This document shows, in pieces, positions 1-38,699 of a stretch of DNA of 38,699 nt. Source of the DNA: Treponema sp. (lineage in GTDB: Bacteria; Spirochaetota; Spirochaetia; Treponematales; Breznakiellaceae); the NCBI GenBank assembly GCA_031254615.1, contig JAIRUC010000013.1, positions 1 through 38,699 on the forward strand, read 5' to 3'. The notes under the pieces are model-generated. The model searched no databases and was not told where the DNA came from. It was given only the letters and a program-made list of their open reading frames with translations. The position numbers and the translations under genes were made by a program. The number at the start of each line of letters is the position of its first letter. Position 1 is the first letter of the stretch.

Positions 1-25
1 CGAAATAATACTATATTGTATAGAA

Positions 26-40
26 TATAATAATATTATG
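26..40 (+). promoter_or_regulatory. Predicted leaderless promoter of the GH43 gene
   Basis: A perfect TATAAT lies at 26-31 and the ATG begins at 38, so a start site about 7 nt after the -10 box falls on the start codon. There is no purine-rich Shine-Dalgarno sequence between them (the spacer is all A/T). No convincing -35 box is seen, but the window begins only 25 nt upstream. The region is very AT-rich, so a chance TATAAT is possible. Confidence 0.45.
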
Positions 41-1549
41 AAAAATACCATCACAAAAGGATTACTAATCATGACAATCACAATGGCTTTGTCAAACTGC
101 TCAGGTGCAAACGGAAAAACCGTACAAAAAAATGAAATTGATTTATCCCAGCCCGGGAAAAAAACAACCGACGCTAACCCGCTTATAACAAATATGTACT
201 GCGCCGACCCGACTGCTATTGAGTATGAGGGACGCCTGTATGTGTACGGAACGAATGACCATCAGCAGTATTTGTATGATGAAAAAGGAGAAAATAAATA
301 CAACCGGATTAAATCACTTGTTATGATTTCTACGGACGATATGGTTAACTGGACATATCACGGAATCATCGATGTAGAAAAACTTGCCCCGTGGATTTCA
401 GCGTCATGGGCGCCTTCGATTGTCTCCCGCGTCGAAAGTGACGGGAAGACGCACTTCTATCTGTACTATTCAAACAGCGGCTGGGGCGTGGGAGTTATAA
501 CAGCGACTTCGCCGACAGGGCCGTGGACATCTCCGCTTAAACAATCATTGATTGACGGGAACCATCCGGCGGTAAACCGCAAATGGACGCCCTTTGATCC
601 CGGTGTTGTCATTGACGATGACGGCGTAGGCTGGCTGGCTTTTGGCGCCGGCGAGCCTGGCACAAAATATATGCCCGGCGGATCGCATATCGTTAAGCTG
701 GGGCCGGACATGATTTCTCTTGCAAGCGAAGTAACAAAAATACCCGCGCCATATCATTTTGAGGCAAATGAGTTGAATTTTATAAACGGCACATATGTCT
801 ACACCTACAATACAAGCTGGGAGAAACGAGACGATTGGGCAAGCGGCGGCATTGGCGGTCCGGCTCCTACATCATGCTGTATGTCTTACATGACAACCAA
901 AACGCCTTTAGACCCCGCAAGCTGGGTGTATCGCGGCAATTATTTTAAGAACCCCGGAAATAACGGATTGGAATACAGCAACAATCACACGCATCTTCAT
1001 AAATATAACGGTCAGTATTATCTGTTTTTCCATACCCTTGTACTCCAAAAAAAATATGGAGTCAGCGGAGGTTTCCGCAGTATTTTTGTAAGTAAAGCAG
1101 ACGTGAATGAAACTACGCTAAAAATCAGCGAAGTTATCCCGACAATAAAAGGCCCGGAGCAAATCAGGACTTTTGATCCGGCAAAAGTTAATTTATTCGC
1201 AACGCTTGCCGTATCCGCGGGTTTGGAATTTGAACCTTATGATACAAATGGCAATATGTTTGTCACAAGCCAAGCAGACGGAAGCTGGAGCCTTGTCAGA
1301 GGCGTTGAATTCAACAGCGGCGAGAAAACACTCAAAGCCAAAGCAAAAGGAAACGGAGTTATCGAAGTCAAAATTGGCGGCAAAGATTCCTCGGCCGTTG
1401 GCCATGCTGTTAGCCGTATAAAAATTTCCGGTTCAGACTGGGTAGAAAAAACCGTCAGCCTGCCTGCATCCCTCAGCGGAAAGAACGATCTGTTCTTTGT
1501 ATTTGATAACGGCTTAAGCGCGTATACTTGGACAGTGGTTAGTGATTAG
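38..1549 (+). CDS. GH43-family glycoside hydrolase, lipoprotein, with C-terminal carbohydrate-binding-like domain
   Basis: Probable secreted arabinosidase/xylosidase acting on hemicellulose. The N terminus is a lipoprotein signal with a candidate lipid-anchor Cys at residue 21 (sequence LSNC, a loose spirochaete-type lipobox). A five-bladed propeller of the GH43 type follows: the first-blade Asp is D57 in CADPTA, a second conserved Asp is D187 in FDPGVV, and the probable catalytic acid is E242 in HFEANE. Residues from about 390 to the end look like a CBM6-type beta-sandwich that would bind polysaccharide. The exact substrate cannot be read from sequence. The start at 38 has no ribosome site and sits at the expected transcription start, suggesting a leaderless message. 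The last codons (VVSD and the stop) lie inside a 7-bp repeat array that begins at 1534, so the C-terminal tail has been shaped by that element. Confidence 0.85.
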   Translation: MKNTITKGLLIMTITMALSNCSGANGKTVQKNEIDLSQPGKKTTDANPLITNMYCADPTAIEYEGRLYVYGTNDHQQYLYDEKGENKYNRIKSLVMISTDDMVNWTYHGIIDVEKLAPWISASWAPSIVSRVESDGKTHFYLYYSNSGWGVGVITATSPTGPWTSPLKQSLIDGNHPAVNRKWTPFDPGVVIDDDGVGWLAFGAGEPGTKYMPGGSHIVKLGPDMISLASEVTKIPAPYHFEANELNFINGTYVYTYNTSWEKRDDWASGGIGGPAPTSCCMSYMTTKTPLDPASWVYRGNYFKNPGNNGLEYSNNHTHLHKYNGQYYLFFHTLVLQKKYGVSGGFRSIFVSKADVNETTLKISEVIPTIKGPEQIRTFDPAKVNLFATLAVSAGLEFEPYDTNGNMFVTSQADGSWSLVRGVEFNSGEKTLKAKAKGNGVIEVKIGGKDSSAVGHAVSRIKISGSDWVEKTVSLPASLSGKNDLFFVFDNGLSAYTWTVVSD

Positions 1550-1656
1550 TGGTTAGTATTTAGAGTGTTGTTTGATATCTCAGCGCATTAGCAGCAAGCC
1601 GCGCCCGCAAACACCCCCTCGCTACATACTATATACTATCCACTACATACTAATTA
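1534..1656. repeat. Inverted heptad-repeat element A
   Basis: The left arm, 1534-1563, is a run of 7-bp units on the pattern AGTNNTT (AGTGGTT, AGTGATT, AGTGGTT, AGTATTT). The right arm, 1622-1656, is five 7-bp units in the opposite sense (CTACATA, CTATATA, CTATCCA, CTACATA, CTAATTA). Read on one strand, both arms fit CTANNNA, so they are inverted relative to each other, with about 58 bp of unrelated sequence between. The left arm overlaps the last codons of the GH43 gene. The layout matches element B at 9936-10042. It may be a MITE-like or recombination-derived repeat; I do not recognise a named family. Confidence 0.7.
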
Positions 1657-1679
1657 TGTACTTTTAGTTAAAAATCTTC

Positions 1680-1706
1680 TATAATATAAGTATATAACTT
1701 AAAGGA
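1680..1706 (+). promoter_or_regulatory. Promoter -10 and ribosome site for the cyclase gene
   Basis: TATAAT at 1680-1685 is followed by AAAGGA at 1701-1706, 12 nt before the ATG at 1719, giving a leader of roughly 27 nt. No good -35 hexamer is visible. This contrasts with the leaderless arrangement of its upstream neighbour. Confidence 0.5.
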
Positions 1707-1718
1707 AATTGATTAAGC

Positions 1719-3782
1719 ATGAGTAAGAAAAAAAAGTACGAAGAAAGACGAAGCGGCTTAACGGTAAAGTTCTCTATCGGAGCCAAGCTGATAATCATTA
1801 TCTCACTTATTATACTGATCTCTCTTGGGTCGATTACAGCGCTGGTGTCATGGCTGGTCAGAGAAGACCTGAAGGTATCAGCCGAAGATAACAACTTCGA
1901 GGTAAACCGCCGCGCGGCAGTGGAAACCGAGCAGACCCTGCAAACCATGCGGGCGTTTTCGGTGATGTTCATGCGTAACATCGCTTCATTGGGAGGACAA
2001 AACAGCCAGATACAAAAAGAAGCGGACTTTTTTTTCACGCAGAATCCCCAAATCGCCGCGCTAATCTATACGACGACAGGGCAGCCGCGTGAGCGTGTTA
2101 TGGTAAACGAGCAGTATTTCACCTCACGCGGAATCAGCGCGGGTCTTGCGGACGCTTACCGCATGGCAAACCAAAGAACGATGCAAAAAGCAGAGGCTGG
2201 GCAGACAGTGATCCTCAATGCTTCAATCCACTTTAACACTCCTTTGACGGCGCTCTTTTTCCCGGTGGAATCAGGCGGCGGGTGCGTCATTTTTTCGCCG
2301 GAAAGCCTGAATGAAAGTTTTGGCTTCGGAACCAATCCTTCCTTCCTTATAAACGCAGACGGCGGCGTTATAGCGGATGCCGATCCCGACAGGGTGAAGG
2401 CCGCGGGTAATCTGGCCGAACAGGAGTATATCCGCAGTATAATCGACAGTACCGACCGCAACAAACAGATGTTGATAGAAATTGAACCACAGCCGGGATC
2501 GCAAAACGCCGCAAATGAACATTTGTTAGCTTTCCTTCCCGCCACAGGGCAGGCGTTGGCAAGAAACGCCTACACTGTTGTTACCCGCTATACAAAGCAG
2601 GCGCTTGACGGTATTTCAGATCTTTTGAGCATCGAAAAAAAACAAAACGTTCAAACACAAGACTCCGTTAAAAAAGTACGCCATTATCTTGCCTATACAA
2701 AACTAAACACGGCCGGATGTATCGTAATCACCAGTATCGAGTACGACAAGGTTTTTGAAGGAATCGACGCCACAACACGGCGCAACCTGTACCTGACAGC
2801 CGCGATTTTATTCATCTCGATAATGTTTATCTGGTTTTTCGCAAAAAGCATATCCGTGCCCCTTAAAACGCTCGCGTCCGCGGCGCGCGCAATACAGGGC
2901 GGTATGTTTGATGTTGAGCTGACGCCAAAGAACCGCGATGAAATCGGAGTGTTAACGGCAGGTTTTAAACAGATGTGTAATGCGCTTGGTATCTTCGGCA
3001 GATTTACAAACAAAGATATTGCGGTACGCGCCATGCGCGGCGAGATAAGACCCGGAGGTCTGCCGAAACACGCGACGATCTTTTTCTCTGACATACGTGA
3101 GTTTACACAAAAATCTGAAAACTTTACCCGCTCTTTCGGGGACGAGGCGTCTGACCGCATAGTCCACTGGCTCAACGAATATTTATCCGGCATGGTCGAA
3201 TGTGTCGAAAAAACCGGCGGCGTTGTGGACAAATTTATCGGGGACGCGGTAATGGCGCATTGGGGTACGGCCACCACGGCAGGCAGTCCGGAGGAAGACG
3301 CTTTCAACTGCATCAAGGCGGCCCTGTTGATGAGGCTTGCTCTGCAAAGAATGAATCAAAACCGGAAAGATGAAAATTTGGGAAACCCGCCAATCCGTAT
3401 CGGCTGCGGTATTAATACAGGAATTGTTACCGCAGGGCAAATTGGCTCCGATCTTCGTATGGAATATACGGTCATAGGCGATCCGGTAAATCTTGCCTCC
3501 CGTACCGAAGCGCTTAACAAACCTTTGGGTACGGATATCCTTATTACCGAAAACACATGGAATTTGGTAAAGCACTGTTTTATCACCGAAGAAATGCCGC
3601 CTGTGACTGTAAAGGGAAAGAAAAAGCCGGTACGTATGTTTGCCGTAATAAATTTTGCCTCTGCCTCTGCAGGTCCCAAGACTTTGGCGGAAGTACGAAA
3701 ACGTTTGGGGATTGCGCCGCCTGATATTTCAAAGGTGGATGTCAATGCAGATGAGCATAAATACCAAATTGGTGAAAAATAA
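1719..3782 (+). CDS. Membrane class III adenylate/guanylate cyclase with HAMP domain
   Basis: Signal-responsive nucleotide cyclase making cAMP (less likely cGMP) from the nucleoside triphosphate at the inner membrane. Order: a transmembrane helix at about 28-50, a periplasmic sensor region of about 300 residues, a second helix at about 353-374, a HAMP linker, and a class III catalytic domain from about 450. The two metal-binding aspartates are D458 (FFSDIREFT) and D509 (KFIGDAVMA). K505 and T584 occupy the purine-recognition positions, in a combination usual for bacterial adenylate cyclases. N591 and R595 (VNLASR) are the transition-state pair, so the enzyme looks intact. It is followed 12 nt later by the FecR-domain gene, with which it probably forms an operon. 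The sensor ligand is unknown. Confidence 0.9.
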   Translation: MSKKKKYEERRSGLTVKFSIGAKLIIIISLIILISLGSITALVSWLVREDLKVSAEDNNFEVNRRAAVETEQTLQTMRAFSVMFMRNIASLGGQNSQIQKEADFFFTQNPQIAALIYTTTGQPRERVMVNEQYFTSRGISAGLADAYRMANQRTMQKAEAGQTVILNASIHFNTPLTALFFPVESGGGCVIFSPESLNESFGFGTNPSFLINADGGVIADADPDRVKAAGNLAEQEYIRSIIDSTDRNKQMLIEIEPQPGSQNAANEHLLAFLPATGQALARNAYTVVTRYTKQALDGISDLLSIEKKQNVQTQDSVKKVRHYLAYTKLNTAGCIVITSIEYDKVFEGIDATTRRNLYLTAAILFISIMFIWFFAKSISVPLKTLASAARAIQGGMFDVELTPKNRDEIGVLTAGFKQMCNALGIFGRFTNKDIAVRAMRGEIRPGGLPKHATIFFSDIREFTQKSENFTRSFGDEASDRIVHWLNEYLSGMVECVEKTGGVVDKFIGDAVMAHWGTATTAGSPEEDAFNCIKAALLMRLALQRMNQNRKDENLGNPPIRIGCGINTGIVTAGQIGSDLRMEYTVIGDPVNLASRTEALNKPLGTDILITENTWNLVKHCFITEEMPPVTVKGKKKPVRMFAVINFASASAGPKTLAEVRKRLGIAPPDISKVDVNADEHKYQIGEK

Positions 3783-3794
3783 CGAGTAACAACA

Positions 3795-5771
3795 ATGAAG
3801 GAAAATAAAAAATCAGACAGCAAAAATTTCCGTTTTATTGATGTTCTGGTTATTTTGCTCTGTCTTTCAGGGGCTTCTTACAGTATTAATCTGTTCAGGC
3901 ATGACCTGTTTCAGACCCTTAACGGGCAGAACAAAACCCCTATCGGGACTGTTACTATAAAAAGAAACACCGTTCAACGCCGCATGAGCGACCGCGTAAT
4001 CTGGGACAGGCTGATTAAAGAATCGCCTGTATATATGGATGATACGATCCGCGTAGCGGAAAATTCCGAAGCGGACATTCATATAGGCGGCAATGATCTT
4101 GCCTTGAATGAGAACACATTGGTTCGCATACGTCGCAGCCCGGAAACCGGCGAATTTCAGATTGAGCTTACAACCGGAAACATGGGGCTTGTAACCGGCG
4201 CACAAGGCGAGAAAGTTATTTTAAACATTATGGGCAAGCAGGTGGAAGCGGCTCCCGGAACCGCGCTAAAAGCTGCCTCCGGAAACAACGGCATGGAACT
4301 GCAAATCAGCGAAGGTACGGCCGCGATCAAGGAAGAGGGACAAAGCCGCGAATTGAGCGCGGGCACAATGATAGCACTGGACACCGCCGGCAGCGTCCGG
4401 CTGGAGCCGGCAGTGGTCGTCATTCAACCCCGCCCCAATGCCCGTTACCGGAAAAACAGGAATGAGCCTCTCAATGTCGATTTTTTATGGAACAGAATCA
4501 ACCTTCAGCCGAATGATACACTTCGTCTTGAAATAGCCGAAGATCAGTCTTTTAGCCGATCTGTCCGCACTATTAACAATCTTAACAGCACAGCGCGGGC
4601 GGCTTTAGAAGCGGGCATTTGGAACTGGCGGCTGTCATCCGGCAGCGAGGTTCTGGGGTCGGGACGTATCACCGTAACGGACGCACAGCCGCAGTTGTTA
4701 AGCCCTGCAAGAAACCAGCAGTTCTTTTATGAAAGTGAACCGCCCAGGCTGTATTTTCAATGGTCGGCGGTGGAAGATGTTTCGCATTACATTTTAGAAG
4801 TGGACGTTACATCCGAATTCAGAAACCCCATTATAAAAAAACAGTCGGCGGTTACTTCCTTTTCCGATTCAAGCCTTGGACCGGGAATCTGGTACTGGCG
4901 GGTACTGCCTGTTTTTAATCAAGCCGACGAGGGCGCGCTCTTTGTTTCGCGTAACGCTGCTTTTCACATAGTAAAAGGTAAAGAGCCGCAAACGCTGTCT
5001 TTCGCGCCGCCGGTGGAAGAGATGCCCGCTCCCCTACCCGCGCCTGTTCCTCCTGCGCCGCCGGGCCGCGTAACTTTGGAATCTCCGTCTGCGGGGGTGG
5101 CGCTGCCGGGACTTACAGCTCTGCGTCAGCAAACAATTTTCCGCTGGAGCAGCACGGAAGCGGTAGCCAACGCAAGGTTTGTCCTTTCCCGTAACGCCAA
5201 TCCCCTAAGCGGACGGCCTGCGGTAGAAATACTCGATCCCAACCGGACAATTCGCCTTGACCGGCTGGAAGAAGGCGTCTGGTACTGGACTATCGAAGCG
5301 AAAACTCCCGACGGTGCTGATATTACCGCACGAGCGCCAAGGCAGCTGCGGGTGCTGCCTATTCCCCTTCTGCCTTCGCCGGGAAACCGCCTGCCCGCAG
5401 AAGGACAGCGTATCGGTATTGAAGAACTAAAGGAAGTGAACATTAATTTTAGCTGGTCGGCGGTAGAGGGAGCCAATGCGTATATTTTTACTCTTTACGA
5501 GGACACAGGCAGCGGGCGGCGGCAGATTACTCAAGTGGGACCGGAGAACCGTACCTCATGCGTGGCGGATATCAAAACGCTTGGCCGGGGAGATTTTGTC
5601 TGGCAGGTAGAAGCGGTAAGCACCGGCCTTAACAACGTTATTGAACAGAGAGGCTTGCCTGGAGAAAATTCTTTTGTCATAGATATTCCCCGTCCGGGCC
5701 CAGTACGGATAATAGAAGAATTGATAACAGAAGAATCGATAGATGAATCGCCGGAGCCTTACTATGAATAA
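3795..5771 (+). CDS. FecR-domain membrane-anchored protein with repeated beta-sandwich modules
   Basis: A single N-terminal transmembrane helix (about 14-32, signal-anchor type) precedes a FecR-like domain at about 70-190, recognised by an EADIHIGGNDLALNE-type stretch and the following repeated beta-strands. The remainder holds three or four Fn3-like repeats in which tryptophan motifs recur (FLWNRI, FQWSAVE, FRWSSTE, FSWSAVE, each followed later by a W-Y/N-W-R/T/Q strand). A proline-rich linker lies near residues 410-425. The role is probably a periplasmic, envelope-associated scaffold or sensor. It lies 12 nt after the cyclase and overlaps the next gene by 8 nt, so the three are likely one operon. 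The specific function is unknown. Confidence 0.7.
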   Translation: MKENKKSDSKNFRFIDVLVILLCLSGASYSINLFRHDLFQTLNGQNKTPIGTVTIKRNTVQRRMSDRVIWDRLIKESPVYMDDTIRVAENSEADIHIGGNDLALNENTLVRIRRSPETGEFQIELTTGNMGLVTGAQGEKVILNIMGKQVEAAPGTALKAASGNNGMELQISEGTAAIKEEGQSRELSAGTMIALDTAGSVRLEPAVVVIQPRPNARYRKNRNEPLNVDFLWNRINLQPNDTLRLEIAEDQSFSRSVRTINNLNSTARAALEAGIWNWRLSSGSEVLGSGRITVTDAQPQLLSPARNQQFFYESEPPRLYFQWSAVEDVSHYILEVDVTSEFRNPIIKKQSAVTSFSDSSLGPGIWYWRVLPVFNQADEGALFVSRNAAFHIVKGKEPQTLSFAPPVEEMPAPLPAPVPPAPPGRVTLESPSAGVALPGLTALRQQTIFRWSSTEAVANARFVLSRNANPLSGRPAVEILDPNRTIRLDRLEEGVWYWTIEAKTPDGADITARAPRQLRVLPIPLLPSPGNRLPAEGQRIGIEELKEVNINFSWSAVEGANAYIFTLYEDTGSGRRQITQVGPENRTSCVADIKTLGRGDFVWQVEAVSTGLNNVIEQRGLPGENSFVIDIPRPGPVRIIEELITEESIDESPEPYYE

Positions 5772-6780
5772 AAAATGTTTCTGTCTTTTTAAGCTGGTTT
5801 TTTTTACCGCGCTGTTTTTTATGGGTCTTTCCCTTTCGGCGCAAAGCGGACGCCTCGTAATTGAACAGCGTTATGTGCAGCAACTTGTCTGGAGCGGGGA
5901 CGATTATACCCTTAAATACGAGGTAGTGATTGAATTGGATGAAGGAGCCGGATACCGCGAGTTTACGCGGGAATTCACCGTTTTGCCCAAGTTTCAAATT
6001 TACCTGCTTCCTGGAAATTACCGTTACCGTGTGATCCCCTTTGATTTTTTGGAACAACCGGGCGAAGCGTCGAACTGGATAAATCTCAATGTTCATCCCG
6101 CTCCAATCGTTCCGGTTGAAGTACGAACAGACGAGGAAAAAAATTTTGTTTTGACTCCTTATGAGGATACTCAGTTGGTACCCGGAGTTAGTGAAATCAT
6201 TATCAAAAATCCCGATGAGCTGGAATCAAAAGAAGGAGTACTCACTTTTGAAAATCAGTCCGAGCAAAGGAAGATTACTACTTATCTGAGCGCGGCATGG
6301 GCTCCGTTAGTTCCCCTCTACGGTGGAATATATGAAATATTCGGAAATGAGTTTTCTTTTACAGGCGCGACGCTCCGCTTTGGTCTGCTCTTCACTCAAC
6401 CGGAACTGTTCTATCCCGGTCTGGAGCTGTCAACATCATGGTATGCCCTGAGTAAGGCGCAGGATAGCGACACGATTGATTTACAGGCAGGAGTAATAGG
6501 CATCAATTTTATTGCGCAAAAATGGCTGTCAAACCAAAAGATAGCTTTCGCGCTCAGGGCAGGCGGAGGACTTACTTTTCAACTCGGCGATTTAATCAGC
6601 GGGCAGGATTTGTACTTAATGGACAGGTTGGTTCCTCAATTAAATCTGGAGCCGTCTTTCCTCTGGCTGGTTTTTAAACAGCTTTATTTAGAAGCCGGCC
6701 TTGGCTTTACTCTTTTTATGAACAAAGACAACTCTTCCGGCTGCCTGCGCCCCTGGCTCGGACTCGGCTGGCTCTTTTAA
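5764..6780 (+). CDS. Secreted, probably outer-membrane, barrel-like protein
   Basis: I place the start at the ATG at 5764, because the residues from there form a clean signal peptide (charged MNKK, hydrophobic core, LSAQS cleavage region) and a GGAG ribosome site sits just upstream. An earlier in-frame start would put seven unneeded residues in front. The start overlaps the stop of the FecR-domain gene, indicating translational coupling. After a beta-rich N-terminal part of about 130 residues, the C-terminal half has alternating aromatic/hydrophobic strands and glycine-rich turns ending in LGLGWLF, typical of an outer-membrane barrel ending in an aromatic residue. No named family is recognised. 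Confidence 0.65.
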   Translation: MNKKCFCLFKLVFFTALFFMGLSLSAQSGRLVIEQRYVQQLVWSGDDYTLKYEVVIELDEGAGYREFTREFTVLPKFQIYLLPGNYRYRVIPFDFLEQPGEASNWINLNVHPAPIVPVEVRTDEEKNFVLTPYEDTQLVPGVSEIIIKNPDELESKEGVLTFENQSEQRKITTYLSAAWAPLVPLYGGIYEIFGNEFSFTGATLRFGLLFTQPELFYPGLELSTSWYALSKAQDSDTIDLQAGVIGINFIAQKWLSNQKIAFALRAGGGLTFQLGDLISGQDLYLMDRLVPQLNLEPSFLWLVFKQLYLEAGLGFTLFMNKDNSSGCLRPWLGLGWLF

Positions 6781-6793
6781 AATGCGGCAACGG

Positions 6794-6832
6794 TTGTTTG
6801 TCTAGCGAATTAATATTATAATAATTTCAATG
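6794..6832 (+). promoter_or_regulatory. Leaderless promoter of the UPRT-like gene
   Basis: TTGTTT at 6794-6799, a 17-bp spacer and a perfect TATAAT at 6817-6822 form a good sigma-70-type promoter. The predicted start, about 7 nt downstream, coincides with the ATG at 6830. No Shine-Dalgarno is present, so the mRNA is predicted to be leaderless. Confidence 0.6.
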
Positions 6833-7885
6833 GAAAAGGTAATTTTGAAGGCCCAGGATATTGAAGGGTATCTTACACCGGCCGACAAAGAAAATTTATC
6901 GTCTATTACCGCGCTTTACAAAGAGGCGCTTGCTATTTTCCCTCAGTTTGATTCCGGCGAACGAAACGGCGAAGATAAACTTATTGAAGTTTTCAACAAA
7001 ATGGGAAATATGATGCAGCACATATGCCAAAAAACGCCTCAGTTACACGTTTATTCTTTTATTTCCGGGCAGGAAAACCGTCCCGAAGCGTCCCGTATCA
7101 TCGCAAAGGTCAGGGATGTGCAGACGGAAAACCATGAATTTGTTTACTACATTCAACGCGCCTACGAGCTGCTTTTCAAACTTGCGTGGGGAGGGGCACA
7201 GGGCTCAAACAAAAATTATCTTATCGTAAAAACTCCGGTAACAAAACCTGTGCAGAATTATGCTGTTCACAAAATTATTAATATTGATGAAAAAATCGAA
7301 AATACCGTTATGTGCGTTATGCTGCGAGGCGCGCTTTTACCTTCCATGATAATCAGCAAGGAAATTGAAGGCTATTCGTCTCACGATTATATTACGCCGT
7401 TTGCCCTGTTCAGCATCAAGCGCAATGAATCCAAAAAAGAAAATGACATGGAGTACATTTTGGACATCGACAGGTCTTTTTTTTCGGCACACTCTCTTGA
7501 CGGCAAGGATTTGGTCTTTGCAGACCCTATGAACGCGACGGGAGGAAGCCTTATAACTATTGTAAAACACCTTTTAAGTTTTGGCATAAAACCCCGCTCT
7601 ATAAATTTTTTCAACGTGATTTGTACCCTTAAAGGCGCGCTTAATGTTGTGCGCGCTTTGGATAACTGCAATATCTACACGCTTTGGATGGATCCGGCTT
7701 TGAACGAAGACGCCTACATTATGCCGGGTTTAGGGGACGCCGGGGATCGTCTAATCGGGAAGGACAGCAAAGACTATAAACGAAATATTATTGAGCTTAT
7801 CGCAAATTACGGTAACGGTATCGCAATGTTATACCGTACGCAGTTACGCGAAATTGAAAAAACAATTCTGGCTGGGAAAAAATGA
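6830..7885 (+). CDS. Uracil phosphoribosyltransferase-like protein with long N-terminal extension
   Basis: The C-terminal ~200 residues carry the type I PRTase hallmarks of uracil phosphoribosyltransferase. The PRPP-binding loop is ADPMNATGGS at about 231-240, and the uracil-binding signature MPGLGDAGDRLIG is at about 298-310. UPRT makes UMP from uracil and PRPP in pyrimidine salvage. At 351 aa it is about 140 residues longer than the usual ~210-aa enzyme. The extra N-terminal part is helical with no recognised domain, so a regulatory or altered-substrate role is possible. The stop overlaps the start of the TPR lipoprotein (ATGA), implying coupled translation with a gene of unrelated appearance. 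Confidence 0.75.
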   Translation: MEKVILKAQDIEGYLTPADKENLSSITALYKEALAIFPQFDSGERNGEDKLIEVFNKMGNMMQHICQKTPQLHVYSFISGQENRPEASRIIAKVRDVQTENHEFVYYIQRAYELLFKLAWGGAQGSNKNYLIVKTPVTKPVQNYAVHKIINIDEKIENTVMCVMLRGALLPSMIISKEIEGYSSHDYITPFALFSIKRNESKKENDMEYILDIDRSFFSAHSLDGKDLVFADPMNATGGSLITIVKHLLSFGIKPRSINFFNVICTLKGALNVVRALDNCNIYTLWMDPALNEDAYIMPGLGDAGDRLIGKDSKDYKRNIIELIANYGNGIAMLYRTQLREIEKTILAGKK

Positions 7886-8922
7886 AAAAATTAACATGGC
7901 TTGTATCCGCTGTCTTCTTAATCCTTCTTGTTTCTCTGCTTTGCGGATGTGCGGGATTGGCGGCTTCGGCTCAGGAATATTATTCTATCGGTATGGCGTA
8001 TTACGGACTTGGGAAATATGATGAAGCGGAAAAATGGCTTAACCGCGCAAAACAGGCCGACAGGACAATGACCGCATCCCAGTACAACCTTGGACGAATC
8101 GCGTTTGAAACGGAAAAATACAAAGATGCGGCAAAACAATTTGAGGGCATCCTAAAAAAAGACCCGGATAACGTACTTGCCCTAAGGGCTGCCGCCTTTA
8201 CAAGAATAAAAATGAACGACATTGAAAAAGCCGAAAAACATTACAACAAATTATTATCGATTGTTCCGGAAAGCGCCGATGACGGTTACAATCACGCCCT
8301 TGTGTTATTTGCAATGGAACGTTATGACAAAGCCGAAGAAGTGCTGGAAAAATATCCCTATTCACTGCAGGACAACAATGATATGGTACTCCTTTACGCC
8401 CGCACTCAAAAAGCGCTGGACAAAGTTGAGGCAATTGACAATTACGCCAAATGGCTTAGCTCCAATACTTCCGACAAAAAGGTTCGCTACGAATACGCGC
8501 AGCTTTTGGAACAGCATGATTTGTACGCGCGGGCGCTGGAAGAATACCGCACAATTTTATCTGATTCCGCATCAGCTTCTTCGTCCGGCGCCGCAGACGA
8601 AGATTTAAAAAAATCCGACGTTCGTTTTTCACTTGCGCGTCTTTTGTTGATAGCCGATGACGAAAGCGGCGAAGGGATTACGGAGATGGAAACCGCTGTC
8701 AGTGAGGGTTATGACAATATTGAAGCTGTCGAAGAATTACAGAAAAATACGAAAGTAAGCAGCACAAACAGGGATAAGTTAAGAACTATTGTCAACAATA
8801 TGCAACGCACCTTTGAGGCAAAAGAGGCAGAAGCCGCCGCGGCAAAAGAAGCCGAAAAAACTGAGGAAGATTTGCAGCCGGACGACTTATCAGAAACTGA
8901 CCCTGAGGCTGATTCCGAGTAA
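7882..8922 (+). CDS. TPR-repeat lipoprotein
   Basis: The N-terminal lipoprotein signal has lipobox LCGC (anchor Cys at about residue 23). Residues ~30-240 are tandem tetratricopeptide repeats (for example YYSIGMAYYGLGKYDEAEKW and the following ASQYNLGRIAFETEKYKDAA). The last ~45 residues are an Ala/Glu-rich charged tail. Such proteins act as envelope scaffolds for protein complexes; the partner is not evident. It is translationally coupled to the UPRT-like gene by a 4-nt overlap. Confidence 0.8.
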   Translation: MKKLTWLVSAVFLILLVSLLCGCAGLAASAQEYYSIGMAYYGLGKYDEAEKWLNRAKQADRTMTASQYNLGRIAFETEKYKDAAKQFEGILKKDPDNVLALRAAAFTRIKMNDIEKAEKHYNKLLSIVPESADDGYNHALVLFAMERYDKAEEVLEKYPYSLQDNNDMVLLYARTQKALDKVEAIDNYAKWLSSNTSDKKVRYEYAQLLEQHDLYARALEEYRTILSDSASASSSGAADEDLKKSDVRFSLARLLLIADDESGEGITEMETAVSEGYDNIEAVEELQKNTKVSSTNRDKLRTIVNNMQRTFEAKEAEAAAAKEAEKTEEDLQPDDLSETDPEADSE

Positions 8923-8965
8923 GCCGTCTATGGTAAGGGTTTCCGTCTCCTCTTCTTTCTGGTAC

Positions 8966-8995
8966 TTCGCAAAGCAGACACTTTATGTATATAAT
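8966..8995 (+). promoter_or_regulatory. Promoter for the DUF503 gene
   Basis: TATAAT at 8990-8995 with a weak -35 (TTCGCA at 8966-8971, 18-bp spacer). The predicted start near 9002 leaves only about 7 nt before the ATG at 9009, again with little room for a ribosome site. Confidence 0.4.
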
Positions 8996-9008
8996 AAAAT
9001 ATATTTCC

Positions 9009-9296
9009 ATGGTAGTTTCAATGATACAGATAATTTTTGAAATCCCTGATATTGACAACATCAAGGAAAAGCGCCGTGTAATAAAATCCGTTACGGAAAA
9101 GATGCGCCGAAAGTTTAGAATGAGCGCGGCGGAGATTGACCTTCAGGACTCCCTTACATTTGCGCAAATCGGCGGCGCGCTGGTTTCTAATTCCCGTACC
9201 CACGGCGAAACAGTCCTTCGCAAGGCGTTTGACATGATAGAAAAAGAAACTCCTGTCCGTATTCAGGACATGAGCATACATTCGGAGGAATTTTGA
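9009..9296 (+). CDS. DUF503 family protein
   Basis: A small 95-aa protein matching the DUF503 family: an N-terminal strand followed by the conserved KEKRRVIKS segment, then a central AAEIDLQDS and an IGGALVSN segment. The start at 9009 is chosen because family members begin about 16 residues before the KEKRR motif, and because starting at 8985 would place the start codon ahead of the -10 box. The family is widespread but its biochemical role is not firmly assigned; it is often found near ribosome-maturation genes. The stop overlaps the next start (TGATG), so it is coupled to the lipoprotein. Confidence 0.8.
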   Translation: MVVSMIQIIFEIPDIDNIKEKRRVIKSVTEKMRRKFRMSAAEIDLQDSLTFAQIGGALVSNSRTHGETVLRKAFDMIEKETPVRIQDMSIHSEEF

Positions 9297-9949
9297 TGAA
9301 AAAAATATTGCTTGCCATACCTGTAATTCTGTTGGCATTTAGTTCATGTTTAGGTCTGTCCGCGGATTTTCAAATGCGCAAAAACGGTTCGGGTAAGCTG
9401 ACAACGGAGTACCGCTTCCCGCGCACGGCAGAAAACATCGGCAGGCTGGACGGCAATGAAAGGTGGCAGATAATTCCCGTAGGACGCGCCGATTGGGAGC
9501 GCACTGCCGCCCGCATAGACGGCATAAAACTTTCTTCGTTTTCTTCCCGTAACGATTCAAAAGACGTTGTTAATAAAGTAACTATTGAGTTTTCAAACAC
9601 CGACGCTCTTCTAAAATTTTTAAATCCATCCCCCGGCGGAAAGCGCGCGTCCCTAAACCGCGGCAGCGGTTCAAGCAGTCTTAATATTATTTTTACAGAG
9701 CCCGCTGCTTCCGAAATAAACGCAGACCTTCTTGCTCTGATGCAGCAGGTATCTTACGGCTACAAGTTGAAACTCACCTTTAGCGCGGAAAAAAATTCTT
9801 CCCTATCTTTTACCGACGGCTCAGGAAAGCTAATCCCCCCGCCGGAAAACGCAGAAGTTGTTCTGCAAGGGAAGAAAGTATCGTTCTCCATAGACACAGC
9901 GGAACTTATAAGTTTTACAGACGGCCTTGGAATTGAAATTAGTTGGTAG
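9296..9949 (+). CDS. Small lipoprotein of unknown function
   Basis: A 217-aa protein with a lipoprotein signal (lipobox FSSC, Cys at about residue 18). The ATG at 9296 follows a strong GGAGGAA ribosome site and overlaps the DUF503 stop; a TTG one codon earlier is less likely. The mature part is beta-rich with no domain I recognise. The last codons and the TAG stop fall inside the left arm of heptad element B, so the C terminus (EISW) is partly repeat-derived. Confidence 0.65.
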   Translation: MKKILLAIPVILLAFSSCLGLSADFQMRKNGSGKLTTEYRFPRTAENIGRLDGNERWQIIPVGRADWERTAARIDGIKLSSFSSRNDSKDVVNKVTIEFSNTDALLKFLNPSPGGKRASLNRGSGSSSLNIIFTEPAASEINADLLALMQQVSYGYKLKLTFSAEKNSSLSFTDGSGKLIPPPENAEVVLQGKKVSFSIDTAELISFTDGLGIEISW

Positions 9950-10042
9950 AGAGCAGTTAAGTTTGCTATCTGAGCTTGTTGTCAACCAGTTTTATTTTCA
10001 AACAGCAATACTATTAACTGTTCACTGTTAACTGTTCCCTAC
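9936..10042. repeat. Inverted heptad-repeat element B between convergent genes
   Basis: The left arm (9936-9961) reads as 7-bp units AAATTAG, TTGGTAG, AGAGCAG, TTAAG. The right arm (10011-10042) reads CTATTAA, CTGTTCA, CTGTTAA, CTGTTCC, CTAC. The arms are inverted: GTAGAGAGCAGTTAA on the left corresponds to GTAGGGAACAGTTAA on the complementary strand of the right. About 50 bp of unrelated sequence lies between. The TAG stops of both flanking genes (9947-9949 plus; 10041-10039 minus) are inside the repeat ends. Same design as element A. Confidence 0.7.
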
Positions 10043-11172
10043 TTTCCGCACATTTCGTAGATAATCTGCAAGGTGCGTTTTACGCATTTGTCCCATGAAA
10101 AGGATTTTGCCCTTTCAAGGCCAAGATTGCGGCACTCGTTATAAATCGCGCGGTCGGTGCTGATAGTTATCATCCTGTCAGCCATGTCCTCGACATCTAA
10201 CGGGTCAAAGTAAAGCGCCGCGTGGTCGGCATTTTCGGGAAGGGAGCCGGCTCTGGCGCAGAGGACAGGCACTCCACAAGCCATCGCTTCCAGCGCGCCC
10301 ATGCCGAAGCCTTCGTACATTGAAGGGATAACGACAAAATCCGAACCTGCGTAAAGTTCCGGCAGACTCTTTATAGGGAAGTGTCCGGTAAAAAATATGT
10401 CTGCGCGCCAGGCGGAAGCGGCGGCGGCTTCTCTAACCTTTTCGGCATCGTTACTGTCGGCGCCTGCAAGCACAAGGCGGTGAGGAAATTTTGTTTTCTC
10501 TTTAAAAATTCCAAAAGCTTCTATAAGACGGATATGGTTTTTAATCGGATGATCAATTCGTGACGTGCACAGGACATAAGGACGGCGGAAACTGAAAGGC
10601 TGAATTAACAATACGCTTTCTTCGTTTCTGCCGCGGGGATAAAAAGCCGAATGGTCTATTCCGTTCGGCACTACTTCTATCATATTTTCTTTTACATCCG
10701 CCCTTTCTATAAGTTCCTGTTTTACCCATTCGCTTACCGCAATTATTCTGTCCAGCCGCCGCAAAGAATTGGGCATTATTACGCGCAAAAGAGCGCCAAG
10801 ATGCACTCTGGTTTTTCTTGTGCCCCAATAAGCCGCCATATCATGAACCACGCCAATCGACGGGCACGGGGACTTATAGGGCGGACGCCTGTGGGCGGCC
10901 GGGAAAAAACACGCATTGTATTGGCGCTGTTTGGCAAATTTGGGGTATTTATAAAGATGCCACAATGAGTTTGCGGTTCTTCCATTTACTGAACACTTGG
11001 GGATAAATTCAAAATTTGGGGCTACTTCGCTGTAAGCGTATCTGTCATATTCCCAGCCAAAAAGCTCAAAAAGCGCTTCTGAAGGGGGTATATGTTTTAA
11101 AAACTGGGTTAAATACATACCCACTCCTGACATACCGCCGTCGCAGGCAAATGTATCCAGCCCTATTTTCAT
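10039..11172 (-). CDS. GT4-family glycosyltransferase
   Basis: Retaining GT-B glycosyltransferase that would transfer a nucleotide-sugar-derived residue to a glycan or lipid on the cytoplasmic face. The N-terminal acceptor domain opens with a glycine loop (GGMSGVGMY, 12-20). The C-terminal donor domain has VVPNGID (168-173), TSRIDHPIKN (203-212) and the EX7E motif with E287 and E295 (EGFGMGALE). I use the ATG at 11172 rather than the TTG one codon before; GGAGG lies just upstream. It is monocistronic and convergent with 9296-9949. The acceptor cannot be told. Confidence 0.88.
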   Translation of the reverse strand: MKIGLDTFACDGGMSGVGMYLTQFLKHIPPSEALFELFGWEYDRYAYSEVAPNFEFIPKCSVNGRTANSLWHLYKYPKFAKQRQYNACFFPAAHRRPPYKSPCPSIGVVHDMAAYWGTRKTRVHLGALLRVIMPNSLRRLDRIIAVSEWVKQELIERADVKENMIEVVPNGIDHSAFYPRGRNEESVLLIQPFSFRRPYVLCTSRIDHPIKNHIRLIEAFGIFKEKTKFPHRLVLAGADSNDAEKVREAAAASAWRADIFFTGHFPIKSLPELYAGSDFVVIPSMYEGFGMGALEAMACGVPVLCARAGSLPENADHAALYFDPLDVEDMADRMITISTDRAIYNECRNLGLERAKSFSWDKCVKRTLQIIYEMCGK

Positions 11173-11224
11173 CAATTCCTCCGCCTCAAGAAATCATGGC
11201 GACACATTGTGCCAAGCCGTCGTT

Positions 11225-11230
11225 ATTATA
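11225..11230 (-). promoter_or_regulatory. -10 box of the glycosyltransferase gene
   Basis: A perfect TATAAT on the minus strand, about 53 nt before the ATG at 11172. Only a 3/6 -35 match (CTTTCA at 11248-11253) is visible. Confidence 0.4.
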
Positions 11231-11342
11231 GCATGATTTTTAATAATTGAAAGGCGGGTGGGGCTTTCGGGGATTCTTGCTGTGGGGGCAAATGTCATAG
11301 GTAGAGGCTTGTACAGATGTTTTGAAATTAATTAAAAATTTA

Positions 11343-11370
11343 TTGACTTTTTTACAAACCCATCTACTAT
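11343..11370 (+). promoter_or_regulatory. Promoter upstream of the 46-codon ORF
   Basis: TTGACT at 11343-11348, a 16-bp spacer and TACTAT at 11365-11370. It would give a leader of about 70 nt before the small ORF at 11449. Apart from this and the -10 box at 11225, I see nothing in the 11173-11448 stretch. Confidence 0.4.
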
Positions 11371-11448
11371 TGAATTATGCTCCTAGTTGGGAAAATATCG
11401 CTGTTAGTTTTCATTATATATGTATCAATCTTTTTTAGGAGTTTTACT

Positions 11449-11589
11449 ATGCAAACTAATTTTCAGAATTCTTTTTGGGCGGAAAAAACTTTCTCTGAAT
11501 TGAAAGAAGCCTACCAGATCGCGATCCTTGCCAAAGAAACGTTCTTCCCGGATGAATATCTGACGCACTATTTTGCGTATTGTAGTTAG
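11449..11589 (+). CDS. 46-codon ORF, possible remnant of a PD-(D/E)XK/Rpn-type transposase-nuclease
   Basis: The small ORF has a strong ribosome site (TTTAGGAG, 11434-11441, 7 nt spacing) and a promoter-like sequence upstream. The peptide centre (LKEAYQIAILAK, then FFPDEYLTHYF) resembles from memory a middle segment of PD-(D/E)XK family putative transposases that are common in Treponema. Such proteins are around 300 aa, so this would be an internally deleted remnant. It could equally be a real small protein. Its stop overlaps the fliJ stop by 4 nt in convergent orientation, leaving no room for a terminator between them. Confidence 0.35.
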   Translation: MQTNFQNSFWAEKTFSELKEAYQIAILAKETFFPDEYLTHYFAYCS

Positions 11590-12017
11590 GTGAAAACTGC
11601 AATATCATACCTCGACGCCGTAAGATCATCAACTTCCGCCATTTGTAAATCAAGCGCCTCTTTACGGTATTCCTTCTCCCGCTTCTCTTTAAGTTTTTCA
11701 AGCGTTTTAAGTTCTTTGGACGCTTCAAGATAAAGCGCGCGTTTTTCTTCGACGATGATTTCAGCTTGGGCAGCCTTCTCCGTCAGCCGCATGGCTTCCT
11801 GATCAAGCCTTAGAATGTAATTGTCCCATGCGCCAATATCATCTGTGGCAATAAATCTTTGTTGAGCTGCGCTCTGGCGTTTAACAGCAGTTTTTTTAAT
11901 TTCGCTTTCTATCAGGTTAAGGTTACTGATAGCCTGTCCAAGTTCGATTTTACATTCTTCTTCCCTGAACTTCCTTAACTGCAGGACTTTTTGAAGGCTA
12001 AAATTAAACTTTTTCAT
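11586..12017 (-). CDS. fliJ: Flagellar export chaperone FliJ
   Basis: A 143-aa, almost wholly alpha-helical coiled-coil protein starting with the FliJ-type MKKFNFSLQKVLQLRKFRE. FliJ is the stalk-like component of the flagellar type III export apparatus. It sits in the FliI hexamer, contacts FlhA and recycles chaperones. Its ATG overlaps the fliI stop (TGATG), the usual fliI-fliJ coupling. It is the last gene of the 24-gene minus-strand run. Confidence 0.88.
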   Translation of the reverse strand: MKKFNFSLQKVLQLRKFREEECKIELGQAISNLNLIESEIKKTAVKRQSAAQQRFIATDDIGAWDNYILRLDQEAMRLTEKAAQAEIIVEEKRALYLEASKELKTLEKLKEKREKEYRKEALDLQMAEVDDLTASRYDIAVFT

Positions 12018-13519
12018 CAGTTAATTCCCAAACTGCCCATGCCCGGTATCGAAGAGAACAGGGCGGCAACGCTGTTAAGGGCTTTGGTGGTATCCTGCGC
12101 GGAACTTGTGTCTGTGCTCTGTTGTTTTTCTTTTCCGGCTTGTACAGGGCGGCTGGCGGCAAAAAGTTTTGCGTTTTTATCATCCATCTCTTCCAAAGGT
12201 ATTTGAACGCCGGTTATATCTGACATCGCGATAAGGGTTTCTTCAAGCGAAGAAGGTTCGTCAATTCCCTGCACAAGGAATTCCTCTATTGGGTTGTGTT
12301 TAACAATAGCTTCGTCAATTGCCGGATTAGAGCCGTTGCGATACGCGCCGACATTGATAAGGTCTTCCGCTTCGTCATAAACCGCCATGGTTTTACGGAT
12401 TGCGCCTGCCGCCTTGTTGGTCGCCGGTCCGGATACCGATGGCGCAAGTCGGGAAACGCTCTGCAATACGTCAATCGCGGGATAATGATAGCCCTGGGCA
12501 AGCCGGCGCGAAAGAACAATGTGGCCGTCTAAAATACCGCGGACAGTGTCGGCAACAGGCTCGTCCATGTCGTCTCCGTCAACAAGGATTGTGTAAAAGC
12601 CGGTGATACTGCCCTTTTCGGAAGTGCCGGAGCGTTCAAGAAGTTTCGGCATGGAGTCGAACATGCTTGGAGGGTAACCCCTTGTCGCGGGAGGCTCGCC
12701 GGAGGCCAGCCCTATTTCCCTCATGGCGCGGGCATAGCGCGTAACAGAATCAAACAACAGCATTACATCCAGTCCCTGATCGCGGAAAAATTCCGCCACA
12801 GCCGTCGCGACATAAGCGCCGCGAAGACGCGCAAGGGGCGGTGAATTGGAAGGAGTTACAACCAAAACACTGCGTGCAAGCCCTTCCGGACCAAGATCGT
12901 TCTCGATAAAATCGTTTACTTCCCGCCCGCGCTCCCCTATCAGGGCGACAACGTTGACATCGGCGGTTGTGTTACGCGCAATCATGCCCAGAAGCGTGGA
13001 CTTTCCGACGCCTGAGCCCGCGAAAATGCCAAGGCGCTGTCCCTTGCCTACGGCAAGAAGGCCGTCAATCGCCCGCACTCCTGTGGTGATTCGATCCGTA
13101 ACCCGCCTTCTTGTTAAAGGATCGGGCGGGCTTGCAAGAGCCGGGTACATGCCAACGGCGTCAATATCGCCCTTGTTGTCAATTGGGTTTCCCAGAGCGT
13201 CCAGCACCCTGCCTAAAAGTTTTTTAGAGACCGGCACCTCAAGGCGGCTGCCAAGGGCGATAACCCTGTCGCCGACTTCCAGGCCGTCTGTCTCTTCAAA
13301 TGCCATAAGCTGGACTATTTCGTCTTTAAGACCGACAACTTCGGCTTTTATCTGTCCTTTGCCGCGCGGGGCGATAATTCTGCAAATCTCCCCGATAATG
13401 GCCTGGGGCCCGTGGCTTTCGATTAACAAACCTTGAACTTTAATTATTCTGCCGACACATTTTATTGGATCGGTACGCTGCGCGGATTCTAGATATTTTT
13501 CAAAAATTGCGGTTTCCAC
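12017..13519 (-). CDS. fliI: Flagellar export ATPase FliI
   Basis: F1-beta-like hexameric ATPase that energises export of flagellar subunits. The Walker A loop is at about 167-174 (AGSGVGKS), with a Walker B strand VMLLFDSVTRYA and the family signature GEPPATRGYPPS following it. The length (500 aa) is slightly above the usual ~440-450 because of a C-terminal tail of about 50 residues rich in Ala/Ser. The start is a GTG behind GGAGGG. A 161-bp gap filled with hairpins separates it from fliH, the largest gap in the superoperon. Confidence 0.95.
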   Translation of the reverse strand: METAIFEKYLESAQRTDPIKCVGRIIKVQGLLIESHGPQAIIGEICRIIAPRGKGQIKAEVVGLKDEIVQLMAFEETDGLEVGDRVIALGSRLEVPVSKKLLGRVLDALGNPIDNKGDIDAVGMYPALASPPDPLTRRRVTDRITTGVRAIDGLLAVGKGQRLGIFAGSGVGKSTLLGMIARNTTADVNVVALIGERGREVNDFIENDLGPEGLARSVLVVTPSNSPPLARLRGAYVATAVAEFFRDQGLDVMLLFDSVTRYARAMREIGLASGEPPATRGYPPSMFDSMPKLLERSGTSEKGSITGFYTILVDGDDMDEPVADTVRGILDGHIVLSRRLAQGYHYPAIDVLQSVSRLAPSVSGPATNKAAGAIRKTMAVYDEAEDLINVGAYRNGSNPAIDEAIVKHNPIEEFLVQGIDEPSSLEETLIAMSDITGVQIPLEEMDDKNAKLFAASRPVQAGKEKQQSTDTSSAQDTTKALNSVAALFSSIPGMGSLGIN

Positions 13520-13539
13520 AGCCCCCTCCCATTTTAAGG

Positions 13540-13676
13540 CTGACGTTCGGCAATTTCTAAAAACCGGTTGTTTTTAGAAATTACCTTGCGTTTTCTCGCC
13601 CTACGGGCTGCGAAAACGCTTTTTTATCGGAAAATCACTAAAAACTGAAGTTTTTAGTGATTTCCAAAAGAACGTT
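13540..13676. repeat. REP-like triple hairpin element between fliH and fliI
   Basis: Three consecutive inverted repeats. Hairpin 1 spans 13552-13582 (13-bp perfect stem, 5-nt loop). Hairpin 2 spans 13588-13619 (8-bp outer stem GCGTTTTC/GAAAACGC plus inner GCCC/GGGC). Hairpin 3 spans 13632-13663 (14-bp perfect stem, TGAA loop). Hairpins 1 and 3 share the core CTAAAAAC/GTTTTTAG, and the outer flanks carry ACGTTC in opposite orientation, so the whole resembles a composite REP/BIME-type palindromic element. It could stabilise or partly terminate the mRNA before fliI. Confidence 0.65.
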
Positions 13677-13680
13677 AAAA

Positions 13681-14868
13681 CTATGTTATCTGAAGTTTCT
13701 TATCCGTATCTCTTCTTCCCTTAGTCCCCATTGTTGCAAGGGCTGCAAGAGCGGCGGAAGCTGTAAGAGCAGCCCTTGCGGCAGGAGTCATTGGTTCATC
13801 TTCCTTAGTATCTTCTTCCTTATTACTTTCTTCATTATTTTTATTAATAGTATTAAGCAGGCTTGTAGATGCTGCCAATTCAGTTTCAAGATTTGGAGTA
13901 CGGTTAATTGACTTTGCCAGGGCGTTTTTAACAGAATCATTCCTATCTGAAGATTTTATCGGAGATATTTCGAGGATTTTGCTTTCCAATTCCGCAAGCT
14001 GGCTGGAGATGCGCGCGTCAATTTCACCAAAGTCCGTCTCTATTATACATCCGCCGGGATCTACAGTGGTGTCTTCCAGTATTTGAACCGAATCGCCTTC
14101 GACAAGTTTTATGAAATCCTGCTTATGTTCGGTTGCAAGCTGTAAATCATCCATATTGACTCTGATTAGACAAGTGCCCTTTGATTTTACCTTTCGCAAA
14201 GCCTGTGTTACGTTAGAAATAATTACGCCTTTTTGATTTTCCGAAAGAACCTTAATAACTTTACGCGAAATAAGTAAAACAAGATCGATTATTTCCTGCT
14301 CTGATTCGGCAAGAATTTCTCCCCGCTTGTCCTGCGCGCGTTCAAGCATTGTCTGTGTTCTGGAAATGAGCCTTTCTACTTCCGCCTTGCCTTCGGCGAA
14401 ACCTGCTTTTTTGCCCTCTTCCATGCCTTTGTCCTGCGCAGCTTTAATTTCGCCGTCGAGCGTCTTCCTTACATCTTTCTCCATCTCGGCGGATTTTTTC
14501 TTCGCCTCTTCGATGATTTTTTGCGCTTCTTCTTCCGCCCGCTGTTTTATCGCTTGACCTTCGTCAGTTTTACTTTGAATTTCCGTCTGCGCCGTATTTA
14601 GTGCGTCATGAATTATCTGTTCCGCCTGCGCTCTCGCGTCGGAGATCATCCTTTCTTTTTCTTCTTCCCAATGAGCCTTAAACATTTCGGCTTCACGGCG
14701 AAGATCGTCCGCTGTAGGGCCTTTGTATTCTTCGACATCGTCAAGAGCTTCGACTTCTTCCTCTTGCGGCGCTAAATGAGAAAGATCCGGAAATGACGTG
14801 GGAGGATTTATTATTAATCTCTCCGGCAGCGCTACAAGTTCCTGCGGCCTGAATACAGCCTTCGCCAT
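13681..14868 (-). CDS. fliH: Flagellar export stator FliH, long form
   Basis: FliH regulates FliI and docks it to the C ring. The centre (about 55-190) is a long charged coiled coil containing repeated Glu/Ala/Lys heptads, with a small-residue section DKGMEEGKKAGFAEGKAE of the FliH/YscL type. The C-terminal domain (about 200-300) contains the FliH/V-ATPase-E-like segment. At 395 aa it is longer than typical FliH (about 230-300). The extra tail after about residue 310 is low complexity and Ala-rich (AARAALTASAALAAL) ahead of a basic end. The gene follows fliG after 76 nt containing a perfect palindrome. Confidence 0.85.
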   Translation of the reverse strand: MAKAVFRPQELVALPERLIINPPTSFPDLSHLAPQEEEVEALDDVEEYKGPTADDLRREAEMFKAHWEEEKERMISDARAQAEQIIHDALNTAQTEIQSKTDEGQAIKQRAEEEAQKIIEEAKKKSAEMEKDVRKTLDGEIKAAQDKGMEEGKKAGFAEGKAEVERLISRTQTMLERAQDKRGEILAESEQEIIDLVLLISRKVIKVLSENQKGVIISNVTQALRKVKSKGTCLIRVNMDDLQLATEHKQDFIKLVEGDSVQILEDTTVDPGGCIIETDFGEIDARISSQLAELESKILEISPIKSSDRNDSVKNALAKSINRTPNLETELAASTSLLNTINKNNEESNKEEDTKEDEPMTPAARAALTASAALAALATMGTKGRRDTDKKLQIT

Positions 14869-14892
14869 AAATTACCCTCTTTGTAAAAAATC

Positions 14893-14920
14893 ATTTCCGC
14901 AGGTTTAAACCTGCGGAAAT
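14893..14920. repeat. 28-bp perfect palindrome between fliG and fliH
   Basis: 14-bp half-sites ATTTCCGCAGGTTT and AAACCTGCGGAAAT meet with no loop. On the plus strand it is followed by TTTTTAAA and on the minus strand by GATTTTTT, so it can act as a hairpin terminator or attenuator either way. Being inside an operon, partial read-through or mRNA processing is more likely than full termination. Confidence 0.6.
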
Positions 14921-14944
14921 TTTTAAACACATAATACCTTTGCG

Positions 14945-16003
14945 TTACACGACAAGTTCGTCTTCGCCGGCGCGTGCGACCACGATCTCTCCGGTATCTT
15001 CCAAATGGCGGATAATGGATACAATCTTCTGCTGGGCTTCTTCTACGTCTTTCAGACGTACAGGGCCCATGTACTCCATATCTTCCTTGAGCATACTTGC
15101 CGCGCGTTTGGACATATTCTTGAAAATCTTGTCCTGAACTTCCGAGTCTACGGATTTCAGCGCTTTTGCAAGTTCTTGTGAGTCCACCTCGCGCATAACC
15201 TTCTGAATGGCGCGGTCGTCGAGCATAACAATGTCTTCGAACACGAACATTCTTTTCTTGATCTCTTCGGCAAGTTCCGGGTCTTCGTCTTCAAGAGCTT
15301 CAATAATCTGTTTTTCAGAGGCGCGGTCTACAAGGTTAAGAATCTCAACAATGCTTTCTACGCCGCCGGCTGCCGTGTAGTCTTCGCTGGACAGCGAGGA
15401 CAGTTTCTTTTCAAGGACGCGCTCAACTTCGCGCAATACTTCGGGACTTGTTCTGTCCATTGTCGCGATACGCCGTGCGACATCGCTTTGCACCTCATGC
15501 GGCAGATTTTGCAGAATAATCGAAGCCTTGTTCGGCTCCAGGTACGCAAGAATCAGCGCGATTGTCTGCGGATGTTCCTGCTGAATAAAGTTCAGTAGAT
15601 GAGCAGGGTCTGTGCGGCGGATAAAATCAAAAGGCCGCACTTGAAGGCTCGATGTCAGACGGTTGATAATGTCAATCGCCTTCTGGCTTCCCAAAGATTT
15701 TTCCAGCAGCTCTCTGGCGTAGTCGATGCCGCCCGTTGAGATAAACTGGTTCGCCATCATCAGTTCCTGGAATTCCGACAGGATGGCGTCCTTCTGCTCA
15801 GCGTCAATTGTCTCAAGACGGGCTATTTCAAAAGTCAGAGTCTCGATTTCATCCTCACGCAGATATTTGAATATCTCCGCGGAAATTTCTGATCCAATCG
15901 TTACAAGAAAGATAGCCGCTTTTTGACGTCCGGTATATTCTTTTACCCCTTTCTTTTTGCTGGAGCTTGTGCTCGAGCCGGGTGTTAAAGTTGCTTTTGC
16001 CAT
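14945..16003 (-). CDS. fliG: Flagellar motor switch protein FliG
   Basis: C-ring switch protein that transmits torque from the stators and binds FliF. A 352-aa protein with the standard N-terminal FliF-binding, middle (EHPQ motif, about 137-140) and C-terminal torque domains. The torque helix carries charged residues in DDRAIQKVMREVDSQELAKAL. A Ser/Lys-rich leader of about 20 residues precedes the N domain. Spirochaetes often have two fliG genes; this one, beside fliF and fliH, is the copy usually called fliG2, but the other copy is outside the window. Confidence 0.95.
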   Translation of the reverse strand: MAKATLTPGSSTSSSKKKGVKEYTGRQKAAIFLVTIGSEISAEIFKYLREDEIETLTFEIARLETIDAEQKDAILSEFQELMMANQFISTGGIDYARELLEKSLGSQKAIDIINRLTSSLQVRPFDFIRRTDPAHLLNFIQQEHPQTIALILAYLEPNKASIILQNLPHEVQSDVARRIATMDRTSPEVLREVERVLEKKLSSLSSEDYTAAGGVESIVEILNLVDRASEKQIIEALEDEDPELAEEIKKRMFVFEDIVMLDDRAIQKVMREVDSQELAKALKSVDSEVQDKIFKNMSKRAASMLKEDMEYMGPVRLKDVEEAQQKIVSIIRHLEDTGEIVVARAGEDELVV

Positions 16004-16006
16004 TTC

Positions 16007-17713
16007 TTATTCCTCCAATAGCCATGTTCTGATAAGCTGAGCCGCATCGTCCGGATGTTCCTTCGCCATGTTGATGACGCTTTCCATAAGTTCCATCCTG
16101 TTGCGCTCTTCCAGTGAAATGGATACTTCCATTCCTTCCGCTTCCGCTTCGGCCATTGCGCTCTCTCGCAGCATCTGTTCGCGTCTTGCCCGCTCTTCTT
16201 CCGCAAGCCTTCTGCGCCTCTCCATCTCGCGGGAGATCATCCTGAATAATATAAATCCAAATAACAGTAATGTCAAACCTGAAAGGAAAACAACAATTGT
16301 AGTCTGTATCTGTTTCTTCCTGAAATACGCGGCATCTTCGATCCTGAATTCTTCTCTCCGGTCAAATTGTTCGTTTATCACAGTGACAGAATCCCCCCTC
16401 GCGGAATTATATCCGATAGCGTCGCGGATTAACGCTTCGACCCTGCGCAGGTTTTCCGCCGGAATTGGGGTGTACTCGCGTTCCAGAGTTTTGTCCGGCA
16501 GTACTATCGGGTTTCCATTTTCATCGTATTTCATCTTCCATGTTCCGTCGATATTGACAGAAACAGTTACACGATCTATTTTCGGACTTTTTTCTCCCTG
16601 AGTATTGAGCTCGCCTATTTCATAATTTTTTGTTCCTGTATTTTGGTTCATCTCACCGTAAAGGTTGCTCATGTCCTTAAAAGCCGGAGGAGTCTGTCCC
16701 TCAACTCCGGAAGGTCCTTCCGGATTGTATCCCGTTCCTCTCCATTTAGTGTCAGATGAAGATTCCGACCGGGGAACTGTCATGGTTCTTTCCGAATCGT
16801 CATACGGAAGGCCGGGAGTACGCTCCTTAATCATAGTGGGAAGATAATCTGTTCTGGTATAGGCTTCCTGATTAAAGCCAATATCAAATTTTATGTTAAG
16901 GTCCCTAACACGATCTGCGGAAAAAGTACCTTGAAGCGCGGTAAGTATAAGAGTCCTGTACCTTTTTTCCATATCCAGATTGAATTTTTGCTGGCGCTCG
17001 GTAAGGCTTTGTTTGTCAAAATCCTTCATTCCCTCAAAGTCGTTAAGCACAAGACCGTAATTATCGGTTATTGTGATATTTTCGTCCTTTAAGCCTTCTA
17101 TCGATAATTTCAGAAGTTTTTGTATACCCTCAATTTTTTTTCTGTTTTGGGTAATATCGCTTCCGGGCGTGGGAATAATAACTACACTGGCGCTTGTCGG
17201 ATTTTGATCGGAGCGGAAAACTTCTTCTTTAGGCCACACTATATTTAGACTGACGTTATCCACGCCTTCAACAGCCTTGATATGCTCAATAATCATCTGC
17301 CTTTGAGCCCGTTGGAAATTCACGCCGCGCTCAAAGTCGGTTATTGTCCAGCGCTCCTTGTCAAATACCTGCCATGGGTCTACGTTGCCGGGAATAAGGT
17401 CTTCCCTGATCAATATAGCCCTCATGCGCCGGGCTGTCGCCGAATCGGCAACCTGCACAACGCCTGTTGGCGTAACGCTGGCGGTTACTCCTTCTTCATT
17501 GAGCCTGACAAGGATCCTGTCAAGAGCCGCCTCATCTCTGATTGGCGCGTCTATTACAGACGCCAGAACAGGAGATGCCGAAACCCTGAAAAGCATGACG
17601 ATTCCCACAATGATGACCGCTACGACAGCGAGGAAAATTCCCCTCTGCCGCATAGACCAGTCAGCCCAGAAACCGGCGGCTTTTGTAAAGATTTTTTTTA
17701 GAAACTCATTCAT
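16007..17713 (-). CDS. fliF: Flagellar MS-ring protein FliF
   Basis: Inner-membrane ring that templates flagellar assembly. Transmembrane helices lie at about 26-46 (GIFLAVVAVIIVGIVMLF) and about 465-487, bracketing a large periplasmic part with ring-building motifs. The cytoplasmic tail ends in a FliG-binding segment (DDAAQLIRTWLLEE). The start is set at the ATG at 17713, because GGGAGGGG sits just upstream and the next start 12 nt earlier would lie inside that ribosome site. Length is 568 aa, normal for the family. Confidence 0.95.
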   Translation of the reverse strand: MNEFLKKIFTKAAGFWADWSMRQRGIFLAVVAVIIVGIVMLFRVSASPVLASVIDAPIRDEAALDRILVRLNEEGVTASVTPTGVVQVADSATARRMRAILIREDLIPGNVDPWQVFDKERWTITDFERGVNFQRAQRQMIIEHIKAVEGVDNVSLNIVWPKEEVFRSDQNPTSASVVIIPTPGSDITQNRKKIEGIQKLLKLSIEGLKDENITITDNYGLVLNDFEGMKDFDKQSLTERQQKFNLDMEKRYRTLILTALQGTFSADRVRDLNIKFDIGFNQEAYTRTDYLPTMIKERTPGLPYDDSERTMTVPRSESSSDTKWRGTGYNPEGPSGVEGQTPPAFKDMSNLYGEMNQNTGTKNYEIGELNTQGEKSPKIDRVTVSVNIDGTWKMKYDENGNPIVLPDKTLEREYTPIPAENLRRVEALIRDAIGYNSARGDSVTVINEQFDRREEFRIEDAAYFRKKQIQTTIVVFLSGLTLLLFGFILFRMISREMERRRRLAEEERARREQMLRESAMAEAEAEGMEVSISLEERNRMELMESVINMAKEHPDDAAQLIRTWLLEE

Positions 17714-17738
17714 AACCCCTCCCAAGGTACATTATTGC

Positions 17739-18134
17739 TTATCTAGTATTTATCAAGTCTCTCCAGCCCTGAACAAGGCGGCTTAAAACATTTCGCGTAA
17801 TGCTTAACGCCATGCTCGCTTCGGCCTGCGCAATCGTAATATCGTGAATATCAACCGAATCAGGATTGATAATCGCCTCTTTTTCAAGCTGGTTTACAGA
17901 CTGATGCGCGCCGGAAACCTTATCCAGCGCCTGCAGCATTGCGTGTTCAAAAGTGCCGGCTCCTGTTACGTGCTGCGCGTCAATTTTTTTCTCCAAAGCA
18001 ATTACTTTATTTCCGCTGCCAAAGTACGGGCTGTCAGGCGGCAGCATATGCTTTTGATGAGTACGCGCCATTTGTGTCGCGTAATTTTTTGCACCGCTCT
18101 CGCTTATATAAGCTTGGTTACTGAATATCTGCAT
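17739..18134 (-). CDS. fliE: Flagellar hook-basal body adaptor FliE
   Basis: A 131-aa protein with the C-terminal FliE domain (about 60-131: FEHAMLQALDKVS, IAQAEASMALSITRNV, LVQGWRDLINTR). FliE joins the MS ring to the proximal rod and is among the first exported substrates. The N-terminal ~45 residues are longer than in enterobacterial FliE (about 104 aa). It lies 20 nt after flgC and 25 nt before fliF. Confidence 0.92.
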   Translation of the reverse strand: MQIFSNQAYISESGAKNYATQMARTHQKHMLPPDSPYFGSGNKVIALEKKIDAQHVTGAGTFEHAMLQALDKVSGAHQSVNQLEKEAIINPDSVDIHDITIAQAEASMALSITRNVLSRLVQGWRDLINTR

Positions 18135-18154
18135 AATTCCCCTCCCCTACTATG

Positions 18155-18616
18155 TTACCTTGAACCTATATCCAAAGCTCGTAAGAACATTGCCTTTGAA
18201 CCTTCTATTATCGCTGAGTTTGCCTCGTAAGACCGTGATGCGGAAATCATATCCACCATTTCCGTAACGATATCCACATTCGGCAGTTCAACATAACCTT
18301 CCCGCGGACCGGACTTTATCGCATCGGGATGAGTCGGATCCCAGCGCAGAGGATTCTCCGTTGAATAATCCTTTTGAATTTCCGAGACGCGCACGCCGCG
18401 CCCGATTCCGTTGTCCATCGACTCCGGCAGGAATGGCGAGCGCCAGTAGGGGCTGTCTACCCTTGGGCGCATAATAACGCGGCTGCGCCTGAAAGGGCCG
18501 CCCTCGTTGGTACGCGTGGTGTTTATATTGGCCATGTTATCTGAAATTACGTCAACTCTTACCCTGTCGGCGCTCAATCCTGTTGCGGCTATGTTAATCG
18601 AATTAAAAAGTCCCAT
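18155..18616 (-). CDS. flgC: Flagellar proximal rod protein FlgC
   Basis: A 153-aa rod protein. The N terminus has the rod/hook family motif (ATGLSADRVRVDVISDNMAN) and the C terminus has the coiled-coil VDMISASRSYEANSAII of FlgC. It assembles with FlgB, FlgF and FlgG into the periplasmic rod. It is four nucleotides downstream of flgB. Confidence 0.95.
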   Translation of the reverse strand: MGLFNSINIAATGLSADRVRVDVISDNMANINTTRTNEGGPFRRSRVIMRPRVDSPYWRSPFLPESMDNGIGRGVRVSEIQKDYSTENPLRWDPTHPDAIKSGPREGYVELPNVDIVTEMVDMISASRSYEANSAIIEGSKAMFLRALDIGSR

Positions 18617-18620
18617 TCAC

Positions 18621-19034
18621 TTACCCTCTTAATACCTGATTTATCTGGCTGAATTCAAATGCCGCCGACTGCGCCAAAAGCGTGTATGTCATCTGGTTTT
18701 GAGTGGCAAGCATGAATTCCTGCTCCGGATCAACGTTGTTCCCGTTGTTGTTATATGTGCTGGTATAGTCAAGCACCCGGCGGATTTGCACGTCCCTGTA
18801 ATCCCTTTCTTTCCAGTTGGGGATATGTTTAGGATTAGTCAAATTGAGTTCCAAAGCCGGTTTTTCCTTTTCGGAATCCAGCGCCTTTTTCAACTCGCTT
18901 TCAAAATTGACATTTGACCGCTTAAAGTTCGGAACTGTGGCATTGGCCATATTGTTGGCAATTACCTGACGGCGCACGACATTTGCGTCCATGGCGCGGT
19001 GCAGTAAATCGACAGTTTTGGCAAAAGTATTCAT
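18621..19034 (-). CDS. flgB: Flagellar proximal rod protein FlgB
   Basis: A 137-aa rod protein with the N-terminal VIANNMANATVPNFKRS motif and a C-terminal helix. It follows hslU after 43 nt, the gene order also seen at the head of the flgB operon in Borrelia. No obvious flagellar-type promoter is visible in the 43-nt gap, so transcription probably comes from upstream. Confidence 0.95.
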   Translation of the reverse strand: MNTFAKTVDLLHRAMDANVVRRQVIANNMANATVPNFKRSNVNFESELKKALDSEKEKPALELNLTNPKHIPNWKERDYRDVQIRRVLDYTSTYNNNGNNVDPEQEFMLATQNQMTYTLLAQSAAFEFSQINQVLRG

Positions 19035-19077
19035 TAATATCCTCCATTTCTAACATCGGCAAAAGCCAAATGTCCCT

Positions 19078-20610
19078 TTATAGAATATACCTGCCAAGGT
19101 CCTGATCCTTGACGATTTCGGCCAGTTTTTCGTTGACATAATCGACGGTTATGTCAATATTCGCCGGCGCTATATCGGACGCCTCAAAGGACAATTCCTC
19201 CAGCAAGGTCTCCATTATGGTATGAAGACGGCGCGCCCCGATATTTTCCAGCTTTGAATTGACATCAGCGGCAAGCGCGGCAAGGTGTTCAATCGCTTCG
19301 GGCGCAAAGTTGAGTTTTACCTCTTCCGTGCCAAGCAATTCGGTGTATTGCCTGATAAGGGCGTTTTTGGGCTCGGTAAGGATACGCAAAAAATCGTCCT
19401 TGCCGAGAGAGTCCAATTCCACCCGCAGAGGGAAACGCCCCTGCAATTCCGGGATAAGGTCGGAAGGCTTGCTTACGTTGAAAGCTCCGGCCGCGATAAA
19501 GAGAATGTGGTCTGTATTGACGGGTCCCCATTTTGTGTTAACCGTAGCGCCTTCGACAATGGGAAGGATGTCGCGCTGGACGCCTTCGCGGGAAACATCG
19601 GGGCCGCCTCCCCTGTCGCCCTTTACGGCGATTTTGTCAATCTCGTCAATAAAAATAATGCCTGTCTCTTCTACCCGCTGGCGGGCTTCGTCGCTTACGC
19701 GATCGCGGTCAACAAGTTTTTCCGCTTCTTCGGCTTTCAGTATTTCCCGCGCCCTGGCGACCGTAACAACTTTTTTCTTTTTACCGCCGCCAAAGAAACC
19801 GGCAAAACCGGAGAGGCTGTTTTCAAGTTCTTCCATGCTGGCACCCATCATTTCTATTGTTGGAAATTGAGGGTTCTGGCTTACCATAAGTTCTACCGGC
19901 CTGTCCTCAAGTTTGCCCTCACGAAGCATAACCCTGAATTTTTCCCGCGTGGCCTTAAACTTTTCGTCTTCGGCTTCATTTAACGGTTCTTCTTTTGCCG
20001 GATTATTCGCATCTTCGATTTCTTCGGGTTTGTTATTCATAAACGGAATGCCCACCTGAAGAGTTGTCCCGATAATACTGCCGTTTGAATTTTCAGGGTT
20101 GATTGAAAAAGAGCCCATCGGCCTTACGACGGGTTTAAGTTTTTTATCTTTTGGTTTTTTGGGATTTGACGGAAGCAATAAATCAAGGAGCGCTTCTTCC
20201 GCGCGTTTTTCCGCTTCCTGAGTGACAGATTCCTGCATCTCCTGTTTTACCATCTGAAATCCCGCGGCCATTAAATCGCGGACCATGGATTCGACATCCC
20301 TGCCCACATAGCCTACTTCGGTATACTTTGTCGCCTCTACTTTTAAGAAAGGAGAGCCCGCGAGTTTCGCAAGACGGCGCGCGATTTCCGTTTTTCCGAC
20401 GCCAGTAGGTCCTATCATCAGGATATTCTTGGGCGCGATATCTTCGCGTAACTCAGGCTCCAGTTTGAGCCGCCTTATGCGGTTTCTTAACGCTACAGCA
20501 ACCGCGCGTTTTGCTTTCTTCTGGCCTACGATGTATTTATCCAGCTCAGAAACGATTTCTTTTGGAGTCAGCTTGTTTACTTTTTCGTCCATTGGTTTAT
20601 TCTCCGTCAT
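19078..20610 (-). CDS. hslU: HslU, ATPase subunit of the HslVU protease
   Basis: AAA+ unfoldase that feeds proteins into HslV. Walker A GPTGVGKT is at 67-74 and Walker [11 protein letters not shown] follows the I domain. The C terminus is RYIL, the tail that docks into HslV and activates it. The start is the ATG at 20610, which overlaps the hslV stop (TAATG). At 510 aa it is about 65 residues longer than E. coli HslU (443). The excess falls in the intermediate (substrate-handling) domain, about residues 130-240, as a charged Lys/Glu/Pro-rich insertion. Confidence 0.95.
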
Positions 20611-21155
20611 TAATCTAATTCCTCTAATGTTATTTGTGAATTTGTATAAATACAAATGTTACCCGCAATTTTCAAACTTTTCTCCGCAATTTCCGCGGCA
20701 GAAAAACTACTGCCGTCCAAAAAAGCGAGAGCCGCGGCATAAGCGTAATTTCCGCCCGACCCGATTGCAAGCGCGTTTTCGGCAGGCTCGATTACATCCC
20801 CCGTGCCGGAAATAAGCAAAGTCTTTGAAGCGTCCGCTACCAGCAGCAACGCCTCAAGCCGCCTTAATGTCCTGTCCAGCCGCCAGTCCTTCGCCAGTTC
20901 CACCGCCGCTCTTAAAAGATCGCCTGAGTACTCTTTCAGCTTTGCTTCAAAGCGGTCAAAGAGCGTGAAAGCATCGGCAGTTGCGCCGGCAAACCCGCAA
21001 AGGACTTTTCCGTCCATCAGGCGGCGCACTTTGCGGGCGTTATTTTTCATAACAGTTTCGCCCATTGTTACCTGACCGTCACCAGCCATGGCGACTTTTC
21101 CGTCTTTTCTTACGGCGATTACCGTAGTTGATCGTATTTCCGGTCTATATCGCAT
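20610..21155 (-). CDS. hslV: HslV, peptidase subunit with N-terminal propeptide
   Basis: Threonine peptidase, N-terminal nucleophile family. The conserved [20 protein letters not shown] and [13 protein letters not shown] segments are present. The nucleophile Thr is at position 10, not 2, so nine residues (MRYRPEIRS) must be removed. No alternative start is available between the ATG and this Thr. The gene overlaps xerC upstream by 11 nt and hslU downstream by 1 nt. It forms a double hexamer capped by HslU. Confidence 0.93.
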
Positions 21156-22071
21156 TTTTTGCTCCTTTTTTCTTTGTTCCGTGCGGATGCGCTTTCGCGT
21201 ATACCTTTTTCAGATTTTCCAAATTTACATGCGTATAACGCTGTGTTGTCGAAAGGCTTGAGTGCCCGAGCATCTCCTGAACAATGCGGACATCACAGCC
21301 CGAATTTACAAGATGCGTAGCGAAACTGTGCCGCAGCGCGTGAGGGTGAATATTTTTCCCCAGCCCTGACTGTTGCGCGTAACGGGAGATTATCCACCGC
21401 ACTCCGGGAACGGAAATCGGCTGCCCCTTCCTGCTGATAAACAAAGAGCCTTTTTTCGCTGTTTTTCCCGCCATGGCAAGCCGCGATGCGCGGGCAGGCA
21501 GATATTCCGCTATGGCCGCCTTTGCTTCGTCAGAGAAAAACACATATCTTTCTTTGCCGCCCTTTCCGGTTATGCGGGCTTCATCCAGTGTTGGGGAAAT
21601 ATTTTCCGTGGAAAGAGACACTAATTCCGAAATACGCAGGCCTGCCGAATACATGGTTAAAATCAGCGCTTTGTCCCTTTCCGGCCACAGGATTCCGGCA
21701 GTTTCAGGCAGAGCGGCAAAAGAAGCCATCTCTTTTTCCCAAAGTACGCTTGGCAGTTTAACGGGCGTTTTAACATTCCGCAACGCGGTGCATGGGTTGT
21801 CCGCACGTTTGTTTAAACGTACCTGCCAGCGGTAAAAACCGCGGATTGATGAAAGGCAGCGGTTTACGCTCGTCCCCGCCATGTTTTCCGCGGTCAGGTC
21901 GGCGATAAACTTCTGCACTTCGTAAGGGGACGCTTTTTCAGGACTTATTCCGTGATTGGCGCAGTAATTCGCGTAACGGGTCAAATCATTACTGTACGCT
22001 TCAAGCGTTCTTTTTGAACAGCCGCGGACAGAGTCAAGATAAGATAAATAACCGTTCATTGCCGTTTCCAT
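21145..22071 (-). CDS. xerC: Tyrosine recombinase XerC-like
   Basis: Site-specific recombinase expected to resolve chromosome dimers with a partner Xer protein. An N-terminal core-binding domain (1-100) is followed by the catalytic domain with R146, K170/K173, H244-x-x-R247 (HPHALRH), H270 and nucleophile Y279. The start is the ATG at 22071 two nucleotides after the topA stop, with a GAGGAA ribosome site inside the topA end; earlier in-frame starts lie inside topA. Length 308 aa is normal. A second Xer gene sits at 25979. XerC versus XerD is assigned by position beside topA and hslV (as in codV-type loci), not by phylogeny. Confidence 0.85.
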
Positions 22072-22073
22072 TT

Positions 22074-24227
22074 TTATTCCTCTTCGTCCGCGCTGTGCAG
22101 ATAATCGCAGTCGGGATTTATGCACAGTTTGTGGGCGCCGTTTTTCTTGTCATACTTTTCAACAAGGAAAAAGCCGCATTTTGGACAATCCTGATTGAGC
22201 GGCTTAAAATGACTGATAAAATCGCACTCGGGATAATTTGCACAGCCGTAGAATTCCTTGCTTTTGCCCTTTGTCTTGCGCGCAACTATATCGCCGCCGC
22301 ATTTCGGGCATTTTGCAAGCGGGATGGATTTGGTGTTACGGCACTCCGGGAAGCCCGAACAGGCAAGGAAAAATCCGTAACGGCCTAGTTTTTTTACCAT
22401 TGGCTTGCCGCATTTTTCGCAGGTGTGACTTGTCGGTTCGTCAAGAATTCCTTTGAAGGATTCAATGTTTTTGGTTACGTCATCAACTGTCGTTTTAAAG
22501 GGACTCCAGAATTCCCTGATCATTTCCGGCCAACTGACTTTGTTGTCTTCCACATCGTCAAGTTTGGCTTCCATTGAGGCCGTAAAATCGGCGTCAACAT
22601 ATAACGGAAAATGTTCAACTAACACATCGCTTATCAGTTTTCCAAGGACGGTAGGCACAAGCTGTTTGTTAGAGCGCGTAACGTAATATCGATCCAGCAA
22701 AACAGAAATAATGGAAGCATAGGTTGAAGGCCGTCCGATGCCTTTTTCTTCCAGCGTGCGTACAATAGAAGCGTCCGAATAGCGGGACGGCCCCTGCGTA
22801 AAGTGCTGTTCATTTTTGAATTTATCCATTTTTACTTTATCGTTTACTTCAAGCGAAGGACAGGAGCCTGTATTGTCTTCTTTGGAAGACAGAAGTTTTA
22901 CAACTTTGTAAAAGCCTTTTTCAATCAGCTTTGTCCCGCTGACACGGAAAAGCCCTTCTTCGTTACCCGCAACTACTTTGATATCCATGCTTATAGTCCT
23001 GCTCTTCGCATTTGTCATCTGGCTGGAAACAAACCTTTCCCAGATAATTGTGTACAAACGCAGCTGATCCTTTGACAAATATTCTTTTATTGAGTCGGGG
23101 GTGTACTCGGTATATGTAGGCCTTATCGCTTCGTGCGCGTCCTGCGCGTTCTTGCCGACAGTATACTCAATCGGCTTTTCGGGCAGTTCTTTCGGATGAT
23201 TTTTATCCAGCCATGCGCGCACGTCTTCCAGCGCCGTTTGAGAAATACGGACGCTGTCCGTACGCATATAGGTAATCAAACCGACCCTTGATGCGCCAAT
23301 CGCCACGCCTTCGTAAAGCTGCTGCGCAACCTGCATCGTCTTGCGTGAGGTGAAACCAAGTTTGTTCGCGGCGGTTTGCTGCATCTGCGAAGTGGTAAAC
23401 GGCGCCTTGGGACGGATTGTCTTGTCGGTCTGGCGCACGTCAGATACCGTAAACTCGTTATCTTTAATTTTTTCGATTATCGCTTTTACTTCGGCTTCGT
23501 TTTTCAAAACCGGCTTAGCGTTATTCCACAATACAAGCTGGGCGGTATAAGATGTTTTTCCGATTTTAAATTCCGCTTCCAGCGTCCAGTATTCATCGGG
23601 GATAAAACTTTCAACTTCTTTTTCGCGTTCGCAGATTAGCCTGAGCGCTACAGACTGAACGCGTCCTGCGGAAAGGCCGTTCTTTACTTTTTTCCAAAGC
23701 AATGGCGAAAGATTATAACCTACAAGCCTGTCCAATACCCGGCGCGCTTTTTGCGCGGCAACTTTGGATTCGTCAATTGTCCGCGGATTAAGGACAGCCT
23801 CTTGTACAGCCTGCGGCGTTATTTCATTAAAACTTATACGCTCTATAGGAACATCATCCTTTTTTGCGGTAATGGCTTTTCGCAGGTGCCACGCAATGGC
23901 CTCTCCTTCGCGGTCATTATCACACGCAAGCAGGATTCTGCCGGATTTTTTTGCGTCTGACTGCAATTCTTTAAGAATTTTAGCCCTGCCGCGCACGGTA
24001 ATATATTCAGGCTCAAAATTGTTGTCGACATCAACGGCGGTACGGGATTTCGGCAAATCGATCAAATGCCCCATAGACGCCTTGACATTGTAGGATGTCC
24101 CAAGATATTTCTCTATGGTTTTCACCTTACCGGGAGATTCCACAATTACAAGAGTTTGTTTTTCCTGCTTTTTCTTCGCTTTCTTTGTAACAGTGCTTTT
24201 TTTCTTTGCCTTCGTTTTTTCTGCCAT
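22074..24227 (-). CDS. topA: DNA topoisomerase I
   Basis: Type IA topoisomerase that relaxes negative supercoils. The Toprim domain starts at about 26 (VIVESPGKVKTIEKYLG; acidic residues in ACDNDREGEA at 101-110), and the active-site Tyr is Y320 in GLITYMRTDS. The C terminus has three Cys4 zinc-ribbon motifs (CEKCG..C..C, CPKCG..C..C, CPKCG..C..C), the last ending close to the acidic C terminus. The N terminus begins with a Lys-rich stretch of about 24 residues ahead of Toprim, which is unusual. 717 aa is a typical length for bacteria lacking the extended C-terminal domains. Confidence 0.96.
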   Translation of the reverse strand: MAEKTKAKKKSTVTKKAKKKQEKQTLVIVESPGKVKTIEKYLGTSYNVKASMGHLIDLPKSRTAVDVDNNFEPEYITVRGRAKILKELQSDAKKSGRILLACDNDREGEAIAWHLRKAITAKKDDVPIERISFNEITPQAVQEAVLNPRTIDESKVAAQKARRVLDRLVGYNLSPLLWKKVKNGLSAGRVQSVALRLICEREKEVESFIPDEYWTLEAEFKIGKTSYTAQLVLWNNAKPVLKNEAEVKAIIEKIKDNEFTVSDVRQTDKTIRPKAPFTTSQMQQTAANKLGFTSRKTMQVAQQLYEGVAIGASRVGLITYMRTDSVRISQTALEDVRAWLDKNHPKELPEKPIEYTVGKNAQDAHEAIRPTYTEYTPDSIKEYLSKDQLRLYTIIWERFVSSQMTNAKSRTISMDIKVVAGNEEGLFRVSGTKLIEKGFYKVVKLLSSKEDNTGSCPSLEVNDKVKMDKFKNEQHFTQGPSRYSDASIVRTLEEKGIGRPSTYASIISVLLDRYYVTRSNKQLVPTVLGKLISDVLVEHFPLYVDADFTASMEAKLDDVEDNKVSWPEMIREFWSPFKTTVDDVTKNIESFKGILDEPTSHTCEKCGKPMVKKLGRYGFFLACSGFPECRNTKSIPLAKCPKCGGDIVARKTKGKSKEFYGCANYPECDFISHFKPLNQDCPKCGFFLVEKYDKKNGAHKLCINPDCDYLHSADEEE

Positions 24228-24236
24228 ACTACATCC

Positions 24237-25223
24237 TTATAAGTTAATTTCCAAGAAATCCGCCATGGAAGAGGCCATTTCCATTCCTATCGAATCCCAC
24301 GCCGGCATATCGCCGGAATCATCGTTATCTGCAAATTCAATATTCCATTTTTCAAGTACATCGCCTGCCGTATAAATTATTTCCGCTCCGTCGCCGGCAA
24401 GGTTGATCGTCCCGATTTTATCATGCAGTGAGCTGTACTGATGTTCCTGCAGCCCGCAAGACGCGACCCAAATATCTTTTCCCTGTTCCAGAGCAAAAGC
24501 CGCCGTAATTAACGCGCCCGATTTTTTTGGCGCTTCCACAATTATAACGCCGCGCGACAGTGCGGCAATAATCCTGTTTCTTGCCGGAAAGTTCCATTTA
24601 GCCGGCCTTGTTCCGGGAGGATATTCGGAAAGCAAAGCGCCGCCGCAATCCAGTATCCTTTTTGCCAGCCCCCTGTTTGAAGACGGATAAATTTCATCTA
24701 CGCCGGAACCCAGAACCGCGTATCCGGGAACGCCGCTTGCGAGGTTGCCCCTGTGCGACATAGCGTCAATACCGAGCGCAAGCCCGGAAACTACCGAAAG
24801 TCCTGCCTTTCCCGCACCGTAAGCCAATGTATAGGCCTGATTTGCTGCTTCCGGACTTGGTCTTCGCGTGCCGACCATGCCAAGCAGTGATTTATTCGGA
24901 TCGGGAAGAGCGCCCCTGTAATAAATAACAGCCGGCGGATCGTATATTTCTCTTAACAGCGGCGGATACTCTGGCTCACTCCATGACACCCAATTTATCG
25001 ATCTGTTTCTGTGAACTGTCTCTATTTCTTCCGCTTGTGTACGAATCTTGTCAATATCCCAGAAGTTTTCGATTCTTCGCCCCAAAAAACGCTCCATATC
25101 CTCTTTAGTCTGCCCAGTCAAATCTTCTTCATTGTCAAAGACCTGTAGTATATTTATCTTTTCCGCAGGCCTTAAATGAGGTAAAAGAGAAACATATAAA
25201 TCCAGCATTCCGCGGTTATTCAT
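24237..25223 (-). CDS. dprA: DNA-processing protein DprA
   Basis: Rossmann-fold DprA/Smf domain from about 110 to 290 with the conserved MVGTRRPS, SGLALGIDAMSHRG, GSGVDEIYP and NFPARNRIIAALS blocks. DprA loads RecA on incoming single-stranded DNA and also works outside classical competence. An N-terminal helical region of about 90 residues is present; a C-terminal winged helix is not evident. The start overlaps the upstream TPR gene by 8 nt. Beside topA, as in many spirochaetes and Firmicutes. Confidence 0.93.
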   Translation of the reverse strand: MNNRGMLDLYVSLLPHLRPAEKINILQVFDNEEDLTGQTKEDMERFLGRRIENFWDIDKIRTQAEEIETVHRNRSINWVSWSEPEYPPLLREIYDPPAVIYYRGALPDPNKSLLGMVGTRRPSPEAANQAYTLAYGAGKAGLSVVSGLALGIDAMSHRGNLASGVPGYAVLGSGVDEIYPSSNRGLAKRILDCGGALLSEYPPGTRPAKWNFPARNRIIAALSRGVIIVEAPKKSGALITAAFALEQGKDIWVASCGLQEHQYSSLHDKIGTINLAGDGAEIIYTAGDVLEKWNIEFADNDDSGDMPAWDSIGMEMASSMADFLEINL

Positions 25224-25965
25224 ACATCAACCTCTGAACAATTTCAATGTTGTTTAACGCTTCCGCCTGTAAATCCTTGTTCTTTGAACGGGTAATAATC
25301 CTTTCGTAAGTTTCAATTGCCTGCGTATAACTTCCGGTTACGGCATGAGCCCTTGCAAGAATAAACATCGCATGAAAATCCGAAGTATTCATTGACAGAT
25401 AACGCTCAAGATACGTTATTGCTTCCGCAGGGCGGTCAAGTTCAAATACATACAGTATTGCAAGGCCGTACATTGGCTTTGCATAGGTTACATCCAGTTC
25501 CAAAGCGCGTTTATATGAGTTTTCCGAAAGTTTATAATAATGCTCCCTTTCTTTTTCAGCGGAGGCGGAAAAGCCTACGACAGACTTTGCAACAATACCG
25601 GCGCTCACCCCGGTAAGATTGAAAAGGGACGCATCTTCGGGGGTAAAATAGATTGCCCTTTCAAGTGCTTCAAGCGCCTCATTGTGCAGCCCTTTGTCGG
25701 AAAGCCTGACGGCGAGGATTTTCCAGTATGCTCCCGTCTGCGCGCCCTCTCTTACATTCCGCTCAATCTGATCTTCATATAACGCAATTGCTTGCCTTAA
25801 ACCTTCAATGGATTCAGGCGGACCGCCCTTGGGGCTTAATTCGGCAATACGGCGCGCCAGCTCCTTGTTTGTTTTTCTTTTATCAATTTGATACAAAGAG
25901 TAAAACAATAAGCTGACCCCAGCAATAACAAGTATAGCAAGTACAATTTCTTTAAACTGTTTCAT
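25216..25965 (-). CDS. Membrane-anchored TPR protein
   Basis: A 249-aa protein with an N-terminal transmembrane helix (about 8-28) and at least four tetratricopeptide repeats (YWKILAVRLSDKGLHNEALE, SENSYKRALELDVTYAKPMY, AITYLERYLSMNTSDFHAMF, AIETYERIITRS). It is probably a periplasmic scaffold. It lies between xerD and dprA in the operon but nothing ties it to their functions. Confidence 0.8.
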   Translation of the reverse strand: MKQFKEIVLAILVIAGVSLLFYSLYQIDKRKTNKELARRIAELSPKGGPPESIEGLRQAIALYEDQIERNVREGAQTGAYWKILAVRLSDKGLHNEALEALERAIYFTPEDASLFNLTGVSAGIVAKSVVGFSASAEKEREHYYKLSENSYKRALELDVTYAKPMYGLAILYVFELDRPAEAITYLERYLSMNTSDFHAMFILARAHAVTGSYTQAIETYERIITRSKNKDLQAEALNNIEIVQRLMYE

Positions 25966-25978
25966 TTCAATTCTCTCA

Positions 25979-26890
25979 CTACTCCGTTGTTTTTAAACGG
26001 GGCAAAAAGCGCCGGTGATTCTCACGAAGAACACCTACATCCACATGAGTATAAATCTGTGTTGTAGAAAGGTCTGCGTGCCCTAAAAGTTCCTGCACTG
26101 TCCTTAAATCGGCTCCGCCTTTTAAAAGCCCTGTCGCAAAACTATGCCGTAAAGTGTGCAGGTGCGACGATGTTCCCGCGATAGCCGCCGATTTCGCGTA
26201 ATTTTTCCAGATACCCTTTCTTGAAAGCCTTTTTCCGCTTTTCCCTATAAAAAGAGCATTACTCTTATTCACCTTACCTGCCAGTTTGGGACGAGCCGCC
26301 TGCAAATATTCCGTCAACCTGTCTGCCGCCTCCGTTCCAAAAAGCGTTATACGCTCTTTGTTACCTTTTCCCCTGACCTTTGCAGTACCGCCTTTAATAT
26401 CAATGTCCCTGATGTTCAATCCTGCCGCTTCGGAAATTCTTAGTCCTGCCGAATAAATAAGTTCAAAAAGACACCTGTCGCGCATACCGCGGGGGGTGCC
26501 TGTATTTATTTTATCCAGCATTTCCTCGATAGTTTTTTTGTCCATTACTTCCGGAAGATGCACACGTCGTCTCGGACTTTCCAAAAGAAAAGCCGGATTA
26601 TCCTTAACAAGCCCTTCATCCATCGCAAATCTGAAAAATGATCTTAGAGCGGAAACAGCTTTTGCCGCCGTCCGTGGATCAATTTTATCATTATTGCGCC
26701 GCATTGTAAGATACGCCGAAAGAAAAACCGCGTCAACCGCTTCCAGGGACTTTTGTTCCGCTTCAAGAAAATCAAGAAAACGGCGAATTTCAAGACGGTA
26801 ACATTCTCTGGTTAAAAGAGAACGCCTTTCTATCGCGACAAGCCGGGAACAAAATCTGGTCAGTAAATCGTTTTTTTCCAAATTAACCAT
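25979..26890 (-). CDS. xerD: Tyrosine recombinase XerD-like
   Basis: Second Xer recombinase. R151, K175, H245-x-x-R248 (HTLRH), H271 and nucleophile Y280 are all present. The start is the ATG at 26890, overlapping the ftsZ stop; a TTG 15 nt upstream with an AGGAAA site is a possible alternative. Length 303 aa. Placement directly after ftsZ fits a role in resolving chromosome dimers at the division septum. Assignment as XerD and not XerC is by position only. Confidence 0.82.
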   Translation of the reverse strand: MVNLEKNDLLTRFCSRLVAIERRSLLTRECYRLEIRRFLDFLEAEQKSLEAVDAVFLSAYLTMRRNNDKIDPRTAAKAVSALRSFFRFAMDEGLVKDNPAFLLESPRRRVHLPEVMDKKTIEEMLDKINTGTPRGMRDRCLFELIYSAGLRISEAAGLNIRDIDIKGGTAKVRGKGNKERITLFGTEAADRLTEYLQAARPKLAGKVNKSNALFIGKSGKRLSRKGIWKNYAKSAAIAGTSSHLHTLRHSFATGLLKGGADLRTVQELLGHADLSTTQIYTHVDVGVLRENHRRFLPRLKTTE

Positions 26891-28142
26891 TCTCCGCCTT
26901 ATCAATTTCCTGTTTTTCTTCCTTAATGGAACTATAATTTCTGATTACCGATGGGACATCCAAATCTTCATGAAACTCTTTTGGCGGCAGAAAAGATAAA
27001 TATTCCTTTTTTTCCTGCTTCTGTACATATTTTGTAAAATCAAATAACTCGGTATCCGCGGTTTTTTTGCCGGCGGCCGATTTTGCTTCCCCACGGCTCG
27101 CACTGTCAAAACCGGTTGCAATTATCGTTAGCTGAATACTATCTTCCAGCGTAGGATCAATACTAAGACCATGAATAATAAGCGCATCCGGATCGCACTT
27201 GTCTTTAATAGTTTTGAGTATTGTATTGATTTCTACCATTTTAAGCTGAGTGGCGGCCCTTATATTTACAAGCACGCCGGTAGCGCCTTCTATATTGGTA
27301 TCTTCAAGAAGAGGGTTATCTATGGCATTGGTAACAGCATCCGCCGCACGATTTTCACCTTTTCCGGAACCAATTCCCAGAAGAGCCTGCCCCTTCCCTT
27401 TCATAATTGTTTCTACATCGGCAAAATCTACATTTTGAAAACCTACTTCGGTAATCAATCCCGCTATTCCCTGTACTCCCAGACACAAAACTTTGTCAGC
27501 CTGTATATAAGCCTCGTCCCATGTTGTATTACTGTCAATAATTTTGAACAGGTGCTGATTGGGAATAATAATAATCGCATCGACTTCACCGGTCAGCTTC
27601 GCGATTCCTTCCATGGCAAGTTTTTTCTTGTACCGGCCTTCATATTCAAACGGAGTAGTAACAACCGCTACTGTAAGGGCTCCAAGATTCTTCGCAATTC
27701 TTGCGATAACGTGAGCCGATCCAGTGCCTGTTCCGCCTCCCATTCCCGCTGCCAAAAAGACCATATCAGCTCCGGCAAGAACCGAGGCAATTGCTTCCTG
27801 ATCTTCTAACGCGGCTTTTTCTCCCTTTTCCGGCACGCCGCCGGCTCCGCGTCCTCCTGTAATCTTTACGCCAATCTGCACTTTAACAGGAGCCTTGCTT
27901 TTTGCACGAAGGTCCTGAATATCCGTGTTAATTGAAATAAATTCTACTCCGGGCAGTCTGGTTTCGATCATGCGATTTAACGCATTTGCTCCGGCTCCTC
28001 CGGTAGAAACAACCTTGATAACAGCCGGTACGGTTTCTTTATACGAATCAACATTACTGTCCTTGAGTTGTTCTTGTTCAGTGTCATCCAACTGCCTGAA
28101 TTGAATAACCTGCGCCTTTTCATGCACCGCTAAAACGTTCAT
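26883..28142 (-). CDS. ftsZ: Cell division protein FtsZ
   Basis: Tubulin-like GTPase that forms the Z ring. The nucleotide loop GGGTGTGSA is at about 135-143, with STGGAGANALNRM at 47-58. The C-terminal conserved peptide is DLDVPSVIRN, the binding site for FtsA. There is an N-terminal extension of about 38 residues (ending DSYKETVPA) before the core, longer than in E. coli. 45 nt after ftsA with CCTCC-type ribosome site. Confidence 0.96.
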   Translation of the reverse strand: MNVLAVHEKAQVIQFRQLDDTEQEQLKDSNVDSYKETVPAVIKVVSTGGAGANALNRMIETRLPGVEFISINTDIQDLRAKSKAPVKVQIGVKITGGRGAGGVPEKGEKAALEDQEAIASVLAGADMVFLAAGMGGGTGTGSAHVIARIAKNLGALTVAVVTTPFEYEGRYKKKLAMEGIAKLTGEVDAIIIIPNQHLFKIIDSNTTWDEAYIQADKVLCLGVQGIAGLITEVGFQNVDFADVETIMKGKGQALLGIGSGKGENRAADAVTNAIDNPLLEDTNIEGATGVLVNIRAATQLKMVEINTILKTIKDKCDPDALIIHGLSIDPTLEDSIQLTIIATGFDSASRGEAKSAAGKKTADTELFDFTKYVQKQEKKEYLSFLPPKEFHEDLDVPSVIRNYSSIKEEKQEIDKAENG

Positions 28143-28187
28143 TATATCCCCCTCCGTAATATATATTTTTTTGACCTGTAGTTTTGA

Positions 28188-29453
28188 TCAAAAAAATTCT
28201 TCTTTTAGCCACGCTTTAAATTTATCTATAAGCGCGGAACTTTTCTTTTCTCCCTGCCTCATGCCGGAAATACTTTCTGTATCAAAATTAGCGCGCTTGA
28301 GCCCTTCCAACGCAAGACCTACAACAGTGGCATAGGCGGGAGTACGGTACTCTTCAACTAACCCTCCCAAATCTTTTGTCGGTATGGGAGTTCCAAGCCG
28401 CGCCGGTAATTTTATAACACTGCTTGCAAGTTCTACTACACCGTGCAAATGCGCGCCTCCGCCCGTCAGCACAACGCCCCCGCCAAGATGGCGCGAAAGA
28501 TTCAGGGAATCAAGATGCTGTTTTACCATCTTAAAAAGCTCTTCCATTCTTGGTTTTATGATGGTCAGTATTTGTGAACGGGGAATTGACATAGGCGGCC
28601 TTCCGCCGACACCCGGAACAATTACAATTTCGTCATCATCCAAAAACGCATCCCAGCAGCAGCCGGCATCAATTTTTATTTTTTCCGCATTGTCAAAAGA
28701 AATATTTTTTATTATGGATATATCGCTTGTAACCTGCGTTCCGCCCGCCGGAATGGTATATGTCGAATAAGGAGTCCCTTCAACATAAACCAAAACGTCG
28801 GTTGTCCCTGCTCCAAGATCGAGTAACACAACGCCTAAATCCATTTCCTCCTGCGTAAGAACGGCGCGCCCTGCGGCAAGCGTCTGCAAAACAAGCTCGT
28901 TTACCATAAAGCCCGCGCGGTTTATGCATTTAATTAAATTCTGTGCGCCTGTAACAGTACAGGTAATAATATGCACATCACATTCAAGCCGTATTCCAAG
29001 CATATCCAGGGGATTGCGCAGCCCTTTTTGATCATCTACTTTATAATTTTGAGGGATTACTTCCAGTATCTGCCTGTCGGTAGGTATCACAACGGCTTTT
29101 GCGGCTTCTATTACGCGATCAATATCTTCCTGGCTTATCTCCCTTTCTTTTGTATCGCGCTTTTTTCCCGATACGCCTACTACCCCGCGCGAATTAAGTC
29201 CGCTTATGTGGTTTCCGCCTATTCCTGCCCAACAGTCCTCTACCTGAAGACCGGCCATCATTTCCGCATCTTCTATCGCTTCGGCAACCGCGTGAAGCGT
29301 AGCTTCAATATTTACAACAACGCCTTTTCTTAAACCTGTGGACGGTTTTATACCCGCTCCGATAATTTTCAAGACTCCGTCTTCATCCCGTTCGCAAATA
29401 AGAACGCGGACAAAAGCCGAACCAATGTCTAAAGCGACAATAATATTATTCAT
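28188..29453 (-). CDS. ftsA: Cell division protein FtsA
   Basis: Actin-like ATPase tethering FtsZ to the membrane. Phosphate 1 motif ALDIGSAFVRV at the N terminus, GAGTTDVLVYVEG and GGGVVLTGGGAHLHG later, with the SHS2-type 1C domain between about 80 and 170. The C-terminal amphipathic helix (LIDKFKAWLKEEFF) is the expected membrane anchor. Coupled to ftsQ by a 4-nt ATGA overlap. Confidence 0.95.
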   Translation of the reverse strand: MNNIIVALDIGSAFVRVLICERDEDGVLKIIGAGIKPSTGLRKGVVVNIEATLHAVAEAIEDAEMMAGLQVEDCWAGIGGNHISGLNSRGVVGVSGKKRDTKEREISQEDIDRVIEAAKAVVIPTDRQILEVIPQNYKVDDQKGLRNPLDMLGIRLECDVHIITCTVTGAQNLIKCINRAGFMVNELVLQTLAAGRAVLTQEEMDLGVVLLDLGAGTTDVLVYVEGTPYSTYTIPAGGTQVTSDISIIKNISFDNAEKIKIDAGCCWDAFLDDDEIVIVPGVGGRPPMSIPRSQILTIIKPRMEELFKMVKQHLDSLNLSRHLGGGVVLTGGGAHLHGVVELASSVIKLPARLGTPIPTKDLGGLVEEYRTPAYATVVGLALEGLKRANFDTESISGMRQGEKKSSALIDKFKAWLKEEFF

Positions 29454-30265
29454 AAGGAACTCCCCTTTATTTTATATGAGCCTATGCCGGAGCGAAAATC
29501 TATCTCCTGCGGTTTAGGAGTAACCCGATCAAAAACATTGAGCATAAGAAGCATATAACGTAAAATCTCCTCCGTTAAATTATTTTCAATTCTTACCTTT
29601 ATTGAACTGTGGACAGGATAAAGAACAAGATCATATCCTTCCCACGATTTTTGTTCAATACGAATTTCAGAAATTGCCGAAAGCAGCTCCGGAGAGCCGC
29701 CGGCAATAACGGAAATTTTTTCCGCCAGAGGTACAAGGCTGGCGGGAAGCTGCATATAAACTTGCGGATTTTCAATTCCCGAAATAATGGGCAGGACGGC
29801 GGCTTCTGTGGAAAGGGAATCTCCGGTTTTAAAAAATACCCCCTGCCTGTCAATAAAAAGCGGCGTCTGTCTGCCGTTGACAGAAGCAAGCGTTACCGCC
29901 GCTGCCTTGCGCGGTATAAGCGAAATTGTCAATTTATCCGGAAAACGTTTTGTAACTCTTGCAGACTCTACAAGAATAATATTTGAAAGTTTTTCCTGCG
30001 CTTCCCTTACGTTAATTGACATAAAGGATGATGTTTCATCAATGGCGGCAACTTTTAGTACTTCCGCGCGGCTTAATTCCGCAAATGTTTGAACTTCTAT
30101 TGTAGAAAATGGAATAAACGGGCTGATTACAAAAAGCCAAATCAATTCCGCGGCAAGGATAATTCCTGCTATAACCAAAAGACGTTTAAGCCCTTTTTCG
30201 ATTTTTCTTGAAGACTTTGTTTTTGTTTCGTTTCCGCGGGCCGCGTATGAAAAGTTAGCTGTCAT
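29450..30265 (-). CDS. ftsQ: Cell division protein FtsQ/DivIB
   Basis: Single-pass divisome protein. Basic N terminus, transmembrane helix at about 29-49 (LLVIAGIILAAELIWLFVI), then a POTRA domain (IEVQTFAELSRAEVLKVAA) and a beta-domain. The start at 30265 is chosen for its GGAGGG site 6 nt upstream; upstream in-frame starts overlap ftsW further. Overlaps the ftsW stop by 11 nt. Scaffold linking early and late division proteins. Confidence 0.85.
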   Translation of the reverse strand: MTANFSYAARGNETKTKSSRKIEKGLKRLLVIAGIILAAELIWLFVISPFIPFSTIEVQTFAELSRAEVLKVAAIDETSSFMSINVREAQEKLSNIILVESARVTKRFPDKLTISLIPRKAAAVTLASVNGRQTPLFIDRQGVFFKTGDSLSTEAAVLPIISGIENPQVYMQLPASLVPLAEKISVIAGGSPELLSAISEIRIEQKSWEGYDLVLYPVHSSIKVRIENNLTEEILRYMLLMLNVFDRVTPKPQEIDFRSGIGSYKIKGSSL

Positions 30266-31412
30266 TTTCGCCCTCCGATAAACTATAAACCGCTTCGGCT
30301 GTGCCTTTTCTCGCGACATTGGCGATCATTCCCGCGCAAATAAGTGTAGTAACAAGGGATGAACCGCCGGCAGAAAAGAAAGGAAGCGGAATTCCGGTTG
30401 CCGGAAGCGCCCCTGAAACTACCGCCACATTTGACAGGGCCTGCGTTACAATAATTGTAGTCAAAGAAGCCGCAAGAAGCCGTCCAAAAACAGTCTGCGC
30501 CCTCCATGCCGCCCTGTAACCTAAAACCGCAAAAACCGTAAACAACGCAAAAAACAGTATTATGCCGATAAAGCCCGTCTCTTCAACATACGCGCTAAAA
30601 ATAAAATCAGAATGAATTTCCGGTATGCTCTCTACCTTGCGCGTTCCCTCTCCTATACCTTTTCCCCAAAAGCCGCCGGAAACAAGCGCTGTGCGGCTTG
30701 CGTTAACCTGAAAGCCCGCTCCCAGCGGATCCCATTCCGGCCTTAAAAAACTTACAAGCCGCCTTACGCGGTGTTCTTTTGTAAATACCAGAAGCGCGGA
30801 TATCGGTAAAATCATCACAATAGCGGCAAAAAAGTAACGGAAACGCATACCTGCCAGAAAAAACAGGATCATTGCGTTAAATACAATAAATACTGCCGTG
30901 GAAAAATTGTTCTGCATATAAATAAGTCCGAAGAAAAGCCCCGTAACAAGGACCGGAGGCAGTATGCCGGAATAAAAATTATCAAGATTATTCGCTTTTT
31001 TATCCATTATGTGCGCAAGATACAACGGAAGGACTACCTTTACCATCTCTGACGGCTGGTAAGAAATAGGTCCGATTTCAATCCAACGTGATGCGCCATA
31101 GCGTTCTACTCCTATACCGGGAACTCTTGTTAAGAAACATAAAAAAGCACAGATGCCAACCAGCGGCAGTATAAGTTTTCTAATCTTGTCCAGATCGATC
31201 AGGGAAAAGAAGAAAAATAAAACTATTCCTATTAAGCCGAAAATAACCTGTCTGATGATAAAATAATTACCATCCTTGAAAAAACGCAGCGCAAAAGCAT
31301 AAGAGGACGAATAAAGTGTAGCAAGTCCCGTGCCTAACATTATTATTACGCAAATGAAAAAAGCGTGTACGATGTTTTTGTTAGGTGCACTTTCGGCATC
31401 CAGTTGATACAT
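30255..31412 (-). CDS. ftsW: FtsW, SEDS-family peptidoglycan polymerase
   Basis: Septal glycan polymerase with about ten transmembrane helices. SEDS motifs: YQPSEMVKVVLPLYLAH in the middle and the glycine-rich GIPLPFFSAGGSS near the C terminus. Encoded between mraY and ftsQ, which favours FtsW over RodA. Its usual partner, FtsI, is not in this cluster. Confidence 0.92.
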   Translation of the reverse strand: MYQLDAESAPNKNIVHAFFICVIIMLGTGLATLYSSSYAFALRFFKDGNYFIIRQVIFGLIGIVLFFFFSLIDLDKIRKLILPLVGICAFLCFLTRVPGIGVERYGASRWIEIGPISYQPSEMVKVVLPLYLAHIMDKKANNLDNFYSGILPPVLVTGLFFGLIYMQNNFSTAVFIVFNAMILFFLAGMRFRYFFAAIVMILPISALLVFTKEHRVRRLVSFLRPEWDPLGAGFQVNASRTALVSGGFWGKGIGEGTRKVESIPEIHSDFIFSAYVEETGFIGIILFFALFTVFAVLGYRAAWRAQTVFGRLLAASLTTIIVTQALSNVAVVSGALPATGIPLPFFSAGGSSLVTTLICAGMIANVARKGTAEAVYSLSEGENDS

Positions 31413-31421
31413 TTTTTCTCC

Positions 31422-32501
31422 CTATTGTATCTTTAATGTTGATAGAGCTATTATCGCAAATAACCCGCCGATTATCCAGAACCTTATAACAGTTTTTGTT
31501 TCAGGCCATCCTGATAACTCGTAATGATGGTGTAACGGGGCCATCTTAAACACACGCTTTCCGCGAAGTTTAAACGAAACAACTTGAATAATAACCGATG
31601 CGATCTCCAAAACAAAAACGCCGCCGATTATCAGTATTAAAAGTTCTTTTTTTGTAATAAGCGATACGACTGCAATTACTCCCCCAAGTGATAAGCTTCC
31701 TACGTCCCCCATAAACACTTCCGCAGGATGGGCGTTGTACCACAAGAATCCGACACAGGCGCCCGCCGCGGCAAGACAAAATACGGTGAGCTCTCCCGCT
31801 TCCGGTACATACGGAATACCAAGATACTCCGAATAATCAATACGGCCTGTTATATATGTAATAATCGCGAGAGTCAGAAACACAACTATTAAAAGACCTG
31901 CAAGCAGCCCGTCAAGACCATCGGAAAAATTAACCGCGTTTGATTCCCCTACAACCAAAAGAACCGCAAAAGGAATCCATACCCAGCCCATGTCCAGTAC
32001 CGGATTTTTGAAAAACGGAATATACAAAAGGGTTGTATTTTCACCGCCGGTAAAATAAATCGCAAGAACAACAGCTATTGCCGCCGCGAATTGCAATGCA
32101 AGTTTCGCCCATGCCGGAAGCCCCGCAGAACTGCGTTTTGAAATTTTTAAATAATCATCCAAAAAACCAATTGCGCCGAATGCGATAAATGCGCACATTG
32201 TAATCCAGACCGCCCTGTTACGCAAATCTCCCCAGAAGAGCATCGCTATTACAACAGAAAGAATAATAAAAATTCCGCCCATTGTCGGCGTTCCTGATTT
32301 TTGCAGATGAGTCTGCGGACCGTCTTCCCTTATTGACTGTCCTATCTTTAATCTGCGGATAAGCTCAATAATTTTTCCGCCAAGGATATAGCAGATAAGT
32401 AATGTGGTAAGGGCGGCAAAAGCGCCGCGGAAGGTGATGTATAAAAACACATATAAGGGGGTAAAAAATTTAAACAACGGATAAATTATTTCAAGAAACA
32501 T
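31422..32501 (-). CDS. mraY: Phospho-MurNAc-pentapeptide transferase MraY
   Basis: Forms lipid I by transferring phospho-MurNAc-pentapeptide from UDP to undecaprenyl phosphate. A ten-helix membrane enzyme with the conserved FLDDYLK, NAVNFSDGLDGL, GDVGSLSLGG and APLHHHYE motifs, all with their acidic and histidine residues. 359 aa, full length. The start lies inside the 3' end of the 55-codon ORF. Confidence 0.95.
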   Translation of the reverse strand: MFLEIIYPLFKFFTPLYVFLYITFRGAFAALTTLLICYILGGKIIELIRRLKIGQSIREDGPQTHLQKSGTPTMGGIFIILSVVIAMLFWGDLRNRAVWITMCAFIAFGAIGFLDDYLKISKRSSAGLPAWAKLALQFAAAIAVVLAIYFTGGENTTLLYIPFFKNPVLDMGWVWIPFAVLLVVGESNAVNFSDGLDGLLAGLLIVVFLTLAIITYITGRIDYSEYLGIPYVPEAGELTVFCLAAAGACVGFLWYNAHPAEVFMGDVGSLSLGGVIAVVSLITKKELLILIIGGVFVLEIASVIIQVVSFKLRGKRVFKMAPLHHHYELSGWPETKTVIRFWIIGGLFAIIALSTLKIQ

Positions 32502-32658
32502 AATTCCCTCCGCCGTTGTTATCTGTCATAAATTCAAGATTTTCAAGTTTTCTGCCGATATATTCGATAGGGGAATTTCCTCTGCTGTTGTTGTTAAACG
32601 AAAAAAAACAAACGCAAGCAGATTGGGAAAGCCCGATGCCTGTAAAATCAGTAGCCAT
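32491..32658 (-). CDS. Small ORF between ftsL and mraY (55 codons)
   Basis: Starts with ATG at 32658 inside the end of ftsL (11-nt overlap) and stops 10 nt into mraY, so both ends are interlocked with real genes. The peptide has an FFSFNNNSRG centre and a DNNGGGNY end, and two cysteines (ACVC) but no domain I recognise. It occupies the place where ftsI and murF normally sit. It could be a real short coupling peptide, a remnant of one of those genes, or an open frame that merely bridges ftsL and mraY. Confidence 0.4.
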   Translation of the reverse strand: MATDFTGIGLSQSACVCFFSFNNNSRGNSPIEYIGRKLENLEFMTDNNGGGNYVS

Positions 32659-32941
32659 GCCCCTTCCCCTCCACAATCTTTACCTGTAATAAATCTTCAG
32701 GACGTATTTTTTGCAAATTAAGCTGGTTTTCCGCAATATATTCAATCCTGTACGGAGACGAATATTCGGTAATGCCGGCGATAAGTTTCTTGTTGCTTTC
32801 TATCCATTCCGCCTGCGTCTGTTCAAGGCGGGCTAATTCCCTGTTAAGATTCTGGTATCTGTTTGACTGCCACACCATCAGAGCTAGCAAAAGCGGAATA
32901 GAGACAGCCATAAAATAAAGAAAGAAACGTTTTTTCATCAT
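32648..32941 (-). CDS. ftsL: Cell division protein FtsL-like
   Basis: A 97-aa bitopic protein: basic MMKKR, transmembrane helix (FFLYFMAVSIPLLLALMVW), then a coiled coil (NLNRELARLEQTQAEW) and a C-terminal IEYIAENQLNLQKI of the FtsL/DivIC type. ATG overlaps the rsmH stop. Divisome component normally bound to FtsB and FtsQ; assigned by shape and position, as the family has little sequence conservation. Confidence 0.8.
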   Translation of the reverse strand: MMKKRFFLYFMAVSIPLLLALMVWQSNRYQNLNRELARLEQTQAEWIESNKKLIAGITEYSSPYRIEYIAENQLNLQKIRPEDLLQVKIVEGKGHGY

Positions 32942-33891
32942 TGCACATCCTCATCCAGAACTTTTTCTACTACGCGAAGCCTCGCACTTCGAGACGGAGG
33001 ATTCCGCTCAATCTCTTCCTGTCCTGGTGCAATTCCCTTTTTGGTAAGCATATTGATTGAGCGGCGTCCCTCACATCTACATATCGGCGCTTGCGGCGGG
33101 CATGTACAGTCTTTATTCATCTCTTTGAAGAATTGTTTGATGATTCTGTCTTCCAATGAATGAAAACTGATGACTCCGAGCCTTCCCCCAGGCTCCAAGA
33201 CCCTAAGCGCTGCCTCAAGGAGAGAAGGAAGCCGTGAAAGCTCCCCGTTTACCGCGATTCGCAGGGCTTGAAAAGTCCTGGTCGCGCTGTGAATCGGCCC
33301 ATGCCTGTAAGATGCCGGTACAGCCCTTTCTACCAGCTCGGCAAGAGCGGATGTTGTAGTTATATTCCCTTTTTGGCGCTGATTTACAACGGAAGCGGCA
33401 ATGCGGCGGGAAAATCTTTCTCCCGCATTGTTGTAAAGAAGGTCTGCCAGCTCCCGCTGGGGCAGACGAGAGAGCAGATCCGCCGCTGTCACTCCGCCCG
33501 ATGTATCCAGTCTCATGTCAAGAAACTCGTCCTTTTCAAAACTGAAACCCTTACCGCTTGATTTATAATGGTAAGAGCTAATCCCAAGATCAAATAAAAT
33601 AGTGTCCGGCCTTTTGAGCTCGGAAGGATACGCGGCAAAAAAGTCATGAGACCAGCCGTAAAAAAAATGCACACGATCGTAAAATTCCTGAAGCCGCTTT
33701 TCTGCTATGGCAAGAATTGCCTTGTCCGCATCAATACATACCATTTTTAAATCTTTAAATTTGGAAAGGAAGTAATAGCTGTGCCCTCCTTCCCCGGTAT
33801 TTCCGTCGAGCATAAGCTCATTTTCTGTACGAGGACCGAGCAAGTCGAGAGTTTCTTCCAGTAAAACCGGGGTGTGATCATACTCTGCCAT
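32938..33891 (-). CDS. rsmH: 16S rRNA m4C1402 methyltransferase RsmH (MraW)
   Basis: Methylates N4 of C1402 in the 30S decoding site. Starts YDHTPVLLEETLDLL, with the SAM site DGNTGEGGHS and the ISFHSLEDRIIKQFF and SRSARLRV motifs. The glycine-rich SAM site has Asn-Thr where many members have Cys-Thr/Ala-Thr-Gly. 317 aa, full length. Overlaps the mraZ stop (TAATG). Confidence 0.96.
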   Translation of the reverse strand: MAEYDHTPVLLEETLDLLGPRTENELMLDGNTGEGGHSYYFLSKFKDLKMVCIDADKAILAIAEKRLQEFYDRVHFFYGWSHDFFAAYPSELKRPDTILFDLGISSYHYKSSGKGFSFEKDEFLDMRLDTSGGVTAADLLSRLPQRELADLLYNNAGERFSRRIAASVVNQRQKGNITTTSALAELVERAVPASYRHGPIHSATRTFQALRIAVNGELSRLPSLLEAALRVLEPGGRLGVISFHSLEDRIIKQFFKEMNKDCTCPPQAPICRCEGRRSINMLTKKGIAPGQEEIERNPPSRSARLRVVEKVLDEDVQ

Positions 33892-34358
33892 TACTGATTC
33901 CCGTCCTTACTGCTTTTTAATTTACTGCCGATTTCCTCAGAGACAGAGATAAAATCTTCCTTGCTTTCCGAATAATATTTGAGGTATTTTTCCCTATCCC
34001 AAATTTCAATATATTCACCCTGACCCATAACCAAACAGTCTTTGGATAAGCTTGCAAAATCGCGGTAGTTCTGAGGAATCTGAATTCTTCCCGCTTTGTC
34101 AATTTCAACGTCCTGAGAATTAAAAAGACGACGGCGGAAATCACGATCTTTCTTTGATAAAGGATTTGTGTTCCTGCTGTATTCAGCTAACATATCGTTA
34201 TATACGCTTGTGGGAAAAAGCCATAAACAATCATCTAACGCGCACGGATTAAGAGTTATCTTCTCGTCGCCTAACACTCTGCGCAAAGCGGCAGGCAGGC
34301 TGATTCTGCCTTTTTCATCAAGAGTAACATCAAATTGCCCTGTCAACTTCTCTACCAC
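33891..34358 (-). CDS. mraZ: Transcriptional regulator MraZ
   Basis: DNA-binding protein of the AbrB/MazE fold and autoregulator of the division cluster. Two SpoVT-AbrB-like half-domains are visible, each with a DxxGRI-P core (DEKGRISLPAALR and DKAGRIQIPQNYR). The start is GTG at 34358, with TAGGA about 5 nt upstream; both the ribosome site and the start codon fall within the operator boxes, so MraZ binding could also act at this point. First gene of the 24-gene operon. Confidence 0.95.
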   Translation of the reverse strand: MVEKLTGQFDVTLDEKGRISLPAALRRVLGDEKITLNPCALDDCLWLFPTSVYNDMLAEYSRNTNPLSKKDRDFRRRLFNSQDVEIDKAGRIQIPQNYRDFASLSKDCLVMGQGEYIEIWDREKYLKYYSESKEDFISVSEEIGSKLKSSKDGNQ

Positions 34359-34387
34359 TTTATCCTACTTTCTCCCACTCAGTCCCA
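34353..34387 (-). promoter_or_regulatory. MraZ operator: four boxes at 10-bp spacing
   Basis: On the minus strand TGGGA (34387-34383), TGGGA (34377-34373), TAGGA (34367-34363) and TGGTA (34357-34353) recur every 10 bp with 5-bp spacers. This is the known MraZ-box pattern of TGGG-type repeats in front of mraZ. The last boxes overlap the ribosome site and GTG start. They lie just downstream of the predicted start site, suiting repression. Confidence 0.75.
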
Positions 34388-34397
34388 TTTGACTATC

Positions 34398-34425
34398 ATT
34401 CTAACTGAAATTTACCACCAGTCAA
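34398..34425 (-). promoter_or_regulatory. Promoter of the division/flagellar superoperon
   Basis: On the minus strand TTGACT (34425-34420), 16-bp spacer, TAGAAT (34403-34398), each 5/6 to consensus. The predicted start, near 34391, is just before the MraZ boxes. It is the only strong promoter I can see in the run down to fliJ. Confidence 0.65.
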
Positions 34426-34504
34426 GAACTATTGATAATGTTTTTCTTAAAAATTGAAATTTTTCCATAAAAATACTATACAATCATGAAGTAAATACAC
34501 ATAA

Positions 34505-34542
34505 TTGCGCCAAATTCGCGCTTTCGGTATGATTTTTCTATG
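34505..34542 (+). promoter_or_regulatory. Leaderless promoter of the accessory pair
   Basis: TTGCGC at 34505-34510, 17-bp spacer, TATGAT at 34528-34533; the predicted start coincides with the ATG at 34540. No Shine-Dalgarno. Divergent from the superoperon promoter. Confidence 0.5.
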
Positions 34543-34779
34543 TTTATATCCGAATATTTCATTGTTTTTCCCGAGGGCGACGTTCAGGAAATTGAGGGAC
34601 GCCTTCCTTTTAACTCTATAGTTGATATGAACGGCAATGTTCTTTATCCGCCTCTGCCGACAAACAAGATGATTGCCTTTAAGGTTGCGGGGATTAAAAC
34701 CGATGAAAAAAAAGGCACGAGCGAAACATATCATTTTCTGGAATTGCTCAGCGCAGAGGAATTAATTGAGTACACTTAA
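34540..34779 (+). CDS. Small hypothetical protein (79 aa)
   Basis: An acidic 79-aa protein that starts MFISEYFIVFPEGDV and ends in EELIEYT. No signal peptide, transmembrane segment or known domain. Followed in an overlapping frame (14 nt) by the PD-(D/E)XK-like gene; the ribosome site of that gene lies within this one, so the two are coupled and may act together. Confidence 0.6.
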   Translation: MFISEYFIVFPEGDVQEIEGRLPFNSIVDMNGNVLYPPLPTNKMIAFKVAGIKTDEKKGTSETYHFLELLSAEELIEYT

Positions 34780-35533
34780 AAAAAAGTTACCTGTCTCAAA
34801 GAGCAAAACAAAACCGAAGGCTGGCGCAAAAAAGCCGAAGCCGCCTGTCTCCAAAATCGGGACAATGAAGGAAAGCAGTCTTCACCGCAAGCTGAAATTC
34901 AGTTATGCAGGAAGGGGGGGACAAACCGAAGTTGCCGCGGGTGAGTATATTGCGGACGGAAGAAGAAAAGACGGCGAATATATTGAAATCCAGACAGGCA
35001 GTTTTGCCCCGTTAGCGGGCAAGGTAAAAGAGCTTGCCGCCGCCGGGAGCGTCAGGATTATACACCCCATTGGAGTAAGCAAAGTAATTGAAGTTTACGA
35101 ACCGGGCAATCCATACGGCGCCATGCTCTACCGCCGAAAAAGCCCGCTAAAAGGCACACAATGGAACATTTTTGACGCTCTCCTGCACGCTCCCCTTTTG
35201 CCGTTAACTCCCGGATTAAAGATAGAAATTGTTTTTGTAGACATTCTGGAAAAACGTATAAAAGACGGAAAGGGCTCATGGCGCAGAAAAGGGGTCAGCC
35301 TTCACGACAAAGAACTTGCCACCCTGCACGAGTCTATCCTTTTAGAAAAACCGGCGGACTATCTGCGGTTTGTTCCTTTTAAGAAGAAGGAAGAGTTTAC
35401 AAGCGCCTCTTTTGCCAAGAGCACGGGGATTAGTACCGACACGGCAAGGAAAGTTTTGTATGTTTTGACGAAGATGAAGGTAGTTAAGAGGATGGGGAAG
35501 ACGGGGAATTCCTGGGTTTATGTCAGGATGTAG
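34766..35533 (+). CDS. PD-(D/E)XK-like nuclease fold plus C-terminal winged helix
   Basis: The start is TTG at 34766, supported by GAGGA 6 nt before it. The first ~33 residues are a Lys/Pro-rich basic leader. Residues ~35-110 resemble the nuclease fold of restriction/recombination proteins: an N-terminal helix with SLHRKLKF, then an acidic/strand pattern YIADGRRKDGEYIEIQTG in which D and E-x-Q sit where PD-(D/E)XK catalytic residues would. The last ~55 residues are a helix-turn-helix/winged-helix (FTSASFAKSTGISTDTARKV). This suggests DNA binding plus a possible nuclease or structural role. The assignment rests on motif shape only, and the third catalytic residue (Q for K) is atypical. Confidence 0.5.
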   Translation: MSTLKKKLPVSKSKTKPKAGAKKPKPPVSKIGTMKESSLHRKLKFSYAGRGGQTEVAAGEYIADGRRKDGEYIEIQTGSFAPLAGKVKELAAAGSVRIIHPIGVSKVIEVYEPGNPYGAMLYRRKSPLKGTQWNIFDALLHAPLLPLTPGLKIEIVFVDILEKRIKDGKGSWRRKGVSLHDKELATLHESILLEKPADYLRFVPFKKKEEFTSASFAKSTGISTDTARKVLYVLTKMKVVKRMGKTGNSWVYVRM

Positions 35534-35558
35534 CAAAATGTATATTTGAAGATTGGCT

Positions 35559-35697
35559 CTATGCAGTCAGGCAGGCGGGGCGCGCACCGGAAAAACTCTG
35601 GGGGAACCTGCTTCCGAGCCCCTTTCAGGGTCTCTACAGCAGAGAGCCCCAGAAGATGTTTTTCCGGCACGCGCCCCGCCTGCCTGACTGCACATAG
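35559..35697. repeat. Large GC-rich inverted repeat, about 37 bp arms
   Basis: The left arm 35559-35595 and right arm 35659-35697 are reverse complements with two mismatched bases (CA against TG) and one 2-nt bulge. The 63-bp centre folds again: TCTGGGG with CCCCAGA, and GGGTCTCT with AGAGAGCCC. It lies between the nuclease-like gene (ends 35533) and the DGR template. It may be a bidirectional terminator, a structured RNA or a MITE-like insertion. It is too long for a simple Rho-independent terminator and lacks a strong adjacent T run. Confidence 0.65.
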
Positions 35698-35749
35698 TAT
35701 ATTTTGAGCATACATTTCTATGGCGTATAGGGGGAATTGTTAATTTTTA

Positions 35750-35795
35750 TAAAAAACGCTTTCCGGTTTTCCAATTAGTACCAACAGGAAAGCGT
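35750..35795 (-). terminator. Terminator of the DGR operon
   Basis: On the minus strand ACGCTTTCC (35795-35787) pairs with GGAAAGCGT (35764-35756) across a 22-nt loop, followed by TTTTTT. It lies 65 bp past the end of the TR, where a TR-containing transcript would be expected to end. The stem is 9 bp; the long loop lowers confidence. Confidence 0.6.
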
Positions 35796-35828
35796 GGCTC
35801 GTATTTGCAAAGCATAATGCTTTGCCGG

Positions 35829-35843
35829 GAAGCGGTTTGTTCT
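35829..35843 (-). repeat. Direct repeat flanking the TR, outer copy
   Basis: The 15-bp GAAGCGGTTTGTTCT (plus strand) recurs identically at 36033-36047 inside the reverse transcriptase gene. The two copies bracket the TR, 204 bp apart. The inner copy encodes part of the RT tail (RTNRF), so the outer copy looks like a duplicated or displaced RT 3' end. Confidence 0.6.
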
Positions 35844-35859
35844 GCGGCTGCCTTGCACT

Positions 35860-36009
35860 CCGCAGGGCTCAGGGGCGCACCAAACGGAAGCCGATATTGT
35901 TGTTCCTGTTGTTCGGGTTGTTGTTGTTCCGATAGGCCGAACGGACGTTCTTCGCCGAATTGTTCCAACTCCCGCCGCGTTTCACACGGTTAGCGCCAGA
36001 GACCGCTCC
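35860..36009 (-). repeat. DGR template repeat (TR)
   Basis: About 150 bp on the minus strand, nearly identical to the VR at 37696-37845. The variable span is rich in AAC codons. In the frame of the target protein it would encode [14 protein letters not shown] and a run of asparagines ([11 protein letters not shown]). In the main aligned span there are 36 adenines, 19 of them changed in the VR. The TR starts inside the 3' end of the reverse transcriptase gene: the last nine codons and stop of that gene lie in the TR in a different frame. TR RNA is the template that the reverse transcriptase copies with A-specific errors. The last ~30 nt differ from the VR at three non-adenine positions (IMH-star versus IMH). 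Confidence 0.93.
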
Positions 36010-36995
36010 CCTTTTTCACATAACATTTTTCTGAAGCGGTTTGTTCTTGCAAGATCGATTGCCGCAAAAACACTCCGCACACGTTCTGCCGCTTTTTCTT
36101 CGGTAATGCTGCCTTGATGCAGTAAAGCGGTGATTTCTAACATGCGCCCGGTAACCCTCCTTTTTGATTTGCGCATTAGGTAAATTCCTTTTTCCTTAAT
36201 GAGAAAACCAAGGAACGGCAGACCGGAAGTTGAACTTCCAAATACCGGCGGTTTGAGCGTAAGGTTAAGGTTTTCTTTTACATAATCGTTTATTTTCGCA
36301 CACATATCTTTCAACTGCTCTTTTGATGTTGACCACAGAACAAAGTCGTCCATATAGCGACAATAAGCGGACGGGTGCAGTATTTCAAGAATATGATGAT
36401 CCAAAAAGGCAAGGTGCATGTTGGCGAAAAACTGGCTTGTCAGGTTGCCGATGGGAACGCCTCTGCCGGGCGTTGTTTCGTAACTGTCAATAATGCCGTC
36501 GAATAATGTGATAACCCGCGCGTCTTTTATCAGATGCCGTAATTGGGTTTTGAGTATTTCATGATCGATTGAATCAAAATATTTACGGACATCCAGTTTT
36601 AAAAAATACGGGTTGTGTTTACACTGCCTAAACGCATACTTGGCGGCTGCATGAGTTCCTTTTCCTTTACGGCAGGCGTAACTGTGCCATATCAAAGGGC
36701 GTTCAAGGATCGGCTCTAAAATATTCATTATTGCGTGGTGCATTATCCGCTGTTCAAAAGGGGCGGTGCTGATGGTTCGCAGTTTTGGGTCTGTTATCAG
36801 AAAAGATGTGTATCCGCCCCATCCGGGGTTCAGCGCTGATAATTTATCGCGTAACACACAGAGGTTTTTGTCAAGATTTTGGCAAAAGCTGACGGCTTGC
36901 GGGCTTGAGCGGTTTCCGCGAAGAGCTTTGAGGAACGCAAGGCGGATATTGTTATAATCTACGATACGCTCAAAAAGAAGGTTCTGTCTTTTCAT
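35982..36995 (-). CDS. Diversity-generating retroelement reverse transcriptase
   Basis: Reverse transcriptase of the DGR class, 337 aa. Motif A Asp is D135 ([11 protein letters not shown]), the catalytic YMDD is at 214-217 (RYMDDFVLW), and the DGR-specific motif [11 protein letters not shown] is at 182-192 with Ser-Gln where group II intron enzymes have Ser-Pro. It makes adenine-mutagenised cDNA of the TR, which replaces the VR in the target gene. The start overlaps the HRDC-domain gene by 26 nt. The 3' end overlaps the TR, so the C-terminal residues GERSLALTV are encoded by template sequence. No maturase or endonuclease domain is present, as expected for the class. Confidence 0.95.
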
Positions 36996-37482
36996 TTGCC
37001 CCTTGTTCCTGCGGCATTTGCGCCTCTTGCGCGAACAGATTGATAACCGCCTCGCCGTATTGTTTTACTCTTGATTCGCCTATGCCGGAAATTGAAAGCA
37101 AATCTTTTGCCGTCTTTGGCGGTTTTTTTACCATGCCGGCAAGATGATCGTTGGTAAAAACGGCGTATACGGGTATGCCGGCTTTGTCGGCGATTTCTTT
37201 TCGCAGGTTACGCAGTTTGTCATACAGCGCATATTCCGTTGGGTTCAGCACTTCGCGGTAATCTATTCGCTGGGATGAATTGGACGCGCTCTTGCCGCCT
37301 TCGCCGCCGGCGCTGCCGTATTCGACCAGAAACACCCAGCCTGTTCCGCGATCGCCGTCAATGAGTCTTTTATCAACATTAATAATGCGGTGGGAACGTA
37401 AAAACACGTTTAACTCGTCGGTTACGGATTTTTCGCCGAACGGGCTGACGTAGAAACTGGCGAACTGGGTTAAAAGGGGCAT
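36970..37482 (-). CDS. HRDC-domain DGR accessory protein
   Basis: A 170-aa protein. The start at 37482 is chosen for GGGAGG about 11 nt upstream; longer reading frames begin ahead of this with no family-like sequence. The N-terminal ~55 residues (DELNVFLRSHRIINVDKR then WVFLVEY) are a small alpha/beta region also seen in DGR accessory proteins. Residues ~80-152 form an HRDC domain (TEYALYDKLRNLRKEIADK, FTNDHLAGM, LLSISGIGESRVKQYG), a helical nucleic-acid-binding fold of RecQ and RNase D. HRDC proteins replace the Avd accessory factor in some DGRs. It would bind the RT or the TR RNA/cDNA. Co-transcribed with target and RT. Confidence 0.85.
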   Translation of the reverse strand: MPLLTQFASFYVSPFGEKSVTDELNVFLRSHRIINVDKRLIDGDRGTGWVFLVEYGSAGGEGGKSASNSSQRIDYREVLNPTEYALYDKLRNLRKEIADKAGIPVYAVFTNDHLAGMVKKPPKTAKDLLSISGIGESRVKQYGEAVINLFAQEAQMPQEQGANEKTEPSF

Positions 37483-37508
37483 ACCTGTTTTCCTCCCAAT
37501 AAAATCCA

Positions 37509-37523
37509 CCGCCCTTCGGGCGG
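37509..37523 (-). other. Short hairpin, GAA triloop, before the HRDC gene
   Basis: CCGCCC-GAA-GGGCGG on the minus strand. Same loop as the hairpin at 37653-37667. It falls in the gap between VR and HRDC gene. Confidence 0.5.
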
Positions 37524-37652
37524 AAATTGATCGTTTTTCCTCTAACCTACAAAACCCGTCAGATGTCACCTAACGCACTGAACAGCGCGTTTCCCGTGAA
37601 TGATGCTCCGGCGGCAGGTGGCTTTCGCTGCGCGCTTAACGCGCTCCGCTCG

Positions 37653-37667
37653 CGAACCTTCGGTTCG
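37653..37667 (-). other. Hairpin downstream of the VR (candidate DGR homing hairpin)
   Basis: CGAACC-GAA-GGTTCG on the minus strand, 6-bp perfect stem with a GAA triloop (an unusually stable C-GAA-G DNA hairpin), about 28 nt past the end of VR homology. DGRs such as Bordetella phage BPP-1 carry a GC-rich hairpin just after the VR that aids homing; this may be its counterpart, although the spacing is larger. A second, weaker 5-bp hairpin (CTGAG/CTCAG at 37691-37708) includes the target gene's stop codon. Confidence 0.5.
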
Positions 37668-37695
37668 ACGCCCCCTCGCCGCCTACGCTGCTGAG

Positions 37696-37845
37696 CCGCA
37701 GAACTCAGGGGCGCACAAGCCGGAAGCCGATATTGCTGCCCCTGCTGCCCGGGTCGCCGTAGTCCCGATAGGCCGAACGGACGTGCTCCGCCGAATCGAT
37801 CCAACTCCCGCCGCGAATCACACGGTCAGCGCCAGAGACCGCCCC
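37696..37845 (-). repeat. DGR variable repeat (VR)
   Basis: Covers the last ~46 codons and stop of the target lipoprotein. Compared with the TR, 19 template adenines are replaced (14 by G, 4 by T, 1 by C), giving 14 amino-acid changes, and no non-adenine base differs until the 3' end. There CGTTTG in the TR is CGGCTT in the VR, the usual IMH/IMH-star difference that fixes the direction of information transfer. Confidence 0.93.
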
Positions 37846-38631
37846 GGTCGGGTCAGTCTGCGCACCACTGGAATAATCGCCGTACCAGTCCCAGCACCAT
37901 TCCCATACGTTTCCGCTCATATCATACAAACCAAGTCCGTTAGCTGCTTTTTTCCCTACCTCATGAGTTTTATAGTCGCTGTTATCTTCGTACCATGCCA
38001 CATCACCAACAGTGTTACTTCCCGCATAGGTATAACTTCCCGGTGAACCATTGCCCCCTTTAGCCGCATATTCCCATTGCGCCTCGGTCGGCAGGCGGTA
38101 ACCGTTTGCAGAACTATTCAGCGTTATCGTCCATTTCAGATTATCGTAATAGTTTGTGTTATTTGGATCTTTATTAACTTTATCTATGGCGTAATACGGA
38201 CTTAAACCTTCCTTTACACTCAATGCATTGCAAAACTCTATTGCATCATACCAGCTTACACTCTCCACAGGACGTTTCGACTGTACCTCTCCGGCCGCAG
38301 GGCTGGATGTATAATAACTGGGATTGCTGCCACTCCCCATTACCGCTACCCATTGCTCCTGCGTTACCTGATATTTGCTCATCTTAAAACCAGTCAGCGT
38401 TACCGTATGCACCGGTCTTTCATCACTGTAGCCATCGCTTGTGTCCGGATTCCCCATCTGAAAACTACCGCCGGGAATATTGACCATTTCAATCGGCAAC
38501 GATGATTCGATGATTATTGGTACAGTTTCTTCTTCATCGTCACCGCAAGCGGTAAAACTGAACGCGATTGCCGCAATAAAAACGGCAAGCCCAAAAATGT
38601 GCGCGAAACGAGTCATGAATTTGTTTTTCAT
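37705..38631 (-). CDS. DGR target: FGE-sulfatase/C-type-lectin-fold lipoprotein with variable C terminus
   Basis: A 308-aa lipoprotein: charged MKNKFMTRF, hydrophobic core, lipobox FTAC with Cys29, then an acidic linker. From about residue 50 it has a formylglycine-generating-enzyme-like domain (IEMVNIPGGSFQMG, VTQEQWVAVMG, RPVESVSWYDAIEFCNALS, YRLPTEAQWEYAAKGG, GLYDMSGNVWEWC) whose C terminus is RVIRGGSW followed by the variable residues and GFRLVRP. In Treponema denticola TvpA the same layout displays diversified residues on the cell surface; here the 14 changed positions map to that final ligand-contact region. AAGGAG lies 7 nt before the ATG. Its likely role is a surface binder for shifting ligands, such as host, dietary or phage molecules. 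The active-site cysteines of true FGE are not evident. Confidence 0.93.
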   Translation of the reverse strand: MKNKFMTRFAHIFGLAVFIAAIAFSFTACGDDEEETVPIIIESSLPIEMVNIPGGSFQMGNPDTSDGYSDERPVHTVTLTGFKMSKYQVTQEQWVAVMGSGSNPSYYTSSPAAGEVQSKRPVESVSWYDAIEFCNALSVKEGLSPYYAIDKVNKDPNNTNYYDNLKWTITLNSSANGYRLPTEAQWEYAAKGGNGSPGSYTYAGSNTVGDVAWYEDNSDYKTHEVGKKAANGLGLYDMSGNVWEWCWDWYGDYSSGAQTDPTGAVSGADRVIRGGSWIDSAEHVRSAYRDYGDPGSRGSNIGFRLVRP

Positions 38632-38661
38632 GCTAATTCTCCTTATCTGTCATGCTTAAAT

Positions 38662-38699
38662 AAAAAAAGCCGGTGTCTCCGCATACGCAGAAATCCGGC
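38662..38699 (-). terminator. Rho-independent terminator just upstream of the DGR target gene
   Basis: On the minus strand GCCGG and CCGGC close an interrupted stem (inner TCTGC/GCGGA, GTAT loop), followed by seven T's. The stem runs to the window edge. It ends about 30 nt before the target gene's ATG, so it terminates the preceding gene, which lies beyond the window, or acts as an attenuator. Confidence 0.65.

Follow-up and report, generated by a model that had tools for sequence, protein, structure and literature searches.

The locus studied here raises two questions, namely whether its neighbouring parts make up an intact diversity-generating retroelement (DGR) and what kind of template RNA such an element would use. 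Among the known routes to programmed protein diversity in bacteria, DGRs are a major one; to our knowledge, most of what has been established about their template RNA comes from a single phage element, whose accessory protein is Avd. The window, i.e., the whole stretch of DNA analysed, covers positions 1 to 38,699 of contig JAIRUC010000013.1 (38,699 nucleotides) from a Treponema sp. assembly of 315 contigs that is 78% complete (GCA_031254615.1). The surroundings of the locus are ordinary chromosome (mraZ, rsmH, mraY, ftsW, ftsQ, ftsA, ftsZ, topA, and flagellar genes). A prophage origin was considered and rejected: the window shows no sign of one, and the locus sits among dcw and flagellar genes of the chromosome. 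The locus is very probably an intact HRDC-type DGR, hosted by a termite-gut Treponema-like bacterium and operating by the mechanism proposed below. The gut origin of the host is deduced from its nearest relatives, because several of these are MAGs that we take, from their isolate names rather than from statements in their records, to come from termite guts. The element joins the HRDC-type DGRs that are already known; the architecture of its template RNA is the part that is not in the searchable papers and that deserves specialist attention.

The first-pass annotation had placed a target gene, an HRDC accessory gene, a reverse transcriptase (RT), and a template repeat (TR) in one compact cassette, and all four parts are indeed present on the minus strand, with the reading frames of the three genes open. 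The target gene (37705..38631) encodes a TvpA-like lipoprotein of 308 aa with an FGE-sulfatase/C-type-lectin domain (Pfam PF03781, E 1.9e-55). That it would be a surface lipoprotein of this kind had been predicted, and the prediction agrees with the lipobox FTAC and with the closest solved structure, the T. denticola variable protein 1 (PDB 2y3c, E 6e-59); AAGGAG stands ahead of the ATG. The accessory gene (36970..37482, minus strand) encodes a protein of 170 aa with an HRDC domain (Pfam PF00570, E 2.7e-19). Its open reading frame (37569-36970) extends back to a GTG at 37569, but the true start is likely the ATG at 37482, because a ribosome-binding site (GGGAGG) precedes it. DGRs are recognised in part by an accessory gene (Avd, HRDC, or MSL), and it is the HRDC protein that takes this place here. 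HRDC proteins are known as DGR accessories (PMC10053308, PMC4891356), and it is linkage, and linkage only, that assigns a helper role to this one. The RT (35982..36995, minus strand, 337 aa; RVT_1, PF00078, E 4.5e-19) overlaps the HRDC gene by 26 nt and is the sole RVT_1 match in the assembly. Both of the motifs reported earlier, IGNLTSQ and YMDD, are intact, and the active-site defect that had been named as an argument against the element was not seen. The nearest PDB chain is 8ub7 (E 3.8e-38), with group II and retron RTs far behind, and the protein stays below the cut-off of every NCBIfam intron, retron, and DRT model.

The TR (35860..36009, minus strand) is 150 nt long and overlaps the RT gene, whose final 28 nt, stop codon included, are also the start of the TR. 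The acceptor repeat VR1 (37696..37845, minus strand) spans the final 47 codons of the target and so lies, as is typical of DGRs, at the 3' end of a gene whose product has a C-type-lectin fold. The equal length attributed to the two repeats was confirmed, since they align ungapped over 150 nt, at 84% identity. Among their 24 mismatches, 19 fall on TR adenines, which occupy 37 of the 150 positions (hypergeometric p = 6.7e-10), and the other five lie within the last 25 nt. Neither chance nor ordinary paralogy produces such a pattern. Two further acceptors, absent from the first-pass annotation, were found in trans. VR2 (C251:4560-4709) belongs to a target that is broken off by the contig end and has 22 of 24 mismatches at TR adenines (p 1.5e-14), whereas VR3 (C168:8617-8775), in a complete target of 310 aa with a lipobox, likewise a predicted surface lipoprotein, contains a 9-nt insertion and has 21 of 31 mismatches at these positions (p 7e-9). 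The concentration of differences at TR adenines, a hallmark of DGRs, is therefore present in all three VRs. Between VR1 and VR2 there are 28 differences, 25 of them at TR adenines, and 32 of the 37 TR adenines are altered in at least one VR. The three VRs thus vary among themselves chiefly at TR adenines within a single genome, which stands in, in part, for the comparison of alleles across strains or reads that the first-pass annotation had proposed. As far as sequences can tell, at least three target genes, one in cis and two in trans, draw on the one TR, because the genome has these two trans VRs besides VR1. VR3 may be an old or lost target, because it shows 10 non-adenine differences in addition to the insertion. 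The assembly has five more FGE-sulfatase matches, on contigs C88, C219, C110, C69, and C192, without a VR like the TR; the end of the C88 gene is weakly similar to it.

Donor and acceptor repeats differ systematically at their boundary. The TR ends in AGCC (35866..35869, minus strand), whereas VR1 has AGTT (37702..37705, minus strand), as have VR2, VR3, and most relatives. Of 20 alignable TR/VR pairs, 19 have C in the TR and T in the VR as the first base after the common AG; the remaining pair is C/G, and two further pairs were not alignable at this point. The switch from AG|C to AG|T is a candidate mark of the cDNA start and of donor versus acceptor. The downstream flank of VR1 holds two short GC-rich inverted repeats, both on the minus strand and both candidate target-recognition DNA hairpins: CGAACC-GAA-GGTTCG (37653..37667), conserved behind VR2 and absent behind the TR, and GCGCGTTAAGCGCGC (37630..37644), common to the VR2 flank. 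A 94-nt part of this flank recurs behind VR2 at 94% identity and has no other copy in the assembly, not even behind the TR. The flank of VR3 is without the hairpins common to VR1 and VR2 and has another, weaker one. Both an IMH/IMH* difference (AGTT versus AGCC) and a hairpin behind VR1 and VR2 are present, and we consider them candidates for the corresponding functions. The bacteriophage BPP-1 requires a hairpin/cruciform behind its VR (PMC3240598), a requirement that the flank hairpins of VR1 and VR2 would match by analogy.

The order in the window is target-HRDC-RT-TR, and a TR behind the RT is common to about 20 relatives from three phyla (Treponema MAGs, Bacteroidales, and Verrucomicrobiota), among which the size of the overlap varies. 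The adenine-biased TR/VR pattern is likewise repeated in about 20 relatives. Layouts cluster in the tree of the RT, with six changes in total. The window resembles structural group 3 of Schillinger 2012 (PMC3521204), which is defined by a TR overlapping either end (5' or 3') of the RT ORF, here the 3' end; this group is a layout class only, and the text of that paper leaves HRDC genes unmentioned. Other arrangements were observed among the fetched loci. In L018-L021 (Verrucomicrobiota) and in L052, a near-identical viral contig, the TR lies entirely within a long RT open frame. In one clade (L117, L118, and L123), a TR-like end of an FGE-type gene is on the strand opposite the RT, like in Schillinger group 4.

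What kind of RNA, then, would carry the template? We compared the TR 3' ends and the next 150 nt across relatives and found a common plan, which is absent from the first-pass annotation, as are the overlap of the TR with the RT stop and, in the window, the structured RNA with its terminator-like hairpin, which lies at 35756-35847, right beyond the annotated interval. In its first element, H1, the bases right after AGC at the TR end pair with the stretch directly before an AAC motif, mostly followed by an ACCG-like stretch. In the window this pairing is intact: the 5' arm CTGCGG (35860..35865), which is the TR end, pairs with the 3' arm CCGCAG (35842..35847), after which comes the AAC linker (35841-35839), all on the minus strand. 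At least five of the six pairs form directly before the AAC motif in 23 of 28 sequences (mean 0.36 and maximum 4 in shuffles). The covariation score of H1 is 0.924 (0.240 when shuffled; at most 0.222 in slid versions), but since the register was picked with pairing in view, the register test is the fairer of the two. If the register is left free, the count of pairings hardly exceeds chance, and it becomes significant only with the AAC motif fixed. A variable spacer hairpin, H2, follows (35807..35825, minus strand), and then H3 (35756..35795, minus strand), which is supported by a sequence descriptor, by covariation, and by the covariance model R1.

H3 is built from about 10 outer pairs, a 1x1 mismatch (pyrimidine-pyrimidine in almost every case), 2-3 pairs, an asymmetric [A/G]GUA/GAA loop, a closing pair, and a variable top loop; in the window and in several relatives it is followed by a T run. 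A strict descriptor, run over all loci fetched, gives 20 instances (15 distinct). Each is on the RT strand in a locus of this RT clade, and nearly all stand directly behind an identified TR; single-base shuffles give 2 per 2.4 million bases. In an alignment of 25 sequences with the arms cut at a fixed register, 92% of cells pair (59% when shuffled) and the covariation score is 0.978 (0.312 when shuffled; slid versions at most 0.235); the relaxed descriptor behind this set scored pairing too, the extent of compensatory change not being built in. The sequence consensus and register of a candidate sarcin-ricin (bulged-G/loop E) motif are present in most loci, the invariance of GUA/GAA being partly by construction, because these triplets placed the alignment. 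Model R1 has one significant match in the genome of the window, at 35755-35796 (40.3 bits), and matches 33 loci from this RT clade with E 0.013 or lower. Nine of these were outside the training set, and five of the nine (L023, L043, L113, L114, and L115) have no known near-copies among the model sequences. At E up to 1, its other matches are limited to the phage locus L059 (E 0.12). Model R2, built from Treponema relatives only, finds L012 and L043, and T. denticola at E 0.03, with no match in other phyla. Because of this, the link of H3 across phyla depends on the descriptor and on R1, whose training set included those phyla. One clade (L039, L116, L119, and L120) is without a clear H3 loop, and neither the descriptor nor the model found H3 in the Bordetella phage BPP-1, for whose ribonucleoprotein there is reportedly a cryo-EM paper.

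Neither H1 nor H3 is described in the searchable papers, and none of these, in a literature of incomplete coverage, combines a DGR with a sarcin-ricin loop. H1 and H3 are not in Rfam, which gave nothing at gathering score over the whole window. A weak miRNA match under that score (E 0.03) lies inside a near-palindrome at 35557-35697, whose 40-nt arms are 90% complementary and of which the genome has some nine more copies at 72-85% identity. We rejected this inverted repeat as a component of the template RNA, since it belongs to a family dispersed in the genome and is located beyond H3. A scan for sigma-70 promoters counted no more sites than in shuffles. Some H3-like sequences occur in other settings. 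In L130 and L134 (positions 1501-1547), model matches stand right behind FGE-sulfatase genes, the fetched stretch being without an RT. In L141 (465-1551; G024:C87), the trans target of a relative, a VR-type end (AGTT) is followed by a complete TR-type spacer, identical to the TR spacer of its own genome except for a 21-nt gap. This could be a target made from a copy of the TR, or a record of how TRs arise.

These elements can be arranged into a mechanism. The HRDC-RT transcript would run on into the TR and stop at H3, and its 3' end would be the template RNA, given that the RT stop lies within the TR and that a terminator-like hairpin closes the RNA. Aided by the HRDC protein, the RT would bind the structured tail H1-H2-H3, and cDNA would be primed at the H1 junction, probably from an adenine of the AAC that follows the 3' arm. 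Copying would begin at or beside the AG|C boundary, with the RT misincorporating opposite template adenines, and the mutated cDNA would replace VRs that have the acceptor boundary AG|TT and a downstream DNA hairpin. Positions beyond the cDNA start would not be overwritten; we propose that, as copying starts upstream of the C/T position, this difference keeps the TR a donor and the VR an acceptor. The outcome would be lipoproteins whose C-type-lectin binding sites are diversified. We infer these steps, including the priming adenine and the cDNA start, from the anatomy of the locus and from the mechanism of BPP-1, which provides a precedent for spacer folding and internal adenine priming (PMC12875486). 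In more general terms, we think it probable on balance that an undescribed template RNA, in which H1 lies at AG|C and H3, with its sarcin-ricin-type loop, docks RT-HRDC, is common to the HRDC-DGRs of Spirochaetota, Bacteroidota, and Verrucomicrobiota, that in the lineage of the window the RT mRNA provides this template with its own 3' end, and that C or T after AG marks donor or acceptor.

Three other explanations must be weighed against this. If the TR and VRs were ordinary paralogous gene ends that had drifted or been gene-converted, the other FGE-sulfatase genes of the genome and the resemblance of the TR to the 3' end of that family would be accounted for. Yet the adenine bias is one-directional (p 7e-10 to 2e-14), a mismatch spectrum that refutes paralogy, the RT and HRDC genes are linked, and relatives repeat the adenine pattern, which leaves this explanation virtually without a chance. 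The DGR could instead have been silenced recently, its parts intact, its diversification over, and its adenine differences fossils. A single MAG cannot directly show ongoing activity, VR3 has an old look, and there are T. denticola strains that keep targets after losing the RT and TR (PMC4891356). Against silencing, which we deem distinctly unlikely, stand the open frames and catalytic motifs, the preserved pairing of both H1 and H3 in the window, and the near-restriction of differences to adenines in VR1 and VR2.

The explanation that bears on the RNA itself is that H3 is a mere intrinsic operon terminator, with the patterns in its loop and in H1 as by-products of common descent. The T run after H3, the failure of the Treponema-only model in other phyla, and the H3-like matches behind three FGE-type genes without a nearby RT would all fit. 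However, a terminator needs no [A/G]GUA/GAA loop at a fixed register, one so rare in shuffled sequence, and the stems of H3 covary; H1 is in register far more often than expected, and H3 is still found behind the TR where the TR precedes the HRDC gene. We find such a terminator unlikely and retain H3 as a probable part of the template RNA.

A covarying RNA of the HRDC class would provide a map, consisting of H1, the AAC linker, the H3 loop, and the AG|C to AG|T switch, on which two questions become testable, how cDNA is primed and how donor and acceptor are discriminated. The covariance model can also locate TRs that lack a nearby VR. The window itself adds a termite-gut lineage in which a single TR goes with at least three target genes.

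Two known systems are closest. The BPP-1 DGR (bRT, Avd, and Mtd) resembles the window in the family of its RT (8ub7), in adenine mutagenesis, in having a structured spacer behind the TR and a hairpin behind the VR, and in a TR/VR identity that also ends directly after a G. It differs in having Avd instead of HRDC, a TR upstream of the RT, and a phage tail target, and in being without H3. The TvpA DGR of T. denticola (ATCC 35405; Nimkulrat 2016, PMC4891356; 2y3c) is much like the window in its FGE-sulfatase lipoprotein targets, several of them in trans (two to seven target genes per isolate, PMC4891356), in its adenine-specific VRs, and in an HRDC accessory gene that overlaps the RT gene; its RT is about 43% identical to that of the window. 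The first-pass annotation had taken the two layouts to be the same, and here it has to be corrected: T. denticola has target-TR-HRDC-RT, with the TR between the target and the HRDC gene (PMC4891356), whereas in the window the TR lies behind the RT and overlaps it. The T. denticola locus (L124, whose RT is at the ATCC 35405 coordinates given in PMC4891356) nevertheless has both H1 and H3 in its spacer.
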